DNA of 64,000 nucleotides, from contig NZ_CP034145.1 of assembly GCF_003856835.1 (NCBI RefSeq), positions 124,001 to 188,000 on the forward strand, given 5' to 3'. Source of the DNA: Haloplanus aerogenes. Lineage in GTDB: Archaea > Halobacteriota > Halobacteria > Halobacteriales > Haloferacaceae. The number at the start of each line of letters is the position of its first letter. The first letter of the stretch is position 1. Made by a program: the position numbers and the translations under genes. A model generated the notes under the pieces. That model was not told the origin of the DNA. It ran no database searches and saw only the letters and a list, made by a program, of their open reading frames with translations. Shown piece by piece: positions 1-64,000 of the stretch.

Positions 1-218
1 TCGAGGCGGCCGTAGAGGTCGAACGCCTCGCCGTCGACCCAGTAGTCGCGGTCGAGGTCGTAGTTGTACATGAGGCGGTCGCTGACCCGGTCGACGTACT
101 CGTCGTCCCACTCGGGGACGTCCTCGGGGATGTCGCCGGCGACATCCGGATCCGAGTCGTCGCTCTCGACGCCGGTCTCGACCTCGTGTTCGCCCTCCGG
201 CGTGGCCTCGTCGCTCAC
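1..218 (-). CDS. Hypothetical acidic protein, N-terminal part only
   Basis: The gene runs leftward off the window edge, so only about the first 72 residues are visible. It begins with GTG at 218, which overlaps the TGA stop of the upstream cupin gene in a GTGA arrangement; that makes translational coupling in one operon likely. The visible N-terminus is a disordered, strongly acidic tail followed by a segment rich in Tyr, Asp and Trp (around YNYDLDRDYWVDGEAF). I do not recognise the family and no catalytic motif is visible. The only functional hint is its coupling to a small cupin protein. Confidence 0.6.
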   Translation of the reverse strand, partial: MSDEATPEGEHEVETGVESDDSDPDVAGDIPEDVPEWDDEYVDRVSDRLMYNYDLDRDYWVDGEAFDLYGRL

Positions 219-586
219 GGTTCGTAGGGTTTGGCGTCGCCCTCGACCGGCGGCGCGCCGATGGCGATCACGTCGACGGCCTCGTCCGCATCCTCGGGGT
301 TGTACGCGAACTGCGGACTCTCGGGCTCGACGGTGAGCAGGGTGTCGGGACCGGCCTCCAGCGTTCCCTCGGGCGTCTTCACGTGGAGCGTCCCGGAGAG
401 GACGTAGAAGGCCTCCTCCTGCTCCTCGTGATAGTGGTACGCGAGCGGGAGTTCCTCGCCCGGCGCGGCCGTGTAGCGGTTGATCGCCATCTGGGAGAGG
501 TTACCAAGCTCCGACAGCGACCGGCGCGTGCAGGGGCGGTCGGGGTCCGGCTCGACTTCGTCGGTGTCGACGACGTGGTAGCCCAT
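215..586 (-). CDS. Small single-domain cupin protein
   Basis: This 123-residue protein is a single cupin barrel. The metal-binding cupin-1 motif is clear: H51, H53, Glu at 57/58 and a following Gly (YHYHEEQEEAFYVLSG), with the second half ending near H68. Small cupins of this type bind a divalent metal and act as isomerases, dioxygenases or ligand sensors; the sequence does not say which. It overlaps the next gene by GTGA, so the two form an operon. It resembles the second small cupin near 27.6-27.9 kb, which still has the HxH motif but has lost its start. Confidence 0.85.
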   Translation of the reverse strand: MGYHVVDTDEVEPDPDRPCTRRSLSELGNLSQMAINRYTAAPGEELPLAYHYHEEQEEAFYVLSGTLHVKTPEGTLEAGPDTLLTVEPESPQFAYNPEDADEAVDVIAIGAPPVEGDAKPYEP

Positions 587-655
587 ACCCGTTCACTGTG
601 CCGACGGGACAAAAAACGCGTCGTCACGCCCGCGAGAGTCACGCCCACGGCAAGC

Positions 656-660
656 TTTAA
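656..660 (+). promoter_or_regulatory. TATA-like box for the 689 gene
   Basis: A TTTAA core (656-660) lies about 30 bases before the ATG at 689. This is the expected spacing for a leaderless haloarchaeal transcript and supports that start over the upstream open frame. Confidence 0.45.
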
Positions 661-688
661 TCGGCTCGTGGCCGTACGCGTGGGTACG

Positions 689-910
689 ATGGGTGGCAAA
701 GAAACCGAAGCGTGTGGCCGCTGTGCCATGAGTTCGGTCGTCGGCGTGACGGCCGAATCGGACGACGACGAGCGGGAGCGCGACCCGTTCGCCGGCGACC
801 GGATCGAGGTCGACGAGCGGCAACTCAAAGCCGTCTCGCCGGCCGCGTGGCTCGGCCGCGTCAAGCGTCGGATCGACGACTACGCGACCCGGCTCACGTA
901 CGGCCGGTAG
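689..910 (+). CDS. Small hypothetical protein with a CxxC pair
   Basis: The predicted product has 73 residues, starting at ATG 689; the frame is open much further upstream, but the TATA-like box at 656-660 argues for this start. It has one CGRC pair near the N-terminus (residues 9-12), an acidic middle and a basic, Trp-containing helix at the C-terminus. Third positions are GC-rich throughout, as in neighbouring genes. The single CxxC could form half of a zinc site in a dimer, but that is only inference. I do not recognise a family. Confidence 0.55.
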   Translation: MGGKETEACGRCAMSSVVGVTAESDDDERERDPFAGDRIEVDERQLKAVSPAAWLGRVKRRIDDYATRLTYGR

Positions 911-955
911 CACGGAACCGTTTTGTACGCCGACACCGTGGGAGCCTGACAAGCG

Positions 956-1642
956 ATGGAAGAGAGCGTGTCCGGTTTCAAACGCCGGGGAACGTGGGCG
1001 GAAATCGTCGAACACGGCGAGCGGATCACGCGCGCACTCCGCGACGCCGGCGCCGAAGGCGAGGCGTTCGAGGAGTGGGACGAGTGGCGTCCCAAGTCCC
1101 ACGAACGGCTCGGCGAGGACGTGAACGAAAAGACCGCCGAGCAGGCGAGCGTCAGCGAGGGTGAAGGGGAGAAAGCGGGGAAAGAACCCGACGAGGACCT
1201 GCGAACCGCCGGCGAGAAACTCTCCGAATCCTACAAACGCGTCGAGGAGGGCGACAACGAAGGGGCCGTCGAGCGCTGGCAGGACTCGATCAACTACGTC
1301 GCCCGCGCCGCCGACTCCGCCGGCCGGAAGGCGCTCCGAGCCGTCGAGGACACCGTCTACCGCAAGGTGATGACCCAGCTCGCGCCCTACTACTTCGACA
1401 ACGAACTCGTGAGCGCGAACGTCCAGAAGACGGCTCGCGGCGGCGACGAGGATCAGTTCATCTTCGAGGTGAACGTCAACGACGACGACCTCAAGACGGC
1501 CGTGAGCGACCGACTTGCCGACTACGAGGACGCCGTCGACCGCTGGCACGTCGACACTGAGAAGGAGACCGAGGTGGCCGAAGTCGTCGAAGGTGTCGAG
1601 CCCCCGCCGAACGGCGGCGACTCGAAGTCGACGACGAACTGA
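956..1642 (+). CDS. Conserved haloarchaeal protein (DUF5828-like)
   Basis: A 228-residue acidic soluble protein. The N-terminal part has the look of a family I associate with the label DUF5828, from memory only. Residues ~50-85 are a Glu/Lys-rich low-complexity linker. The C-terminal half (~85-215) is predicted helical, ending in a tail rich in Gly, Ser and Thr. There are no membrane segments, cysteines or nucleotide-binding motifs. It is followed after 38 bases by a small ferredoxin in the same direction, so co-expression is possible. Function unknown. Confidence 0.75.
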   Translation: MEESVSGFKRRGTWAEIVEHGERITRALRDAGAEGEAFEEWDEWRPKSHERLGEDVNEKTAEQASVSEGEGEKAGKEPDEDLRTAGEKLSESYKRVEEGDNEGAVERWQDSINYVARAADSAGRKALRAVEDTVYRKVMTQLAPYYFDNELVSANVQKTARGGDEDQFIFEVNVNDDDLKTAVSDRLADYEDAVDRWHVDTEKETEVAEVVEGVEPPPNGGDSKSTTN

Positions 1643-1680
1643 ACACCACACCTTTCTCGCCGCCCCGTCTACGTCCGTTC

Positions 1681-1923
1681 ATGCACGTCGAATTCGACCG
1701 CGACACCTGCATCGGGATGTTTCAGTGTGTCGACGAGTGGGACGCATTCGAGGAGAACCGGGACGACGGGAAGGCCGACCTGCAGGGGAGCGAGGAGACC
1801 GAACCGGACCTGTTCGTCCGCGAGGTGCCCGAGGACGCGGAGCTGGACGCGGAGTTCGCCGCCCGCACCTGCCCCGTCGACGCCATCCGCCTGTACGACG
1901 ACGACGGCGAGCAGATCGTCTGA
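1681..1923 (+). CDS. Small ferredoxin, probably single 3Fe-4S cluster
   Basis: An 80-residue acidic ferredoxin. Cluster ligands are C10 and C16 (CIGMFQC) and C64 (RTCPVDAI). The spacing resembles one-cluster ferredoxins in which one of the usual four cysteines is missing, so a 3Fe-4S centre is likely. Between the motifs lies a halophile-type acidic insertion. Its electron-transfer partner is not evident from the flanking genes. A second ferredoxin with the same C-x5-C...CP pattern lies at 36551-36889 beside the sulfite/nitrite reductase operon. Confidence 0.88.
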   Translation: MHVEFDRDTCIGMFQCVDEWDAFEENRDDGKADLQGSEETEPDLFVREVPEDAELDAEFAARTCPVDAIRLYDDDGEQIV

Positions 1924-1969
1924 GACCAGTTCCCCGTCCGGCTTCACTTTCACCACGCTTCGCCAACCC

Positions 1970-1973
1970 TTAA
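1970..1973 (+). promoter_or_regulatory. TATA-like box for hef
   Basis: A CCTTAACC element (TTAA at 1970-1973) sits 29 bases before the hef ATG at 1999, consistent with a leaderless promoter. Confidence 0.4.
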
Positions 1974-1998
1974 CCACGCCGCCGCCCAAGCACGGCCG

Positions 1999-4428
1999 AT
2001 GGCGGCCACCGACGAGGACGCGTACGTCGAGCACCCCTTGCTCGAACCCGGATTTATCGAGCGGCGTCGCTACCAGATGGAGCTCGCGTCCGATGCGCGC
2101 GACGCCCACACGCTCGTCTGTCTCCCGACCGGACTCGGCAAGACGACGGTGAGCCTGCTCGTGACCGCCGAACGGTTGCACGAAATCGGTGGGACAGCGC
2201 TCTTTCTCGCGCCGACCAAACCGCTGGTCCAACAGCACGCCGACTTCTACCGCGAGGCGCTCACCATCCCCGACGACGAGATTACGGTCTTCACCGGCGA
2301 GGTGCGCCCGGACGACCGGGCGGCGCTGTGGGAAGACAGCCGCATCGTCATCGCGACGCCGCAGGTGGTCGAGAACGACCTGATCGGCGGCCGCATCTCG
2401 CTTTCGGACGTGACCCACCTCACCTTCGACGAGTGTCACCGCGCGACCGGCGACTACGCCTACGTCTACATCGCGGAGCGCTACCACGCCGACGCCGAAT
2501 CGCCGCTCGTGACGGGGATGAGCGCCTCGCCCGGCGGCGACGAGGAGGCGATTCTCACTGTCTGCGAGAACCTCGGCCTCTCGGAGGTGGCGGTGATGAC
2601 CGAGGACGACGCCGACGTGGCGGAATACACTCACGACACGGAGGTGGAGTGGGAGCGGGTGACTTTGCCCGATCCTGTCCTGGAGATTCGGGACGCGATC
2701 AACGAGGTGATCAAAGACCGGCTGGAGCAACTGAAAGAACTCGGCGTCACGAACACGACGAGTCCCGACCTCTCCCAGCGCGACCTGAACAAGATGCGCG
2801 GGCAGTTACAGGACCTCATCGACGCCGACCAGTCGGAGGGGTACGAGGGGATGTCGATCCACGCCGAGGTGATGAAACTGCGGCGCGCGGTCGAACTCGC
2901 GGAGACGCAGTCCGTCGAATCCCTGCGCCGCTACTTCGAACGCCAGCGCAACGCCGCTCGCGCCTCCGGCGCGTCGAAGGCGAGCCAGCGCCTCGTCTCC
3001 GAACCGAAGGTTCGGGAAGCGATGCGGAAAGCCGAGGCGTTCGACGACCTCCACCCCAAGTTCCGCCAGACGCGCGTCCTCCTCGCCCAGACGCTCGGCA
3101 TCGGCGGCGGCGAGCGTGTCATCGTCTTCACCGAATCGCGCGACACTGCCGAGGCACTGACCGACTTCCTGAGCGAGAGTTTCGACGTGCGCCGGTTCGT
3201 CGGCCAGGGCGACAAGGAGGGCTCGGACGGCATGAGCCAGAAGGAACAGGGCGAGACGCTCGACGCCTTCCGGGCGGGCGAGTTCGAGGTGCTGGTCTCC
3301 ACCTCCGTCGCGGAGGAGGGGCTCGACGTGCCCGAAGTCGACCTCGTCCTCTTTTACGAACCCGTCCCCACGGCGATCCGGTCGATCCAGCGGAAGGGTC
3401 GGACGGGGCGACAGGACGAGGGGCGCGTAGTCGTCCTCATGGCCGAGGACACCCGCGACGAGGCCTTCTTCTGGATCTCGCGGCGGCGCGAGCAGGAGAT
3501 GGAAGACGAGTTGAAGGAACTGAAAGGCGTCGCGGAGGAAGTGGAGGCGGAACTCGACGACTCCCAGACGGCGCTGGATTCGTTCGACGGAGCCGGAACG
3601 GATACGGCGGCGACGGATGGCGCCGAAGCAGGCGCCGACGCGGCGGAGGCCGACGGCGGCGCGACGGCCCAGCCCGGCCTCGCCGAGTTCGGGACGCCGG
3701 ACGACGCGGACGCCGAATCGGAGGACAGCCCCGACGACGACGCCGTCGTCGCCACCGCAGGCACGGACGACGAGGGCGACACCGTCGAAATCGTCGTCGA
3801 CCAGCGGGAACTCGACTCGGCCATCGCCCGCGACCTCTCGACCCGCGAGGGGGTGGCGACGCGACTGGAGACGCTGGCGGTGGGCGACTACGTCGTCTCC
3901 GACCGCGTGGCCGTCGAGCGCAAGAGCGTGTCGGACTTCCTCGACACCCTCACCGGAAGCGACCGGTCGCTGTTCGAGCAAGTGGGTGACCTCGCGCGCC
4001 ACTACGCCCGGCCGGTCGTGATCATCGAAGGCGGCGGCCTCTACGAGGAGCGCAACGTCCACCCGGACGCCATCCGTGGTGCGCTGGCGTCGCTCTCGGT
4101 CGATTTCGGCGTCAGCGTCCTGCGGACCGAGGACGAGAGGGACACCGCGGACCTCCTCGCCGTCCTCGCGGGCCGGGAGCAGACGACGCGGGACCGGTCC
4201 GTCAGCGTTCACGGCGAGAAGAGCGCCAAGACGCTGGCCGAACAGCAGGAGTACGTCGTCGGCGCCATCGCAGACATCGGCCCCGTGACGGCGCGGTCGC
4301 TTCTCGAACACTTCGGGAGTGTCGAGGCCGTGATGACGGCCCGCGAGGAGGACCTGTTGGCGGTCGACGGCGTGGGCGAGGTGACCGCCGACCGGATTCG
4401 GGACGTGGTGGGGAGCGAGTACCGTTAG
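1999..4428 (+). CDS. hef: Hef, XPF/FANCM-family helicase-nuclease
   Basis: Hef is the archaeal relative of FANCM and XPF; it unwinds and cuts stalled or branched replication forks. The 809-residue protein has the full architecture: an SF2 helicase (Walker A PTGLGKT at 43-49, DECH box at 144-147, second RecA domain to ~510), an acidic low-complexity linker (~530-600), an ERCC4-type nuclease with the ERKxxxD motif at E640-R641-K642-D646, and tandem helix-hairpin-helix repeats at ~750-805. The linker carries a PCNA-box-like QPGLAEF at 558-564. The stop overlaps the convergent next gene by 4 bases. All catalytic motifs are intact. Confidence 0.97.
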   Translation: MAATDEDAYVEHPLLEPGFIERRRYQMELASDARDAHTLVCLPTGLGKTTVSLLVTAERLHEIGGTALFLAPTKPLVQQHADFYREALTIPDDEITVFTGEVRPDDRAALWEDSRIVIATPQVVENDLIGGRISLSDVTHLTFDECHRATGDYAYVYIAERYHADAESPLVTGMSASPGGDEEAILTVCENLGLSEVAVMTEDDADVAEYTHDTEVEWERVTLPDPVLEIRDAINEVIKDRLEQLKELGVTNTTSPDLSQRDLNKMRGQLQDLIDADQSEGYEGMSIHAEVMKLRRAVELAETQSVESLRRYFERQRNAARASGASKASQRLVSEPKVREAMRKAEAFDDLHPKFRQTRVLLAQTLGIGGGERVIVFTESRDTAEALTDFLSESFDVRRFVGQGDKEGSDGMSQKEQGETLDAFRAGEFEVLVSTSVAEEGLDVPEVDLVLFYEPVPTAIRSIQRKGRTGRQDEGRVVVLMAEDTRDEAFFWISRRREQEMEDELKELKGVAEEVEAELDDSQTALDSFDGAGTDTAATDGAEAGADAAEADGGATAQPGLAEFGTPDDADAESEDSPDDDAVVATAGTDDEGDTVEIVVDQRELDSAIARDLSTREGVATRLETLAVGDYVVSDRVAVERKSVSDFLDTLTGSDRSLFEQVGDLARHYARPVVIIEGGGLYEERNVHPDAIRGALASLSVDFGVSVLRTEDERDTADLLAVLAGREQTTRDRSVSVHGEKSAKTLAEQQEYVVGAIADIGPVTARSLLEHFGSVEAVMTAREEDLLAVDGVGEVTADRIRDVVGSEYR

Positions 4429-4991
4429 CGATTCAGCGCCGCCAGCGTCTCCGCCGCCTCGCGCGCGGCGGCGAGCAACTCCTTGGCCCGCCGCGGATCA
4501 TCGGTCTCCTCGGCCGCGCGGGTGTAGCGAGCGAGCGTCCGCGAGAGCGACGCGCGGATGTCGTCGAGGTCGGCGGTGTCGGCCGACGGTGACGGCCGAG
4601 TCGGCGGCTCTCGGGTGGGGCGAGGCTCTGCGGCGTCGGTCGGCGGTTCGCCGCCGGCGCTCGACGGGGCACGACGGTCGCGGGGCGCGTCCGGGGACGT
4701 GGGTGTGGCCTCGGCTGTCGACTCCGTGTCGGGGGTGGCCGCGTCGTCCGCCTCGGCTCCGTCCTCGGCGTCCGCGGCCGCTTCCTGATCGGCCGCCTGA
4801 CACGTCGGACAGAACGTCTGGCCGTCGTACCGGAAGAGGGGGTCGCCACAGGTGTCGCAGTGGCTGTTGGTCATCGTCGCCCCTTTGAGTAGCAGTTCGC
4901 TCATGCGCTGGGTAGCCGCCCGCTTCTCCTGGTCCTGTTCGTACTTCTCCCGGAGTCGCTCGCGTTCGGCCTCCTCGTCGAACCCGCTCAT
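4425..4991 (-). CDS. Sssca1/autoantigen p27-type zinc-ribbon protein
   Basis: A 188-residue protein starting at ATG 4991; the longer open frame upstream is not used, since it would run back across the mdh promoter. Residues ~1-40 form a charged helix, followed by a zinc ribbon (CDTCGDPLF...CPTC) typical of the Sjogren/scleroderma autoantigen 1 family found widely in archaea. The middle is a low-complexity Pro/Ala/Asp/Arg linker. A C-terminal helix (~130-185) contains [15 protein letters not shown]. The molecular role of the family is not established. It overlaps hef tail to tail. Confidence 0.85.
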
Positions 4992-5105
4992 GGATCGAGG
5001 AAGGCGGTCGAGGTCGAAAAAGCCCACGGGGTCGGGCCGAGGATTTTCGACACGAGTCGAACGGTCGTACGCCGACTGCGGGCCGAATTCGGGCCTTCCG
5101 AAGCG

Positions 5106-5110
5106 TTTAA
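5106..5110 (+). promoter_or_regulatory. TATA-like box for mdh
   Basis: GCGTTTAATCGG places TTTAA at 5106-5110, about 30 bases before the mdh ATG at 5139. Confidence 0.5.
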
Positions 5111-5138
5111 TCGGTGTCCGTCGCCATCGGTACGTGAT

Positions 5139-6053
5139 ATGACGAAAGTGAGCGTCATCGGCGCGGCGGGAACGGTAGGTGCCGCGGCAGGCTACAACAT
5201 CGCGCTTCGGGACATCGCGGACGAACTCGTCTTCGTCGACATTCCGGACATGGAAGCCGAGACGGTCGGACAGGCGGCCGACGCGAACCACGGCATCGCC
5301 TACGACTCGAACACGGTCGTCCGGCAGGGCGGCTACGAGGCGACAGAGGGCTCCGACGTGGTGGTCATCACGGCGGGCATCCCCCGAAAACCGGGGCAGA
5401 CCCGCATCGACCTTGCGGGCGACAACGCGCCGATCATGGAGGATATCGGCTCGTCGCTCGCGGAGTACAACGACGACTTCGTGTCGATCACTACCTCCAA
5501 TCCGGTCGACCTGCTCAACCGTCACCTCTACGAGACGGGCGACCGCGACCGGCACGCCGTCATCGGTTTCGGCGGCCGCCTCGACTCCGCGCGCTTCCGC
5601 TACGTCCTCTCCCAGCGGTTCGACGCGCCCGTGCAGAACGTCGAGGCGACGATTCTCGGCGAACACGGCGACGCGCAGGTGCCCGTCTTCTCGAAGGTGC
5701 GAGTCGACGGCCGCGACCCCGAGTTCACCGCGGACGAACGCGAGGAGATCCTCGGCAACCTGCAGGAGTCCGCGATGGACGTCATCGAACGCAAGGGCGC
5801 GACGGAGTGGGGCCCGGCGACGGGTGTCGCCCACATGGTCGAGGCCGTCATCCGCGACACGGGCGAGGTCCTCCCCGGCAGCATCGTGCTCGACGGCGAG
5901 TTCGGCTACGAAGACACCGCCTTCGGCGTCCCCGTCAAACTCGGCTCGAACGGCGTCGAAGAAGTGGTGGAGTGGGACCTCGACGACTACGAGGCGGATC
6001 TGATGGACGACGCGGCCGAGAAACTGGGCGAACAGTACGACGAAATCGCCTGA
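5139..6053 (+). CDS. mdh: Malate dehydrogenase (LDH-like type)
   Basis: A 304-residue NAD-dependent malate dehydrogenase of the LDH-like group used by haloarchaea for malate/oxaloacetate interconversion in the citric acid cycle. The Rossmann motif is GAAGTVG (8-14). The mobile loop carries R83 and R89 ([10 protein letters not shown]), the dicarboxylate-binding arginines that favour malate over lactate. The catalytic relay is D149 with H176 (GEHGDAQ), and R152 completes substrate binding. Length is normal for the family. It is transcribed alone from a TTTAA promoter and faces uvrC tail to tail. Confidence 0.97.
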
Positions 6054-6108
6054 GATTCAAATACGAACCCGCGGCCAGCCATCCCGTGACCTGAGTTCGG
6101 TCGCGGGG

Positions 6109-6181
6109 CGCTCGCGGGTGTGTGGCGCCACGCCCCGCGAGCGTGGCTACTGCCACGGAGCGGCGCGGCGAAAGCCGCGCC
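6109..6181. terminator. Three stacked hairpins between mdh and uvrC
   Basis: The 141-base convergent gap holds three inverted repeats. The first has 10-base arms CGCTCGCGGG (6109-6118) and CCCGCGAGCG (6134-6143) around an inner TGGCGCCA palindrome. The second is GTGGC-TACT-GCCAC (6143-6156). The third is a perfect 8-base stem with a GAAA tetraloop (6162-6181). No T-run follows. I read this as a bidirectional 3' structure that ends or protects both transcripts. Confidence 0.55.
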
Positions 6182-6194
6182 CGGCGCCACCTGT

Positions 6195-7931
6195 TCACAA
6201 CCGTCGCGCCAGCGCGTCGGCCGTCTTCTCGCCGACGCCCTCCACATCCCGCAGATCCGCGACCGACGCCTCGCGCACATTCTCGACACTCCCGAACCGC
6301 CGGAGGAGTCGCCGGCGCGTCTCGGGACCGACGCCCGGCACCTCGTCGAGCGCCGTCGACACCTCGTCGCGGACGGCCCCGTGGTACTGGACCGCGAAGC
6401 GGTGGGCCTCGTCGCGCACCCGCTGGAGGAGATGAAGGTGGGATGCGTCGGCCGGCCAGTCGTGGACGCCGTCTGGCGTGATCACCCGCTCCTCGGCTTT
6501 CGCCAGCGCGATGGTGGGTACGTCCCACCCCGTCTCTCCGAGAGCGTCGCGGGCGGCAGCGAGTTGGCCGTCGCCGCCGTCGATCAGGAGGAGATCGGGA
6601 TCGGGGCGGTCGTCCGTCCCGTCGACGGCGCGAGCGGCACGCCAGCGCACGAGTTCGCGCATGTTCGCGTAGTCGTCGTTGCGCTCGGTGAGTTTCTTCC
6701 GGCGGTAGGCCGACTTCTCGGCGCTCCCGTCGACGAAGCAGACGTTGCTCCCGACGACCGCCTTCCCGCCGGCGTGGCTCACGTCGAACCCCTCGATGCG
6801 CTCGGGCGGCGTGTCGAGGCCGAGTTCGTCGGCGAGGCGCGCGGCCGCGTCGTCGCCGCCCGTCCGTCGACGGGCGTTCTTCAGCGCGAGGTCGACCAGT
6901 TTCGCCTCGCGGCCGGCACCGGGGACGCGCACGGCGACGCCCTCGCTTTCCAGCCACGCGAGCACTTCGTCGTCGTCCGGGCGCTCCGAACACAGGATGG
7001 CGTCTGGCAACTCGCGGTCGGCGTAGTACTGCGGAACGAAGGCGGCGAGGAGAGCGCCGGCCCGGTCCTCGCCCTCGGGCGCGTCGAGTCGGTGCCGCGA
7101 GCGGTCGACGAGTTGCCCGCGCTCGCTGTGGAGACGGGCGACGGTCGCCCGGTCGCCTTCGACGACGGCGCCGAGCACGTCGACCGTCCGCTCGTCGGCG
7201 GGGGAAGCGACGGCGTCGCCGCCGGTGCCGTGGAAGGATTCGACCGTCTCCAGTCGATCCCGGAGGTTAGCGGCGCGCTCGAACGACTGCGCCTGTGCCG
7301 CGGCCTCCATCTCGCGGCGGAGCGGGTCGGCCAACACGCCCGTCTCTCCCTCGAAAAAGCGGACGGCTGCGCGCACGTCCTCGGCGTACGCCTCGGCGTC
7401 GATCTCGCCGGTACAGGGGGCGCTGCACAGCCCCATCTCGTAGTCGAGACAGGGACGGTCTCGCCCCCGATATTTGTGGTCGGAACACCCGCGGAGGCCG
7501 TACGTCTCCCGGAGCGCCTTCACGATCGTTTCGACGCGACCCTTGTCGGTGAAGGGGCCGAAGACCGTCGCCCCCTCGTCGGGGTCGCGTGTCACCTCGA
7601 TCCGCGGGGCGTCGTGGGCGGTGAGTTGGACGAGCGGGTAGGACTTGTCGTCCTTGAGCCGGACGTTGTACCGTGGCTGGTGGCGCTTGATGAGGTTCGC
7701 CTCCAGCAGGAGCGCCTGCGTCTCGGTGTCGGTGACGGCCACGTCGATCCGGTCGGCGCGGTCGACCATCCGTCGGATGCGGTCGCTCCGCGGGTCGGCG
7801 TAGGAACGCACCCGGGCCCGGAGGTCGACTGCCTTGCCGACGTAGCGGACGCTGTCATCCTCGTAGAAGAGGTAGACGCCCGGATCGCGCGGCAGATCAG
7901 CCGCCCGGTCGCGCACCGCAGTCGCGTCCAT
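6195..7931 (-). CDS. uvrC: UvrC, excinuclease ABC subunit C
   Basis: UvrC makes both incisions during bacterial-type nucleotide excision repair; haloarchaea acquired the Uvr system. The 578-residue protein has a GIY-YIG nuclease (GVYLFY at ~18-23, RYVGKA at ~29-34), a UVR motif at ~205-240 for UvrB contact, the RNase H-like second nuclease with [15 protein letters not shown] near 375-390, and a double helix-hairpin-helix at the C-terminus ([17 protein letters not shown]). I chose ATG 7931 because residues upstream show no family similarity. No uvrA or uvrB lies in the window. Confidence 0.96.
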
Positions 7932-8041
7932 CACCGATGCCGTAGCCGTCGCGCGCCAATGAGCCTGACGCGTTGCGCCGGCGTTTTCAGGCGTGAGAAT
8001 CGCTAGCAACGGTTAAGAGGGGCGCTATCGACCGCTGGCGT

Positions 8042-9598
8042 ATGAATCCTGGTCCCGAATCGCACGAATCGAAGCGCGCGGCCGGCGAGTCGCCGCATGC
8101 ACTCGAATCGGACGGCGGTGTCGAGGCGGATGCCGTCGCTTTCGAGGAATCGGACGGTACCGACGCGGTAGAGCTGAACATCGACGACGACGTGCTCATC
8201 GACGGGGTCGGAATGCCCGTGTTCGTCCTCGGGCCGGAGGGTGCGGTAGTGGCGTGGAACCACAGCATCGAGCAGTTGACGGGGAACGGCGACGACGCCG
8301 CCATCGGCTCGACACGACCGAGTACGGTGTTTTACCCCGATGGCCGCGAGACGGAGATGCTGGCACAGACGGTGCTCGACGCGCCGGCATCCGCCGACGA
8401 CCGTGACGGCGTCGAACTCGAAGACGAGACGCTCTCGCTGTACGCGATGGAGGAGACGATGACCGACCGGCAGGGCGAGACCAGGCATCTCCGCCATACG
8501 TCGATGCCGCTGTACGAAGACGGCGAGTTCGTCGGCGCCATTCAGGCGATTCGGGACCGGACAGCGGAGGTGAGACGGCAGGAGGCCGTCGCGGATCTCG
8601 TCGACGAGGTCCGGGGGACGCTCCACGAACTCGCGGAGGGGCGTCTCGGCGCTCGGGCGGCGTTCGACGCCGACGAACGCGAAGTCGACGACCGTCTCGC
8701 GGAAGTCGTGACGGAGTTGAACCGAACCGCGGCGGAGTTCGAACACCTCACCGAACAGGTCGACGACGAGACGCAGTCGCTGGCGGGGGCTATCGACCGC
8801 ACCGCATCGGCGGCGGACGCCATCGCCGAGAACGTCGACGAGCAAAACGACCTGCTCGCGGAAGGGGCCGACGAGATGCAGTCGTTCAGCGCGAGCATCG
8901 AGGAAGTCGCGGCGACGACGGACGAGGTGGAAACGGCGGCGAGCGAGGCCCGGACAGCGGCGGCGGAGGGTCTGGACGCGAGCGAGGACGCCCGCGAGGC
9001 GACCGAGAGCGTCGTCGACGTGGGTGAGGAACTCGTCCACGACGTGACCGCCCTCGGGGAGCGGATGGACGACATCGAAGCGGTCGTGGAAGTGATTTCG
9101 GAAGTGGCGGACCAGACGAACTTGCTCGCGCTCAACGCCAACATCGAGGCGGCGCGGGCGGGCGAGGACGGCGACGGCTTCGCCGTCGTCGCGGACGAGG
9201 TGAAGTCGCTGGCCGAACAGACCCACGACCACACCGAGTCGATCACCGACGACATCCAGGCGCTCCAGGCTCAGACGGGCGACACGGTCGACGCGGCGAC
9301 CCACTCGGTCGAGCGAATCGACGAGGCGAGCGACCGGATCGGAGCGGTGCTGGAGACGTTCGACGACATCGCCTCGACGATCGAACAGGTCGCGAACGGC
9401 GTCGCGGAAGTGTCGCGCACGGCGGACGATCAGGCGGCGACGGCCGAGGAACTGACGGCGACGATAGAGAACCTCCGGGATCGGGCGGAGGAGACGGCGA
9501 CAGCGGCGGATCGGATCGTCGCCGCCGCCGACGAGGCCGGCGACGCTGTCGGGGAACTCGAACGGAGCGTGGCCGAACTCCGGGCGGACGGACAGTGA
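8042..9598 (+). CDS. Soluble PAS-containing methyl-accepting transducer
   Basis: A 518-residue cytoplasmic chemotaxis or signal transducer. After a disordered acidic N-terminus (~1-45), a PAS domain occupies ~50-175 (ILD-type start around [16 protein letters not shown]), followed by a helical linker. The C-terminal ~320 residues form the MCP signalling coiled coil, with the conserved tip [20 protein letters not shown] and [15 protein letters not shown]. No transmembrane segment is present, so it should sense an internal signal such as redox state, a ligand or a bound cofactor. Glu/Gln-rich heptads flanking the tip are likely methylation sites. No che genes are nearby. Confidence 0.92.
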
Positions 9599-9610
9599 GG
9601 AGGGCGAGGG

Positions 9611-9615
9611 TATAA
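9611..9615 (+). promoter_or_regulatory. TATA box for the 9640 gene
   Basis: GGGTATAACAC puts TATAA at 9611-9615, 29 bases before ATG 9640. Confidence 0.5.
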
Positions 9616-9639
9616 CACTCGGCGCGTCGATGCCCGGAC

Positions 9640-9906
9640 ATGGCCGAGACGGAACGACTCTGGCTGGTCGAGCGCACCTACGACGACAAGGGACTCATCT
9701 CGCTCGCGTACGCGACGACCGACGGCGAGTCGGTCCGCCGGATCGAACGAGCGCCCATCGCCGTCGAGCGGTCCGGCGGCGTCACCGCAGCCGTCGACAC
9801 CGAACCGGACGCCCTCGAACCGGTCGCGGACGCAGACCTGCGCGAGCGATACGCGACGGAAGCAACACGGATGGCGGAGCGCCACGACCCCGACGAGACG
9901 GTGTGA
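9640..9906 (+). CDS. Small hypothetical haloarchaeal protein
   Basis: An 88-residue acidic soluble protein with its own TATA box 29 bases upstream. It opens with a beta-strand-like stretch (LWLVERTYDDKGLISLAYAT) and ends with an alpha-helical segment (LRERYATEATRMAERH). There is no cysteine, membrane segment or recognised motif. It precedes an ABC exporter pair but is separated from it by a distinct promoter at 9940. Function unknown. Confidence 0.75.
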   Translation: MAETERLWLVERTYDDKGLISLAYATTDGESVRRIERAPIAVERSGGVTAAVDTEPDALEPVADADLRERYATEATRMAERHDPDETV

Positions 9907-9939
9907 TCGGGACGACGGCGGCGTCCGACACCTAAACCC

Positions 9940-9944
9940 TTTAA
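9940..9944 (+). promoter_or_regulatory. TATA-like box for ABC exporter operon
   Basis: ACCCTTTAACCG gives TTTAA at 9940-9944, 29 bases before ATG 9969. Confidence 0.5.
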
Positions 9945-9968
9945 CCGAGACTGGACCAACGGGTTTCC

Positions 9969-10883
9969 ATGGTCGCAATCGAACTCGACGGCGTGACGAA
10001 ACGCTTCGGCGACGTCACGGCCGTCTCGGACCTCGACCTCACGGTCCCCGAGGGCGAGGTGTTCGGCTTTCTTGGGCCGAACGGTGCGGGGAAGTCGACG
10101 ACGATCAACATGTTGCTCGATTTCGTCCGCCCGACCAGCGGCGACGTACGGGTCCTCGGCATGGACGCGGGCACCGAGAGCGTCGCGGTGCGCCGTCGAA
10201 CCGGCGTGTTGCCCGAAGGCTACGACGTGTACCACCGCCTCACCGGGCGCAAACACGTCGAGTTCGCCATGCGCTCGAAGGAAGTCGACGGCGATCCCGA
10301 CGCTGTGTTAGAGCGAGTGGGCATCGCCGACGCCGCCGACCGGAAGGCCGACGGCTACTCCAAAGGGATGCGCCAGCGACTCGTCCTCGGCATGGCGCTG
10401 GTCGGTGATCCCGACCTGTTGATCCTCGACGAGCCCTCCTCCGGTCTGGATCCGGGCGGCGCCCGCGAGATGCGCGACATCGTCCGCGAGGAGGCAGAAC
10501 GTGGCACGACCGTCTTCTTCTCCAGTCACGTCCTCGGGCAGGTCGAGGCGGTGTGTGACCGCGTGGGCATCATGCGCGAGGGCGAACTCGTCGCCGAGGA
10601 TAGCATCGAAGGCCTGCGCGACGCCGTCGAGGGCGGCGAGACGCTGGTCATCACCGTCGACGCCGCGAGCGAGGAGGATCTGGAGGCGGTCAGAGCGCTC
10701 GACGGCGTGTCGAACGCGGCAACCGACGGCGGAACGGTGACGGTTACCTGTGACCCCGACGCCAAGACCTCGGTCATCGGGGCGCTCGAAGACGAGGGGG
10801 TCACCGTCAAGGATTTCCAGACGGAGGAAACGTCGCTCGAGGACCTGTTTCTCGCCTACACGGAAGGGGAGGTGTCGGCATGA
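9969..10883 (+). CDS. ABC-2 exporter ATP-binding protein
   Basis: A 304-residue ATPase subunit. The first ~215 residues form the ABC domain: Walker A GPNGAGKST near 37-45, signature YSKGMRQRL near 134, Walker B LLILDEPSSGLDPGG near 154-168, and the switch His in SSHVLGQ. The last ~90 residues form the regulatory extension common in DrrA/CcmA/NosF-like exporters. It overlaps the permease gene by ATGA, so the two form a two-gene transporter. Substrate not predictable; Cu-related (Nos-like) or drug/lipid export are both possible. Confidence 0.93.
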   Translation: MVAIELDGVTKRFGDVTAVSDLDLTVPEGEVFGFLGPNGAGKSTTINMLLDFVRPTSGDVRVLGMDAGTESVAVRRRTGVLPEGYDVYHRLTGRKHVEFAMRSKEVDGDPDAVLERVGIADAADRKADGYSKGMRQRLVLGMALVGDPDLLILDEPSSGLDPGGAREMRDIVREEAERGTTVFFSSHVLGQVEAVCDRVGIMREGELVAEDSIEGLRDAVEGGETLVITVDAASEEDLEAVRALDGVSNAATDGGTVTVTCDPDAKTSVIGALEDEGVTVKDFQTEETSLEDLFLAYTEGEVSA

Positions 10884-11704
10884 CGTGGACGGCGGTAGCC
10901 CGCAAGGACTTCGAGGACGCCATCCGCTCGCGGTGGGTGGCGGTCCTTTCGGCGCTGTTCGTGCTTCTCGTGTCGGCCGCGGCGTATCTGGTCCGCCCCG
11001 CGCCGGGCGAGACCATCAGTTCGAACCAGATCCTCAACTCGCTGTTCGTCCGTGACGCGCTGGTGACGACGCTCGTGCCCCTGATCGCGCTGATCGTCGC
11101 GTACAACGCCATCGTCGGGGAGCGGGAGTCGGGGTCGCTGAAGCTCCTGCTCTCGCTCCCGCACTCACGAGCGGACGTGGTGTTCGGGAAGGTGATCGGC
11201 CGGTCGGGCGCCATCGCGGCCCCCATCGCCGTCGGCTTCCTCCTGCCGGCGCTGATCTTCCTCGTCGTGCCAGCAGTGAACTTCGACGTGCTCTCGTATC
11301 TCGGCTACACCCTGCTGACGGCGGTTCTCGCCGTCTGCTTCGTCAGCATCGCGGTCGGATTCTCCACCGCCGCGGCGTCGAGCCGTCGGGCCATCGCCGG
11401 CGCCATCGGCATCTACTTCCTGTTCGTCCCGCTGTGGGGCGCGGTGCGCTTCCCCCTCCAGTTCTATCTGGGGATGGGCGGCGGGCCGTCGTGGCTCCCG
11501 CTGTCGGGCCAGCAGGTGTTGCGGATGCTCACACTCATCAACCCGACGGGCTCGTTCAAGACCGTCTCGAACGCGTTCATGCAGGGCGCGCTCTACACGC
11601 AGGGTGACGTGAACATGCAGGTGTCCGCGACGCTCATGCTGGTGGTGTGGATTCTCGTGCCCCCGCTCCTGGGGCTGCTGTGGTTCCAGGAAGCGGACCT
11701 CTGA
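10880..11704 (+). CDS. ABC-2 type permease (NosY-like)
   Basis: A 274-residue integral membrane protein with about six transmembrane segments. The N-terminus (AVARKDFEDAIRSRWVAVLS) is typical of haloarchaeal ABC-2/NosY permeases, and the GERESGSLKLLLSLP element after the second membrane segment is a hallmark of this family. It is translationally coupled (ATGA overlap) to the ATPase and forms the membrane half of the exporter. It ends 4 bases from the convergent aminotransferase gene. No accessory lipoprotein or periplasmic gene is adjacent, so the substrate is unknown. Confidence 0.92.
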   Translation: MTWTAVARKDFEDAIRSRWVAVLSALFVLLVSAAAYLVRPAPGETISSNQILNSLFVRDALVTTLVPLIALIVAYNAIVGERESGSLKLLLSLPHSRADVVFGKVIGRSGAIAAPIAVGFLLPALIFLVVPAVNFDVLSYLGYTLLTAVLAVCFVSIAVGFSTAAASSRRAIAGAIGIYFLFVPLWGAVRFPLQFYLGMGGGPSWLPLSGQQVLRMLTLINPTGSFKTVSNAFMQGALYTQGDVNMQVSATLMLVVWILVPPLLGLLWFQEADL

Positions 11705-11708
11705 TCCC

Positions 11709-12821
11709 TTACAGCCCCGCCACGTCCTCGATAGCGTCGGTCAGCGCCTCGATGCTCTCGACGGTGTGTTCGCCCATGTGACCGATACGGAACGTCTGCT
11801 CCCCCAGCGAGGACCCGTAGCCGTTCGAGAAGACCATGTCGTACTTTTCGGACACGGCGTCGATGGTCGCCGCCACGTCGATACCCTGCGTGTTCTCGAT
11901 ACAGCTCACGGTCTGTGACTCGTAGCCCGCCTCGGGGAACATATCGAAGTGTTCGCGTGCCCACTCGCGGGTGTACTCGGCCATCTCGCGGTGGCGCTCG
12001 TCGCGAGCGTCGTGCCCCTCGTCGAGCATGTGTTTCATCTGCTGACGGTAGGCGAGCATGATGGGGATGGCGGGCGTGGAGTGGGTCTGCCCCTTCCGGT
12101 CGTAGTAGTCGAGACAGCGCTGGAAACCGCCGTACCACGACGCGGAATCCTTCTCGCATTCGCGCTGGTAGGCGTCCTCGCTGACGACACAGACGGCGAG
12201 GCCGGGCGGCATGGCGAAGGCCTTCTGGGTCGACGCGAAGATCACGTCGATGTCGTGGGCGTCGACATCGATGTAGTCGCCGCCGAGCGCCGACACCGCG
12301 TCGACGACGAAGTAGGTGTCCGGATACTCGGCTACCACGTCACCGATCTCCTCGATCGGGTTGCGCACGCCGGTCGAACTCTCGTTCATGACGCAGGTGA
12401 CCACGTCGTACTCGGCGTCGCTGGCTTCGAGCGCCTCCCGAACGTCCTCGGGCTTGACTGCCTTGCCCCAGTCGTATTCGAGACGGTCCACGTCCTTGCC
12501 CAGTCGCTCGGCGACGTTGGCGTGGCGCTCGCTGAAACTGCCGCAGGTCGGCACGAGCATCCGGTCGTCGACGAGGTTGAGCGTCGATGCCTCCCAGAAC
12601 TCCGTGCCGGAGGCGGTGAGGACGATCACGTCGTTGTCGGTGCCGAGGAAGTCCTTCGTGTCCTCGACGATAGTGGTGTAGAGGTCCGTCATCCGGTCCA
12701 TCCGGTGACCGAACATCGGCTCGCACATCGCCTCGATGACGTCCTCGCGCACCTCGGTCGGGCCGGGGATGTAGAGGGTCTTGTCGGGGTAGTCGCCCGT
12801 GTACTCGCGTTTCTTCGTCAT
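11709..12821 (-). CDS. Class V aminotransferase (alanine-glyoxylate/serine-pyruvate type)
   Basis: A 370-residue PLP enzyme of the alanine-glyoxylate/serine-pyruvate aminotransferase family. The Schiff-base lysine is K200 in FASTQKAFAMPPG, and FVVDAVSALGGD (~171-182) holds the PLP-ring Asp. The N-terminal YIPGPTEV is characteristic. ATG 12821 is preceded by AGGTGGTT, a Shine-Dalgarno-like site, and is preferred over the upstream frame start. With serA and serB also in the window it could supply the transamination step of serine synthesis, but glyoxylate or purine-linked roles are equally possible. Confidence 0.88.
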   Translation of the reverse strand: MTKKREYTGDYPDKTLYIPGPTEVREDVIEAMCEPMFGHRMDRMTDLYTTIVEDTKDFLGTDNDVIVLTASGTEFWEASTLNLVDDRMLVPTCGSFSERHANVAERLGKDVDRLEYDWGKAVKPEDVREALEASDAEYDVVTCVMNESSTGVRNPIEEIGDVVAEYPDTYFVVDAVSALGGDYIDVDAHDIDVIFASTQKAFAMPPGLAVCVVSEDAYQRECEKDSASWYGGFQRCLDYYDRKGQTHSTPAIPIMLAYRQQMKHMLDEGHDARDERHREMAEYTREWAREHFDMFPEAGYESQTVSCIENTQGIDVAATIDAVSEKYDMVFSNGYGSSLGEQTFRIGHMGEHTVESIEALTDAIEDVAGL

Positions 12822-12913
12822 GGAACCACCTGGGTACGGGCTAGCGGGGGGCGAGACGGCATGGTCCTTTTGATGCCAGGCAGGCGGCATCTCACCGGAT
12901 GCGATCGGCCGAA

Positions 12914-13570
12914 TCAGTCGGCCACGGCCGCGAGGTTGGCGGCGAGGCCGCTGAACAGCAGAAGGACCGTCACGCCGAGGTTCGCGGCGTCGTTGGCGAA
13001 GACGGCCGGGACCAGCGCGATCTGGTCGGCGAACCCGTGGAGCACGCCGCCGATGATGAGCGTGACGCCGACGAGGCCGAGGATGAGGCTACCGATGGTC
13101 CCGAACCGGTGTTGCGTGTCGTCGGTGGGAGTCGCGTCTTCGATGGCCTCGTGAACCGTCTCGCGGATGCTGTCGCTGACGTACTCCTGGAGCGTCCGCT
13201 CCTTCTCGTCGAGTTCCTCGGCCCGCAGCTCGAGCTCGCGTTCGCGCTCCTCGATGGCCACTTCCCGGTCGTCGAGTTCCGCCTCACGTTCCTCGATCCG
13301 CTGTGCCCGCCGGTCGAGTTCCGCCTCGCGTTCGTCGAGTTGCTGGCTTCGATTCCGGAGTTCGCGCTCGCGTTCGTTCAGTTCGGCCTCGCGCTCGTCC
13401 AGTTCGTCGGCGAAGTCCGCGAGGCCGCGCTTGCGCTGGGCTAACTCCCGTTGTTTGGCTTCGAGACGCTCCGCTTCGGACAGCTCCGTTTTGGGCGTCT
13501 CCGTGTCGAGACGGTCGTCGTCCGCCGGATCGACGGGGTCGGCGTCGGAGAACGGATCGTCGTCGTTCAT
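12914..13570 (-). CDS. Coiled-coil protein with two C-terminal membrane helices
   Basis: A 218-residue protein starting at ATG 13570. After an acidic tail, residues ~35-135 form an uninterrupted, highly charged coiled coil built from short repeats such as REAELDERE. Two hydrophobic segments follow (~150-172 and ~185-215), anchoring it in the membrane. Such proteins are sometimes mislabelled as bZIP factors because of the coiled coil. A palindrome covering its TATA box (13588-13606) suggests regulated expression. Function unknown; scaffolding or tethering is an inference. Confidence 0.82.
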   Translation of the reverse strand: MNDDDPFSDADPVDPADDDRLDTETPKTELSEAERLEAKQRELAQRKRGLADFADELDEREAELNERERELRNRSQQLDEREAELDRRAQRIEEREAELDDREVAIEERERELELRAEELDEKERTLQEYVSDSIRETVHEAIEDATPTDDTQHRFGTIGSLILGLVGVTLIIGGVLHGFADQIALVPAVFANDAANLGVTVLLLFSGLAANLAAVAD

Positions 13571-13587
13571 GCTAGATAATTCCACTC

Positions 13588-13606
13588 ACGACATAAATAT
13601 TGTCGT
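13588..13606 (-). promoter_or_regulatory. Palindromic operator over a TATA box
   Basis: The 19-base near-palindrome has perfect 6-base arms, ACGACA and TGTCGT, around TAAATAT. Read on the minus strand it contains the TATA element TATTTAT, centred about 26 bases from ATG 13570. A palindrome sitting exactly on the TATA box suggests a repressor site for the coiled-coil gene. Confidence 0.45.
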
Positions 13607-13678
13607 ACCAACATTTCTGTCGCCAGCCGTGGAGACGGCGACGAGGCTGCCCACCCAGACCGGTAGCGTAACTACTGG

Positions 13679-13685
13679 TTATAAG
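13679..13685 (+). promoter_or_regulatory. TATA box for metY-metX operon
   Basis: TTATAAG at 13679-13685 precedes the metY ATG (13712) by about 30 bases. The surrounding ~110 bases are AT-rich and shared with the divergent gene's promoter. Confidence 0.55.
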
Positions 13686-13711
13686 TTATTTCAGGAATAT
13701 GCACCGTACAC

Positions 13712-14977
13712 ATGACCGACGGCTTTCACACCCGAAGCCTCCACGCCGGGCAGGACCCCGATCCGGCGACGGGTGCGCGCGCGCCACCGATCTATCAGAC
13801 CACGTCCTACGTCTTCGACGACGCCGAGGACGCCGCCGAACGGTTCCGTCTCGATGTCGAGGACAACATCTACACCCGGTTTTCCAACCCGACGATCCGC
13901 ATCCTCGAACGCCGGCTGGCGTCGCTGTCGGCGGGGACGGACGCCGTCGTCACCGCGGCGGGGATGGCCGCGCTCGACGCGGGAACGAGCATCCTCGCGG
14001 AGGCGGGTGACAACGTCGTCGCCTCGGCCGATATGTACGGCGGCACGAGCACCTACTTCTCGAAGATGGCCTCGCGCCGGGGCGTCGACTTCCGCCCCGT
14101 CGACACGCTCGACTACGACGCCTACGCCGAGGCCATCGACGACGACACCGCCTTCGTCCACGTCGAAACGCTCGCCAACCCGTCGCTGGTGACGCCGGAT
14201 TTCGAGCGCCTCGCGGAGATCGCTCACGACCACGCGGTCCCCCTCGTCGTCGACAACACCTTCGCCACGCCGTACCTCTGCCGTCCCGTCGAACACGGCG
14301 CGGATATCGTCTGGGAGTCGACGACCAAGTGGATCCACGGGTCGGGGACGACACTGGGTGGCGTCCTCGTCGACGGCGGGACGTTCCCGTGGGATCACCC
14401 CGACGCCGACTACCCCGAACTCGCCGGCGAGAACCCGGCGTACGGCTTCGACTTCACGGAGCGGTTCGGTGATCGAGCGCTCGCGGCCACCGTCCGATAC
14501 CGCTCGCTCCGCAGTCTCGGCAACGCGCAGTCGCCGTTCGACGCGTGGATCACCCTGCAGGGGCTGGAGACCCTGCCCCTGCGGATGGACCGCCACTGCG
14601 AGAACGCCGAGGCCGTCGCCGAGTTCCTCGACGACCATCCGGCGGTCGGGTGGGTGAACTACCCCGGCCTCGACTCGCACGAGACCCACGACGAGGCCAC
14701 GGAGTATCTCGACGGCTACGGCGGGATGGTCACCTTCGGTCTCACAGAGGGCTACGAGGCCGCCAAGAACCTGTGTGAGACCGTCGAACTGGCGAGCTTC
14801 CTCGCCAACATCGGCGACGCGAAGACGCTCGTCATCCACCCCGCCTCCACCACCCACTCGCAGTTGACCGAGGAAGAACAGCGTGCCGCGGGCGTCACGC
14901 CCGACATGATCCGCCTCTCCGTGGGCCTCGAAGACGAAGCCGACATCATCGCGGACCTCGAACGGGGACTGGAATGA
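13712..14977 (+). CDS. metY: O-acetylhomoserine sulfhydrylase (first paralogue)
   Basis: A 421-residue Cys/Met-metabolism PLP enzyme, most like O-acetylhomoserine (thiol)-lyase, which makes homocysteine from O-acetylhomoserine and sulfide. PLP lysine is K206 in [11 protein letters not shown]; the phosphate-binding region is around [16 protein letters not shown]. The stop overlaps the metX start (ATGA), coupling it to the enzyme that makes its substrate. A second copy lies at 21126-22418 and shares stretches of identical DNA, including 56 bases at 14098-14153. A cystathionine gamma-synthase/lyase role cannot be excluded, but the metX context favours metY. Confidence 0.93.
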
Positions 14978-16197
14978 CCTCGGTCGAGAGCGGTACCCGA
15001 CACTTGGGCGAGTTCACCTTCGAGTGCGGGGAGTCCATCGACGACCTGCAGGTGGCCTACGAGACGTACGGCGACTTCGAACCGGAGGGCGAGGGGAGCA
15101 ACGCCGTCCTGATCTGTCACGCGCTCACGGGGAGTCAGAACGTCGCCAGCGAGGGCGTCGCGGGCACGTCCGGGCAGGCCCGGGCGTGGTGGAACGACAT
15201 CGTGGGGCCGGGGAAGGCCATCGACACCACGAAGTACTACGTCGTCTGTGCGAACGTCCCCGGATCGTGTTACGGCACCTCCGGCCCGCCGGCTGAGAAT
15301 CCCGAAACCGGTGAGCCGTGGGGGACCGACTTCCCGCCGGTCACCATCGGTGACTGGACGCGCTGTCAGCGTCGCCTGCTGGACGAACTCGGCGTCGGCC
15401 GTCTGCACGCCGTCGTCGGCGGGAGCGCCGGGGGGATGAACGTCCTCGACTGGGCAGTCCAGTATCCGGACGACGTGGCGCGGATCGTCCCCGTCGCCGC
15501 GGCGGCCCGCCTCGACGCGCAGTGTCTCGCCCTCGACGCCGTCGCCCGCCGCGCCATCACCAGCGACGACGACTGGCAGGGTGGCGACTACTACGGCGGC
15601 ACGAATCCCACGGACGGCCTCGCCCTCGCCCGTCAGATCGGGCACGTGATGTACCTCTCCAAAACGTCGATGGAGGAGCGGTTCGGCCGCCGGGCGGCCG
15701 GCCGCGACGCCGTTCGCTCGTTCCCCGCCGACCGCGCCGCCGGCTACTTCCCGTACCGCGAGGTGGAGTCCTACCTCGACTATCAGGCCGAGAAGTTCGT
15801 CGACCGGTTCGACCCCAACTCCTACCTCTATCTCACCCGCGCGATGGACGACTACGACCTCAGCGAGGGGTACGAGAGCGACGCCGACGCCCTCGCCGCC
15901 TTCGAGGGCGAGACGCTGGTCATGTCCTTCACCGGCGACTGGCATTTCACGGTCGCGCAGTCGGAGTCGCTGGCCGAAGCCTGTCGGGCGTCGGACGTGC
16001 CGGTCGCCCACCACGTCGTCGAGTCCGACCACGGTCACGACGCCTTCCTCGTCGAACCCGAGAAGGTCGGGCCACCGCTTCGGGATTTCCTCGCCGACGG
16101 GCTGGCGGGGCGAGCGATCCACGACACCGTCGAGGACGACGACGGGACGGAGGAGGCGGACTTCGCGCCCGTCCACAACTCGCTGTTTGGTGGGTAG
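14974..16197 (+). CDS. metX: Homoserine O-acetyltransferase
   Basis: MetX transfers an acetyl group from acetyl-CoA to homoserine, committing it to methionine. The 407-residue alpha/beta-hydrolase fold protein has the nucleophile elbow VGGSAGGM with S151, an Asp in the SFTGDWHFT region and the catalytic His in ESDHGHDAF near the C-terminus. Length fits the haloarchaeal family. It overlaps metY by 4 bases. Succinyl versus acetyl specificity cannot be settled from motifs alone; the pairing with an O-acetylhomoserine sulfhydrylase favours acetyl. Confidence 0.94.
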
Positions 16198-16392
16198 CGC
16201 CCTGTTCGGCCGCCACAGCGGGTCGAAGAACGGATCGCCACCGAACAACGGCGCTTGATAGTCTCCGATTGAATCAGTTTTCATTATTCATTAATGATAA
16301 GATAAATGTAAGATTATCTTCATATGTCCCCTGTTTTCACAGTCCAATACCACAATAGTTAATGTGGGTGAATTGCCCCATTTTGAACTGGT
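16198..16392. other. AT-rich intergenic region and promoter of the Liv operon
   Basis: No gene is visible here. The second half is markedly AT-rich for this genome. It contains the inverted pair AAGATAA/TTATCTT near 16301-16322 and GTTAATG at 16358-16364, about 30 bases before the binding-protein ATG, which is the likely TATA element. The inverted repeat is a candidate regulator site. Confidence 0.4.
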
Positions 16393-17658
16393 ATGTCTGA
16401 CCGTAGCGTACGGCGACGGCGGTTCGTCAAAGCAGCAGGTACCGCAGGTATCGTTGGCCTCGCCGGTTGTTCCGGCGGTGGCGGCGGTGACGGTGGCGAC
16501 GGTGGCGGTGGCGGCGGTGACGGTGGCGACTCGATTCTCGTCGGCACGCTCGCGCCGTTCAGTCAGGGCCTCGGCTGGGTCGGCGGGAACGCCGCCCGTG
16601 GCCGCGACGTCGCCCTCGCCGACATCAACGACGCCGGCGTCGTCGGTAGCGAGGTCGAAATCAACGAACAGGACACGGAGACGACCCCGCAGGCGGCCGT
16701 CTCCGGGTTCACCACACTGGACCAGGCCGGCGTCGTAGCCATGCTCGGCCCGTCGAGCACCGTGATGCCGAACCTGTTCCAGCCGATCAAGGACGCGAGC
16801 CTCCCGACGCTCTCCGTCTCCGCGGGGACGACCCAGATGGACGACGTCGGCGGCCCCGACGAATACCTGTGGCGGACGGTGCCGAGCGACTCCATTGCCG
16901 GGCGCGCTCAGGGACAGTACGCCCTCGACAACGACTACACCAAGATGGCGGTTACGTACAAGGACGACAAGGGCTCTCAGAGCTTCTCGGCGTCGGTGGC
17001 CGACTACTTCACCAGCCAGGGCGGCGAGCAGGTCGCGGACGTGGCCCTCGGTGTCAACGCCGACTCGTACCGTAGCGAGATTCAGGAGATCGCCGACTCC
17101 GGCGCCGACGTCATCTCCATGACCGCCGGGACCGAGGTATCCGCACTGTTCATGCGGAACTACCTGGAGGCCGGCCTCGACATCCCCATCTTCATCGGGA
17201 ACGACGTCATCACCCAGAGCTTCATCGAACGCATGGGTGCCGACGCGATGGCCGAGGCACCGATCTTCGGGCAGGCACCCGCACCCGGCCCGGCCTACGA
17301 CCAGTTCCAGCAGGCCCACCAGGAGATGCACGGTGAGGCACCCGGCACCTTCTCGGCCGCCGGCTACGACGCGATGAACCTGATCGCGCTGGCGGCCCAG
17401 CGCGCCGGCGAGGCCACCCGTCAGGCCATCACGGATAACATCAACCCGGTGGCCCGTCCCGAGGGGACCGAGGTGTCGACGTTCTCGGAGGGCAAAGAGG
17501 AACTCGAAGCCGGCAACGAGATCAACTACCAGGGCGCCTCGAACCCACAGAACTTCGACGACGACGGCGACCCCGTCGGACCGTTCTCCGTCCTCGAAGT
17601 CTCCGGGGGCGAGTGGACCGAGCTGACGACGTTCTCGGCCGAAGAGCTGACCGCCTGA
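16393..17658 (+). CDS. Branched-chain amino acid/amide-type ABC substrate-binding lipoprotein
   Basis: The 421-residue extracellular binding protein of a Liv-family importer. The N-terminus is a twin-arginine lipoprotein signal: RRRR at 7-10 then a hydrophobic stretch ending LAGC with the lipid-attachment Cys at C26. A Gly/Asp-rich tether follows (~27-48). The mature part is a type I periplasmic-binding fold; the segment LAPFSQGLGWVGGNAARGRDVALADIN is typical of the family. It heads a five-gene operon and is followed by a strong hairpin that probably raises its level relative to the permeases. The exact ligand is not predictable. Confidence 0.93.
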   Translation: MSDRSVRRRRFVKAAGTAGIVGLAGCSGGGGGDGGDGGGGGGDGGDSILVGTLAPFSQGLGWVGGNAARGRDVALADINDAGVVGSEVEINEQDTETTPQAAVSGFTTLDQAGVVAMLGPSSTVMPNLFQPIKDASLPTLSVSAGTTQMDDVGGPDEYLWRTVPSDSIAGRAQGQYALDNDYTKMAVTYKDDKGSQSFSASVADYFTSQGGEQVADVALGVNADSYRSEIQEIADSGADVISMTAGTEVSALFMRNYLEAGLDIPIFIGNDVITQSFIERMGADAMAEAPIFGQAPAPGPAYDQFQQAHQEMHGEAPGTFSAAGYDAMNLIALAAQRAGEATRQAITDNINPVARPEGTEVSTFSEGKEELEAGNEINYQGASNPQNFDDDGDPVGPFSVLEVSGGEWTELTTFSAEELTA

Positions 17659-17662
17659 CGAC

Positions 17663-17683
17663 CGTCTGCGAGCGTCGCAGACG
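17663..17683 (+). terminator. Intra-operon hairpin after the binding-protein gene
   Basis: Perfect 9-base arms CGTCTGCGA (17663-17671) and TCGCAGACG (17675-17683) around GCG begin 5 bases after the binding-protein stop codon. The position is typical of a processing or partial-termination hairpin that keeps binding protein more abundant than the permease subunits. Confidence 0.6.
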
Positions 17684-17725
17684 ACACATCAACTCCAATA
17701 TTCAACATATGCACCACACCGAACT

Positions 17726-18667
17726 ATGGCACTTGTAGACCTCCTGCTGGTCGTCGGCGTCATCGCCGGCGTCTACTCGTTGTTAGCGATTGGAATGAAC
17801 ATGCACTGGGGCGATACCGGCCTGTTGAACTTCGCGCACGCGGCCTTCTTCGCGGTCGGTGCGTACACGTCGGCGATCCTCACGACACCGCCGGCGACGG
17901 GCGATCTTGCGACGCGCGTCGTCGGGTTCGACTTCCCGATCGTCGTCGGACTACTCGCGGGGACCGCCCTCGCCGGTCTCGTCGGGGTGTTGATCGCCGT
18001 CACCAGCGTCCGCCTCGAAGGCGACTACCTAGCGATGGTGACGCTGAGTTCCGCGGAACTCATCCGGCTGATGATCCACAACGAGGCGTGGCTAACGACA
18101 GGGGCCCAGACGCTGAAGAACATCCCCCGCCCGCTCAGCGGGGTGGTTCCCGTCAGCTACGACATCTTCTATTTCGTCCTCGTGTGGACCATCGTCGGCG
18201 TCTGCTACCTGCTGTTCACGCGGCTCTCGCACAGCCCGTTCGGGCGGGTGCTCCACGCGATCCGCGAGAACGACGACGTTCCGCTCGCACTCGGGAAGAA
18301 CATCACCGTATTCAAGCTGAAATCGTTCGGCATCGGCGCCGCTATCGCCGGCCTTGCCGGCGGTCTGTGGGCACACTACGTCTACGCCATCTCGTCGATC
18401 ATGTTCCTGCCCAGCATCACCTTCCTGATCTGGGCGGCGGTCATCATCGGCGGCGCTGGGAGCTACGCCGGCGCAGTCGTGGGCGCCAGCGTTATCGTCT
18501 TCCTCCGGCAGATTACGCGGTTCATTCCCGGAGATGTGCCCTTCGGCGACCAGCTCGCGTACATCCGTCTGATGGTCGTGGGCGCGGTGTTGATCCTCGT
18601 CCTCTACTACCGACCAGAGGGACTGCTCGGCGACGCCGAACGACTGCAAGCCGGTACTTCGGAGTGA
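17726..18667 (+). CDS. livM: Liv-type ABC permease (LivM-like)
   Basis: A 313-residue membrane permease with about eight to nine transmembrane segments. GVYSLLAIGMNMHWGDTGLLNFAHAAF is typical of the first membrane region of Liv permeases, and the cytoplasmic loop RVLHAIRENDDVPLALGKN carries the REND element that marks LivM rather than LivH. It probably pairs with the LivH-like protein encoded 6 bases downstream. It comes 67 bases after the binding-protein gene, with the hairpin between them. Confidence 0.92.
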   Translation: MALVDLLLVVGVIAGVYSLLAIGMNMHWGDTGLLNFAHAAFFAVGAYTSAILTTPPATGDLATRVVGFDFPIVVGLLAGTALAGLVGVLIAVTSVRLEGDYLAMVTLSSAELIRLMIHNEAWLTTGAQTLKNIPRPLSGVVPVSYDIFYFVLVWTIVGVCYLLFTRLSHSPFGRVLHAIRENDDVPLALGKNITVFKLKSFGIGAAIAGLAGGLWAHYVYAISSIMFLPSITFLIWAAVIIGGAGSYAGAVVGASVIVFLRQITRFIPGDVPFGDQLAYIRLMVVGAVLILVLYYRPEGLLGDAERLQAGTSE

Positions 18668-18673
18668 TCATCG

Positions 18674-19537
18674 ATGGTACTTGACCCACAACTTGTCTGG
18701 AACGGACTGGTCGTCGGAAGCATCATCGCCGTTTCGGCGCTCGGACTGACGCTCATCTTCGGCATTCTCAACTTCATCAACATCGCGTACGGCGACTACA
18801 TGGCCGCCGGCGCGTACGTCGCCTGGGCGGTCAACGCACAGGTCGGCCTCCCGCTCGGGGTCGCCATCGTCGCCGGCATCCTCACCATGTCGGTCGGCGC
18901 GGTCGTCCTCGACAAAATTGTGTTCCAGCACTTCCGCACCCGGAGCCCGATCACGCTACTCATCGTCTCCATCGGACTGGCCTTCATCATTCGGAACCTC
19001 ATCCGTGCCATCTGGGGTCCGAGCGGCCACTTCTACGACCTGCCGATGGAGGCCAACCCGTCGTTCCTGGGCGTCAGATTCAGCGTCGAGCAGGTGGCCA
19101 TCATGGTCGTGAGTATCCTCCTGTTGCTCGGCGTGTACGCCCTGCTCCGGCGGACTCGAATCGGTATCGCGATGCGAGCGGCGTCCGACGACCGGATGCT
19201 CTCCCGCATCCGCGGGGTCGACACCGAAAAGCTCGTGCTGTACGTCTGGTTGATCGGCGGCGCCATCGCCGGGCTGGGCGGCATCATGCTCGGTCTCGAC
19301 GCCCAGCTCCGACCGAACATGGGCTTTACCGCCCTGATTCCGATCTTCGCGGCGGTCATCCTGGGTGGCATCGGTGACCCCAAGGGTGCCGTCGCGGGCG
19401 GGTACACCATCGGCGTCGCACAGGAAGTGAGCGTGGCCGTGATTCCATCCGAGTACAAGTTCGGCGTCGGACTCGTGGCACTGATCGTCGGGCTGCTCAC
19501 ACGTCCGGACGGCCTATTCGGGGAGGCGACGCGATGA
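18674..19537 (+). CDS. livH: Liv-type ABC permease (LivH-like)
   Basis: A 287-residue permease with about seven to eight transmembrane segments. GLTLIFGILNFINIAYGDYMAAGAY is the characteristic N-terminal region of LivH, and RTRIGIAMRAASDDRMLSRIRGV is its cytoplasmic coupling loop. It overlaps the following ATPase gene by ATGA. Together with the LivM-like protein it forms the translocation pore of the importer. Confidence 0.92.
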   Translation: MVLDPQLVWNGLVVGSIIAVSALGLTLIFGILNFINIAYGDYMAAGAYVAWAVNAQVGLPLGVAIVAGILTMSVGAVVLDKIVFQHFRTRSPITLLIVSIGLAFIIRNLIRAIWGPSGHFYDLPMEANPSFLGVRFSVEQVAIMVVSILLLLGVYALLRRTRIGIAMRAASDDRMLSRIRGVDTEKLVLYVWLIGGAIAGLGGIMLGLDAQLRPNMGFTALIPIFAAVILGGIGDPKGAVAGGYTIGVAQEVSVAVIPSEYKFGVGLVALIVGLLTRPDGLFGEATR

Positions 19538-20298
19538 CGCTGCTCGAAGCCAACGGTCTCCGGAAGACGTTCGGTGGTATCGTCGCGGTCGACGAGGTTT
19601 CCTTCGAGGTCAACCGCAAGGAGATCGTCGGCGTCATCGGCCCGAACGGCGCCGGCAAGTCCACCATGTTCAAACTGCTCGCCGGCTTCCACCGACCCGA
19701 CGAGGGGACCGTGGTGTTCGACGGCGAGGATGTGACGGAGCTCGCACCCAACGAGCGGACTCAGCGTGGCCTCGTGCGGACCTTCCAGATCGCACAGGAA
19801 CTCACGGGGATGCGAGTGATGGACAACATGCTGCTCGCGGCACAGAACCATCCCGGCGAGAAAGTGCTCGCTGCGGCCGCCAACACCGGGAGCGTCCGCG
19901 ACTACGAGAGTGACGCGCGCGACCGTGCGGAGGAACTACTGAAGTTCCTCGAACTCTGGGACCTGCGCGAGGAGTACGCCGGGAACCTCTCCGGCGGCCA
20001 GCGGAAGCTACTGGAGCTCGGGCGGGCGCTGATGGCGGACCCGGACCTCCTACTGCTCGACGAGCCGATGGCTGGCGTCAACCCCGACCTGACCGATCGC
20101 CTCCTCCAGCGCATCATGGACCTGCGCGACGAGCGAGACATGACGTTTCTCGTCGTGGAACACGACATCGAGGCGATCATGCGAATCTCCGACACCGTCA
20201 TCGGCATGCACGACGGCAGGGTGCTCTCGAAAGGAACCCCGGAGGAAGTACAATCCGACGAGCGGATGCTCGAAGCGTACCTGGGAGGCGAAGTCTGA
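19534..20298 (+). CDS. livG: Liv-type ABC ATPase (LivG-like)
   Basis: A 254-residue ATPase. Walker A GPNGAGKST near 35-43, signature LSGGQRKLLEL near 150, Walker B LLLLDEPMAGVNPDL near 170-184 and the switch His in VVEHDIEAIMRISD are intact. The C-terminal GTPEEVQSDERMLEAYLGG is the family signature. The stop overlaps the livF start by one base (TGATG). One of two nucleotide-binding subunits of the importer. Confidence 0.94.
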   Translation: MTLLEANGLRKTFGGIVAVDEVSFEVNRKEIVGVIGPNGAGKSTMFKLLAGFHRPDEGTVVFDGEDVTELAPNERTQRGLVRTFQIAQELTGMRVMDNMLLAAQNHPGEKVLAAAANTGSVRDYESDARDRAEELLKFLELWDLREEYAGNLSGGQRKLLELGRALMADPDLLLLDEPMAGVNPDLTDRLLQRIMDLRDERDMTFLVVEHDIEAIMRISDTVIGMHDGRVLSKGTPEEVQSDERMLEAYLGGEV

Positions 20299-21014
20299 TG
20301 CTACTTGAACTGGAGAACGTCGTCAGCGGCTACGGTGACGCGATCATCGTCCACGGCGTCGACATGGAGATGTCCGACGGGGAGATGGTCACGATCATCG
20401 GGCCGAACGGTGCGGGGAAGTCGACCCTCCTGAAGACTATCGTCGGCGTGGTCGAGCCCCGGGAGGGGTCGGTCGTCTTCGAAGGCACCGACCTGGCCGG
20501 CAAGCCACCGGAGGATATCGTCAAACACGGCGTCTGTTACGTCCGCCAGAACGACAACATCTTCCCGAACCTCTCGGTCATGGAGAATCTGAAGATGGGG
20601 GCGTGGCCCGCCGAGGGTGAGGACTGGTTCGACTTCGACGAGCGACTCGAAGAAGTGTACGAGCAGTTCCCCGTCCTCGAGGAACGTGCCGACCAGCGTG
20701 CGGGGTCGCTCAGTGGCGGACAACAGCAGATGGTTGCGATGGGGACCGCGATGATCCTCGATCCCGACCTACTCGTCCTCGACGAGCCGTCGGCGGGGCT
20801 GGCTCCCCAGCTCGTCGAGGAGATGTTCGAGAAGATCGTCGACATCAACGACGCCGGAACGCCGATCCTGATGGTCGAGCAGAACGCCCGGGCGGCGCTC
20901 AAGCGGTCGGACCGCGGCATCGTCCTCGATATGGGCGAGAACCGGTTCCAAGGAACCGGCGAGGAGTTGCTCGACAGCGACGAAGTCGCCGAACTCTACC
21001 TCGGCACCGACTGA
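20298..21014 (+). CDS. livF: Liv-type ABC ATPase (LivF-like)
   Basis: A 238-residue ATPase, the second nucleotide-binding subunit. It has Walker A GPNGAGKST near 37-45, signature SLSGGQQQMVAMG near 140, Walker B LLVLDEPSAGLAP near 160-172 and a VEQNARAALKRSDRG segment typical of LivF, in which Gln-Asn replaces the more usual switch His-Asp. It is the last gene of the operon that starts at 16393; 111 bases separate it from the second metY gene, which has its own TTTTA element near 21095. Confidence 0.94.
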   Translation: MLLELENVVSGYGDAIIVHGVDMEMSDGEMVTIIGPNGAGKSTLLKTIVGVVEPREGSVVFEGTDLAGKPPEDIVKHGVCYVRQNDNIFPNLSVMENLKMGAWPAEGEDWFDFDERLEEVYEQFPVLEERADQRAGSLSGGQQQMVAMGTAMILDPDLLVLDEPSAGLAPQLVEEMFEKIVDINDAGTPILMVEQNARAALKRSDRGIVLDMGENRFQGTGEELLDSDEVAELYLGTD

Positions 21015-21125
21015 GCCGAGCGGCGACGCTCCCGCGACACCTCGACTCCCGCAGACGGCGTTGCAGACACCGGCAGTCCCTGCTTCTGTCCCGGGTTTTA
21101 CCACCACGTACCCGGACATCAGACT

Positions 21126-22418
21126 ATGCCAGACGACGATCAACCCGGATTCCACACGCGAAGCCTACACGCCGGCCAGTCGCCTGACCCCTCGACGGGT
21201 GCGCGCGCGCCACCGATCTATCAGACCACATCCTACGTCTTCGACGACGCGGACGACGCCGCCGGACAGTTCGCCCTCGAGAAGGAGGGGCACATCTACT
21301 CGCGGCTGATGAACCCCACCGTCGGCACGTTGCAGGAGCGACTCGCCTCGCTCGAAGGCGGCGTCGGCGCCGCCGCCACCGCGTCGGGGATGGCCGCGCT
21401 CGACCTCGCCACGTTCCTCCTCGCGGAAGCGGGCGACAACATCGTCACCGCCTCGGCGCTGTACGGCGGCACCTACACCTACTTCACCCACTCCGTCGAG
21501 CGGCGCGGGATCACGACGAAGTTCGTCGACACGCTCGACTACGACGCCTACGCCGAGGCCATCGACGACGACACCGCCTACGTCCACCTCGAAACCATCG
21601 GCAACCCGGCGCTCGTGACGCCCGACATCGAGCGCATCGCGGACATCGCCCACAACCACGGCGTCCCCCTGTTCGTCGACAACACCTTCGCCACACCCTA
21701 CCTCTGTCGCCCCCTCGAACACGGCGCGGACCTGGTGTGGGACTCGACGACCAAGTGGCTCCACGGGTCGGGATCGACGGTCGGCGGCGTCCTCGTCGAC
21801 GGCGGCACCTTCGACTGGGGCGAGTACGCCGACGACTACCCCGAAATCGGGCAAGACAACCCCGCCTACCACGGCGTCAACTTCCACGAGACGTTCGCCC
21901 CCGCGGGCTTCACCTACGCCGCCATCGCCCGCGGCCTGCGCGACCTGGGCAACACGCAGTCGCCGTTCGACGCGTGGGTCACGCTCCAGAAGCTGGAGTC
22001 GTTCCCGATGCGGATGGAGCGCCACTGTCAGAACGCGATGGCCGTCGCGGAGCATCTGGAGGACCACCCCGACGTGAGCTGGGTGAACTACCCCGGACTG
22101 GAGAGCCACGAGACCCACGAGACGGCCAGCGAGTATCTCGAGGGCGGCTACGGCGGCATGATCACCTTCGGCCTCGACGCCGGCTACGAGGCGGCGAAGG
22201 GGACGGTGAACAACGTCGAACTCGCCTCGCTGCTCGCCAACGTCGGCGACGCGAAGACGCTCGTCATCCACCCCTCCTCCACCACCCACCAGCAGTTGAC
22301 CGAGGAAGAACAGCGCGCCGCGGGCGTCACGCCCGACATGGTCCGCCTCTCCGTGGGCCTGGAGGACGTGGACGACATCATCGCCGATCTGGATCAGGCG
22401 ATCGACGCGGCGACCTAG
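21126..22418 (+). CDS. metY: O-acetylhomoserine sulfhydrylase (second paralogue)
   Basis: A 430-residue PLP enzyme of the same family as the gene at 13712. The PLP lysine is K210 in DSTTKWLHGSG. The N- and C-terminal thirds are close to the first copy at both protein and DNA level, while the central region (around residues 215-275) differs and includes extra residues near YHGVNFHETFAPAGFTY, closer to classical MetY. The two may divide homocysteine and cysteine/cystathionine chemistry. It stands alone and ends flush against the convergent asparaginase gene. Confidence 0.92.
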   Translation: MPDDDQPGFHTRSLHAGQSPDPSTGARAPPIYQTTSYVFDDADDAAGQFALEKEGHIYSRLMNPTVGTLQERLASLEGGVGAAATASGMAALDLATFLLAEAGDNIVTASALYGGTYTYFTHSVERRGITTKFVDTLDYDAYAEAIDDDTAYVHLETIGNPALVTPDIERIADIAHNHGVPLFVDNTFATPYLCRPLEHGADLVWDSTTKWLHGSGSTVGGVLVDGGTFDWGEYADDYPEIGQDNPAYHGVNFHETFAPAGFTYAAIARGLRDLGNTQSPFDAWVTLQKLESFPMRMERHCQNAMAVAEHLEDHPDVSWVNYPGLESHETHETASEYLEGGYGGMITFGLDAGYEAAKGTVNNVELASLLANVGDAKTLVIHPSSTTHQQLTEEEQRAAGVTPDMVRLSVGLEDVDDIIADLDQAIDAAT

Positions 22419-23378
22419 TCACGGCGCCTCGAACGCGTCGTCGAGTCGGTCGGCGGCGTGGGCGACGATAGCCCGGATACGGGTCTTCTGGAGGTTCAGA
22501 TCCGCGTACCGACAGCCGAGGCGCCGGAGCGTCCGTTCGCTCCCGCGGAAGCCGTACGTCGACCGCGCCAGTCGCCCCTCGGGACACCGGGTCGTGACGA
22601 TCACCGGCACGTCCGCCGCCCGGAGGGTTTCGAGGGCGTCCACGAGTTCGCCGGTCAGATGCCCCGCGCCGGTCGCGGCGAGACAGACCGCCGTCGCGTC
22701 GGCGTGCGCCGACAGATGGGAGGCGGGCGCGTCGGCCGTGACGTACACCGCGGCCACGTCGTTCGTGAGGCGGTCAGGGTCGGGATCGAACGTCGGATCG
22801 GGGTTCTGAGCCCGGCGGCGCCACGTGACCGACCCCTCCTCGACGACGCCGAGCGGGCCGAACTCCGGGCACCGGAACGTATCGACCATCTGCGAGTGGA
22901 CCTTCGTCGCCTCGCGAGCGGGGAGGACACGCCCGGCGAAGGCGACGAGGACACCCCGGCCACGGGCGTCGGCGTCGCCCGCCGTCCGGACCGCCGCCAG
23001 CAGATTCGCCGGGCCGTCGGGACTGGCCAGCGAGGGGTTGCGCATCGCCCCCGTGACGACCACGGGCGTTTCGCCGTCGTAACAGAGGTCGAGGAAGTAC
23101 GCCGTCTCCTCCAGTACGTCCGTCCCCTGCGTGACGACGACGCCCTCGACCCCGCTGTCGGCGTCGAGGTCGCGGACGAGGGCGGCGAGGTCGTACATCC
23201 GCTCGACGGTGAAGTGGGGACTCGGAACCTTCGAGAACTCCTCGGTGCGGACGGACACGTCGCCCAGACCGGGAACGGCGGCGACGAGGTCGGCCCCGTC
23301 GAGCGACGGGGCGGCGTCCCCGCCGCGGTCCTCGGTCGACGCGATGGTGCCGCCAGTGGAAACGACGACGACGGTCAT
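22419..23378 (-). CDS. L-asparaginase
   Basis: A 319-residue type I/II-like asparaginase that hydrolyses asparagine to aspartate and ammonia. The first catalytic motif is STGGTIAST with nucleophile T11, and the second is VVTQGTDVLEETAYF near 81-95 with the Thr-Asp pair and downstream Lys-equivalent region GAMRNPS. There is no signal peptide, so it is cytoplasmic. A GAAAAAG/CTTTTTC element near 23400-23408 sits about 27 bases upstream of ATG 23378 and could be its TATA box. Related GatD-type tRNA amidotransferase subunits are longer at the N-terminus, so asparaginase is preferred. Confidence 0.9.
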   Translation of the reverse strand: MTVVVVSTGGTIASTEDRGGDAAPSLDGADLVAAVPGLGDVSVRTEEFSKVPSPHFTVERMYDLAALVRDLDADSGVEGVVVTQGTDVLEETAYFLDLCYDGETPVVVTGAMRNPSLASPDGPANLLAAVRTAGDADARGRGVLVAFAGRVLPAREATKVHSQMVDTFRCPEFGPLGVVEEGSVTWRRRAQNPDPTFDPDPDRLTNDVAAVYVTADAPASHLSAHADATAVCLAATGAGHLTGELVDALETLRAADVPVIVTTRCPEGRLARSTYGFRGSERTLRRLGCRYADLNLQKTRIRAIVAHAADRLDDAFEAP

Positions 23379-23452
23379 AGGCTATCGAGCGGCGACCGGG
23401 CGAAAAAGATTCGGCCGCTGGCGAGCGCAGTTTTATTTCCACGCTCGAAGAT

Positions 23453-23731
23453 ATGTCGGGTATGGTAGAGGAGTCGTTCACCGATCCCGAGGAGACCCAC
23501 GAAGAGTGGATCGACGTGCGGATGACCGACCCCGACGAAGGAGAGTGGGATATCGACGTGGTCGTCGTCGAGGGACAGGTCGAGTACGTCGACCTGCGGA
23601 TCAAGCCCGAACTGCTGGCGGCCTTCGTCGACTGTCTGGTCGAGGACGTGGGTGACGACCGGGCCGAAGCGGTGCTGTCGACGGTCGCGGAACGGAACGG
23701 GATCGACCTCGGAGACAGCGGGGAGGAGTAG
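23453..23731 (+). CDS. Small hypothetical acidic protein
   Basis: A 92-residue protein from ATG 23453, or 89 residues from ATG 23462. The TTTTATT box at 23431-23437 would place transcription start near 23460, so the second ATG may be the real, leaderless start. The product is highly acidic, with alternating strands (DIDVVVVEGQVEYVDLRIKPE) and a C-terminal helix. No motif is recognised. It ends exactly where the convergent serB gene ends. Confidence 0.75.
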   Translation: MSGMVEESFTDPEETHEEWIDVRMTDPDEGEWDIDVVVVEGQVEYVDLRIKPELLAAFVDCLVEDVGDDRAEAVLSTVAERNGIDLGDSGEE

Positions 23732-24367
23732 CTACAGCAGGCCCCGTTCCTCGAAGATGCGCCCGAGGCGATCCATCGACGCCACCACCACGTCACAGGA
23801 CGGGCGCACCGCGGGCTTGGGGAGGAAGCCGACCGAGAGCCCCGCCACCTCCAGCATCGGGAGGTCGTTCGCGCCGTCACCGACGGCGACGGTACGGGAC
23901 ATGGGTATCCCGACGTCGTCCGCCAGCGACTCCAGCGCCTCGTCTTTCGTCCCCTCGATCAGCGGCCCCTCGACCTCGCCGGTGAGGCGGCCGCCGCTCG
24001 CGGGGAGGCGGTTGGCGACGATGGTGTCGACGCTCGCTCCCGTGCGGTCGAGGGCGCGCTCGACGCCACGCTCGAAGCCACCGGTGAGAATCGCAGTGTG
24101 GTGGCCCGCGTCGTTCAGGCGGGCGAGGAGGTCGCCGGCCCCCTCGCGGAGACGCACCTGCCCGAACGCGTCCTCCGCGTCGTCGAGCGAGAGCCCCTCC
24201 AGCAACGCCGCCCGCTCGCGCAGGCTCTCGGCGTAGCTGATCTCGTCGTTCATCGCCCGCTCGGTGATGTCGGCCATCCGGTCGGCGACACCGCACTGCT
24301 CACCCAGCAGGACCGTCATCTCGGAGTCCGAGAGCGTGCCGTCGAAGTCGAACGCGACGAGTCGCAT
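23732..24367 (-). CDS. serB: Phosphoserine phosphatase
   Basis: A 211-residue HAD-family phosphatase, last step of serine synthesis. HAD motif I is DFDGT with nucleophile D7 and acid/base D9; motif II is in LTGGF; the motif III lysine is in the EGTKDEAL region; motif IV is GDGANDLPML. The cap region is that of SerB. The serA gene lies 1.2 kb away, so both ends of the phosphorylated serine pathway are represented here. Confidence 0.93.
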   Translation of the reverse strand: MRLVAFDFDGTLSDSEMTVLLGEQCGVADRMADITERAMNDEISYAESLRERAALLEGLSLDDAEDAFGQVRLREGAGDLLARLNDAGHHTAILTGGFERGVERALDRTGASVDTIVANRLPASGGRLTGEVEGPLIEGTKDEALESLADDVGIPMSRTVAVGDGANDLPMLEVAGLSVGFLPKPAVRPSCDVVVASMDRLGRIFEERGLL

Positions 24368-24443
24368 ATCGGTCCGTCACCGGCCGAGAATTTGAATCCC
24401 CCGACAGCGGCGGCAACGCTTATCACGGTGCCGGCAGGGGCTA

Positions 24444-25490
24444 GTGACAATCGGTCCCCGCACGACGATGGTCTCGCTCCCTCGATGGCTGAAACGGTGG
24501 TCGCTGGCGATCACGGCGATCACGCTGGCGGTGGCGCCGGCGGCGCGACTGCTGGTCGCCACGACTCCGACGACGCTGGTACTCGGCGGCCTCGTGCCCC
24601 TGCTTCTGCTCACGGGCGTGACGTACGCGGGGTGGGCGTACGCACGCCGGGAATCCCCGGCGTTCACCGCCATCGTCACGGCGTGGACGCTGTCGGTCGT
24701 CGCGGGGATGGTCGTCGTCGCCGTCTGGGTCGTGACACTCGCCCGCCTCGCCAGCACCGGACTCTCCTTCGCGATGCTGTCGCCGGTCGTCACGTCCGCC
24801 GGTGCCGTCACCGGTCTCTGGCTGGGGACGAGCAACGCTCGCTGGCGGGAGCGCGACGCCACTCTCCGCCGGGAGCGCGAGCAACTCGACTTCCTGAACG
24901 AACTGCTCAGACACTACGTGCTGAACGCCGCGCAGGTGATCGTCGGGCGGGCGGACCGGCTGGCCGAGCGGACGGGCGACGACGACGCCGTCGAGATCAG
25001 CCGGTCAGGGCGCCGGATCGCCCGCCACGTCCAGCAGATGCGGGCGCTCGTGACGAGCGACGACTCGTGCTGGCCGGTCGACCTCACGGCGGCCGTCGAG
25101 CGGGCGCGGACGAGTGTCGACGAACAGGAGGTGCAGCTCGTCGTCGACCTGCCCGAGACCTGTCCGGTCGTCGCCGACGACGCGCTGGACGTCCTGGTCG
25201 AAGCGCTCCTCTTCCGGGCCGTCGACCGCACCGAGGGCGACTCGGTGACGGTCCGACTCGATGCGGTCGAGGAGGACGACGGCGTGCGGCTCGTCGTCGT
25301 CGACGACGCGGGGTCGCCACGGGTCGAGTCGGTCGATCCCGAGTCCATCGACACGGACCACGGCGTCTTCGAGTTCCAGTGGTATCTCGTGATGACGCTG
25401 ACCGAGCGGTACGGGGGGCAGGTGACGGTGACGGACCGCGACGACGGCGCGCGCGTCGAGGTGTGGCTCCGGACACCGGACGGCCGGTGA
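24444..25490 (+). CDS. Membrane histidine kinase with degenerate ATP-binding domain
   Basis: A 348-residue protein from GTG 24444 (ATG 24468 is an alternative). Four hydrophobic segments occupy ~20-130, forming a haloarchaeal sensor-kinase membrane domain. The dimerisation helix has the phospho-acceptor H157 in LLRHYVLNAAQVI. The C-terminal part has HATPase shape, but the N-box Asn is absent (LVEALLFRAVDRT where LVENAxxH is expected) and the G1 box is altered (DDAGSPRVES). Nucleotide binding may therefore be lost. No cognate receiver gene is adjacent. Confidence 0.82.
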   Translation: MTIGPRTTMVSLPRWLKRWSLAITAITLAVAPAARLLVATTPTTLVLGGLVPLLLLTGVTYAGWAYARRESPAFTAIVTAWTLSVVAGMVVVAVWVVTLARLASTGLSFAMLSPVVTSAGAVTGLWLGTSNARWRERDATLRREREQLDFLNELLRHYVLNAAQVIVGRADRLAERTGDDDAVEISRSGRRIARHVQQMRALVTSDDSCWPVDLTAAVERARTSVDEQEVQLVVDLPETCPVVADDALDVLVEALLFRAVDRTEGDSVTVRLDAVEEDDGVRLVVVDDAGSPRVESVDPESIDTDHGVFEFQWYLVMTLTERYGGQVTVTDRDDGARVEVWLRTPDGR

Positions 25491-25506
25491 GACGCGTTTG
25501 GAAACC

Positions 25507-25511
25507 CTTAA
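25507..25511 (+). promoter_or_regulatory. TATA-like box for serA
   Basis: CCCTTAACAG places CTTAA at 25507-25511, about 28 bases before ATG 25537. Confidence 0.45.
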
Positions 25512-25536
25512 CAGCCGTCCTCGGGTCGGTTCGAGT

Positions 25537-27123
25537 ATGAAGGTACTCGTCACGGACCCGATCGCAGATGCGGGGCTCGACCGCCTTCGAGAGGCGGGCT
25601 ACGAGGTGGAGACGGCCTACGACGTGGAGGGGGAGTCCCTCCTCGACGCCGTCTCCGACGCCAACGCCCTCGTGGTGCGGTCGGGGACGGACGTGACCGA
25701 AGCAGTGTTCGAGGCCGCGCCAGACCTCGTCATCGTCGGCCGCGCGGGAATCGGCGTCGACAACATCGACATCGACGCCGCGACGGATCACGGCGTCATC
25801 GTCGCCAACGCGCCGGAGGGGAACGTCCGCGCCGCCGCGGAACACACCGTCGCCATGGCCTTCGCCACCGCTCGCTCCATCCCGCAGGCCCACGTCCGCC
25901 TGCGCGCCGGCGAGTGGGCGAAAGGTGACTACCTCGGCACCGAACTCAACGGCAAGACGCTCGGCATCGTCGGCCTCGGCCGTGTCGGGCAGGAGGTAGC
26001 CAAGCGGCTGGGATCGCTGGGCATGGAACTCGTCGCCTACGATCCCTACATCGGGCAGGAGCGGGCCGAACAGCTCGGCGCCGAACTCGTCGACTTCGAG
26101 GCCTGTCTCGAACACGCGGACTTTCTGACGGTCCACACCCCCCTGACGCCCGAGACGGAGGGGATGATCGCGGAAGACGAACTCGCGCTCATGGAGGGCG
26201 GCTACGTCGTCAACTGCGCGCGCGGTGGCGTCGTCGACGAACCGGCGCTCGCGGCCGCAGTGGAGGACGGCACGCTCGCGGGCGCGGCAGTCGACGTGTT
26301 CGCGGACGAACCCGTCGACGCGGACAACCCCCTGCTCGCCGTCGAAGACATCGTCGTCACGCCCCACCTCGGCGCTGCGACGGAGGCCGCACAGGAACAC
26401 GTCGCCACGAGCATCGCGGACCAGATCGTCGCGGCGTTCAACGACGAACCCGTCGCCAACGCGCTGAACGCCCCCTCCATCGACGAGAGCGCGTTCCCCC
26501 GCGTCCAGCCGTACATCGAACTCGCGGAGACGGCGGGCAAGATCGCGGCCCAGATGTTCGACGGCCGCGTCTCCGAGGTGCGCGTGCGCTACGAGGGCGA
26601 CATCGCGGACGAGGACGTGGAGTTCGTCACCGCGAGCGCGCTCAAGGGCGTCTTCGAGCCACTGGAGTGGCAGGTGAACGCGGTCAACGCACCGAAAATT
26701 GCGGAGGAGCGCGGCATCGAAGTGACCGAGGAGAAGACGCGCCAGAGCGAGGACTTCCAGAGCCTCGTCACCGTCACCGTCGGCGACGGCACGGATTCGA
26801 TTGGCGCCTCGGGCTCGCTCTTTGCCGGCGACGATCCCCGGATCGTCCGCCTCGACGGCTACCGCGTCGACGCCGTCCCCCACGGACAGATGCTCGTCGT
26901 GCGCAACTACGACCGCCCCGGCGTCCTCGGCCTGATCGGCACGGTCCTCGGCGACAACGACGTCAACATCGCGGGGATGTTCAACGGCCGCGAAACCGTC
27001 GGCGGCGAGGCGATGACTGTCTACAACCTCGACGAACCGGTGCCGGACGACGCCGTCGAACAGATCCGGACCGACGAGCGGATCATCGACGTGAAACAGA
27101 TCACGCTCGGTAACGACGACTAG
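25537..27123 (+). CDS. serA: D-3-phosphoglycerate dehydrogenase
   Basis: A 528-residue SerA that oxidises 3-phosphoglycerate in the first step of serine synthesis. The NAD-binding motif is GLGRVGQEVAKRLG (~150-163). The catalytic set is in NCARGGVVDE (Arg), the DVFADEP region (Glu) and TPHLGAAT (His). An intervening domain (~320-450) precedes a C-terminal ACT domain (~455-528), so allosteric control by serine is likely. ATG 25537 fits the leaderless promoter. It overlaps the convergent small coiled-coil gene by 4 bases. Confidence 0.96.
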   Translation: MKVLVTDPIADAGLDRLREAGYEVETAYDVEGESLLDAVSDANALVVRSGTDVTEAVFEAAPDLVIVGRAGIGVDNIDIDAATDHGVIVANAPEGNVRAAAEHTVAMAFATARSIPQAHVRLRAGEWAKGDYLGTELNGKTLGIVGLGRVGQEVAKRLGSLGMELVAYDPYIGQERAEQLGAELVDFEACLEHADFLTVHTPLTPETEGMIAEDELALMEGGYVVNCARGGVVDEPALAAAVEDGTLAGAAVDVFADEPVDADNPLLAVEDIVVTPHLGAATEAAQEHVATSIADQIVAAFNDEPVANALNAPSIDESAFPRVQPYIELAETAGKIAAQMFDGRVSEVRVRYEGDIADEDVEFVTASALKGVFEPLEWQVNAVNAPKIAEERGIEVTEEKTRQSEDFQSLVTVTVGDGTDSIGASGSLFAGDDPRIVRLDGYRVDAVPHGQMLVVRNYDRPGVLGLIGTVLGDNDVNIAGMFNGRETVGGEAMTVYNLDEPVPDDAVEQIRTDERIIDVKQITLGNDD

Positions 27124-27446
27124 AGGCCGAAAAAGCGCGCGACGCGGCCCAGCGCGTCGCCCTCGGGCGCCGATGACGGCGACTGCGTCGTCGTCGTCGG
27201 TTCGTCGTCCGTCGTCGTATCCTTCCCCGCCCGCTCCTGTTCGAGTAGCCGTTCGTACCGCTCGACGATCCGCTCGTTCTCGCGTCGCTGTTTTTCGACC
27301 GCGGCGCGGAGGGCTTCGTTCTCCCGCTTCAGTTCGGCGATGCGCGTCTCGGGGTCGGCGTCGGGTGTCCGGTCGCGGTCCGGACCCGTGTCCGATCCGG
27401 GCCGCCCGCTGCTCACCGTGCCGGTGGGAAGACCGCTCAGGTTCAT
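27120..27446 (-). CDS. Small coiled-coil protein
   Basis: A 108-residue protein from ATG 27446; an upstream ATG at 27473 would add nine residues. A disordered start leads into a charged coiled coil at ~35-80 (IAELKRENEALRAAVEKQRREN), followed by a Thr/Asp-rich linker and the C-terminal tail DALGRVARFFGL, which could be an amphipathic membrane or partner-binding helix. The family is not recognised. It overlaps serA tail to tail by 4 bases. Confidence 0.7.
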   Translation of the reverse strand: MNLSGLPTGTVSSGRPGSDTGPDRDRTPDADPETRIAELKRENEALRAAVEKQRRENERIVERYERLLEQERAGKDTTTDDEPTTTTQSPSSAPEGDALGRVARFFGL

Positions 27447-27618
27447 GCATGGGAACACGTGGCACGCGTGCAAAAAGACCCGTCAGACCACCGTCAGACG
27501 GCACGTACACCGGACGCAGAACCCACTGCTCGCCCCCGAGCGACGATTTCGAGGACGACGGCGCTTCGCCCACCGGAACGGCTCCTACTGCCGGCCGTCG
27601 GCCGTGGTGGACCGATCG
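27447..27618. other. Intergenic region without a clear gene
   Basis: These 172 bases between the small coiled-coil gene and the cupin gene show no convincing reading frame. They contain a few short GC palindromes (around CCGGCCGTCGGCCG, ~27592-27605), which could end the cupin transcript, and the upstream region of the coiled-coil gene. Confidence 0.35.
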
Positions 27619-27897
27619 TCACTCCTCCGGCATCCGGTACTCGCCGAAATCGTCGACGGTGCCGAGCGGCGGGGCCCCGAACATGAGCCACGTCTGACTC
27701 CCGTCGGCGGTATCGTTGTGGACGCTCCGAACAGCGTCCGGGCCGCAACGAACGAGCCCACCCGCCGGCACCTCGTATTTCGTCCCGTCGATCCGGACGT
27801 GCCCGCCGTCGAGGGCGACGTACACCTCCTCCTGCCGGTCGTGCGCGTGCGGGGCGGTCGATTCGCCGGGATCGAGCGTCACCGTGTTCACACGCAT
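27619..27897 (-). CDS. Small cupin protein, 5' end apparently lost
   Basis: From the first available start (ATG 27897) the product has 92 residues with a cupin motif (PHAHDRQEEVYVALDG). The same frame stays open and clearly coding upstream for about 35 codons (through KLTAALGCTE, ESGIRHR and DAFGVVDPETVD), matching the N-terminal length seen in the 123-residue cupin at 215-586. No ATG, GTG or TTG occurs there before the frame runs into the palindromic element ending at 28000. The gene has probably been decapitated; it may still be expressed from 27897 or be a pseudogene. Confidence 0.65.
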   Translation of the reverse strand: MRVNTVTLDPGESTAPHAHDRQEEVYVALDGGHVRIDGTKYEVPAGGLVRCGPDAVRSVHNDTADGSQTWLMFGAPPLGTVDDFGEYRMPEE

Positions 27898-27999
27898 CTC
27901 GGTACAGCCGAGCGCCGCCGTGAGTTTGCGGTGGCGGATGCCCGACTCGGGGAACGGTTCTCGATCGACCGTCTCGGGGTCGACGACGCCGAACGCGTC

Positions 28000-28081
28000 A
28001 TACGGATTATTGTAACTGTGTTCCGGTAGTTCGCCGGACCGTCTCGGCGAACTACCGGTACTGACTTACAGTAAACCGTAT
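28000..28081. repeat. 82-bp palindromic element, copy 1
   Basis: The element is bounded by ATACGG (28000-28005) and CCGTAT (28076-28081). Inside is a perfect 14-base stem, left arm 28023-28036 (CCGGTAGTTCGCCG) and right arm 28045-28058, closing an 8-base loop GACCGTCT. It aligns along its length with 50151-50230. It lies at the 5' edge of a cupin reading frame that lacks its start codon. No transposase is present; it could be a non-autonomous mobile element or a REP-like sequence. Confidence 0.8.
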
Positions 28082-28149
28082 CAGTCATAGGAGAACGATG
28101 GGAGAATCCAACAATAAGCGTCCGCGTTCACCTATCGACCCGTTTATTC

Positions 28150-29415
28150 CTACTCCGCGAGGTGCGCTAGCACCGCGTCGGTGTCGTTCGGCACGGGTTC
28201 GGGGTCGTTGCCCGCGGCGAAGGCCGCGTCGGGATCTTTCAGCAGGTGCCCCGTCGTGAGACAGACGACCTGCTCGTCGTCGTCGACGACACCCCGCTCC
28301 CGGAGTTTGCGGAGGCCGGCGATAGAGGCCGCGGAGGCGGGTTCGACGCCGACGCCCTCGGCGGCGAGCGCCCGTTGTGCGTCCGTGATGGCCTCGTCGG
28401 AGACGGCGACGGCCGTGCCGCCCGTGTTGCGGATGCCCGGGAGCGCCTTCGGCGCGTTCACCGGGTTGCCGATGCGGATGGCGGTGGCGATGGTCTCCAC
28501 CTCGGGCCAGCGGCGCACCTCGTCGTTCCCCTCCTCGATCGCTTCGACCATCGGCGCCGCGCCCTCGGCCTGCACGCCGGTCAGTTTCGGCACGTCGTCG
28601 GGGTCGAGCGCGCCGCTCTGGACGAGTTCCCGGAAGCACTTGTAGAGCGCCGCGGTGTTGCCCGCGTTGCCGACGGGGAGGACGATGCGGTCGGGGTAGG
28701 TGCCGTGGTCGGCGTGGAACTCCTCTAAAATCTCCAGTCCGATGGTCTTCTGGCCCTCCAGTCGGAAGGGGTTGAGCGAGTTGAGCAGGTACGCCTCGCC
28801 CTGCGCCGCGAGGTCCTGCACGATGTCGAGACAGTCGTCGAAGTTGCCGTCGACTTCGAGGATGCGGGCGTCGTGGAGAGCGGCCTGAGCGATTTTTCCG
28901 GCGGCGACTTTGCCGGCCGGGAGGAGGACGAGCGTCTGCATCCCGCCGCGGGCGCCGTAGGCCGCGAGGGCGGCGCTCGTGTTGCCCGTCGAGGCGCAGG
29001 CGAGTCGACCCACGCCGAGTTCCTTCGCGACGCGGACGCCGACGGTCATGCCGCGATCCTTGAAACTCCCGGTCGGGTTCATCCCCTCGTGTTTGACGCG
29101 GAGGCGTTCGACCCCCACCTCCTCCTCCAGTCGGGGAACGTGGTGGAGCGGCGTCGCGCCCTCGGGGAGCGAGACGCCCATCTCGAAGGGGAGCGCGTCG
29201 GCGTAGCGCCAGACGCCACGCCCCTCGAAGTCGTCGAATGTCGGCGGATCGGCGTAGCGGACTTCGAGCAAGCCGTCGCAGTGGTCGCAGGTGTAGCGGA
29301 TGGACTCGAAGGGAGCGAACGTCTCACCACACTCGATACACGCGAGCCAGACGCCGTCGTCGGCCTCGCCGGGTGCCGAGGGGGCGGCCGCGGTCAGGTC
29401 GAGGCTGGTACTCAT
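28150..29415 (-). CDS. thrC: Threonine synthase
   Basis: A 421-residue PLP enzyme converting O-phosphohomoserine to threonine. An N-terminal zinc ribbon (C26, C29, C43, C46) is typical of haloarchaeal ThrC. The PLP lysine is K119 in NPTGSFKDRGM, and the phosphate loop is VGNAGNTAAL. The C-terminal tail is acidic. The substrate is shared with the methionine branch represented by metX/metY at 13.7-16.2 kb. ATG 29415 follows a possible GTTTTTCA promoter element near 29440. Confidence 0.95.
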   Translation of the reverse strand: MSTSLDLTAAAPSAPGEADDGVWLACIECGETFAPFESIRYTCDHCDGLLEVRYADPPTFDDFEGRGVWRYADALPFEMGVSLPEGATPLHHVPRLEEEVGVERLRVKHEGMNPTGSFKDRGMTVGVRVAKELGVGRLACASTGNTSAALAAYGARGGMQTLVLLPAGKVAAGKIAQAALHDARILEVDGNFDDCLDIVQDLAAQGEAYLLNSLNPFRLEGQKTIGLEILEEFHADHGTYPDRIVLPVGNAGNTAALYKCFRELVQSGALDPDDVPKLTGVQAEGAAPMVEAIEEGNDEVRRWPEVETIATAIRIGNPVNAPKALPGIRNTGGTAVAVSDEAITDAQRALAAEGVGVEPASAASIAGLRKLRERGVVDDDEQVVCLTTGHLLKDPDAAFAAGNDPEPVPNDTDAVLAHLAE

Positions 29416-29464
29416 TGACGGAGGGTGGGGCCGCGACGTGAAAAACGGGCCGGGTTCGAACTCG

Positions 29465-29845
29465 TTAGTCGCCGAACTCGTCGATGGCGTCGTGGACCTT
29501 CTCGACCCACGTGTCGAGCGTCCGGTGCATCATCTCCTTGGCCTCGGGGAGCGGGGTGGCGGTGTACTGGTAGACGTAGCCGCCGGGGTCGAGCAGACGG
29601 CGCTCCCGGTCGGCCAGCCCCTTCTCCAGCAGCGTCGTCAGCGACCGGTTGACGTTGCTCCGGTCACGGTCGAGTTCCGTCGCGAGTTCCGCGACCGTAC
29701 TCCCCGGGTTGTCCAGCAAGACGAGGTAGGTGCGGCTCTCGTGGTCCTGAATCCCGAATACACAGGAGAGAACGTGCTGAAAACTCGGCTCCTCGACGCC
29801 GACGAGTTCCTCGATGTCGGGGGCGTCGGAGTCGGTGTCGGACAT
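29465..29845 (-). CDS. Winged-helix transcriptional regulator (TrmB/MarR-like)
   Basis: A 126-residue regulator. A winged helix-turn-helix occupies ~35-100; the recognition region is STVAELATELDRDRSNVNRSLTTLLEKGL, with the wing near DPGGYVYQYTATP. The C-terminal helix probably mediates dimerisation. There is no ligand domain of full-length TrmB. A TTTTAAC element about 27 bases upstream of ATG 29845 supports the start. It is immediately upstream of thrC in the same direction, so it may regulate that gene or itself; the target is unknown. Confidence 0.85.
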   Translation of the reverse strand: MSDTDSDAPDIEELVGVEEPSFQHVLSCVFGIQDHESRTYLVLLDNPGSTVAELATELDRDRSNVNRSLTTLLEKGLADRERRLLDPGGYVYQYTATPLPEAKEMMHRTLDTWVEKVHDAIDEFGD

Positions 29846-29899
29846 ACCCTCCGTTTAGTCCGGCCGACGTTAAAACTGCGGCACCGCCTCGTCACTTGC

Positions 29900-30136
29900 C
29901 TATTCGTCTCGACTGTACCCCATCTTCTCGATACACGTCCGCATCTCGTCGACCGACTGGTGTTTGTGAAGCGTCGTGGGCGTATCGCAGTAGTAGATGG
30001 TGCCGTCGTGGCGGAGCGTCACCTCGTGGACGCCGCCGAGCATCTCGACGCGGACGACGACACGCTGACCCGACTCGAGAGCGTCGAGAATCTCCGACGC
30101 CGTGAGTTCGCCGGCCTCGACCGTGAGGGTTGACAT
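29900..30136 (-). CDS. Small conserved hypothetical protein
   Basis: A 78-residue protein from ATG 30136; the frame is open upstream but an ACTTTAGT element near 30160 supports this start. It appears as a small alpha/beta unit with a single Cys (IYYCDTP) and the C-terminal segment MRTCIEKMGYSRDE. No enzyme motif is visible. It is divergent from hel308, with 92 bases between. Function unknown. Confidence 0.75.
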   Translation of the reverse strand: MSTLTVEAGELTASEILDALESGQRVVVRVEMLGGVHEVTLRHDGTIYYCDTPTTLHKHQSVDEMRTCIEKMGYSRDE

Positions 30137-30196
30137 AGCGGGACGTGGGACGCCGGAACTAAAGTTTCCGCCGGTGTCGCGAGTCCGACCCGACAA

Positions 30197-30202
30197 GTTA
30201 AA
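30197..30202 (+). promoter_or_regulatory. TATA-like box for hel308
   Basis: ACAAGTTAAACG gives GTTAAA at 30197-30202, about 29 bases before ATG 30229. Confidence 0.45.
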
Positions 30203-30228
30203 CGCAGGGACGCGCCAAGGCGGAATAG

Positions 30229-32493
30229 ATGAACCCTGCGGACATTCCCGGCCTCCCGCCGGGCGTCCCCGAGTTCCTCCGCGAGTCGGGGATCGAGGCG
30301 CTCTACCCGCCACAGGCCGAGGCGGTCGACGCCGGCATCACCGAGGGCGAGAGCCTCGTCGCCAGCGTCCCCACCGCCAGTGGCAAGACCCTGATCGCGG
30401 AACTCGCCATGCTGTCGAGCGTCGAACGCGGCGGCAAAGCCCTCTACGTCGTCCCCCTCCGCGCCCTCGCGAGCGAGAAGAAAGCCGAATTCGAACGCTG
30501 GGCCGACTTCGACGTGGACGTGGGCATCTCCACGGGTAACTACGAGTCGAGCGAGGAGTGGTTGGCCTCCCGCGACATCGTCGTCGCCACGAGCGAGAAG
30601 GTGGACTCGCTGGTGCGCAACGGCGCCCCGTGGATCGACGACCTCACTTGCGTCGTCGCGGACGAGGTCCACCTCGTCGACGACCCGAACCGCGGCCCGA
30701 CGCTGGAGGTGACGCTCGCGAAACTCCGGCGCATCAACCCCGACCTGCAGGTGATCGCGCTCTCGGCCACCGTCGACAACGCCGACGAGGTGGCCGACTG
30801 GCTGGACGCCGCGCTGGTGAAGTCGGACTGGCGGCCGGTCGACCTGCGGACCGGCGTCCACTACGGCGGCGCGATCACGTTCGACGACGACAGCCAGCGT
30901 GAGGTGCCCGTCGGTCGGGGCGAACGCCCGACGGCGGCGCTCGTCGACGACACGCTGGACGAGGACGGGTCGTCGCTCGTCTTCGTCAACTCCCGGCGGA
31001 ACGCGGAGGCGGCGGCGCGACGGCTGGCGGACGTGACCGCCGATCACCTCACCGACGAGGAACGCACCGAGTTGGCCGCCCTCGCCGACGACATCGAGGG
31101 CGTCTCCGACACCGAGACGAGCGACGACCTAGCGGCGGTGGTGGCCAAAGGCGCCGCCTTCCACCACGCCGGCCTCGCCGCCGAACACCGGTCGCTCGTC
31201 GAGGACGCCTTCCGCGACCGGTTGCTGAAGGTGATCAGTGCCACCCCCACGCTCGCCGCCGGCGTCAACACCCCCAGCCGGCGAGTGATCGTCCGCGACT
31301 GGCGGCGCTACGACGGCGAGTTCGGCGGCATGAAACCCCTCGACGTGCTGGAGGTCCACCAGATGTTCGGCCGCGCGGGGCGACCGGGACTCGACCCGTA
31401 CGGCGAGGCGGTGTTGCTGGCGAACGACCACGACACCATGGACGAGTTGTTCGAGCGGTACGTCCACGCCGACCCGGAGCCGGTGCAGTCGAAACTCGCC
31501 CGGGAGCCGGCGATGCGGACCCACCTGCTGGCGACGATTTCGTCCGGGTTCGCTCGCACCCGCGACGGCCTCCTCGACTTCCTCGACCGGACGCTCTACG
31601 CCACGCAGGCGAACGACACCACGCGCCTGGAGTCGGTCGTCGACTCGACGCTCGACTACCTCGTCGCCAACGACTTCGTGGACCGCGAGGGCGACGAGAT
31701 TACGGCGACCGGTCTCGGCCACACCGTCTCCCGGCTCTATCTCGATCCGATGAGCGCCGCCGAAATCGTCGACGGCCTGCGCGAGGCCGAGGACCCCACG
31801 CCGCTCGGCCTGTACCACCTCGTCTGCCGCACGCCGGACATGTACGAACTCTACCTGAAGTCGGGGGACCGGGAGACGTACACCGAACTCTGTTACGAGC
31901 GCGAGGCGGAATTTCTGGGCCGCGTCCCCTCGGAGTTCGAGGACGTGCGCTTCGAGGAGTGGCTGTCGGCGCTGAAGACGGCGAAGTTGCTGGAAGACTG
32001 GACGCGGGAGGTCGACGAGGACCGCCTCACCGACCGCTACGGCGTCGGTCCCGGCGACATCCGGGGGAAAGTCGACACTGCGGAGTGGTTGCTCGGTGCC
32101 GCGGAGCGACTGGCGACCGACCTCGAACTCGACTGCGTGGTCGCAGTCCGGGAGGCGAAAAAGCGCGTCCAGTACGGCGTCCGCGAGGAACTGCTGGATC
32201 TGGCGGGCGTGCGCAACGTGGGCCGCAAGCGTGCCCGCCGCCTGTACGAAGCGGGTGTCGAATCTCGGGCCGACCTGCGAGAGGCGGACAAAGCAGTCAT
32301 TCTCGGTGCGCTTCGGGGGCGCGAGCGGACGGCCGAGCGCATCTTGGAGAACGCCGGGCGACGCGATCCCTCGATGGACGACGTGCGCGCCGAGGCGGAC
32401 GCCGACGCCGGCGCCGACGGGGACGACACGACGACCGACGACCGATCCCGCGACACCGCCGGCGGACAGGCTAGCCTGGGTGATTTCGAGTGA
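30229..32493 (+). CDS. hel308: Hel308 (Hjm) ATP-dependent DNA helicase
   Basis: Hel308 is a 3'-5' SF2 helicase that remodels stalled forks. The 754-residue protein has Walker A TASGKT at 49-54, the DEVH box at 145-148, a second RecA domain with FVNSRRNAE and the motif VI region [13 protein letters not shown], then the winged-helix, ratchet and helix-hairpin-helix domains ([18 protein letters not shown] near 660-680). The last residues, QASLGDFE (747-754), resemble a PCNA-interaction box and echo a similar motif in Hef. It is translationally coupled (GTGA) to the KEOPS subunit gene. Confidence 0.97.
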
Positions 32494-32993
32494 GACTGAT
32501 CGAGGGTGACGCCGAAATCGACGATCTGGACGCCTTCCTCGACGACCTGAACGCCGTCGCGGCCGACCACGGCGTCACGGTCCAGGCGTTCGACGCGCGC
32601 TACGTCGTCGGGCGGACCCACCTCGAACGCGCGGTCGAACTCGCGGATCGGGCCATCGCCCGCGGCGAGAACGTCGCACGCGAGCGCGGCGTCGAGATCC
32701 TGCTCTACGCGGCCGGGCGCCGGCAGATCGACGACGCGCTGGCGATGGGGGTGAGCGAGGGGAAGACGCCGGTGGTGGTACTCGTGAGCGACGCCGACGG
32801 CGACGGCTCCGCGGAACAGGCGGCCGCGGAAGCCGTCACCGAGTTACTCGACCCCGGGGAGACACTGGAGACGACCGACGCCGAACGGGTGCGGTCGTTC
32901 TTCGATATCACCGAGGCGGAACTCGCGGCCGTCGACGGTGATCTGGCCGATCTGGTGGCGGAGCGCGTCGCGTTGCTCGACGTGGAGAAGTGA
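32490..32993 (+). CDS. KEOPS complex subunit Cgi121
   Basis: A 167-residue protein of the Cgi121/TPRKB family, a subunit of the KEOPS complex that makes the t6A modification on tRNA; Cgi121 helps bind the tRNA 3' end. It starts with GTG 32490 inside the stop of hel308 (GTGA overlap). Typical family segments are [22 protein letters not shown] and [20 protein letters not shown]. The Hel308-Cgi121 pairing recurs in archaea. The C-terminal ~40 residues form an acidic helical tail. Confidence 0.9.
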
Positions 32994-33104
32994 GCACGCC
33001 GCGGGAGACCGCAACTACGGGACACCGTCGCGACGGACGAGGCAACGGGGGGAGAGAACGGCACCTGTTGTCAAAAAATGATGTGAAAATCGCCCGGGTC
33101 GCGG

Positions 33105-33113
33105 CTTACATAT
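33105..33113 (+). promoter_or_regulatory. TATA-like box for formate-THF ligase
   Basis: CTTACATAT at 33105-33113 lies about 28 bases before ATG 33138 and supports that start over the ATG at 33123. Confidence 0.45.
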
Positions 33114-33137
33114 GAGGCGGTCTTGTATCTCTACCGG

Positions 33138-34853
33138 ATGACTTCGGACGAATCCGACGGCGAGGAAGTACCGACGGACATGGAGATCGCACGAGCGGCC
33201 GAGACACGTCCCATCGACGACGTGGCGGCCGACATCGGTCTCTCCGTCGAGGATCTCGACCCCCAAGGCAAGGGCATCGCGAAGATCGAACAGGACGCGA
33301 TTCAGCGGACGCTCTCCGACGCCGACGAGGGGAAACTCATCCTCGTCACGGGGACGACCGCGACGCCGAAGGGCGCGGGCAAGACGGTGACGACGGTCGG
33401 CCTCGGGCAGGGCCTGAACCACCTCGGCGAGAAAGGCATCGTCGCGGTCCGTGAACCCTCGCTTGGGCCGGTGTTCGGCATCAAGGGTGGCGCCGCGGGC
33501 GGCGGTCACTCGCAGGTCCTCCCGATGGAGGACATCAACCTCCACTTCACGGGTGACCTCCACGCGCTGACGACGGCGCACAACCTCGTCTCCGCGACGC
33601 TCGACACCAAGGTCCACTACGGAAACGACCTCGACGTGGACGTGGATCAGGTGAGCTGGCAGCGCGCGCTCGACATGAACGACCGCGCGCTCCGCGAGGT
33701 GGTCGTCGGCCTCGGCGGCGAGACCAACGGCCCGCCCCGCGAGGACGGCTTCCAGATCACGGCCGCCTCCGAGGTGATGGCGGTGCTCTGTCTCGCGGAC
33801 TCGCTCGCCGACCTGAAAGAGCGCCTCGCGCGGATGATCGTCGCGTACGACTCGACGGGCGACCCCGTCACCGTCGCCGATCTGGGCATCGAGGGTGCGA
33901 TGGCGATGCTCCTGAAAGACGCCCTGCGGCCCAACCTCGTCCAGACCATCGAGGGCTCCCCCGCCTTCGTCCACGGCGGTCCCTTCGCCAACATCGCCCA
34001 CGGCACCAACTCCCTGGTGGCGGACAAACTCGGCCTCGCGCTGGGTGACTACCTCGTGACCGAAGCGGGCTTCGCCGCCGACCTCGGCTTCGAGAAGTTC
34101 GGCGACATCGTCTCGCGGCGGGGCGTCTCGCCCGACGCCGTCGTGCTCACGACTGCCGTCCGGTCGATGAAATACCACGGACTGGAGATGTGGCCGGTCG
34201 ACTACGACGAACTCGACGAACCGAACCCCGAGGCGGTGAGCGACGGCATGGTGAACCTCGACCACCACGCCGGCATCATCGAGAAGTTCGGCGTCCCCTT
34301 CGTCGTCGCCATCAACCGCTTCCCGACGGACACGGACGAGGAGATTCAGGCCATCATCGACCACTGCGAGGAACAGGGCTACCCGGTCGTCGTCAGCGAG
34401 GCGTTCGACAAGGGCGGCGAAGGCGCCGCGGAACTCGCCGAGACGGCGAAGGATCTGGCCGACAGCGACGAGGGCGCATTCGAACCGCTGTACGATCTGG
34501 ACGCGAGCCTCGAAGAGAAGATCCGGACGGTCGCGACCGAGGTGTACGGCGCCGAGGGCGCTCACTTCACCGAGAGCGCACAGGACGATCTGGAGCGACT
34601 CGAAGAACAGGGCTACGGCGACATGCCGGTCTGCCTCTCGAAGACGCAACACTCGACGACCGACGATCCGACGCGGAAGGGTGCGCCGAAAGACGACTGG
34701 ACGCTCACAGTGCGGGAGTGCTACCCGGACGCTGGCGCTGGCTTCGTCGTCGTCCTGACCGGCGACGTGCTCACGATGCCCGGCCTCCCCGCCGAACCCG
34801 CGGCGGAGGGAATGGACGTGGACGCGGAGGGTAATATCAGCGGGCTGTTCTAA
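33138..34853 (+). CDS. fhs: Formate-tetrahydrofolate ligase
   Basis: A 571-residue ATP-dependent enzyme making 10-formyl-THF from formate. The family P-loop is TPKGAGKTVTT (~75-85; TPxGEGKTT in most bacteria, with Ala replacing Glu here). Other family regions are VREPSLGPVFGIKGGAAGGG and DLHALTTAHNL. Length fits the family. ATG 33138 is chosen because its TATA box lies at the expected distance. The gene is free-standing; serine and methionine genes elsewhere in the window are the obvious C1 partners. Confidence 0.95.
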   Translation: MTSDESDGEEVPTDMEIARAAETRPIDDVAADIGLSVEDLDPQGKGIAKIEQDAIQRTLSDADEGKLILVTGTTATPKGAGKTVTTVGLGQGLNHLGEKGIVAVREPSLGPVFGIKGGAAGGGHSQVLPMEDINLHFTGDLHALTTAHNLVSATLDTKVHYGNDLDVDVDQVSWQRALDMNDRALREVVVGLGGETNGPPREDGFQITAASEVMAVLCLADSLADLKERLARMIVAYDSTGDPVTVADLGIEGAMAMLLKDALRPNLVQTIEGSPAFVHGGPFANIAHGTNSLVADKLGLALGDYLVTEAGFAADLGFEKFGDIVSRRGVSPDAVVLTTAVRSMKYHGLEMWPVDYDELDEPNPEAVSDGMVNLDHHAGIIEKFGVPFVVAINRFPTDTDEEIQAIIDHCEEQGYPVVVSEAFDKGGEGAAELAETAKDLADSDEGAFEPLYDLDASLEEKIRTVATEVYGAEGAHFTESAQDDLERLEEQGYGDMPVCLSKTQHSTTDDPTRKGAPKDDWTLTVRECYPDAGAGFVVVLTGDVLTMPGLPAEPAAEGMDVDAEGNISGLF

Positions 34854-35145
34854 CGCAGTCCCCCGATTATCGGCGTCTCGCCGCCCCTCCTTCCGGATGC
34901 GATTTGGCGGCGAGGTGGAATGAAAAAGATTACCACAATCGGATTCCAGTAGTATCCTGTCCGCCGGTCAGTGGAGGCACCCCACACGTCGATCTCTCGT
35001 CGTGCCGGTGGACAACTGATCGCCGATTGTGGATCGTGGCGTCCCCCCCTGCCACGATCCCTCCCCCTTTCTGCGGAGAGTTGTCCGTGACACCGATCCG
35101 TATCGATGTGGCACGTTCAAGAGCGTCCCGACCGTAGCCGGGCGC
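34854..35145. other. Structured intergenic region
   Basis: There is no gene in these 292 bases apart from a ten-codon frame (34920-34952) I do not credit. Structure is notable: CCACAATCGG (34933-34942) is the complement of CCGATTGTGG (35023-35032), and a perfect 10-base stem GGATCGTGGC (35031-35040) pairs with GCCACGATCC (35051-35060) around a C-rich 10-base loop. A small RNA or a terminator is possible. Confidence 0.4.
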
Positions 35146-35463
35146 GTGTCAGAGAACGACCCGACCGTCTCCTGTGAGCGGTGTGGCCGGCAGTGGACAC
35201 TGTCGTACGAACTCGACGAACTGATGGCGGGCAACCGGGCAGTCGAACAGTTCGCGCTGGATCACGAACGCCACACCGGCCACTATCCGGACGGCGTGTC
35301 GACGTGGCGGGCGACGTGTCGGCAGTGTCCGGACGGCGTCGAACGACTCTCGGAAGACGCCGCCCGGCGCTGGGCGCGTACCCACGCCCGCCACACCCGC
35401 CACGACGTGACGCTCCATCACGCCGAGGGCGACGAGACCAGCCTGATCGAAGGCGAAGATTAG
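35146..35463 (+). CDS. Zinc-finger-like hypothetical protein
   Basis: A 105-residue protein starting at GTG 35146; the frame is open upstream but reads through the hairpin region. It has two Cys pairs (CERCGRQW and CRQCPDG) and a His-rich stretch (RTHARHTRHDVTLHH), consistent with two zinc sites. It is a haloarchaeal-type small protein without an assigned role. It overlaps the convergent next gene by 4 bases, and both encode zinc-binding proteins. Confidence 0.75.
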   Translation: MSENDPTVSCERCGRQWTLSYELDELMAGNRAVEQFALDHERHTGHYPDGVSTWRATCRQCPDGVERLSEDAARRWARTHARHTRHDVTLHHAEGDETSLIEGED

Positions 35464-35813
35464 CGCGGGTCGCTCTCCCACCGATACCCACACGAACACG
35501 CGGCGAACTCGGTGTCGCGGCGCGTCTCCGGGTAGAACTCGAAGTCGTCGATCCGCGACCCACAGTCCGGGCAGACCGCGCAGTCGGGAACGAGAACACC
35601 CTTAAACGCCGTGTGACAGTCGGGACACGTCACCTGTTCGTCGGGACCGACACCCTCGATAGTCGCGTCGCACTCGGGGCACGTGTACCGGCGGGTCGGG
35701 CCGTCGCCACCGTACTCGATGTCGGGATCGGTCCACTCCAGGTCGCCGGAGTCGTCCGACCCGTCCGCGTCGTCACCCCCGATCCCGAGCCACCCGAGCA
35801 CCCGTCCGAGCAT
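35460..35813 (-). CDS. Multi-zinc-ribbon small protein
   Basis: A 117-residue protein. After an acidic N-terminus there are four CxxC/CxC knuckles: CPEC, CPDC, CAVCPDC and CSC, enough for two zinc ribbons. Such proteins act as adaptors or nucleic-acid binders, but nothing here identifies the partner. A TTTAGT element lies about 26 bases upstream of ATG 35813, supporting the start. It overlaps the convergent zinc-protein gene by 4 bases and is divergent from the siroheme gene. Confidence 0.78.
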   Translation of the reverse strand: MLGRVLGWLGIGGDDADGSDDSGDLEWTDPDIEYGGDGPTRRYTCPECDATIEGVGPDEQVTCPDCHTAFKGVLVPDCAVCPDCGSRIDDFEFYPETRRDTEFAACSCGYRWESDPR

Positions 35814-35892
35814 GGATCGGGATACGGCGGCGAGAACTAAACAATTCGGACCCCGCCCGACGGCTTTTCACCCCCGCCCACGAGGAACGCGT

Positions 35893-36549
35893 GTGATCCC
35901 GCTCGTCCACGACTTCGACGGCGAGGTGGTGCTGGTGTTCGGTGGCGGCGCCGTCGGCGCGCGGAAGGCACGGCGCTTCGCCCGCGAGGCCCGCGTCGTC
36001 GTCGTCAGCCCCGACTTCGCGGACGCCGATTTCGGCGCGAGCGAGTTCGTCCGCGCCGCGCCCGACCCCGACGACGTGGGCGCGTGGCTCGACGCCGCCG
36101 CCCCCGCCCTCGTCGTCGCCGCCACCGACGACGACGCGCTCAACGCCGCCGTCGCGTCGGTGGCACGGGAGCGGGGTATCCTCGTCAATCGCGCGGACCG
36201 CAGCGGGGAACGGGAGTCGGGAAGCGTCGTCGTCCCCGCGACCGTCGACGACGGTCCCGTGACCGTCGCCGTCACGACGAGCGGCACGAGTCCGGCAGTG
36301 AGTCGACACCTGCGCCGCGAACTGGAGTCGGTCGTCGACGGCGCGGGAGTGGTGGCAACCGTCGTCGGCGACCTGCGGGGAGAGCTGAAGGAGCGGGGCG
36401 TCGATCCGGAGCGGCGGCGGGAGGCCATTCGCGCCGCGGCGGCGGATCGGGTGGTGTGGTCGGCCGCCAAGGGAAGCGGGGACGCGGACCGTGTTCGCAA
36501 AGCCGCGGCGCGAACGGTCGAGGAAGTCCTCGACGGCGGGGACGAGTAG
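35893..36549 (+). CDS. Precorrin-2 dehydrogenase / siroheme-synthase N-terminal type
   Basis: A 218-residue protein from GTG 35893. The NAD-binding start LVFGGGAVGARKARRFAREA and ILVNRADRSGERESGSVVVPA are family motifs of Met8/CysG-N, which oxidises precorrin-2 to sirohydrochlorin and may insert iron. It meets the sulfite/nitrite reductase operon tail to tail; that operon encodes the uroporphyrinogen methyltransferase that makes precorrin-2, so together they supply siroheme. The methyltransferase domain fused in bacterial CysG is a separate gene here. Confidence 0.92.
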   Translation: MIPLVHDFDGEVVLVFGGGAVGARKARRFAREARVVVVSPDFADADFGASEFVRAAPDPDDVGAWLDAAAPALVVAATDDDALNAAVASVARERGILVNRADRSGERESGSVVVPATVDDGPVTVAVTTSGTSPAVSRHLRRELESVVDGAGVVATVVGDLRGELKERGVDPERRREAIRAAAADRVVWSAAKGSGDADRVRKAAARTVEEVLDGGDE

Positions 36550-36550
36550 C

Positions 36551-36889
36551 CTACCAGTCGACGCTCAGACTCCCGTCGCCGTCGGGGTCGGGCGCGAGTT
36601 CCTCGTCGGTCCGGCGGTCGACGACGTGGATGACGCCGCGCCCTTTCTTCGCCGGGCAGACCGCCGCGGCGCGAACGTTGTGGTCCAGATCCGCCTCGTC
36701 GACGTAGTACGTCTTCGGGCGCGCCAGTCCGGTTTCGAGGTCGAGATCCCAGTTCGCAGAGACTTCGGCACACTTCCCCGTCCCGATACATTTGTTCGCC
36801 TCGAAGATGATCTTGTACGGCTTCTCGGCCACGGGCGGCGCGTCGGAGTCGCCCACGTCGCTCGGGCGGATCACGTCGTCGTCGGTCAT
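36551..36889 (-). CDS. Ferredoxin, likely donor to the sulfite/nitrite reductase
   Basis: A 112-residue single-cluster ferredoxin. Ligands are C34 and C40 (CIGTGKC) and C78 (AAVCPAKKG), the same three-cysteine arrangement as the ferredoxin at 1681-1923, so a 3Fe-4S or incomplete 4Fe-4S cluster is likely. It is the last gene of the reductase operon running from 40857 down to 36551, 33 bases after the TrpD2-like gene, and is the natural candidate electron donor. Acidic N- and C-terminal extensions are halophilic. Confidence 0.87.
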   Translation of the reverse strand: MTDDDVIRPSDVGDSDAPPVAEKPYKIIFEANKCIGTGKCAEVSANWDLDLETGLARPKTYYVDEADLDHNVRAAAVCPAKKGRGVIHVVDRRTDEELAPDPDGDGSLSVDW

Positions 36890-36922
36890 GTGGAGGCAGT
36901 CGTGGTGCGGAGGGAAAAGCCC

Positions 36923-37969
36923 TCAGAACGCCCGCAGATCGTCGAGTACCGCGGCGGCCGACCCGTCGTCGATGGCGGCGCGCGCGGCGTCGAGACCGGC
37001 ATCTAGCGAGTCGGCGTCGCCGCCGGCGTAGATGCGGAACGCGGCGTTGAGGGCGACGGCGTCGTACCAGTGGTCGGTGCGGTCGCCGGCGACCACGTCC
37101 TCGGTGAGGCGGGCGCTGTCGGCGGCCACGTCGTCGACCTGCAGATCTTCCTCGTCGAAGTCCATGCCGTAGTTGGCGGTCTCGATCTCGTAGTCGTCGA
37201 AGTCGCCGTCGGCGGCCCAGTCGGCCACCTTCGTGTATCCGGGGCGGATGTCGTCGTAGCCCTCCATCCCCTGAAACATGATGACGCGGTCGAGGTCGTG
37301 GAACTCGCTGTGCTGGAACGTGTCGACCACCTTCTTCGCGAAGGCGAGATGGTAGAAGGAGCCGAGGTGGACGCTCGCGCCGGCGGGGTTGGCGAGCGTC
37401 TCGACGGTGTTGACGAACGTGCGCACGCCCATCTGGTCGCGGCGGTCGAACAGGTCGGCGACGGCGGGGTTGAAGGCGGGCTGGTAGTAGAAGCCGAAGC
37501 CCGTCTCGTCGACCATGTCCGCGGAGTCCTGCGGGGTGAGTTCGGTCGCCACGCCGAGTTCGTCGAGGACGTGCTTGTACGCGTCCTGTTTCTGCGTGGG
37601 CACGCGGTCGCCGGAGTGGGCGACCACCGGGGTCCCGGCGCCGGCGGCGACGACGCCCGCGGCGACGCCGAGGATGGCGGTCCGGCCCTTGCCGTCGTAG
37701 TTGGCGCCGCAGTCGACGGGGTCGGCGTCGGGCGTCGCGTACTCCACCCGCTCGCACATCTCGTCGGTGAAGGCCGCGAGTTCCTCGGGCGTGTTACGTT
37801 TCCAGCGGTTGGCGAGCCAGAAGGCACCCAGCGTAGTGGGATCGGGGTCGCCGTCGAAGATGCGGCGCATGGCTTCGCCGGCCTGCGCGCGGGTCATGTC
37901 GTCGGCGGATTTCGTGCCCGAGCCGACGACGTCGGTCATGAGGCGCTTGAGCGGCCAGTCGTCAGTCAC
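36923..37969 (-). CDS. TrpD2-like (glycosyltransferase family 3) protein
   Basis: A 348-residue protein with the two-domain fold of anthranilate phosphoribosyltransferase: an N-terminal helical domain (SADDMTRAQAGEAMRRIF) and an alpha/beta domain. The PRPP-binding GTGGD signature is replaced by GANYDGKGRTAILG, and the usual KHGNR by AHSGDRVPTQK, so classical TrpD activity is unlikely; it is closer to TrpD2/YbiB proteins. It overlaps the SUMT gene by 8 bases within the reductase operon. Its link to siroheme or sulfur/nitrogen reduction is unexplained. Confidence 0.82.
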   Translation of the reverse strand: MTDDWPLKRLMTDVVGSGTKSADDMTRAQAGEAMRRIFDGDPDPTTLGAFWLANRWKRNTPEELAAFTDEMCERVEYATPDADPVDCGANYDGKGRTAILGVAAGVVAAGAGTPVVAHSGDRVPTQKQDAYKHVLDELGVATELTPQDSADMVDETGFGFYYQPAFNPAVADLFDRRDQMGVRTFVNTVETLANPAGASVHLGSFYHLAFAKKVVDTFQHSEFHDLDRVIMFQGMEGYDDIRPGYTKVADWAADGDFDDYEIETANYGMDFDEEDLQVDDVAADSARLTEDVVAGDRTDHWYDAVALNAAFRIYAGGDADSLDAGLDAARAAIDDGSAAAVLDDLRAF

Positions 37970-38801
37970 TGTCGGTCACCCCCACGACGCCCTCGGCGCT
38001 GGCGAGAATCGGTGCGTCGGCCAGCGCATCCGACCCCCCGAGACAGTGGGCGACCGTCTCGCGAACGCCGACCACGTCGCCGACGACGGTGACGGCCGGG
38101 GGTTCGATCCCCGCCTCGTCGGCGCGGTCGACGATGGTGGAAAGCGTTCCCGTGACGACCCGTTCGTCGGGGAGGGTGGCGCGTTCGACCATCGCGACGG
38201 GCGTGTCGGGAGCGACGCCCGCCGCCCGGAGCGCGGCCGTGTTGTCGGGAAGCCGGCCCACGCCCATCAGGATCACCAGCGTCCCGCCGGCGGTGACGAG
38301 GCTGGACAGCGCGTCCCAGTCGAGGGCGCTGTCTTCCTTCGTCGGGTCTTCGTGTCCCGTCACGACGGCGAGGCTGGAGGCGTGGTCGCGGTGGGTCGGG
38401 GGAATGCCGGCGACGCTCGCCCCGGCGACGGCGCTGGTGATGCCGGGAACGATGTCGAAGGAGATGCCGTGGCGGGCGAGGTGTTCGGCCTCCTCGCCCC
38501 CGCGGGCGAAGATGGTCGGGTCGCCGCCCTTCAGGCGGACGACCTCGTGGCCCGTTCGGGCCTCCTGCACCAGTCGCTCGTTGATCTCCGCCTGCGGCGT
38601 GCGTTCGCCGTCGGCACGCTTGCCGACGTTCTCGACGCGGACGCTCTCGGGGATGGAGTCGACGACGGCGTCGCCCACGAGCGAGTCGTGGAGGACGACG
38701 TCGGTCGAATCGAGCAGGCGCCGGGCCTTCACCGTCAGGAGGTCGGGGTCGCCCGGGCCGGCACCGACGAGATAGACCGTGCCGGTCGTGCTCATGGTCA
38801 T
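37962..38801 (-). CDS. Uroporphyrinogen-III C-methyltransferase
   Basis: A 279-residue SAM-dependent enzyme (SUMT/CobA type) that methylates uroporphyrinogen III to precorrin-2. Family motifs are VGAGPGDPDLLTVKA near 11-25, VVRLKGGDPTIFARGGEEAE near 87-106 and PGITSAVAG near 118. The start ATG 38801 overlaps the upstream gene's stop (ATGA). Its product feeds the dehydrogenase at 35893-36549, giving siroheme for the reductase encoded at the head of the operon. Confidence 0.94.
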   Translation of the reverse strand: MTMSTTGTVYLVGAGPGDPDLLTVKARRLLDSTDVVLHDSLVGDAVVDSIPESVRVENVGKRADGERTPQAEINERLVQEARTGHEVVRLKGGDPTIFARGGEEAEHLARHGISFDIVPGITSAVAGASVAGIPPTHRDHASSLAVVTGHEDPTKEDSALDWDALSSLVTAGGTLVILMGVGRLPDNTAALRAAGVAPDTPVAMVERATLPDERVVTGTLSTIVDRADEAGIEPPAVTVVGDVVGVRETVAHCLGGSDALADAPILASAEGVVGVTDSD

Positions 38802-39076
38802 TCGTTCCTCTCGATCCGCTCCGCGGCCTTCTGTAGTTCGGTCGCGAGCGTGCGCGCCTCCGCGGCCGAGAGCGTCACGCGGTCGGCGTGGGGCGGAACC
38901 GACTCCAACTCGGTGTTGTCGAGTTCGAGTTCGAGCGTGATCTCTTCGGGCGCCTCCCGGGCCGTCCGCACGTTCAGCGTCGCGAACGCCTCCTCCTCGA
39001 AGCCGTGGCCCTCGACGCTGGCGTCGAGCAGATCGAACGTCGTGAAGGCGTTGACCTTCATCACGCGGTCGGCCAT
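38798..39076 (-). CDS. Small conserved operon protein (DUF6360-like)
   Basis: A 92-residue protein from ATG 39076, two bases after the reductase stop. The start VMKVNAFTTFDLLDASVEGHGFEEE is followed by beta strands (ITLELELDNTELESV) and a C-terminal helix. From memory it belongs to the haloarchaeal family labelled DUF6360. No cofactor motif is visible. Being sandwiched between the reductase and SUMT genes, with overlaps on one side, it may be an accessory factor of the siroheme enzyme. Confidence 0.8.
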   Translation of the reverse strand: MADRVMKVNAFTTFDLLDASVEGHGFEEEAFATLNVRTAREAPEEITLELELDNTELESVPPHADRVTLSAAEARTLATELQKAAERIERNE

Positions 39077-39078
39077 GG

Positions 39079-40857
39079 TCAGTCGTCGGAGGGGAGCGGT
39101 TCGCCCTGCCCGTTCGTCGGCGCGGGCGAGGCGTCCATCGCCGTGTCCTCGGCGTAGGGGTACCACGTCATCTTCGTGTTGCCGAGGTACGGATCCTCGT
39201 AACTCGTCTCCTCGGCCTCCGCGAGAGCGGCGAGTTCGTCCTCGTCGCGGTCGGCGACGAAGTCACGGAAGGACTCCTCGGGGCCCGCACGCTCTTCCTC
39301 GTACGTTTCGAGGAGATTGGCGATGTAGCCCGGCACCTCGTCGGCGGGGACGCGCATCTTCACCCAGTCGGCGAACTGCGGGTTCTCGCCGAGGCCGCCG
39401 CCGAGGCCCACGTCGAACGCCTCGACCGCGTCGCCGTCCTTGCGCGTCTTCATGCCGCGCAGGCTGATGTCGGCGATCTGTGGCTGGGCACAGGACGCGG
39501 TACAGCCGGAGAGGTGGATGTGGAAGTCCTCGACCCCCTCGGGGACGGGCACGTTGTCGCGGAGCCAGCGCCCGTACCGCACCATCCGATTCTTCGTCTC
39601 GACGATGGAGAGCGAGCAGTACTCGGTGCCCGTACAGGCGATGGAGCCACGCATGAACGGGTGCGGGTCCGGCGAGTGTTCCTCGAGCAGATCCTCGGCG
39701 AGGAAGTCGTCGAGGTCCTCGTCGGCGATGTCGCCGACGATGACGTTCTGACGCTGGGTCAGCCCGATCATCTCGGAGCCGTAGTCCTCGGCGAGGTCGG
39801 CGAGGTCGATCACGTCGTCCGCACCCATGCGGCCGACCAGGACGGAGAGGCCGACGAAGTTCTGGCCGTCGTTCTGGTCGTGGACGCCGATGTAGTCGCC
39901 GGCGGCGTCCGCGCGGCCGGCGTTGTAGTCGTACTCGTCGCGCAGGTCCTCGCCAGCGGTCGGGAGTTCGTAGTCGACGTACTCCTCCTGCAGGACCGAC
40001 CGAACTTTTTCGGGGCCCCACTCGTCGACGAGGAACTTGATGCGAGCGTTGAAGCGGTCCTCGCGGTCGCCGTAGTCGCGGAAGAGTGCGGAGAGCCCGG
40101 CGGCCACGTCCGTGGCGTTCTCGGGGCGGCAGAACACGTCGATGTCGCGGGCGAAGCGGGGTTCCTTGCGGGCCAGGCCGCCGCCGACGTTCACGTTGAA
40201 GCCGGCGACCTCTTCGCCATCGATCTCTTTCACTGCGGGTTCGAAGGCGAGGTCGTTGATGTCGCCCTGACCGGAGCCGCGGCGGTCGCCGGTCATCGCC
40301 ACCTTCCACTTCCGGGGCAGGTTAGAGTAGAGGTCGTTGCCCTTGAACGTCTCGTGGAGTTCCTGCACGACCGGCCAGACGTTGATGAGTTCGTCGGCGT
40401 CGCGGCCGGCGACGGGGGAGCCGACGATGTTGCGCCACGAGTCACCACAGGCCTGAATCGTAGAGAGACCGACGGATTCGAGTTCGTCCCAGATGTCCGC
40501 GATATCCTCGACTTTGATCCAGTGGAGCTGGATCGACTGGCGGGTGGTGAAGTCGGCGTAGGCGTCGCCGAACTCGGGGTTCTCGACGGGACCGGTGGCG
40601 TACTCCTTGGCCACCTCTCCGACGGTCCGGAGCTGTTCCGGCGTCATCCGGCCCATCGGCGTCCCGATGCGCATCATGAAGTAGCTCTCCTGTCCTTTCC
40701 GCTGGTGGTACAGGCCCCACCACTTGAACCGCTCGAACCACGCGTCGTGTTCGTCCTCCGGGATGGCGTCCCACCCTTCCTCCGCAAATCGGAGGAGGTG
40801 GTCGCGTACCTCCATCCCGTAGGTTTCGTCTTTCCAGCTCTCGACCTTAGACGGCAT
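39079..40857 (-). CDS. Ferredoxin-dependent sulfite/nitrite reductase
   Basis: A 592-residue siroheme and 4Fe-4S reductase. The two cysteine motifs that hold the cluster and siroheme are C408-x5-C414 (CTGTEYC) and C452-x3-C456 (SGCTASCAQ). Two ferrite-like half domains are evident (VDYELPTAGEDLRDEYDYNAG... and TRQSIQLHWIKVEDI). It heads an operon with a SUMT, a TrpD2-like protein and a ferredoxin. A TATAT element near 40880 supports ATG 40857. Sulfite and nitrite cannot be told apart by motif; with no nitrate reductase or transporter nearby, sulfite is at least as likely. Confidence 0.92.
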   Translation of the reverse strand: MPSKVESWKDETYGMEVRDHLLRFAEEGWDAIPEDEHDAWFERFKWWGLYHQRKGQESYFMMRIGTPMGRMTPEQLRTVGEVAKEYATGPVENPEFGDAYADFTTRQSIQLHWIKVEDIADIWDELESVGLSTIQACGDSWRNIVGSPVAGRDADELINVWPVVQELHETFKGNDLYSNLPRKWKVAMTGDRRGSGQGDINDLAFEPAVKEIDGEEVAGFNVNVGGGLARKEPRFARDIDVFCRPENATDVAAGLSALFRDYGDREDRFNARIKFLVDEWGPEKVRSVLQEEYVDYELPTAGEDLRDEYDYNAGRADAAGDYIGVHDQNDGQNFVGLSVLVGRMGADDVIDLADLAEDYGSEMIGLTQRQNVIVGDIADEDLDDFLAEDLLEEHSPDPHPFMRGSIACTGTEYCSLSIVETKNRMVRYGRWLRDNVPVPEGVEDFHIHLSGCTASCAQPQIADISLRGMKTRKDGDAVEAFDVGLGGGLGENPQFADWVKMRVPADEVPGYIANLLETYEEERAGPEESFRDFVADRDEDELAALAEAEETSYEDPYLGNTKMTWYPYAEDTAMDASPAPTNGQGEPLPSDD

Positions 40858-40959
40858 AAATCGCTAGAATAGGCCCGAACATATACGGTCGGGCACGTCG
40901 TCAACCTTCCCCGGCTCTCCGGGGACCCGACAACATTTGCCGGTATGTGGACCGCCGTC

Positions 40960-41292
40960 CTAGGGCGTTGCCAGCCGGTAGCGTCGCCCCGGTACGTGGA
41001 CGCTCTCGGGGACGACGGGGCGGAACGTGCCGGTCTCGGGGTCGACGCGGCCGAGCGTCAGCCAGTCGGTGACGCCGCTCGTGCCACACTGGATGCACTG
41101 GCCGGCGACGCGCGCTTCCACGTCGGCCCCGTCGGGCGCGACTTCCACGAACCCCTCCGCCAGGAAATCCGCGAGCCGACAGGAACAGAAATCGTGGCGA
41201 GCGAGCCGCCAGAGGTCGCTGACGTTCACCTCACGGGAGTCGTTGACGCTGACCCACGCCCCGTCGTCGAGCTGGTGAACCGAAGTCGTCAT
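40960..41292 (-). CDS. Hypothetical protein with two Cys pairs
   Basis: A 110-residue protein from ATG 41292. Cys-x-Cys (FCSCRL) and Cys-x2-Cys (CIQCG) could form one zinc site. The rest is mostly beta (LDDGAWVSVNDSREVNVSDL; GTFRPVVPESVHVPGRRYRLATP). It precedes the reductase operon in the same direction, 102 bases away, but a separate TATA near 40880 suggests independent transcription. I do not recognise the family. Confidence 0.75.
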   Translation of the reverse strand: MTTSVHQLDDGAWVSVNDSREVNVSDLWRLARHDFCSCRLADFLAEGFVEVAPDGADVEARVAGQCIQCGTSGVTDWLTLGRVDPETGTFRPVVPESVHVPGRRYRLATP

Positions 41293-41395
41293 GGACGGGC
41301 CTTGACCCCCGACGGCGGTAAGCCCGTCGCCGGCCGTCACGATTGCCGGTCCTCGGACGGCGATTTCGGGGTGAACGGCGAGGGGATCGCGGGAC

Positions 41396-41412
41396 GGGAG
41401 CGGATCGCTCCC
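41396..41412. repeat. Short perfect hairpin in a divergent intergenic region
   Basis: GGGAGCG (41396-41402) and CGCTCCC (41406-41412) form a 7-base stem around GAT, in the 228-base region between the divergent genes at 41292 and 41521. It could be an operator or an RNA structure; no gene lies around it. Confidence 0.35.
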
Positions 41413-41474
41413 GAAACTCGGCCGTCACGGATACCGGAAAGGCCCGCCTCCATACGGGAGAACGGGTAGCGATT

Positions 41475-41500
41475 ACGGCCGAAAACGGCCTTATACGGCC
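41475..41500 (+). promoter_or_regulatory. Three helically phased ACGGCC repeats around a TATA box
   Basis: ACGGCC occurs at 41475-41480, 41485-41490 and 41495-41500, exactly 10 bases apart, on one face of the DNA. The TTATA of the microprotein promoter (41491-41495) lies between the second and third copies, about 28 bases before ATG 41521. The arrangement suggests cooperative binding by an oligomeric regulator. Confidence 0.55.
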
Positions 41501-41520
41501 GTACTGTCTACAGATATTCG

Positions 41521-41679
41521 ATGACCGAGAACAGCGAAGTTCTGAAGCAGCCGTCGGACGCCGAGGCAGACGCCGAAGATGACACGCGAAACCACCTCTC
41601 CGACGTCGAAGCCGGTGCCGGCTGCACGGAAATCTGGGAGCATCTGAGCGAGAGCCGCGACGGCGCGACGCAGGACTGA
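41521..41679 (+). CDS. 52-residue microprotein
   Basis: ATG 41521 to TGA 41679 encodes 52 residues: an acidic, Asp/Glu/Ala-rich N-terminal half followed by a distinctive segment GAGCTEIWEHLSESR. The frame has GC-rich third positions and a well-placed TATA flanked by phased ACGGCC repeats, so I regard it as a real gene. I believe similar microproteins with this C-terminal segment occur in other haloarchaea, from memory. Function unknown; the single Cys and Trp-containing helix suggest a protein-binding peptide. Confidence 0.72.
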   Translation: MTENSEVLKQPSDAEADAEDDTRNHLSDVEAGAGCTEIWEHLSESRDGATQD

Positions 41680-41744
41680 CCGTCCTCTCTTTCGTCGTTC
41701 CGTCCAACGGTCCCCGCGACGCCGGCTGATCGCACCCCGACCGC

Positions 41745-42857
41745 TTACCCGTCGAGCATCGCATCGACGCCGTCCCGGATCGCGGCGTGGAACCGCTCGC
41801 TCGCGTACCGGTCCCGGGGGAGCGCCGGGCGGTCGTCCCCGTCGATGGCCGCGCTGATCGTCGCGACGGCGTCGGCGGTGGTGGTGAACAGCCGATCCGC
41901 CCGCCAGTCCAGCACCTCGCGCTGCCCGCCCGCGTCGGGCGCGAACGCGACCATCCCCGCCGCGACGTACTCCGCGACCGCCATGCCGAAATGTTCCTCG
42001 GGCTTGCAGTTCAGCCCGTAGCGGTGCGTGGCGAGCAATGTCTCGACCCGTTCGCGAGCGGCGTCGCGGTGGAGGTGGACGTACGACCGCTCGGCCGCCG
42101 CAGCCGCGACCCGCCGGGCGTAGTCGGTGTAGATGGACGACGACGACCCGACGAGGTGGAGATGCAGGTCGTGGCCCCGAGCGCGGATGCCGTCGACGAT
42201 TCGAATCGCCCGGAGCGGTCGCTTGTCGGGAGCGAGGCGGCCGAGGACGACGACACCCGCCTCCCGCTCCGCCCACGGCCGCGGGTTCGGCACGAGGTCG
42301 ACCGGCGGGTGACACACCGCCGGCCGCCGGCCGTAGATGTCCGCCACCGCGTCGGCCGTCCACGCGGAGTTGGCGTAGAGGCGAGCGTCGTCGGGGAGTA
42401 CCCGGTCGCCCACGCCGGCCAACCGACTCCACAGCGGGTCGAGTTGGGGCGTCTCTCCGGCCGTCGTGTATCGGCAGTTGAACTGCGGGAAGTGGATATA
42501 CTGCAGGGAGGGGAGGGGCAAGTCGAACTCGTTGGCGGTGCTGACGGCGGCGTCGAAATCGGCGGCGTGGGGGGCGAACAGCCGCCGGAGGAGGACGCTC
42601 CGCGCCGCCAACTGCGGCCCGAACCGGTCGGGCAGGGCGTCGAACGCCCGGCAGACGAGGCGGGTGCCCGACGGCCGGTGGACGGGGACCTGTGCCGCCG
42701 TGTCGAACAGGGCGTTGAGATCGGAAAGCGACGACCGCGAGAGGGTGAACAGGGTCACGTCGTGGCGGTCCTGCAGCGCCTCGCAGACGTGGAGGCAGAC
42801 GGCGTCGGCCCCGCCGCGCCCGTCGAGCGTGTTGTGGAGGACCGCCACCCGCGCCAT
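41745..42857 (-). CDS. Glycosyltransferase family 4 protein
   Basis: A 370-residue GT-B fold glycosyltransferase. Family features are the N-terminal glycine loop (LDGRGGADAVCLHV), the donor-domain start VVVLGRLAPDKRPLRAIRIV near 215-235, and the Glu-containing motif PEEHFGMAVAEYVAAGMV near 285-305, which binds the sugar nucleotide. A TATTATATCA element at 42881-42890 supports the ATG at 42857. It is divergent from the oxidoreductase-fusion operon, with 73 bases between, and is probably part of the same island. Acceptor and donor are unknown. Confidence 0.9.
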   Translation of the reverse strand: MARVAVLHNTLDGRGGADAVCLHVCEALQDRHDVTLFTLSRSSLSDLNALFDTAAQVPVHRPSGTRLVCRAFDALPDRFGPQLAARSVLLRRLFAPHAADFDAAVSTANEFDLPLPSLQYIHFPQFNCRYTTAGETPQLDPLWSRLAGVGDRVLPDDARLYANSAWTADAVADIYGRRPAVCHPPVDLVPNPRPWAEREAGVVVLGRLAPDKRPLRAIRIVDGIRARGHDLHLHLVGSSSSIYTDYARRVAAAAAERSYVHLHRDAARERVETLLATHRYGLNCKPEEHFGMAVAEYVAAGMVAFAPDAGGQREVLDWRADRLFTTTADAVATISAAIDGDDRPALPRDRYASERFHAAIRDGVDAMLDG

Positions 42858-42880
42858 GCGGGTGGGTCGGGGACGCCCCC

Positions 42881-42890
42881 TATTATATCA
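42881..42890 (-). promoter_or_regulatory. TATA box for the GT4 gene
   Basis: On the minus strand TGATATAATA lies 24-33 bases upstream of ATG 42857, ideal for a leaderless transcript. Confidence 0.5.
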
Positions 42891-42930
42891 CGCCCCCGGG
42901 ACTTTTCACGACCGCACCCCGCCGAGGGGT

Positions 42931-44916
42931 ATGGAGTGTGCGTTCGTGGGGTGTGGGGCGGTCGCCCGGAAGTACGCACGGGGCCTCGACGCTGCCCCGC
43001 TTTCGGTGACGGCCGTCTGTGACCGGGACGCCGAGCGCGCGGCGACGCTCGCGGCCGACCTCGACGCGACGACGTACGCCGATATCGACGCCCTGCTGGA
43101 CGCCGAAGACGCGCCGCTGATCCTGAATCTCACGAGCCACGAGGCGCACGCCGACGTGACCGAACGCGCCCTGCGGGCGGACCGCCACGTCTGGAGCGAG
43201 AAACCGCTGGCGCTCGACGTGGACGTGGCGCGAGACCTCGTCGCCCTCGCGGAGCGCCGCGGCCTCGCGCTCGGCTGTGCGCCCATCAACCACCGATGCG
43301 AGGCCCAGCGACACGCCCGAACGGCGCTCGCCGACGGCCGCCTCGGGACCGTCCGACTGGCCTACACCCACGCCCACGTCGGCCGGGTGACCGAGTGGCA
43401 CGACGCTCCCGACTCGTTCCTCCGGGTCGGGCCGCTGTACGACGGCGCGGTCTATCCGCTCTCCCTCCTCGTGGCGTGGTTCGGTCCCGTCGAGCGGGTG
43501 CGGACGGCCGACGCCGCGACCCCGTGGCCGGATCGCGAGGCACGCCGACCGGAGCGGCCGAGTCACGTCGAGACGACGCTCGATTTCGCGTCGGGACCGC
43601 TAGTTCGCCTGACGGCGAGTTTCTACGCTCCCCACCGGAGCCGGGAGTTCACGAGCCTCGAGTGTCACGGCGACGACGGCTCGCTGTACCTCGACGACGC
43701 TGGCGACCTCGGCGGCGAACCGGGCCACCGCGTCGCCTTCGGGCGGCAGGGGCGGGCGTACACGCCGATGCCCCTCCAGCATCCTTCGCGCCGGACGCCC
43801 TACCTCGCCGGGCCGGAACGGCTGGCCGCGAGTGTCCGGCGGGGGCGTCCGGCGCGGGACACCGCCCGTCGCGCTGCCCACGTCGTCGCCGTCTGTAACG
43901 CGGTGGAGCGGGCCGCAGAACGAGGAATGGCCGTCCCCGTCGACGGCCACGGCGTCCGCCGCCCCGACCGGCGGCTGGCGGTGTGGGGCCGAGGTGGCAC
44001 GGACGAGGGTGACGGCCGATTCGTCGGCCCACCCGACGCCGCGCTCCGCCTCCCGCCAGTCGGGTTCGGCTGTTCGCGCTACCGCGACGGGGAGTACGTC
44101 GACCGCCGCGACTCCATCGAACGGGCGCTCGACGCCGGCTACCGTTTCCTCGACTCCGCGGAACTGTACGGCAACGAAGCGCGGCTCGGGGAGATTCTGG
44201 CCGCGCCGGGGAGCCCCGACCGTGAATCGCTCTTGCTCGCGAGCAAGGTGTGGAACACGAACCACGCCCACGTCGCGGAGGCCTGCGAGACGACGCTAGC
44301 GGACCTCGGCGTCGACGCCCTCGACTGCTACCTGCTCCACTGGCCGGACGCGTGGGCGTACACGGGGCCGCTGCGTCGCCTCGCGGAGTTGCCAGTCGAG
44401 AAGCAGGAGGCGCTGACATTCCCCGAGGACGCCGACGGCGAGCGAGCGACCGCGGACGTGAGTCTGGCGGCGACGTGGCGACGGATGGAAGCGCTCTACG
44501 ACCGCGGCCTCACGGCGTCGCTCGGGGTCTGCAACGTCGACCGGGCGACGCTCGCGGCCCTCGTCGACGAGGCGCGCGTGCCCCCGGCGGTAGTGCAGGT
44601 GGAGTGTCACCCGTATCGCCCCCAACGTGACCTCGTCTCGTGGTGCCACGAACGGGGAATCCGGGTCGTCGCCCACTCGCCGCTGTCGGCGCCGGGGCTC
44701 CTCGACGACCCCGCCGTCCGCGAGACAGCGGACGAGATGGGCGTCTCACCCGCGGCGGCGGTCCTCGCGTGGCACGTCGAGCGCGGGGTGGTCCCCATCC
44801 CGTCGAGCACCGATCCCGACCACGTCGTCGAGAACCTCGCGGCCGCCAGTCATCGTCTCCCGGACGAGGGGCGCGAGCGGCTGGCGGCGCTCGAAGATCC
44901 GGAGTTCGAGCGATGA
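42931..44916 (+). CDS. Fusion of Gfo/Idh/MocA dehydrogenase and aldo/keto reductase
   Basis: One uninterrupted 661-residue frame encodes two oxidoreductases. Residues 1-~340 are a Gfo/Idh/MocA-type dehydrogenase: Rossmann FVGCGAVARKYARG, EKP at 90-92 (WSEKPLAL) and the GPLYDGAVYPLSLL motif with Tyr in place of the usual His. Residues ~370-661 are an aldo/keto reductase with a complete tetrad: D408, Y413, K439 and H470. A Gly/Asp/Arg-rich linker joins them. ATG 42931 is the only start that gives a normal N-terminus. The stop overlaps the next gene (ATGA). Sequential reactions on a sugar or polyol are likely; the substrate is unknown. Confidence 0.92.
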   Translation: MECAFVGCGAVARKYARGLDAAPLSVTAVCDRDAERAATLAADLDATTYADIDALLDAEDAPLILNLTSHEAHADVTERALRADRHVWSEKPLALDVDVARDLVALAERRGLALGCAPINHRCEAQRHARTALADGRLGTVRLAYTHAHVGRVTEWHDAPDSFLRVGPLYDGAVYPLSLLVAWFGPVERVRTADAATPWPDREARRPERPSHVETTLDFASGPLVRLTASFYAPHRSREFTSLECHGDDGSLYLDDAGDLGGEPGHRVAFGRQGRAYTPMPLQHPSRRTPYLAGPERLAASVRRGRPARDTARRAAHVVAVCNAVERAAERGMAVPVDGHGVRRPDRRLAVWGRGGTDEGDGRFVGPPDAALRLPPVGFGCSRYRDGEYVDRRDSIERALDAGYRFLDSAELYGNEARLGEILAAPGSPDRESLLLASKVWNTNHAHVAEACETTLADLGVDALDCYLLHWPDAWAYTGPLRRLAELPVEKQEALTFPEDADGERATADVSLAATWRRMEALYDRGLTASLGVCNVDRATLAALVDEARVPPAVVQVECHPYRPQRDLVSWCHERGIRVVAHSPLSAPGLLDDPAVRETADEMGVSPAAAVLAWHVERGVVPIPSSTDPDHVVENLAAASHRLPDEGRERLAALEDPEFER

Positions 44917-45644
44917 GGGAGTACGTCTACGAACGGCGGTGGGTGGCCGCGACGGGGACAGTCGGCGTCGTCGCGGCCAGCGTCGCCGTCGGCGGGTGGA
45001 TGCTCGTCGCCGGAGCGGTCGACCACACCGCGGCGAACCGCTGGGTGCTGGTCGCCGGCGTCGTGCTGGCGTACGAAGTCGGCTACCTCGCGTACCACCT
45101 CGACGACGGGACGGCCGCGCTCGCCCTCCCGAACCTCGTCACGCTGGTCCGCGGGGGGTTGTACGCCGCGGCGGCGGGCTTCCTGCTCGTTCCGCCCGCC
45201 CCTGCGGTGCGGTGGGCGCCAGCAGTCTGTTACGGGACGGGCATCGTCCTCGATCTCGTCGACGGGCGCCTCGCGCGGCGGAGGGGGCGAACGACCGACC
45301 TCGGCGCGAAACTCGACCTCGCGTTCGACACGCTGGGCTTTCTGGTCGCGCCGCTGGTCGGCGTCGCGTGGGGGCGGCTCCCGGTCGCGTATCTCTCGCT
45401 CTCGGCGGCGCGGTACGTCTACCGCGCCGGGATCGGCTGGCGGAAGCGCCGGGGACAGCCGGTGAGCGACCTGCCCGAGAGTCGAGTGCGACGGCCGCTG
45501 GCCGCCCTCCAGATGGGCTTCATCACCGTCGCGCTGGCTCCCGTCCTCCCCGTGTCGGTCGTCCACCCGCTCGCGCTCGTCGTCGTCGCCCCGTCGCTCG
45601 CGGTGTTCGCGCGGGACTATCTGGCCGTCACCGGCCGCAGATAA
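44913..45644 (+). CDS. CDP-alcohol phosphatidyltransferase family protein
   Basis: A 243-residue membrane enzyme with six or so transmembrane helices. The complete family signature is present: D114xxD117G118xxA121R122, then G131xxxD135xxxD139, whose four Asp bind two metals. Such enzymes join a CDP-activated lipid (CDP-archaeol in archaea) to a hydroxylated head group, or a CDP-alcohol to a lipid. It is coupled by ATGA to the upstream oxidoreductase fusion and by TAATG to the downstream dehydrogenase. Head-group identity is not predictable. Confidence 0.92.
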   Translation: MREYVYERRWVAATGTVGVVAASVAVGGWMLVAGAVDHTAANRWVLVAGVVLAYEVGYLAYHLDDGTAALALPNLVTLVRGGLYAAAAGFLLVPPAPAVRWAPAVCYGTGIVLDLVDGRLARRRGRTTDLGAKLDLAFDTLGFLVAPLVGVAWGRLPVAYLSLSAARYVYRAGIGWRKRRGQPVSDLPESRVRRPLAALQMGFITVALAPVLPVSVVHPLALVVVAPSLAVFARDYLAVTGRR

Positions 45645-46750
45645 TGTGGATTGGTATCAGGCGGCAGTATGAAGTGACCGGCGCCGCTAGAGCGGGCGTG
45701 ACAGGAAGCGTCGAGGGCGGGCGATCTGGGGTCGATCCACCGGCGAGCGGCCGATCACTCTACTTCGCAGGGCCGCGGACCGTCAGAGTCGAAGGGGAGG
45801 CGGTTCCCGACCCTGCGCCGGACGAGGTGCTCGTCGAGGCGCGCGTCTCGGCGGTGAGTTCGGGCACCGAACTCCTGATCTACCGCGGCGAGATGCCCCG
45901 CGGCCTCGCGGCCGACGAGACTATCGACGCCCTCGACGGCGACCTCACCTATCCGCTCAAGTACGGCTACGCGACGGTGGGCGACGTGGTGGCAGTGGGT
46001 GCGGCGGTCGACGACGCGTGGCACGGGCGGACGGTCTTCGCGTTCAACCCCCACGAGAGCCACTTCACCGCCGAGCCGACCGAACTCGTCCCCGTCCCGG
46101 AGGATCTGTCGCCGTCGACGGCGGCGCTGCTCCCCACCGCAGAGACGGCGACGACGCTCGTCATGGACGGTCGGCCGCGGGTGGGCGAGCGAGTCGTCGT
46201 CTTCGGCGCGGGGATGGTCGGTCTCGTGACGACGAGCGTCCTCGCCGCCTTTCCGCTGGAACGGCTGACGGTCGTCGAACCCGTCGCCCACCGGCGGGAG
46301 ATGGCGGCGACGTTGGGTGCCGACGAGACGCTGACGCCCGCCGAAGCGGCGCAGGTCGGGAAGCGTGGCGACCCGCCGGGAGCCGATCTGGCGTACGAAC
46401 TCTCCGGACGGCCGTCGACGCTCGACGACACCATCGACGCCGTCGGCTACGACGGTCGGGTCGTCGTCGGGTCGTGGTACGGGCGGAAACGCGCCGAGAC
46501 CGACCTCGGCGGCTTCTTCCACCGCAACCGGATCGACATCTCGTCGAGTCAGGTGAGCACGCTCGCACCCGACCTCCGGGGACGATGGACGAAGGAGCGG
46601 CGACTGGACGTGGCGTGGGAGCGCCTGCGCGACGTGGCGACCGAGGAACTCGTGACCCACCGGATCGCCTTCGAGAACGCGTCCGAGGCGTACCGCCTGC
46701 TCGACGGCGGACCGGAGAACGCGCTACAGGTGTTGCTGACGTACGAGTGA
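45644..46750 (+). CDS. MDR-family (zinc-ADH-like) dehydrogenase
   Basis: A 368-residue medium-chain dehydrogenase from ATG 45644, which overlaps the previous stop by one base; GTG 45698 is an alternative start giving 350 residues. The NAD(P) motif is VVFGAGMVGLVTTSVLA. The usual catalytic zinc Cys near the start is missing (SAVSSGTELLIYRG), and no four-Cys structural zinc lobe is seen, so it is a zinc-independent or variant member. It closes the first coupled gene block of the island; the next gene has its own TATA box. Confidence 0.85.
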   Translation: MWIGIRRQYEVTGAARAGVTGSVEGGRSGVDPPASGRSLYFAGPRTVRVEGEAVPDPAPDEVLVEARVSAVSSGTELLIYRGEMPRGLAADETIDALDGDLTYPLKYGYATVGDVVAVGAAVDDAWHGRTVFAFNPHESHFTAEPTELVPVPEDLSPSTAALLPTAETATTLVMDGRPRVGERVVVFGAGMVGLVTTSVLAAFPLERLTVVEPVAHRREMAATLGADETLTPAEAAQVGKRGDPPGADLAYELSGRPSTLDDTIDAVGYDGRVVVGSWYGRKRAETDLGGFFHRNRIDISSSQVSTLAPDLRGRWTKERRLDVAWERLRDVATEELVTHRIAFENASEAYRLLDGGPENALQVLLTYE

Positions 46751-46756
46751 TATAAG
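46751..46756 (+). promoter_or_regulatory. TATA box inside the biosynthetic island
   Basis: TATAAG begins directly after the MDR stop codon and lies 29 bases before ATG 46780, so the PTPS-like, methyltransferase and membrane-protein genes can be transcribed as a separate unit. Confidence 0.6.
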
Positions 46757-46779
46757 TCGGTCGCCTGCCACGAACGGGT

Positions 46780-47157
46780 ATGTACCGGCTCTCGGTCTCG
46801 CGGGATTTCGTGGCGCAACACTTCCTCACCGTGCCCGACCCCGGCCCCGAAGGCGAGGTGCACAGCCACCACTTCGAGGTGGCCGTCCGCCTCGCCGGTC
46901 CCGACCTGAACGAGTACGGCTACCTCGTCGACATCGACGCCGTCGACGCCGCGCTGGACGAGTTGGAGGCCCGGTATCGCGACGCCCTGCTCAACGACCT
47001 GCCGGAGTTCGAGGGGAAGAATCCGAGCGTCGAGCGGTTCGCCCGCCTGTTCGGCGACCGGTTCGTCGAGCGAATCCCGACCGACGTGCCTACGGAACTG
47101 ACCGTCCGCATGTGGGAGGACGAGGACGCGTGGGCGAGTCACGAACGGCCGCTGTGA
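46780..47157 (+). CDS. 6-pyruvoyl-tetrahydropterin synthase/QueD-like protein, Cys-less
   Basis: A 125-residue T-fold protein of the PTPS/QueD family. The zinc ligands are kept: H14 (FVAQHFL), H28 and H30 (EVHSHHFEV). The catalytic Cys that normally lies four residues before the HxH pair is replaced by Glu (E24), so canonical PTPS or carboxy-tetrahydropterin synthase activity is doubtful. ATG 46780 is supported by its TATA box. It overlaps the methyltransferase gene by TGATG and probably acts in the same pathway rather than in queuosine or folate synthesis. Confidence 0.88.
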   Translation: MYRLSVSRDFVAQHFLTVPDPGPEGEVHSHHFEVAVRLAGPDLNEYGYLVDIDAVDAALDELEARYRDALLNDLPEFEGKNPSVERFARLFGDRFVERIPTDVPTELTVRMWEDEDAWASHERPL

Positions 47158-47966
47158 TGGCCTACGACGGGCGGTATCTGGAGGCGAAACGCACCGTCGA
47201 CGACCGCGCCATCGACCGTCGGGTGCGCGACCGGACGCTCGACGAACTCCCCGAGGCGCCGCTGATCGTGGAGGCCGGCGCCGGCACCGGTGCCACCGTC
47301 CCCCGACTGCTCGACTGGGGCGTCACTGCCGGCACGTACCGGGGAATCGACCGCGACGACGACGTGATCGAACTCGCACGGGAGCGACGGGCGGACGAGT
47401 GCGGCGGGGAGCGGACCGAGGCGGGGTTTCGGGTCGACGATCTGAGCGTCCGGTTCGAGCAAGGTGACGCGCTCGCGGCGACGGTCGACGACCCCGTGGA
47501 CCTCGTCGTCGCGCAGGCGTTTCTCGACCTCGTGCCTCTCGACGACGCGCTGGACGCCTTCGCGTCGCTGCTCCGACCCGGTGGGCTGGTGTACGCGCCG
47601 ATCACCTTCGACGGCGAGACGGTGTTCCAGCCCGACCACCCGGTGGACGACGCCGTCGTCGCCGCGTATCACGACGCCATCGACGCCGAACCGGGCCGGG
47701 ACGCTCGCGCGGGGCGACACCTCCTCGACCGGTGCCGCGAGCGTGACGGCGACCTGCTGGCGGTCGGGGCGTCGGACTGGGTGGTCTACCCGCCCTATCC
47801 GGCCGACGAGCGCTACTTCCTCGGGGCGATTCTGGATTTCGTCGCGGACGCGGTGACGGATCGGGTCGACGGCGCGGACGACTGGCTCGACGTCCGCCGT
47901 CGCCAACTCGACGCGGGGTGTCTGAGCTACGTCGCCCACGGGTACGACGTGCTCTACCGGCCGTGA
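47157..47966 (+). CDS. Class I SAM-dependent methyltransferase
   Basis: A 269-residue methyltransferase from ATG 47157. Motif I is LIVEAGAGTGATVPRLLDWG (near 40-59); the acidic ribose-binding residues follow in YRGIDRDDDVIELAR; motif IV-V region is VDLVVAQAFLDLVPLDDALDAF. It is sandwiched between the PTPS-like gene (TGATG overlap) and the membrane protein (GTGA overlap). The family does not reveal the acceptor; within this island a small polar compound or lipid head group is the reasonable guess. Confidence 0.87.
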   Translation: MAYDGRYLEAKRTVDDRAIDRRVRDRTLDELPEAPLIVEAGAGTGATVPRLLDWGVTAGTYRGIDRDDDVIELARERRADECGGERTEAGFRVDDLSVRFEQGDALAATVDDPVDLVVAQAFLDLVPLDDALDAFASLLRPGGLVYAPITFDGETVFQPDHPVDDAVVAAYHDAIDAEPGRDARAGRHLLDRCRERDGDLLAVGASDWVVYPPYPADERYFLGAILDFVADAVTDRVDGADDWLDVRRRQLDAGCLSYVAHGYDVLYRP

Positions 47967-49009
47967 CCGACCGCGGACGGCACCGATGGCGCACGGTCGG
48001 GTGGACGGTCGTCGCCGTCGGCGGCCTCGTGCTCTACCTGCGGACCGTCGGTGTCGACGCCGTCGCGGCCGCGCTCGGACGACTCACACCCACGGACGCC
48101 GCGGTCCTCGTCGGTCTCGGGTGGGTTCCGATCCTGCTGTGGGGCGGGTCGCTCCACCTCGTCCTTCGACGGCTCGACGCGCCGACGACGCTCTCGGCGT
48201 CGATTGGCCTGTTCGCAGCGTCGAGTTTCCTGAACAACGTCACGCCGTTCGGACAGGCAGGCGGCGATCCGGTGAGCGGGGCGCTCGTCGCACGCGTCGA
48301 AGGCGTGCCGTTCGAGCGGGGGTTCGCCGCTATCGTGAGCGTGGGCGCGGCGAACGCCGTCGCCGTCGTCGCTCTCGGCGTCGTCGGCGTGGGCGTCCTC
48401 GTCGGGACGGCAGCCGTCGACGACGCCCTCCTCGTCGCGGTGGGAGCGGGGACGGTGGCCGCGGCGGTGTTGGGCGTCGTCGCCGTCGTCGCGTGGTGGC
48501 GGCGTGAGCGGGTCGTCGACCGTATCGGCGGCGCGCTGGGCGGGGTCCTGTATCGCGTCGGTCGGCCGATACCGGGCGTCGAATCGCCGGCGCCGGATGC
48601 GGTCGTCGCGCGTGGTCGAGGATTCGTCGCGGCGCTGGAGCGGGTGGGCGACTCGCGGCGGCGACTCGCGATCGTCCTCGCTCTCGGTGTCGCCGGGCAT
48701 CTGGCGGTGGCGACGACGCTGTGGCTGTCGCTCGCGGTGCTCAACGCCCCCGTCTCGCTCGCGCGAGTGTTGGTCGTGGTGCCCGTCGCCCGACTCGCGG
48801 GGGCGTCGCCGACGCCGGGCGGCACGGCGAGCGCCGAGGCGCTCCTGACGGGGTTGCTCGTCGCCGTCGGTGGCGTGGAGACGCCCGTCGCCGCCGCCGC
48901 GGCGCTGCTCTACCGCGCCGCCGCCTTCTGGATTCCGACGCTCGGGGGCGGGGTCGTCACCGCGCTTCTGGTCGTGACGAGTGGGGAAACCTACGACTCC
49001 CGGCGGTAG
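47963..49009 (+). CDS. Flippase-like membrane protein (LPG synthase TM/UPF0104)
   Basis: A 348-residue integral membrane protein from GTG 47963, with about eight transmembrane helices. The signature ASSFLNNVTPFGQAGGDPVSG is characteristic of the lysylphosphatidylglycerol-synthase transmembrane domain family, which includes lipid-linked sugar flippase candidates such as AglD-related proteins. The PTPGGTASAEALLTGLL region near the C-terminus is also conserved. It is the third gene of the second transcription unit and may move the island's product or lipid intermediate across the membrane. Its 3' end overlaps the convergent gene by 19 bases. Confidence 0.9.
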   Translation: MTDRGRHRWRTVGWTVVAVGGLVLYLRTVGVDAVAAALGRLTPTDAAVLVGLGWVPILLWGGSLHLVLRRLDAPTTLSASIGLFAASSFLNNVTPFGQAGGDPVSGALVARVEGVPFERGFAAIVSVGAANAVAVVALGVVGVGVLVGTAAVDDALLVAVGAGTVAAAVLGVVAVVAWWRRERVVDRIGGALGGVLYRVGRPIPGVESPAPDAVVARGRGFVAALERVGDSRRRLAIVLALGVAGHLAVATTLWLSLAVLNAPVSLARVLVVVPVARLAGASPTPGGTASAEALLTGLLVAVGGVETPVAAAAALLYRAAAFWIPTLGGGVVTALLVVTSGETYDSRR

Positions 49010-49347
49010 AGGACGACGAGGACGGCGATCAGCGTCACCTGCACCACCTTGTCGCCGATGCCGCCGGGGTTGAGCACGTCCGGCCAGTTCAGGACGAAGT
49101 AGAGGACGACCTGAATCCCCGTGAACGGAATTCCGACGAGATAGAGGAGTCGGCGGCGGAAATCGAGGAGAAAGAGGAAGACGGCGACGAAGAAGGCGAT
49201 GCCGGCGAGGACGAAGCTCACCCCCTGCATGGTGTTCAGCGCGAGGACCCCGAAGTAGAGGTGAACCGCCCCCGTGATAATCGCCAGGACGATGCCAAGC
49301 CAGTGGAGTCGGGTGAGCGACGCCGTCTCGAACGTGGAGCTTCCCAT
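48991..49347 (-). CDS. Small four-helix membrane protein (DUF7475-like)
   Basis: A 118-residue protein with four transmembrane helices (WLGIVLAIITGAVHLYFGV; VSFVLAGIAFFVAVFLFLL; and two more). It is of a haloarchaeal type that I associate with DUF7475, from memory only. A TATTATC element on the minus strand about 26 bases upstream of ATG 49347 supports the start. It overlaps the flippase-like gene tail to tail. Function unknown. Confidence 0.82.
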   Translation of the reverse strand: MGSSTFETASLTRLHWLGIVLAIITGAVHLYFGVLALNTMQGVSFVLAGIAFFVAVFLFLLDFRRRLLYLVGIPFTGIQVVLYFVLNWPDVLNPGGIGDKVVQVTLIAVLVVLYRRES

Positions 49348-49428
49348 GTTCTACGGTATCACGCCACTCGATAATATCGGTTGGGTCGGGGCGTACGCTT
49401 ATCGGCCGCGGGTTCTACGAACGCGGAT

Positions 49429-50151
49429 ATGGGGATCGAGTACGTGCGGCGGGCGGCGACGCCCGCGATATCGGTCGTCGTCCCGTCGGTGCCGGCGTAC
49501 GATCACGAACCGACCATCACCCGTCTGGAGAGACAGGAACTGGACGCCCCCTACGAAATCGTGCTGGTCGACGACGGAGAAATCGACCGGTCGGCGGCAC
49601 GAAATCGGGGGCTCGAGGCGGCGTCGGCCGACGTGGTCGCGCTGACGGACGACGACACGCGGCCGCCGGACGACTGGCTGGCGACCGCGCTGGCGGCGTT
49701 CGAGGCCGATCCCGATCTGGTCTGTCTCGAAGGGCCGGTGTACGGCGGGTGTCGGAGCTTCGGTCCCCGCCACTACGTCGGCTGTAACCTCGCGGTGCGG
49801 CGGGGGGCGGCGATCGATGTCGGCGGCTTCCGATCGACGTTCTCGGAGTGGCGCGAGGACGTCGAGTTCGGGTGGCGAATGGAGGCCGAGGCCGACGGCC
49901 ACTGTCGGTTCGAGCCGTCGTTCCGGATGTGTCATCCGGAGGTGCCGCGGACGGCGTTCGACGCGGCGCTGGAGCGACGGCTGAAAGGCGAGTATCCGGA
50001 GCGGTACGCGGCGGTGATGGACGTGACGCTGACCCGGCGGCTCTACCGGCGGGCGCGGGCGGCGGGGATCACCCAGCCGATCCAGCGGGTGCGAAACGCG
50101 GTCGGGCGACGAATCTGGGGCGAGTGTCGCGGAGCGGGGCGGTTCGACTGA
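49429..50151 (+). CDS. Glycosyltransferase family 2 protein
   Basis: A 240-residue GT-A glycosyltransferase. ISVVVPSVPAYDHEPTI begins the nucleotide-sugar domain, LTDDDTRPPDDW holds the metal-binding Asp cluster, and WREDVEFGWRME provides the catalytic Glu/Asp. Length is short but complete for a soluble GT2; there are no membrane helices. ATG 49429 follows a CTTAT element at 49399-49403. It is the last gene of the island. Its stop codon (50149-50151) overlaps the first base of the second palindromic element. Confidence 0.9.
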   Translation: MGIEYVRRAATPAISVVVPSVPAYDHEPTITRLERQELDAPYEIVLVDDGEIDRSAARNRGLEAASADVVALTDDDTRPPDDWLATALAAFEADPDLVCLEGPVYGGCRSFGPRHYVGCNLAVRRGAAIDVGGFRSTFSEWREDVEFGWRMEAEADGHCRFEPSFRMCHPEVPRTAFDAALERRLKGEYPERYAAVMDVTLTRRLYRRARAAGITQPIQRVRNAVGRRIWGECRGAGRFD

Positions 50152-50230
50152 TACGGTTTTATAACTGTGTACCGGCGGTTCGTCGGGCCGTCTCGGCTGA
50201 CCGCCGGTACTGACTCACAACAAGCCGTAT
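50151..50230. repeat. 80-bp palindromic element, copy 2
   Basis: Bounded by ATACGG (50151-50156) and CCGTAT (50225-50230), with stem arms 50171-50185 and 50194-50208 around the 8-base loop GGCCGTCT. It aligns with copy 1 at 28000-28081. Two adjacent pairs in the stem differ between copies but stay complementary (T-A to C-G and A-T to G-C). It sits between convergent genes at the stop codon of the GT2 gene. Confidence 0.8.
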
Positions 50231-50235
50231 GAGAG

Positions 50236-50475
50236 TCAGCGACGGAGTCCGCCGCCGTAAATCGAGCAGTCGGTGAGGGGCGTGCGAAGGGCGGACACGA
50301 GCACGAACGGCGTCATCGCGGCGGCGGCCTTGGCGCCGGCGGCCGGACCGATCAGATACATCGCGGCGGCGACGACGGCGATAGTCGCCACCATCACGGC
50401 GCCGAGTACGACCCGGGCGTCGTCTACGGTACCACCCGTCTCGGAACCCCACTCGTTCAGGTCTGCAGCGGCCAT
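50236..50475 (-). CDS. Small two-helix membrane protein
   Basis: A 79-residue protein with two hydrophobic segments (VVLGAVMVATIAVVAAAMYLIG and AAAAMTPFVLVSALR) and a short Cys-containing C-terminus. A TTAAATATATT stretch near 50507-50517 is a plausible TATA region for ATG 50475. No family recognised. It may be transcribed with or after the gene at 50642-50851. Confidence 0.65.
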   Translation of the reverse strand: MAAADLNEWGSETGGTVDDARVVLGAVMVATIAVVAAAMYLIGPAAGAKAAAAMTPFVLVSALRTPLTDCSIYGGGLRR

Positions 50476-50543
50476 TAGTCTGATTGCAAATTATGGCTGG
50501 ACCCCAATATATTTAACGAGGTAATTATCGATCATTATTAAAA

Positions 50544-50590
50544 TGAACGATGCTGAATGATACTGCCGGAGAAGTAACTGAACGATACTG
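50544..50590. repeat. Three copies of a 12-base direct repeat
   Basis: TGAACGATGCTG (50544-50555), TGAATGATACTG (50554-50565) and TGAACGATACTG (50579-50590) follow the consensus TGAAYGATRCTG in an AT-rich intergenic stretch upstream of the 50475 gene. They look like iterated protein-binding sites. A short inverted pair GCTACC/GGTAGC lies beside them at 50609-50630. Confidence 0.45.
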
Positions 50591-50641
50591 AAGGATTCGG
50601 GCGCGGGGGCTACCGGACGGGGCAGGTAGCGGGGACGAGAA

Positions 50642-50851
50642 TCAGGGTTCGAGGTTCGCCATGTAGTTGGTGTGGAGGCGGTAGAACAGCACCATCCCGC
50701 CGAGCCAACTGACGACGCCGTAGGCGACGTACGCGAGTACGGGGAGATCCATGTAGAAGTATATGTACGACCCGATCAGGAGATACACGAGGACGAAGAG
50801 TCCGAGGATGCGAATGCCACGACTGGAGACCTGTTGTTTCGGATTGACCAT
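50642..50851 (-). CDS. Small two-helix membrane protein
   Basis: A 69-residue membrane protein with two helices (ILGLFVLVYLLIGSYIYFYM and VLAYVAYGVVSWLGGMVLFY) linked by a short loop. A basic N-terminal segment precedes the first helix. TTTAAATAT at 50895-50903 is a likely shared promoter region with the GAPDH gene. No family recognised. Confidence 0.7.
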   Translation of the reverse strand: MVNPKQQVSSRGIRILGLFVLVYLLIGSYIYFYMDLPVLAYVAYGVVSWLGGMVLFYRLHTNYMANLEP

Positions 50852-50939
50852 GGGCGTCGCCTACGGCTGACACTCCCTCTCCGTACGCTCGCTCTTTAAA
50901 TATGAAAGTTCATGCAAAATATGCGCGGTGCGTCGACTC

Positions 50940-50944
50940 TATAT
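50940..50944 (+). promoter_or_regulatory. TATA box for GAPDH operon
   Basis: ACTCTATATGAGG puts TATAT at 50940-50944, 27 bases before ATG 50967. The nearby TTTAAATAT at 50895-50903 probably serves the divergent small membrane-protein gene. Confidence 0.5.
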
Positions 50945-50966
50945 GAGGGAGAGATCAACCGCCTGT

Positions 50967-51959
50967 ATGATCCGCGTAGGCGTTAATGGGTACGGTACCA
51001 TCGGTAAGCGCGTTGCCGATGCAGTGAATTCGATGCCCGACATGGAGTTGGTGGGCATCGGCAAGGCCAGTCCGAACCACACGGCGGACGCAGCCGCGGA
51101 CCGGGGCTACGACATCTACGTCCCCGACGGGCGGGAAGACCGCTGGGAAGACGTGGGCATGGACGTCGCGGGCGACATCGAGGCCCTGATCGACGCGAGC
51201 GACATCGTCGCGGACGCGACGCCGGCGGGCATGGGCGCGGAGTACCGCCCCATCTACGAGGAGCACGACACCCCCGCCCTGTTCCAGGGTGGCGAGGGCG
51301 CGGACGTGGCGGAGGCGAGCTTCACCGCCCGTGCCAACTACTCGGAAGCGACGGACAAGGACTACGTCCGCATCGTCTCCTGTAACACGACGGGTCTGAA
51401 CCGGATGTTCGCGCCGCTCCACGAGGAGTACGGCGTCGAGCGCGCGAGCATCACGCTCGTCCGCTGTCGCGGCGAGCACGCAGTCATCTCCGCGGACCCG
51501 GTCACGCTCCCCTCGCACCACGGCCCGGACGCCCTCGAAGTCATCCCGGACATGGGTCCGATCACGACGATGGGCATGAAGGTGCCGACGGTGCGCCACC
51601 ACTTCCACGGCATCAACGTGGAACTCGGCGCGGAGCCGAGCGCCGAGGAGGTCCGCGACCTGCTCGCCTCGCAGTCGCGCATCCACGTTATCGACGGCGA
51701 CCTGGGCATCGACTCCGGCTGGGAACTGCAGGAGTTCGCCCTCGACCGCGGCCGGGACCGGATGAACCTCTACGAGAACCAGATCTTCGAGGACTCCATC
51801 AGCATGGACGGCCAACAGCTCCACCTCTTCCAGTCCATCCACCGCGAGAGCGACGTGGTTCCGGAGAACGTCGACGCCATCCGTGCGATGATGGGCGAAG
51901 CCGACGCGGAGGAGAGTATCGAACTGACGAACGAAGTGATGGGCATTGGCGACATCTAA
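50967..51959 (+). CDS. gap: Type II glyceraldehyde-3-phosphate dehydrogenase
   Basis: A 330-residue archaeal (type II) NAD(P)-dependent GAPDH. The nucleotide motif is VGVNGYGTIGKRVADAV; the nucleophile Cys is in RIVSCNTTGLNR and the catalytic His in VRHHFHGINVEL. ATG 50967 has a TATA box 27 bases upstream and is preferred over the upstream ATG at 50928. The stop codon directly abuts the ATG of the next gene, a PEP-synthase-like protein, so the two are almost certainly co-expressed. Haloarchaea use type II GAPDH mainly in gluconeogenesis. Confidence 0.95.
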   Translation: MIRVGVNGYGTIGKRVADAVNSMPDMELVGIGKASPNHTADAAADRGYDIYVPDGREDRWEDVGMDVAGDIEALIDASDIVADATPAGMGAEYRPIYEEHDTPALFQGGEGADVAEASFTARANYSEATDKDYVRIVSCNTTGLNRMFAPLHEEYGVERASITLVRCRGEHAVISADPVTLPSHHGPDALEVIPDMGPITTMGMKVPTVRHHFHGINVELGAEPSAEEVRDLLASQSRIHVIDGDLGIDSGWELQEFALDRGRDRMNLYENQIFEDSISMDGQQLHLFQSIHRESDVVPENVDAIRAMMGEADAEESIELTNEVMGIGDI

Positions 51960-53318
51960 ATGACGGCAAACGAGACCGAGGCAGTCGACGAGGAGTTGGA
52001 ACCGGGCACGGAACTGACGTCGGGCTACGGATCGAGTCCGGGGGTCGCGACAGGACCCGTCAAGATTATCGAGGACATCGAGGAAGCCGACCGGATCGAC
52101 GAGGGTGACGTGATCGTCACCGAGATGACGGCGCCGGACATGGTGCCCGCGATGAAGCGCTCGGCGGGCATCCTCACCGACGAAGGTGGAATGACCTCCC
52201 ACGCGGCCATCGTCTCGCGCGAACTCGGCGTGCCGGCCATCGTCGGCTGTGGCGACGCGACCGACGTGCTGACCGACGGCCAGCGCATCACGCTCGACGG
52301 CCAGAAAGGCACCGTCGTCGTCGCCGAACCCGAAACCGAGACGGTCGAAGACGCCGAACCCGAGGGGGACCGCGAGGTCGAGGGCGGCAGCGGCGGCCCG
52401 CCGACCACGGCGACCGAGGTGAAAGTGAACGTCTCCATCCCGGACGCGGCCCAGCGCGCCGCCGACACCGGCGCCGACGGCGTCGGTCTCCTCCGACTGG
52501 AGCACATCCTCCTCTCGACGAGCAAGACGCCCGAGAAGTACGTCGCCGACCACGGCGAGGAGGCGTTCGTCAAGGAGATTTCCGAGGAGATCCGGAAGGT
52601 GGCCGACGCGTTCTACCCGCGGCCGGTCCGCGCTCGGACCCTCGACGCGCCGACGGACGAACTCGCCGAGTTGGAAGGTGGGGAGAACGAACCCCACGAA
52701 CACAACCCGATGCTCGGCTACCGCGGCATCCGCCGGTCGCTGAAAGAGCCCGAGATGTGCAAACTCGAACTCCGCGCGTTCAAGCGCCTGCACGACATGG
52801 GCTACGACAACGTCGAGGTCATGTTCCCGCTCCCCAACGACGCCGAGGACGTGCGTCGGGCGCGGGAACTGATGGAAGAGGTCGGCATCGACCCCGAGAA
52901 GCGCCGCTGGGGCGCGATGATCGAGACGCCGGCCAGCATCCGATCCATCGACGAAATCCTCGACGAGGGCATCGACTTCGTCGCCCTCGGGACGAACGAC
53001 ATCGTCCAGTTCATGCTCGCGGTGGACCGCAACAACGCGAACGTCGCGGACCGCTTCGACGACTTCCACCCCACCATCCTGGAGGCGATGGCGAACGTCA
53101 TCGAGGCGTGTAACGAACGCGACGTGGACACGACGATCACCGGCCAGTCCGGCTCCCACCCCGACATGGCGAAGTTCCTCGTCGAGAAAGGCATCAGCTC
53201 CCTCTCCTCGAACATCGACGCCGTCGGCGAGGTGCGCCGCGTCGTCGCCCGCGCCGAGCGGAAACTCCTGCTCGACGCCGCCCGCGAGAACCTCGACGAC
53301 GACCCGCAGATCGACTGA
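51960..53318 (+). CDS. PEP-synthase-like protein lacking the ATP-grasp domain
   Basis: A 452-residue protein matching the central and C-terminal parts of PEP synthase/pyruvate phosphate dikinase. The swivelling phosphohistidine domain has GGMTSHAAIVSREL with H81; after an acidic linker (~120-155) the TIM-barrel PEP-binding domain has RARTLDAPTDE, NPMLGYRGIR, MIETPAS and the Asn-Asp of FVALGTNDIVQF. The N-terminal ~350-residue ATP-grasp domain is absent, and the acid/base Cys of ICGQ is replaced by Thr (T394 in ITGQ). It starts immediately after the GAPDH stop. It is probably not a stand-alone PEP synthase; a regulatory or partner-dependent phosphocarrier is possible. Confidence 0.85.
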   Translation: MTANETEAVDEELEPGTELTSGYGSSPGVATGPVKIIEDIEEADRIDEGDVIVTEMTAPDMVPAMKRSAGILTDEGGMTSHAAIVSRELGVPAIVGCGDATDVLTDGQRITLDGQKGTVVVAEPETETVEDAEPEGDREVEGGSGGPPTTATEVKVNVSIPDAAQRAADTGADGVGLLRLEHILLSTSKTPEKYVADHGEEAFVKEISEEIRKVADAFYPRPVRARTLDAPTDELAELEGGENEPHEHNPMLGYRGIRRSLKEPEMCKLELRAFKRLHDMGYDNVEVMFPLPNDAEDVRRARELMEEVGIDPEKRRWGAMIETPASIRSIDEILDEGIDFVALGTNDIVQFMLAVDRNNANVADRFDDFHPTILEAMANVIEACNERDVDTTITGQSGSHPDMAKFLVEKGISSLSSNIDAVGEVRRVVARAERKLLLDAARENLDDDPQID

Positions 53319-53486
53319 CCCGTATCGGTCCGTGAACTCGTCGGTGATCGTCGCGTCCGACGAGTTCGCCATCACGCTCCGGAGGCGCTTCAGCGGGTGT
53401 GTTTTGTATCCCCCGCCGCCGCAGCGTGCGGGGATCGACGACGATCAGTGGTCGTCGTAGTCCGTCGGTGAGTACGCGCCACAGTC
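53319..53486. other. Intergenic region with no assignable gene
   Basis: This region separates the PEP-synthase-like gene from the next minus-strand frame. A plus-strand GTG frame (53331-53459, ~42 codons) is GC-biased but matches nothing I know. It may hold the tail of a degraded gene. Confidence 0.3.
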
Positions 53487-53930
53487 CTATCCGTTCACCG
53501 TCGAGTTCGTGCCGTCGAAGGTCTCGTCGACGTCGCCCGTGACGATCGCGTCCTGCAGTTTGACGCCATCGCTGGAGACGACGTCCCCCGACACCTCGCT
53601 GGAGCGCGCCTTGACCGGCTTGAGTTCGCTCTCGGCGTCGCCGCCGACGGGACGCCCGCCGACGACCCCGACCGTCCGTTCGGACGCGACCGAGCCACCG
53701 ACCGTTCTGCTGTCGATTTTGGCGCCTTCGGACCGGACAGTCACCGATTCCGCGAGAAGGCCGTCTTGCGCCACGTCGACGCTGCCGAAGATGTGCGCGT
53801 CGTCGGCGTCGAGGAGTTTGTCGTTGCTCGTCACGTCGCAGTCGACGACGGTCCCGCTGACTGTGACGGAATCGACCCCGTCGTTCGACTCGTTTGCGAC
53901 CCACGGATACCCCACGTCGACCGACGGCAC
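53487..53930 (-). CDS. Beta-repeat protein, 5' end missing (possible pseudogene)
   Basis: From the first start (GTG 53930) it has 147 residues rich in Val, Thr, Ser and Asp in alternating strand patterns (VTVSGTVVDCDV; IFGSVDVAQDGLLAESVTV), like a beta-helix or polymer-forming fold. The same frame continues upstream with normal coding character for about 45 more codons (SYIVRETAVDPTFD, YYVGPFRAFARVVWFG) but offers no ATG, GTG or TTG, right up to the Nramp-like gene's stop. The 5' part seems to have been lost by deletion or frameshift. Function unknown. Confidence 0.55.
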   Translation of the reverse strand: MPSVDVGYPWVANESNDGVDSVTVSGTVVDCDVTSNDKLLDADDAHIFGSVDVAQDGLLAESVTVRSEGAKIDSRTVGGSVASERTVGVVGGRPVGGDAESELKPVKARSSEVSGDVVSSDGVKLQDAIVTGDVDETFDGTNSTVNG

Positions 53931-54108
53931 GTCGAACGTGGGGTCGACGGCGGTCTCTCGGACGATGTAGCTGGTCCCGTCGGTGCCGAACCAGACGACA
54001 CGCGCGAACGCACGGAACGGACCGACGTAATAGTTGATTCGCGATGGCCGTCCGATCGTGATCGATCGACGACCGTGATCCGAAAAAAGTCCGACTAGGG
54101 GGCGTGAG

Positions 54109-55536
54109 CTACCCGAAGAGACCCATGAGCGTGGGGTAGACGTCGTAGGCCGCGGTGGCGATCAGCGCGATGGCGGCGAACAGGGCGAGTGCGACGGCCC
54201 ACTTCCGCTCGGGCACCAGACCGGGCTGATCGATGTCCGTGTAGGACATGTAGAGTGCGGCGAGGTACATCAGGCCGACGGCCGGCGCGAAGAGGATGCC
54301 GGAGAGGGCGAACAGGAACAGCGGCGCCTCGAACACGAGGTTGAGGCCCAGCGGAATCGCCGCGAAGAGAACGACGGTGAGTCGGAACACCGTGTCGCGG
54401 GTGACGTCGAACTTCTCGAACAGGCCGTGCATGGCGAAGGCGTCCTCCCAGAGCCGGGACATGCCGTACAGCGGGCCGATGAGCGTCGAGAAGAGCGCGG
54501 CCATCACGGACAGCAGGAAGATGCCGGCCGACCACTCACCGTAGACGCTGGTGAAGATGACCGCCATCTGCGGGATGACCTCGAAGCCGCCGAGTTCGCC
54601 GGATTCGACGATCTCGGTGCCGTGGAGCGTCGCGGCCGCGGCCGTCCACATGAAGAAGGAGAAGACGGCGAGGATGACCGACGAGATCATGTTCTGCCAG
54701 AGCACCATGTCGCCCCAGCCTTTCAGCCGCTTGATCTCCTCGTCGGTGAGGTCCTTCTTCGAAATTTCGGTGCCGTTGGCCTTGGGCTCGAACATGCCCA
54801 TGACCTTGTCCTTGGCGAACCAGACGTAGGAGACGGTGGGGCCGAAGCCGGCACCGATCCAGCCGAACATCGTCGCCACGAAGGCCATCCCGCCGACGCC
54901 GAGGCCGTCGACGTAGCCGGGGACCGAGGGGATGAGACCCTGCGCGAGGCCACCGGCCCACTGGTCGGCGGTGAGCAGGGAGACGGCCGCGATGAGCGTG
55001 AGGAACACCCACAGCAGCGTCGTCGACAGCTTCTCGATGAGGCTGTACGAGCGCATGAGGACGACGGCGAGTCCGGCGAGCACCGTCACGATCATCCAGA
55101 AGCCCGTGCCGTTGAGGGCGCCGATGGACCCGACCGGAACGAGGGTCTGTGCGGCGCCGGCCGTCTCGCCGAGGTGGCCGGAGAGGCCGATGGCGTACAC
55201 GAGACCACCGAGGAACACGTAGTAGAAGATCCACTTCAGCCACTTGGGCTGTCTGTACAGCGCGTCGAGGAACGTATCGCCGCTCATCACGCCGTAGCGG
55301 ACGAGGAAGTACTGTCCGAAGATCTTGGTGAAGGTGATCAGGGGGATGAGCCAGATCGCACGCATCCCGAGGTAGGCGCCCCCGACGGGGACGCTCAGGG
55401 CCTCACCGCCGCCGATCTGCGAGGCGGTGAACACCCACGCCGGACCCATGTAGCTGAAGAACTCCTTCAGCGTCTGAGGCGGCTGGGAGATGCGATGCTC
55501 GCCCGCCTCGGCCGCCTCGGCCGTGCCGGTACTCAC
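54109..55536 (-). CDS. Nramp-related membrane transporter
   Basis: A 475-residue protein with about eleven transmembrane helices, homologous to Nramp divalent-metal carriers. The first helix has GPAWVFTASQIGGGEA where Nramp has the metal-binding DPGN; Asp and Asn become Gly and Glu. The helix 6 Met-Pro-His motif is also absent (FGPTVSYVWFA). It is therefore a distant Nramp relative that probably moves something other than Mn/Fe. GTG 55536 is forced by a TGA three codons upstream. The nearest TATA (55680-55686) implies an untranslated leader of roughly 120 bases. Confidence 0.85.
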   Translation of the reverse strand: MSTGTAEAAEAGEHRISQPPQTLKEFFSYMGPAWVFTASQIGGGEALSVPVGGAYLGMRAIWLIPLITFTKIFGQYFLVRYGVMSGDTFLDALYRQPKWLKWIFYYVFLGGLVYAIGLSGHLGETAGAAQTLVPVGSIGALNGTGFWMIVTVLAGLAVVLMRSYSLIEKLSTTLLWVFLTLIAAVSLLTADQWAGGLAQGLIPSVPGYVDGLGVGGMAFVATMFGWIGAGFGPTVSYVWFAKDKVMGMFEPKANGTEISKKDLTDEEIKRLKGWGDMVLWQNMISSVILAVFSFFMWTAAAATLHGTEIVESGELGGFEVIPQMAVIFTSVYGEWSAGIFLLSVMAALFSTLIGPLYGMSRLWEDAFAMHGLFEKFDVTRDTVFRLTVVLFAAIPLGLNLVFEAPLFLFALSGILFAPAVGLMYLAALYMSYTDIDQPGLVPERKWAVALALFAAIALIATAAYDVYPTLMGLFG

Positions 55537-55881
55537 GTCGGATCACCGCCCGTGTGGGCACCGTGTGAACCTGGCTGGAACTGTGCGATACGCTCGGAAG
55601 TGCCGACGAACGTCGACGCGGAAGTGAATCGTGGTGGTCTCTGCCGCATATCCAATCCGATGAAAGATAGTGAACATGGTATAAACGAGGAAAGGCGCAC
55701 TTTTTGCATTATTTATCATGAGGACCATATTCCTTAAGGTCATTTAACACGCCGTCGACGTAGATAATCGATGGACTGAACGGCGACACCGGGAATCGGT
55801 GGGGCGAGGGGGGCGAAATTCGGGCAGTAATGAATGACGCGGTCGAAAGCGCTTTAATTATCGTTAGGGATTACTGATAGC
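55537..55881. other. 345-base divergent intergenic region
   Basis: This is the promoter region of the Nramp-like gene (minus) and the UspA gene (plus). On the minus strand GTTTATA at 55680-55686 is the best TATA for the carrier, leaving a long leader. TTTAAT at 55853-55858 lies 27 bases before the UspA ATG. The middle is AT-rich and contains CCTTAAGG (near 55733). I see no convincing gene, only a 66-codon minus frame with unusual composition. Confidence 0.45.
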
Positions 55882-56301
55882 ATGGTGATACTGACAGCCA
55901 TTGACAGAGATCCCGGATGCAAGGGGGTCGTCGAGACCGCGTACGACCTCGCGACGAAGATGGATATGAAACTCGTGATTCTCCACGTCGTGCCCGAAGA
56001 CGAGGACGAGGAGGCCGCACGCCGGGAGATAGAGGACATCGTCATGTCCGTCATCGGCGATCTGGAGGGCATCGACCTCCGGATCATGCCGGAGCAGACC
56101 CGGCGTGACCTGCCGACGGGCCGAACGGCGAACCACATCCTGCAGGTGGCCGAAGAACTCGACCCGGACTACATCGTCATCGGGTCGCGCAAGCGCACGG
56201 GTCTCGGAAAGATCCTGCTCGGCAGCGTCTCGAAACTCATTCTGGCGAACGCGGACGTGCCCGTGGTGACGGTCGAACAGACGCGGAAGGCAGAGGCCTA
56301 G
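55882..56301 (+). CDS. Universal stress protein (UspA family)
   Basis: A 139-residue UspA-fold protein. The start VILTAIDRDPGC and the ATP-binding stretch GSRKRTGLGKILLGSVS (G-x2-G-x9-G-S/T pattern) indicate a nucleotide-binding Usp. The central helix is very acidic (EDEDEEAARREIEDIV). It has its own TTTAAT promoter and faces the MFS gene tail to tail with a 4-base overlap. Usp proteins here may modulate the adjacent divergent carrier, but there is no direct evidence. Confidence 0.93.
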   Translation: MVILTAIDRDPGCKGVVETAYDLATKMDMKLVILHVVPEDEDEEAARREIEDIVMSVIGDLEGIDLRIMPEQTRRDLPTGRTANHILQVAEELDPDYIVIGSRKRTGLGKILLGSVSKLILANADVPVVTVEQTRKAEA

Positions 56302-57503
56302 CCCCGCGAGTAGAGGAGGTAGCCGCCACCGGCGACGGCGGCCACGGCGCCGGCGACGACGAGGAGGGCGCGGTAACCGGCGACGGTGCTCGCGAACCCG
56401 GCGTCCGCCGTGGCGGTGAAGGCGACCGGGCCGACCGTCTGCCCGAGTCGGAGCACGCTGGTCCGGAGGCTCATCACCCCGGCGCGGAGGTCGTCGTCGA
56501 CGAGCGTGACGACCGCGGTGTCGATGGAGGGCATCACGACGCCGAAGCCGACGCCGAAGATCAGGAGCGCGACGGCGATGCCGACCGGCGACGGTGCGAG
56601 GCGGACGCCGAACAGCCCGAGGCCGTAGGCGACGAACCCGACCGCGACGAGCCGTGGCGCCGCCAGCCGGTCGGAGAGGCGCCCGTACTGCGAGGAGACG
56701 GCGGCGCTGGCGAGCGCGACGGCCGACAGCGTCACGCCGATCCGACCGGCACCGAGCGCGTAGGCGTCACGGAGGAGGAGCGGCAGGGCCGTCAGGATGG
56801 CGCCGTAGAATATGAAGAAGGCAGCAAAGAGCGCGACGAAGATGGCCATCGCCTGCGGGAGGACGGCCACGGTCCGAAGCCGACCGAGATACGTCCGCAC
56901 GTCCGTCGACCGCTCGGCTTCGGGTTCGACGAGGGCGACGGCGGCGAAGAGGCCGACGAGCGCGCCGACGCCGAAAAACAGGAACGGCGCCGACCAGCGA
57001 ATCCCGGCGAGCGCGCCGCCGAGGAGCGGGTAGAACGCCGCCCCGGTGCCGATAGTGCTCCCGTTGACCCCCATCACCGCGTCGCGGCGGCGATCCTCGT
57101 ACACGTCGCCGATGAGCGTCACGGCGAGGGTGATGAGCGCGCTCGCACCGATCCCCTGGAGGAATCGGAGGACGATAACCTCGGTGAAGGTGCGGGCGAA
57201 GGCGACGCCGGCGCCCGCGATAGCGAACAGAAAGAGGAGCGGGACGACGACCCGCCGCCGGCCGAATCGGTCGGCCACGAGACCGACGAAGGGTGTGACG
57301 ACGATGCCCGGCAGGGTGTAGGCGGTGATCACCAGTCCCACCTGCGCGTCGCTCACGCCGAAGACGGGCCGGAGGTCGGGCAGGACGGGGCTGACCAGCG
57401 AGACGCCCATCACGCCCATCAGCGAACACGAGAGGATGACATAGAGCGTGCGCGAGCGCCACGGAACGGCCGCTAGCCCACGGTCGCCGTCGAGAGCCAC
57501 CAC
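56298..57503 (-). CDS. MFS transporter
   Basis: A 401-residue major facilitator protein with twelve transmembrane helices. GLVADRFGRRRVVVPL is the classical MFS motif A between helices 2 and 3, and LPDLRPVFGVSDAQVGLVIT precedes it. The family of drug-type exporters fits best but the substrate is unknown. Start is GTG 57503 with TATAAT on the minus strand near 57529-57534, about 28 bases upstream. It overlaps uspA tail to tail. Confidence 0.92.
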   Translation of the reverse strand: MVALDGDRGLAAVPWRSRTLYVILSCSLMGVMGVSLVSPVLPDLRPVFGVSDAQVGLVITAYTLPGIVVTPFVGLVADRFGRRRVVVPLLFLFAIAGAGVAFARTFTEVIVLRFLQGIGASALITLAVTLIGDVYEDRRRDAVMGVNGSTIGTGAAFYPLLGGALAGIRWSAPFLFFGVGALVGLFAAVALVEPEAERSTDVRTYLGRLRTVAVLPQAMAIFVALFAAFFIFYGAILTALPLLLRDAYALGAGRIGVTLSAVALASAAVSSQYGRLSDRLAAPRLVAVGFVAYGLGLFGVRLAPSPVGIAVALLIFGVGFGVVMPSIDTAVVTLVDDDLRAGVMSLRTSVLRLGQTVGPVAFTATADAGFASTVAGYRALLVVAGAVAAVAGGGYLLYSRG

Positions 57504-57537
57504 GGTGACAGCGTGTGGCCGCGACCGTATTATAGTC

Positions 57538-57927
57538 CTAGAACTGCTCGGCGGTGTCGATGCCGACGACGACGCCGGCCTCGTCGGGCGTGAAGCGGTC
57601 GTCGGCGTCGACAGCGGTGGTAAAGAGGAGACGCGCCTGTTCGGTGTGAGTGATGCGGACGGCCGCCGCCATCGGATCCTCGAAGTCGAACTCGTCGATC
57701 AGGGTGGCCCACTCGTCGCGGTCGATCCGGTAGGCGCGCGTCCCGTCGACGGTGACGTAGTCGGCGGTGCGTTCGAACTCGGCGTGACGGCCGAGCAACT
57801 CCGCGTTGAGTGCGAGGAGCGCGTCGGCGATGGCCGGCGCATCGGGGTCGACCCCTTCGGCCACGCGCTCGACGACCGCCCCGGAAATCGGTGCCTCCCC
57901 GGTGTCGACCGTCGCGTCGTTCGTCAT
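57538..57927 (-). CDS. Hypothetical haloarchaeal protein
   Basis: A 129-residue acidic soluble protein from ATG 57927. It is predicted alpha/beta, with an N-terminal helix (GAVVERVAEGVD), a middle DGTRAYRIDRDEWATLIDEFDF segment and a C-terminal strand-loop (AGVVVGIDTAEQF). No metal or nucleotide motif is visible. It lies 34 bases upstream of the MFS gene in the same direction. Function unknown. Confidence 0.7.
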   Translation of the reverse strand: MTNDATVDTGEAPISGAVVERVAEGVDPDAPAIADALLALNAELLGRHAEFERTADYVTVDGTRAYRIDRDEWATLIDEFDFEDPMAAAVRITHTEQARLLFTTAVDADDRFTPDEAGVVVGIDTAEQF

Positions 57928-58028
57928 GTGATAACTATTCGCATAGATGGCCCTTCGGTCTTTCGGGGGCCGAACGTTCATGCGGAGGGGAGTATTACGG
58001 GCGATACGGGCACGCTACCCGCCGATCC

Positions 58029-58697
58029 ATGACGAATCTGCGCGCCGACAATCTGGGTTTCGAAGTCGAGGGCGACCGCATTCTCGATGAGGTGTCGCTC
58101 GACGTCGCGAGCGGGGAGACGATCGCCATCGTCGGCCCCTCCGGCGCCGGCAAGTCGTCGTTGCTCCGCCTGCTCGACCGGCTCGACGAGCCGACCGAGG
58201 GGACGGTGTATCTCGACGGGACCGACTACCGGACGCTCGACCCCCAGCAACTCCGAAAACGGGTGGGGCTGGTCCCACAGAATCCGGCGCTCCGGTCGGG
58301 GACCGTCCGCGAGAACGTCACCATCGGGCCGCGGCTCCGCGGCGAGACGGTGAGCGAGGAGCGGTTGGCGGACCTGCTCGACGCCGTCGGTCTCGCGGGC
58401 TACGCCGACCGGGAGACGAGCGACCTCTCGGGCGGGGAGGCCCAGCGTGTCGCCATCGCTCGCACGGTCGTCAACGACCCCGAGGTGATCCTGCTGGACG
58501 AACCGACCGCGAGCCTCGACAGCGCGGCGGAAGCGGAGGTCGAACGACTGCTGTCCGACCTGCTCGCGTCGGGCGGGCGGACGGTCGTCCTCGTCACACA
58601 CGACGAACGGCAGGCCGAACGGCTGGCGGACCGCGTGGTGCGGATGCGCGACGGGCGCATCGTCGACGTGGGGACGCCCCGGGAGGTGATCACGTGA
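58029..58697 (+). CDS. ABC transporter ATPase (FetA/YbbL-like)
   Basis: A 222-residue ATPase: Walker A GPSGAGKSS near 37-45, signature LSGGEAQRVAIAR near 135-147, Walker B VILLDEPTASLD near 156-167, switch His in LVTHDERQAE. The C-terminal GTPREVIT is typical of short importer or exporter ATPases. It overlaps the UPF0014 permease gene by GTGA, the FetA-FetB arrangement. By homology the pair may export iron or another metal, but the substrate is uncertain. Confidence 0.93.
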   Translation: MTNLRADNLGFEVEGDRILDEVSLDVASGETIAIVGPSGAGKSSLLRLLDRLDEPTEGTVYLDGTDYRTLDPQQLRKRVGLVPQNPALRSGTVRENVTIGPRLRGETVSEERLADLLDAVGLAGYADRETSDLSGGEAQRVAIARTVVNDPEVILLDEPTASLDSAAEAEVERLLSDLLASGGRTVVLVTHDERQAERLADRVVRMRDGRIVDVGTPREVIT

Positions 58698-59533
58698 TGG
58701 TGCTCCCGGACCGGCTGACCGACCCCGTCGTGATCGAGGGCCTGTTTCAGGTCGCGGCGGCGACGACGCTCGCGGCCGTCGTGATCGGCATCTCCTCGCT
58801 CCGGAATCTGGGGCTGGAGCGGGAACTCGGCGGCTCCTTCGCCCGCGGATTCGTGCAAGTGCTGGCGATGGGCGCGCTCATCGGCGTCCTCTTTACCATT
58901 CCGCTGGCCTACTCCGGCCTCCTGCTCGCGGCGATGGTCTGTTACGCGGCGTGGGAGTCACGCAAGCGAGGCGACGGCGTCCCCGACGCCTTCCGCATCT
59001 CCGTTATCTCGCTCGGCGTGGGGTCGGCCGTCGTCATCGTGACGATGGTCGCCGCGGGCGCCATCGAGTCGACCGTCCGCAACCTCGTCCCCGTCGGCGG
59101 GATGATCATCGCGAACGCGATGAAGACGAACTCGCTGACGCTGGATCGCTTCCAGGGGGAAATCGAGTCGAACCGGGACGAAATCGAGGCCGTCCTCGCG
59201 CTGGGCGTCCCGCCCGAACGTGCCATCTCGGAGTTCGTCACGGAGTCGGTCCGCGCGTCGCTCATCCCCGTCGTCGACGCGATGCGGACGCTCGGGCTGG
59301 TGTACATCCCCGGGATGATGGCGGGGATGATCCTCGGCGGCGCGAACCCCATCTACGCCGCCGAATACCAGTTCGTCATCATGGGCATGATCTTCGCCGC
59401 GGGCGGCCTGACCAGCATGACGGCGAGTCTCCTGCTCGGGCGGGCGGCCTTCACCGACGCCGCCCAACTCCGCCGATTCGAACCCACCGATCCCACGCTA
59501 CTGGCGACGCTCCGGTCGGCGCTGAATCGGTGA
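58694..59533 (+). CDS. ABC permease, FetB/UPF0014 family
   Basis: A 279-residue permease with about six to seven transmembrane segments, from GTG 58694 (ATG 58697 is an alternative). Characteristic family stretches are NLVPVGGMIIANAMKTNSL and YIPGMMAGMILGGANPIYAAEYQ, diagnostic of YbbM/FetB (UPF0014). The loop EAVLALGVPPERAISEFV contacts the ATPase. Together with the upstream ATPase it forms a simple two-gene transporter. Confidence 0.93.
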   Translation: MMVLPDRLTDPVVIEGLFQVAAATTLAAVVIGISSLRNLGLERELGGSFARGFVQVLAMGALIGVLFTIPLAYSGLLLAAMVCYAAWESRKRGDGVPDAFRISVISLGVGSAVVIVTMVAAGAIESTVRNLVPVGGMIIANAMKTNSLTLDRFQGEIESNRDEIEAVLALGVPPERAISEFVTESVRASLIPVVDAMRTLGLVYIPGMMAGMILGGANPIYAAEYQFVIMGMIFAAGGLTSMTASLLLGRAAFTDAAQLRRFEPTDPTLLATLRSALNR

Positions 59534-59584
59534 CGAGTGGCAGGAGCGGACTTATCCGTTTTCTCCCCGAGAGGTGAGGTGTAG

Positions 59585-62179
59585 ATGGGTTCCAGAACCG
59601 AAACGATCCGAGTGCTGCACGTCGACGACGCTCCCGCCTTCGTCGACATGGCAGCGACCTTCCTCGAACGTGAGGACGACCGGATCGAGGTGATCACGGC
59701 CACGAACGCCGACGAGGGGCTGCAGATCCTCGACGAGGCGGCTATCGACTGTGTCGTCTCCGACTACGATATGCCGGGGCTGAACGGCGTCGAGTTTCTC
59801 GAACGCGTCCGCGAGACGTACGGCGACTGCCCGTTCGTCCTCTTTACCGGCAAGGGGAGCGAGGAGGTGGCGAGCGAGGCAATTTCGGCCGGCGTGACCG
59901 ACTACGTCCAGAAGTCGCCGGAGAGTGAACAGTACGAAATCCTGATCAATCGGATCGTGAACGCGGTCGATGCCGCGCGGTTCCGCGAACGGGCGGCCAG
60001 ACAGGAGCACATCAACACGCTGATCAGGGAGATCAACCGCCGACTCGTCGCGGCCGAAACCGTCGACGACATCGAACACGCCGTCTGTCGGACGCTCGCC
60101 GACGCCACCCCGTTCCGGTTCGCCTGGATCGGCGAACCCGATGCGGACAGCCCCCGGATCGTCCCGCGAACGTCCGTGGGCGACGCGGACGACTATCTCG
60201 ACGAGGTGACCCTCTACTACGACGACAGCCCGCGCGGACGGGGGCCGGGCGGCCGGGCGATCCGAACGGGAGAGCTACAGGTCGCCCAGCGCATCCGGGA
60301 CGATCCGACGTTCGAACCGTGGCACGAGGTGGCCGATCGGTACGGCTACGAGTCGGTGGCCGTCGTCCCACTCTCGTACGGCGGGGGCCAGACCGGCATG
60401 CTGGCGATTTACGCCGGGCATCCCGACGCCTTCGACGAAATCGAGTTGAGCGTCCTCGAAGAACTCGGCGAGACGATCAGTCGGGCGCTCCAAGCGGCCG
60501 AAATCCGACAGCGCCTCGAATCGCGGCAGGCGGCGGAGACGACGCAGACGGAACGGAACTACCGCACGCTCATCGACGCCCTGCCAAACGGGGCAATCGC
60601 GCTCTTCGACACCGACCTCCACTACACGGTCGTCGGCGGCGCGGTGTTCGGGCAACTATCGCTCTCGCCGGCCGAGATGGAGGGCCGGTCGCTGACGGCC
60701 GTCCACTCGGCCACGTTTCGGGACGCGTATCTGGACCACTACCGGGCGGCGCTCGACGGCGAGCGGCGCTCCTTCGAGTTCACGTACGGAGACCGGACCT
60801 TCGAGGCCCACGTCGCTCCCGTCCGGAACGAGGACGGCGCCGTCGTCGGCGGCTTGGCGATGTCACAGGACGTGACCGACCGAATCCGTCGCGAAGACGA
60901 ACTGGAGCGGCGGGAACGGGTGCTCCGCGAGATGTACGAGGCCGTCTCCGACCCCTCGCTGTCAATCACGGAGGGGATCCAAGAACTGCTCCGAATCGGG
61001 GCGGATGCCCTCGGCGTGCAGTACGGCGTCCTCGGGCAGATAGATGGCGACGACCTCGTCCTCGAACTCACCGACAGGGCGGACGGACGGGAACTCGGCG
61101 ACGGTGACCCGGCGGAAGGCGACGCGGTTCCACGGGACGTGACGTACTGCGAGCGGGTGGTCCGGAACACGGAGACGGTGGCCGTCGGCGACGTGAGCGA
61201 GGATCCCGAGTTTTCGGCGCGACCGCCCTACACCGAGGGAGGCTTCTCGTGTTACGTCGGCGCGCCCGTCGTCGTCGACGGAGACGTGTACGGGACGTGC
61301 TGTTTCTACGGCGAGGACGCACGACCGGCGGACTTCTCGGAGTGGGAGGTGACCCTCGTCGACCTGCTCTGTCGGTGGGTGGGCGCCGCGCTCGACCGCC
61401 GAGAGACCAACGCTCGGCTGCGGGCGCAGAACGAACGGTTCCGCGAGTTCACGAGCATCGTCACCCACGACCTCCGGAACCCGCTCGGGGTGCTCGGCGG
61501 GGCGCTCGAACTCGCGGAGATGACCGGGGAGAAAAAGCAGTTCGACCGCTGTCGGCGAGCGTTAGCGCGGATGGACGCCCTCGTCGACGACCTCTCGACG
61601 CTCACGCGTGAGGGAGCGGTCGTCGACGGCACCGAACCGCTGGCGCTGGGGCGGATAGCGCGCGAGTGCTGGTCGACGGTCGAAACCGACGGCGCCGAGT
61701 TACGGATCGACGACGACGCGACGATCCGGGCGGACGAGAACCGTCTCCGACAGTTGTTGGAGAACCTGTTTCGGAATTCGGTCGAGCACGGCTCGACCAC
61801 TCCCCGCTCGAACACTCGCGGGGATAGCGTGGAACACGGTTCCACGGATAGTCGGCCAGAGGCCGACGACAGCGTCGAACACGGCGCCACGAACAGCGAG
61901 GGCAGCGGGCCGGAAACCGACACCGCCGATCCACTGACTATCCGGGTCGGCACCCTCTCGACCGACGACGGCTTCTACGTCGAAGACAACGGGATGGGGA
62001 TTCCCGAGGAGCGGCAAGGCGACGTGTTCGAGCAAGGCTACTCCACGGCCACGTCCGGGACGGGCCTCGGCCTCTCCATCGTCGAGAAGATGGCCGCGGC
62101 CCACGGCTGGACCGTCACCGTGACCGAGGGACGCGAGGGCGGCGCGCGGATCGAAGTCCGCGGCGTCGAGCGCGTCTAG
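59585..62179 (+). CDS. Hybrid histidine kinase: REC-GAF-PAS-GAF-HisKA-HATPase
   Basis: An 864-residue cytoplasmic kinase. An N-terminal receiver (~1-120) has phospho-Asp D60, a switch Thr in FTGKG and Lys in QKSPE. A GAF domain (~150-315), a PAS domain (~330-445) and a second GAF domain (~460-605) follow. The H-box histidine is H628 (THDLRNPLGVLGGAL). The HATPase has its N-box at N731 (NSVEHG) and DNGMGIPEE/GTGLGLS. The N-box motif is followed by two further imperfect copies (747 and 762) in an insertion. No adjacent output regulator is present. Confidence 0.95.
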   Translation: MGSRTETIRVLHVDDAPAFVDMAATFLEREDDRIEVITATNADEGLQILDEAAIDCVVSDYDMPGLNGVEFLERVRETYGDCPFVLFTGKGSEEVASEAISAGVTDYVQKSPESEQYEILINRIVNAVDAARFRERAARQEHINTLIREINRRLVAAETVDDIEHAVCRTLADATPFRFAWIGEPDADSPRIVPRTSVGDADDYLDEVTLYYDDSPRGRGPGGRAIRTGELQVAQRIRDDPTFEPWHEVADRYGYESVAVVPLSYGGGQTGMLAIYAGHPDAFDEIELSVLEELGETISRALQAAEIRQRLESRQAAETTQTERNYRTLIDALPNGAIALFDTDLHYTVVGGAVFGQLSLSPAEMEGRSLTAVHSATFRDAYLDHYRAALDGERRSFEFTYGDRTFEAHVAPVRNEDGAVVGGLAMSQDVTDRIRREDELERRERVLREMYEAVSDPSLSITEGIQELLRIGADALGVQYGVLGQIDGDDLVLELTDRADGRELGDGDPAEGDAVPRDVTYCERVVRNTETVAVGDVSEDPEFSARPPYTEGGFSCYVGAPVVVDGDVYGTCCFYGEDARPADFSEWEVTLVDLLCRWVGAALDRRETNARLRAQNERFREFTSIVTHDLRNPLGVLGGALELAEMTGEKKQFDRCRRALARMDALVDDLSTLTREGAVVDGTEPLALGRIARECWSTVETDGAELRIDDDATIRADENRLRQLLENLFRNSVEHGSTTPRSNTRGDSVEHGSTDSRPEADDSVEHGATNSEGSGPETDTADPLTIRVGTLSTDDGFYVEDNGMGIPEERQGDVFEQGYSTATSGTGLGLSIVEKMAAAHGWTVTVTEGREGGARIEVRGVERV

Positions 62180-62649
62180 GCCGCGTCGACGGCGTCGAGA
62201 ATCGCGTCGTAGTCGGGTTCGTTCGTCGGATCGTCCGCCACCCAGCGGTACGTGACGACGCCTTCGTCGTCGATGACGAACACGGACCGGTTCGCGACGC
62301 CGTAGAGGCCGAGGTCGGGGATGTCCATCGTCAGGCCGTACGCCTCGATGGTGTCGCCGTCCATGTCGCTCACGAGGTCGAACTCCAGACCGTGCTCCTC
62401 GCGGAACGCACCCTGCGAGAACGGCGAGTCGGCGCTGATGCCGAAAATCGTCGCGCCGGCGGCGTGGAAGTCGGCGAGATGCTCCTGCAGGCCGAGCATC
62501 TCGTTCCGACAGGGGGGCGTGAACGCACCGGGGAAGAAGGCGAGGACGACCGGACCGTCGCCGAGGTGTTCCTCGAGGTCGAACGATTCGTGTTCGGCCG
62601 TACCGACCGTCTCGGTGAACGTTGGGGCAGTGTCGCCAGTCGAAACCAT
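62176..62649 (-). CDS. Peroxiredoxin (AhpC/Prx5-like)
   Basis: A 157-residue thiol peroxidase from ATG 62649. The peroxidatic Cys is in FFPGAFTPPCRNEM (PxxxTxxC motif), with the active-site Arg in the downstream DLGLYGVANRSVF region. A resolving Cys is not obvious, so it may act as a 1-Cys enzyme. TTTTATTTT on the minus strand near 62672-62680 fits the start. Role: detoxifying peroxides in the cytoplasm. Confidence 0.93.
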   Translation of the reverse strand: MVSTGDTAPTFTETVGTAEHESFDLEEHLGDGPVVLAFFPGAFTPPCRNEMLGLQEHLADFHAAGATIFGISADSPFSQGAFREEHGLEFDLVSDMDGDTIEAYGLTMDIPDLGLYGVANRSVFVIDDEGVVTYRWVADDPTNEPDYDAILDAVDAA

Positions 62650-62698
62650 GGGCGAACGAACGGTCGCCGGGAAAATAAAACCCGCCACGAACGGGTCG

Positions 62699-63202
62699 CT
62701 ACGCGCGCCCGTTGAGCGGACAGATGAAGTAGTTCGGTGGGCCGAAGCCCGGCCGTCCGAGCGTCACCTCGATGTACGGTTTGTCGAGGACGGCATCGGC
62801 GTTCGTCAGCGGGGCGTCGGCGTTGAACGCGTCGATGTCGGTCACCTCCGCGGCGAAGTGCGTCCACTTCCCGCCGTTCCAGTCCCGATCACCGGGAGCC
62901 GATTCGGAGACGAACGGCGACTGCTGATCGTCGCTCGCGTCATCGTTGTCGACGATCGCCCCCTCGCCGTCGTGGAGGAAGTAGATCCTGTCTTCGGGAT
63001 CGGGACGCTCGTCCAGCGTCTTCACGGCGTGTGTGCGCCAGAGTACGTCGTTCGCGTAGACGCGCCCGAACGCCCGGCCGTTCCCGCGTTCGTCGCCCTT
63101 GCCCGGATTCGCCGCGACCGGGCCGGCGAGCGTCAGTCCGCCCACGCCGAGGGCGACGCCCGACCGAAGTACCCGTCGTCGAGTCGGTGTGTGTCCTGTC
63201 AT
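62699..63202 (-). CDS. Secreted TAT-exported hypothetical protein
   Basis: A 167-residue protein from ATG 63202. The start has a twin-arginine signal (TRRRVLRSGVALGVGGLTLAG) with a probable cleavage after AAN/ANP, near residue 30. The mature part contains FLHDGEGAIVDNDDASDDQQS and ends in YFICPLNGRA with a single Cys. No catalytic site is recognised. It is probably exported folded and works at the cell surface. Confidence 0.75.
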   Translation of the reverse strand: MTGHTPTRRRVLRSGVALGVGGLTLAGPVAANPGKGDERGNGRAFGRVYANDVLWRTHAVKTLDERPDPEDRIYFLHDGEGAIVDNDDASDDQQSPFVSESAPGDRDWNGGKWTHFAAEVTDIDAFNADAPLTNADAVLDKPYIEVTLGRPGFGPPNYFICPLNGRA

Positions 63203-63307
63203 GGTTCTCCGGAAGCACCGTGCTTCCACCTCTCTCCGCGTCGGATTAGTAAAAGAACATTTTTCAGACTCCGGGGGGAGTCCACGCAAAGTCGGTCTAG
63301 AGTGTCT

Positions 63308-63664
63308 CTAGAAGGTGAGCGTCGTCTCGTGGGGGGCCGCGACACGTGACACCGCGCGCTCGTCGTCCATCGTTGCCCAGTCGGCGAGATCGGCTTCGTC
63401 GATGTCGCGGGCCACACAGCAGTCGCGCAGGGCGACGGCGTCCGCGAGGGCATCCGCGTCGCGAAGGCGCTCAATCGTCCGCCCGACGGTCGGGAGTCCC
63501 GACGCGTCGAGGGCGTGCAGGTCGGCGTCGGCAGTCAGGAGGTGGACGGCGTCGGCCATCGCCACGATGGACACGTCGTCGCCGTCGGCCAGTGCGCCCT
63601 TGGCGGCGACGAAGGGCAGAGCGGCGTCCGGGTCATCCGGCCCCGCAGTCAGCAACAGGAACAT
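63308..63664 (-). CDS. DsrE/DsrF-like small protein
   Basis: A 118-residue protein with a DsrE-type alpha/beta fold: FLLLTAGPDDPDAALPFVAAKGAL at the start and the segment MADAVHLLTADADLH. Two consecutive Cys (DCCVARDI) lie where sulfur-carrier Cys residues occur in this superfamily, but the exact DsrE Cys is not certain. TATATGTG on the minus strand, about 26 bases upstream of ATG 63664, supports the start. A sulfur-relay role is a family inference only. Confidence 0.78.
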   Translation of the reverse strand: MFLLLTAGPDDPDAALPFVAAKGALADGDDVSIVAMADAVHLLTADADLHALDASGLPTVGRTIERLRDADALADAVALRDCCVARDIDEADLADWATMDDERAVSRVAAPHETTLTF

Positions 63665-63726
63665 GGCTCACGTTCGGCCGGTCGGGCACATATATCTCTC
63701 GTCGTGGAGCGCGTCCCCGCGGGCGG

Positions 63727-64000
63727 TCAGCCCGCGGCGAGGACGTTCGCTTCGGGGAAGACGAAAAACAGGACGAGCACCGAAGTCAGCACGACGAAGT
63801 AGGGGAAGGCGGCGCGGGCGATTTTGATGTAGTCGATGTCGGTGATGCTACTCATGATGTAGAGGTTGAGCCCGTACGGTGGGGTGATGAACCCGATGGC
63901 GTCGCTGATCATGAAGATCACGCCCCACATGAGCGGCGAGATGCCGAGGGTGAAGGCCGCAGGCGCCAGCAACGGCGCGGTGAGGATCATGTTCGGAATC
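63727..64000 (-). CDS. TRAP transporter large permease, C-terminal part
   Basis: The gene runs in from the right edge; only its last ~90 residues are visible. GFITPPYGLNLYIMSSI is the conserved C-terminal region of TRAP DctM-type permeases, followed by two more transmembrane helices and a short tail. In haloarchaea this component is often fused to the small subunit, which cannot be checked here. Substrate unknown; C4-dicarboxylates or related organic acids are common for the family. Confidence 0.85.
   Translation of the reverse strand, partial: IPNMILTAPLLAPAAFTLGISPLMWGVIFMISDAIGFITPPYGLNLYIMSSITDIDYIKIARAAFPYFVVLTSVLVLFFVFPEANVLAAG

Follow-up and report, generated by a model that had tools for sequence, protein, structure and literature searches.

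Described relatives of the encoded proteins

The locus reported here lies in a 64,000-nucleotide stretch of Haloplanus aerogenes DNA (the window). The closest described relative of its PTPS-like protein is SCO6650 of Streptomyces coelicolor, a T-fold protein of the same subfamily (27% identity). Its crystal structure (PDB 3D7J) dates from 2008 and is labelled uncharacterised. The bacterial branch differs from the haloarchaeal proteins in having lost the third metal-site His (HGA instead of HSH). QueD also has the T-fold, and the window protein is annotated as QueD in public records, although it lacks both the catalytic Asp-His pair of QueD and the CxxxHGH motif by which QueD and PTPS-I are defined (PMC5041015). 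Archaetidylinositol phosphate/PIP synthase and PGP synthase share the four-Asp motif and helical-bundle fold with the CDP-alcohol phosphatidyltransferase of the window (CDP transferase), but they have different gene partners and the window protein falls far below their curated cut-offs. BchC is the nearest curated relative of the medium-chain dehydrogenase (MDR), which lacks the Cys/His zinc ligands of zinc-dependent MDR enzymes.

The archaeal entry to riboflavin and F420 (ArfA/GTP cyclohydrolase IIa) and RibA/RibD take the same first GTP steps as partners of this module; however, the later riboflavin enzymes lie outside the cassette, and the bacterial cassette RibA and RibD are extra copies. 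No description of the gene set was found in the literature, and papers on COG0720 (PMC3262898) or SCO6650 might contain one.

Genome organization of the locus

The plus strand contains six genes from 42931 to 49009 (Table 1); the first-pass annotation counted seven, although its own text also names six. The close coupling that it described is borne out at each junction: the fusion and CDP transferase genes overlap by 4 bp (44913–44916), CDP transferase and MDR by 1 bp (TAATG, with the MDR start ATG at 45644), the PTPS-like and methyltransferase genes by 1 bp (TGATG, 47155–47159), and the methyltransferase and flippase-like genes by 4 bp (GTGA, with the flippase start GTG at 47963), and a 29-bp gap precedes the PTPS-like gene at 46780. 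All of the gene families named earlier are recovered by Pfam and curated-model profile matches. A DUF7475 gene between the flippase-like and GT2 genes had been passed over, and members of its family recurrently adjoin the CDP transferase gene in other loci.

Table 1. Predicted genes at positions 41745–50151 of the window
Gene product and role	Coordinates	Strand	Basis
GT4 glycosyltransferase, divergent from operon; conserved neighbour	41745..42857	-	Pfam Glycos_transf_1
Gfo/Idh/MocA (~1-340) + aldo-keto reductase (AKR; ~372-655) fusion; accessory	42931..44916	+	Pfam
CDP-alcohol phosphatidyltransferase; predicted lipid-attachment enzyme	44913..45644	+	PF01066
Zinc-less medium-chain dehydrogenase (MDR); core	45644..46750	+	ADH_zinc_N
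PTPS-like T-fold protein; core	46780..47157	+	PF01242
Class I SAM-dependent methyltransferase (MT); core	47157..47966	+	Pfam Methyltransf_12/25/11
LPG_synthase_TM flippase-like membrane protein; local addition	47963..49009	+	PF03706, TIGR00374
DUF7475 small membrane protein	48991..49347	-	PF24287
GT2 glycosyltransferase; non-core	49429..50151	+	PF00535

Conservation in haloarchaea

The module is carried by approximately 70% of the 118 haloarchaeal genomes sampled. In Haloarcula marismortui ATCC 43049 it is located on pNG700, where the T-fold reading frame lacks an annotation. MDR and T-fold genes occur together in 82 of 84 carriers, the T-fold gene is present in all 76 genomes with the CDP transferase, and the latter is found in 76 of the 83 genomes with the module. 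Gene order, on whose conservation beyond close relatives the earlier proposal had been staked, is clearly conserved, and linkage of the six genes persists in haloarchaeal loci where the order is reshuffled. The methyltransferase gene adjoins PTPS or GT4, and it pairs with the CDP transferase gene in split modules in which MDR-PTPS-GT4 lie elsewhere in the genome. The conserved core, passed on as a unit, consists of the CDP transferase, MDR, T-fold protein and methyltransferase, usually with a GT4. Chance falls far short of explaining the arrangement, given the co-inheritance and recurrent adjacency of the genes across families, and the existence of a conserved module is near certain. That two unrelated operons simply adjoin one another, one with the fusion and CDP transferase and the other with MDR, T-fold and methyltransferase, is very improbable: the halves are far apart in several genomes, but the T-fold gene accompanies the CDP transferase gene in every genome that has the latter, the dehydrogenase is present in all 38 genomes with the fusion, and CDP transferase and MDR-PTPS genes are joined in Actinobacteria and Proteobacteria as well.

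Other members of the block are less constant. The Gfo/Idh-AKR fusion is present as described, but it is accessory and not the defining enzyme, since it occurs in only 38 of the 118 genomes and 38 of the 83 with the dehydrogenase, and so is missing from over half of these. It lies within 8 kb of the CDP transferase gene in 32 of 35 cases; the AKR motifs are conserved in ~91% of 34 fusion homologues, and the AKR half is truncated or degenerate in one genus. The window GT4 is conserved at this position in ~16 haloarchaeal loci examined. Its orthology to the GT4 flanked by PTPS and MT elsewhere is unsupported (E-values 4e-4 to 0.012), and because the two lack close kinship the window gene is probably a replacement.

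The flippase-like protein exceeds the TIGR00374 cut-off (63.1 versus 43.2 bits), which places it in the LPG_synthase_TM family, with transport as a predicted function. Its gene and that of GT2 are local additions: both are present, but they fall outside the haloarchaeal core and occur at this spot only in congeners. The flippase family also adjoins the cassette in Microbacterium and rhizobia, with similarity to the window protein at the superfamily level only, and orthology was not supported. The proposal of an undescribed lipid head-group set therefore stands in so far as the set is conserved and apparently undescribed, and includes a CDP-alcohol phosphatidyltransferase, which suggests lipid attachment; membership of flippase and GT2 in the conserved haloarchaeal set is not supported.

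Active sites and folds of the core proteins

The CDP transferase contains the PF01066 motif D-x2-D-G-x2-A-R ... G-x3-D-x3-D, and D114, D117, G118, A121, R122, G131, D135 and D139 are invariant in an alignment of 23 homologues, so that all four Asp residues reported earlier (D114, D117, D135 and D139) are indeed retained. Its AlphaFold2 model (pLDDT 92.6) has the helical-bundle fold of the family, with PGP, PIP and PS synthases as the best Foldseek matches (probability 0.90–1.00) at a weak E-value of 7.9e-3; weak values are usual for short helical membrane proteins. It scores 24.9 versus 180 bits required for archaetidylinositol phosphate synthase (NF040950) and 28.8 versus 170 for PIP synthase (NF045883). 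We predict that it is the lipid-attachment enzyme.

The description of the MDR as zinc-less holds by alignment, with Ser-Gly-Thr-Glu and Lys-Tyr-Gly-Tyr at the Cys/His ligand sites, and it is not a zinc-dependent alcohol dehydrogenase. The match to the BchC model is distant (72.5 bits against a cut-off of 291), and there are no bacteriochlorophyll genes in its neighbourhood.

The T-fold protein retains a His14/His28/His30 metal site and the base-anchoring Glu113, and has lost the Asp-His pair and, as noted previously, the catalytic Cys. SCO6650 is the best match both to its AlphaFold2 model (pLDDT 97.0; TM 0.92) and to its sequence, and the linkage of this type to MDR, GT4, MT and GTP cyclohydrolase genes was read in other bacterial loci. 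In a tree that is unrooted, built from 133 columns and not fully settled, the proteins separate cleanly into a haloarchaeal and a bacterial clade (support 100/100); a single recent bacteria-to-haloarchaea transfer is unsupported by this short alignment.

Identity as QueD was rejected given the absent CxxxHGH, the replaced Asp-His pair and the lack of QueC; the protein scores 42.6 bits against the 89.25 needed for the curated QueD model, and it is the sole PTPS family member of its genome. It is quite improbable that the locus makes a soluble pterin-, flavin- or F420-type cofactor or archaeosine, with the T-fold protein acting as QueD or PTPS-IV and the lipid-type genes as bystanders. Members of the T-fold family and GTP cyclohydrolase IIa do occur in known pathways of this kind, and a review cites as unpublished a role of PTPS-IV in F420 synthesis (PMC5041015). 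However, the window genome has only marginal matches to QueC and no true one, true QueC/QueD pairs sit separately in other genomes, and the CDP transferase gene is co-inherited as tightly as the T-fold gene. A requirement of the module for F420 was also rejected, as CofH-like genes, found in 93 of the 94 good genomes, are present in those without the module too.

GTP cyclohydrolase linkage and bacterial counterparts

Thirty-six haloarchaeal genomes have a GTP cyclohydrolase IIa (GCH IIa) gene no more than 3 kb from the set, and in all nine genomes with two copies one is near the set. The nearby gene is often the sole copy in the genome, and part of this linkage could reflect a riboflavin/F420 role. 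The operon of the window's own genome has neither GCH IIa nor RibD genes, and a single GCH IIa copy is located elsewhere.

At least 577 bacterial PTPS loci carry the MDR-PTPS-GT4-MT set, accompanied by a second GTP cyclohydrolase II (GCH II) and a RibD-type reductase; of 80 loci, several of them on short contigs, 33 have RibA and 49 have RibD. Streptomyces fungicidicus has the same gene set. The cluster copies are dedicated paralogues beside housekeeping ones, since all ten bacterial genomes tested carry further GCH II and RibD_C genes outside the cluster. Both cluster RibD proteins scanned lack the deaminase domain, and a cytochrome b561 gene often adjoins bacterial RibD. A Microbacterium plasmid has the order CDP-MDR-PTPS-GT4-MT-flippase, which matches that of the window across domains, and rhizobia have sulfatase-flippase-CDP-RibA beside MDR-PTPS-GT4-MT-RibD. 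On two Streptomyces plasmids a PTPS relative occurs alone, with the module absent. Streptomyces RibA has Met where readable proteobacterial copies have Tyr; Spoonamore et al. reportedly found in 2006 that Met at that position gives FAPy, which is also the product of archaeal GCH IIa. GTP is the likely entry to the pathway.

These partners in other genomes were missed when a 'polyol or sugar' head group was first suggested, and because GCH II/IIa and a RibD-type reductase travel with the set, a component derived from GTP is the likelier one. A head group built solely of sugar or polyol (e.g. inositol-like), with the T-fold protein recruited as a binder or isomerase and the cyclohydrolases as incidental neighbours, appears rather unlikely. 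Sugars and polyols are common substrates of the Gfo/Idh, AKR and MDR families, the CDP transferase fold resembles PIP synthase, and the inosose hydrolase IolN is among the relatives of a creatininase/ArfB-superfamily gene near the Streptomyces cluster; nonetheless, the T-fold protein, the 36 GCH IIa linkages and the RibA/RibD paralogues point to a purine-derived base, and the fusion would be the main sugar enzyme yet is absent from most module-bearing haloarchaea.

Most proteobacterial loci lack the CDP transferase gene, so this enzyme is not a universal means of lipid attachment, and an MdoH-like GT2 takes its place in most (70 of 80 bacterial loci). This GT2 occurs in none of eight bacterial loci with the CDP transferase and in 72 of 82 without (p = 5.6e-7, relatedness ignored). 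Such mutual exclusion, together with GT4 and sulfatase/phosphatase-type genes nearby, is consistent with a secreted or surface glycan bearing a GTP-derived decoration, for which the CDP transferase would make a lipid carrier or primer as MdoH-like GT2 may in proteobacteria. We regard this as unlikely, as the loci show no consistent linkage to a polymerase, ligase or transporter, and nearly every haloarchaeal module includes the CDP transferase.

A proposed pathway

The reading that we favour, while holding it somewhat short of probable, is that a cassette found across domains, of which this block is the haloarchaeal version, makes a membrane-linked compound derived in part from GTP. From the computed module, its conservation, partners, families and active-site states we infer each reaction, their order and the product, which would be a glycosylated, methylated, GTP-derived (diaminopyrimidine or pterin-like) head group on a lipid. 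GTP would first be ring-opened by GCH IIa in haloarchaea, often from the operon and here presumably from the single distant copy, or by GCH II/RibA in bacteria, giving a ribosylated pyrimidine (FAPy or diaminopyrimidine phosphate), the ribose of which may then be converted to a ribityl chain by the RibD-type reductase (bacteria) or a housekeeping counterpart (archaea). The T-fold protein would bind the base through its conserved Glu, with remodelling by the zinc-less MDR, and GT4 and the methyltransferase would glycosylate and methylate it; in lineages with the fusion, Gfo/Idh-AKR may supply or epimerise a sugar or polyol part. The CDP transferase would join the compound to archaeal lipid phosphate, by analogy with its nearest folds, which use CDP-diacylglycerol and an alcohol phosphate, and the flippase-like protein may carry it across the membrane.

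More tentatively, Haloarchaea, Actinobacteria and Proteobacteria may share an ancient, undescribed pathway in which GTP gives rise to a glycosylated head group of pyrimidine or pterin type on a membrane phospholipid. Its product would represent a new class of polar lipid derived from a nucleobase, and the cytochrome b561 gene often beside bacterial RibD hints at possible redox activity.

Implications

The QueD label routinely given to the T-fold gene is wrong for this subfamily, and many common bacteria of soil, fresh water and plant-associated habitats also carry the set. If correct, the proposed pathway would extend the known polar lipids or glycoconjugates by a head group derived from a nucleotide, provide a role for SCO6650-type enzymes, and account for the extra ribA and ribD copies retained by many bacteria.

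Organization of the gene block

The first-pass annotation had counted seven plus-strand genes between 42931 and 49009; the tight block is real but consists of six genes, and every gene family named there is present in the window. The genes of the block overlap by 4, 1, 1 and 4 bases with one gap of 29 bases, and the start codons include ATG at 45644 (within TAATG), ATG at 47157 (within TGATG) and GTG at 47963 (within GTGA).

Features of the block and its surroundings (window coordinates unless the contig, C1, is named)
Feature	Position	Strand	Remarks
GT4	upstream of the six-gene block	divergent
Six-gene block	42931-49009	+	in order: Gfo/Idh-AKR fusion, CDP-alcohol phosphatidyltransferase (CDP), zinc-less dehydrogenase (MDR), PTPS-like T-fold protein (PTPS), methyltransferase (MT), flippase-like membrane protein
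DUF7475 membrane protein	downstream of the six-gene block	-
GT2	downstream of the six-gene block
Type II GAPDH-like gene	50928-51959		immediately precedes the next gene
PEP synthase-type C-terminal half	51960-53318	+	stand-alone; PEP-utilizers mobile and PEP-binding domains, without the ATP-grasp half
GCH IIa	C1:1246656-1247366

Conservation in haloarchaea

Gene order is conserved among 35 haloarchaeal loci: GT4< fusion> CDP> MDR> PTPS> MT> is seen repeatedly, both within the genus and across several further genera and families; a flippase and GT2 at this position are found in congeners only. In a second arrangement the fusion, DUF7475 and CDP form one side, and the other side consists of a divergent phosphatase/sulfatase-like gene followed by MDR, PTPS, GT4 and MT.

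Among 118 haloarchaeal genomes, 82 of the 84 carriers have both MDR and PTPS (Fisher p 2.5e-27, kinship ignored). Every one of the 76 genomes encoding the CDP transferase also has PTPS, and MDR is present in all 38 with the fusion, which is near full length in most carriers. Where the module is split, CDP stays mostly with MT, and MDR, PTPS and GT4 remain a group. From these counts and groupings, the functional core is CDP, MDR, PTPS, MT and one GT4; the fusion lies within 8 kb of CDP in 32/35 loci and is thus an accessory tied to the CDP transferase. That the block genes form one functional module is nearly certain.

Three loci of one genus (g10; L056, L057 and L059) retain the Gfo/Idh half of the fusion but have a truncated or degenerate AKR half, which hints that loss of the AKR step is possible; a comparable shortening occurs in Haloarcula pelagica. 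On Haloarcula marismortui pNG700 (L165) an unannotated PTPS lies between MDR and GT4 and matches only over residues 18–121; the gene may be frameshifted in its record.

Related clusters in bacteria

Used as queries against plasmids, the MDR and PTPS proteins uncovered bacterial clusters ordered MDR-PTPS-GT4-MT in Methylosinus, Neorhizobium, Thiodictyon, Agrobacterium, Rhizobium, Peteryoungia and Streptomyces; MDR-PTPS-MT with a RibD-type reductase (RibD) occurs on a Rhodobacteraceae plasmid and in Palleronia. A Microbacterium plasmid (CDP> MDR> PTPS> GT4> MT> flippase>, with RibD on the opposite strand) has the window's order but with GT4 inserted, and in rhizobia sulfatase, flippase, CDP and RibA genes adjoin MDR-PTPS-GT4-MT-RibD.

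The bacterial T-fold subfamily comprises at least 577 loci (one genome per species), and among the best 80 of these, some on short contigs, the neighbours are GT4 (78), MDR (76), MdoH-like GT2 (70), MT (69), RibD (49), cytochrome b561 (34) and RibA (33). CDP and the MdoH-like GT2 are mutually exclusive in the bacterial loci examined (0/8 versus 72/82; p 5.6e-7, kinship ignored), a pattern that would fit two interchangeable enzymes for the final step. The cytochrome b561 gene (34/80 loci, L085–L164), often adjoining RibD, may hint at a redox role for the product.

Two Paracoccaceae loci (L067, L139) carry MDR-PTPS-MT-RibD with a ribokinase and an MtnA-type isomerase replacing GT4/MdoH. Two Streptomyces plasmids (L205, L206) lack the module but carry a lone PTPS relative from this subfamily, with cupin and MEKHLA-domain genes nearby.

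The T-fold protein

Haloarchaeal T-fold proteins keep His14, His28 and His30 (HSH), the third of which is missing in bacterial members (HGA); Glu113, the base-anchoring residue of this fold, is kept in 28/28 aligned sequences. The Cys and Asp-His pair of PTPS/QueD are missing. The predicted structure (pLDDT 97.0) is best matched by S. coelicolor SCO6650 (PDB 3D7J; TM 0.92) and more poorly by QueD/PTPS structures (TM about 0.80).

The protein is not QueD, because the window genome lacks a true QueC and any other PTPS-family protein, and genomes with QueC have a distinct QueD adjoining it. Nor is it needed for F420, as CofH-like genes occur in 93/94 good genomes, module-less ones included. Within the genus, true QueC is absent and the module PTPS is the sole PTPS-family gene in eight genomes (G000, the window genome, G002–G005 and G007–G009); G001, G006 and G010 have QueC with a neighbouring QueD-like gene, so the capacity to make the archaeosine precursor seems patchy. 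In a short, unrooted tree, the T-fold proteins of haloarchaea and bacteria fall into two separate clades (100/100), which makes recent transfer between them unlikely.

GTP cyclohydrolases

GCH IIa (PF05165), the entry enzyme of archaeal riboflavin and F420 synthesis, yields FAPy. In 36 haloarchaeal genomes its gene is no more than 3 kb from MDR or PTPS, and in 27 of them this is the sole genomic copy; nine genomes have two full copies, and in each of these one copy is at that place. Haloarcula sp. GH36 and H. pelagica are annotated GT4< fusion> CDP> GCH IIa> MDR> PTPS> MT>, and the window genome has its single GCH IIa outside the operon.

In bacteria, cluster RibA and RibD are extra copies (at least one further GCH II and one further RibD_C in 10/10 genomes tested). 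Domain scans of two RibD proteins from these clusters showed the reductase domain alone. At the E. coli Tyr105 position, readable proteobacterial RibA copies have Tyr (33 loci) and the one Streptomyces copy has Met; five loci were unreadable there or aligned to another stretch. The Met-bearing S. coelicolor paralogue SCO6655 reportedly (Spoonamore et al. 2006) yields formylated FAPy. Streptomyces fungicidicus, Haloarcula sinaiiensis and H. marismortui each have a creatininase-family gene close to the cluster, and ArfB, the archaeal deformylase, belongs to this superfamily; the top curated match is MftE, and no model passes its cut-off. In these few loci the RibA residues and creatininase-family neighbours would suit diaminopyrimidine phosphate as a common intermediate. 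The module is probably fed by GTP ring-opening.

The CDP transferase and the proposed product

All CDP motif residues are invariant across 23 homologues. The predicted structure (pLDDT 92.6) is nearest to PGP and PIP synthases (weak E-values, probabilities near 1), which move a phosphatidyl group from CDP-diacylglycerol onto an alcohol phosphate; the protein scores below the cut-offs of the curated archaetidylinositol phosphate synthase and PIP synthase models. A polyol carrying a phosphate, for instance a ribityl-pyrimidine phosphate, would be a plausible acceptor. We somewhat favor a haloarchaeal product joined to lipid by this predicted activity.

We found no description of the gene set in the literature searched. 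A 2016 review (PMC5041015) lists COG0720 subfamilies PTPS-V, without assigned function, and PTPS-IV, with an unpublished F420 role. For the deletion of arfA in Haloferax volcanii, another review cites the primary COG0720 paper, so earlier authors may already have noticed that arfA and PTPS are neighbours. As a tentative whole, one module, GTP ring-opening and lipid attachment together would give haloarchaea a GTP-derived, glycosylated and methylated lipid head group.
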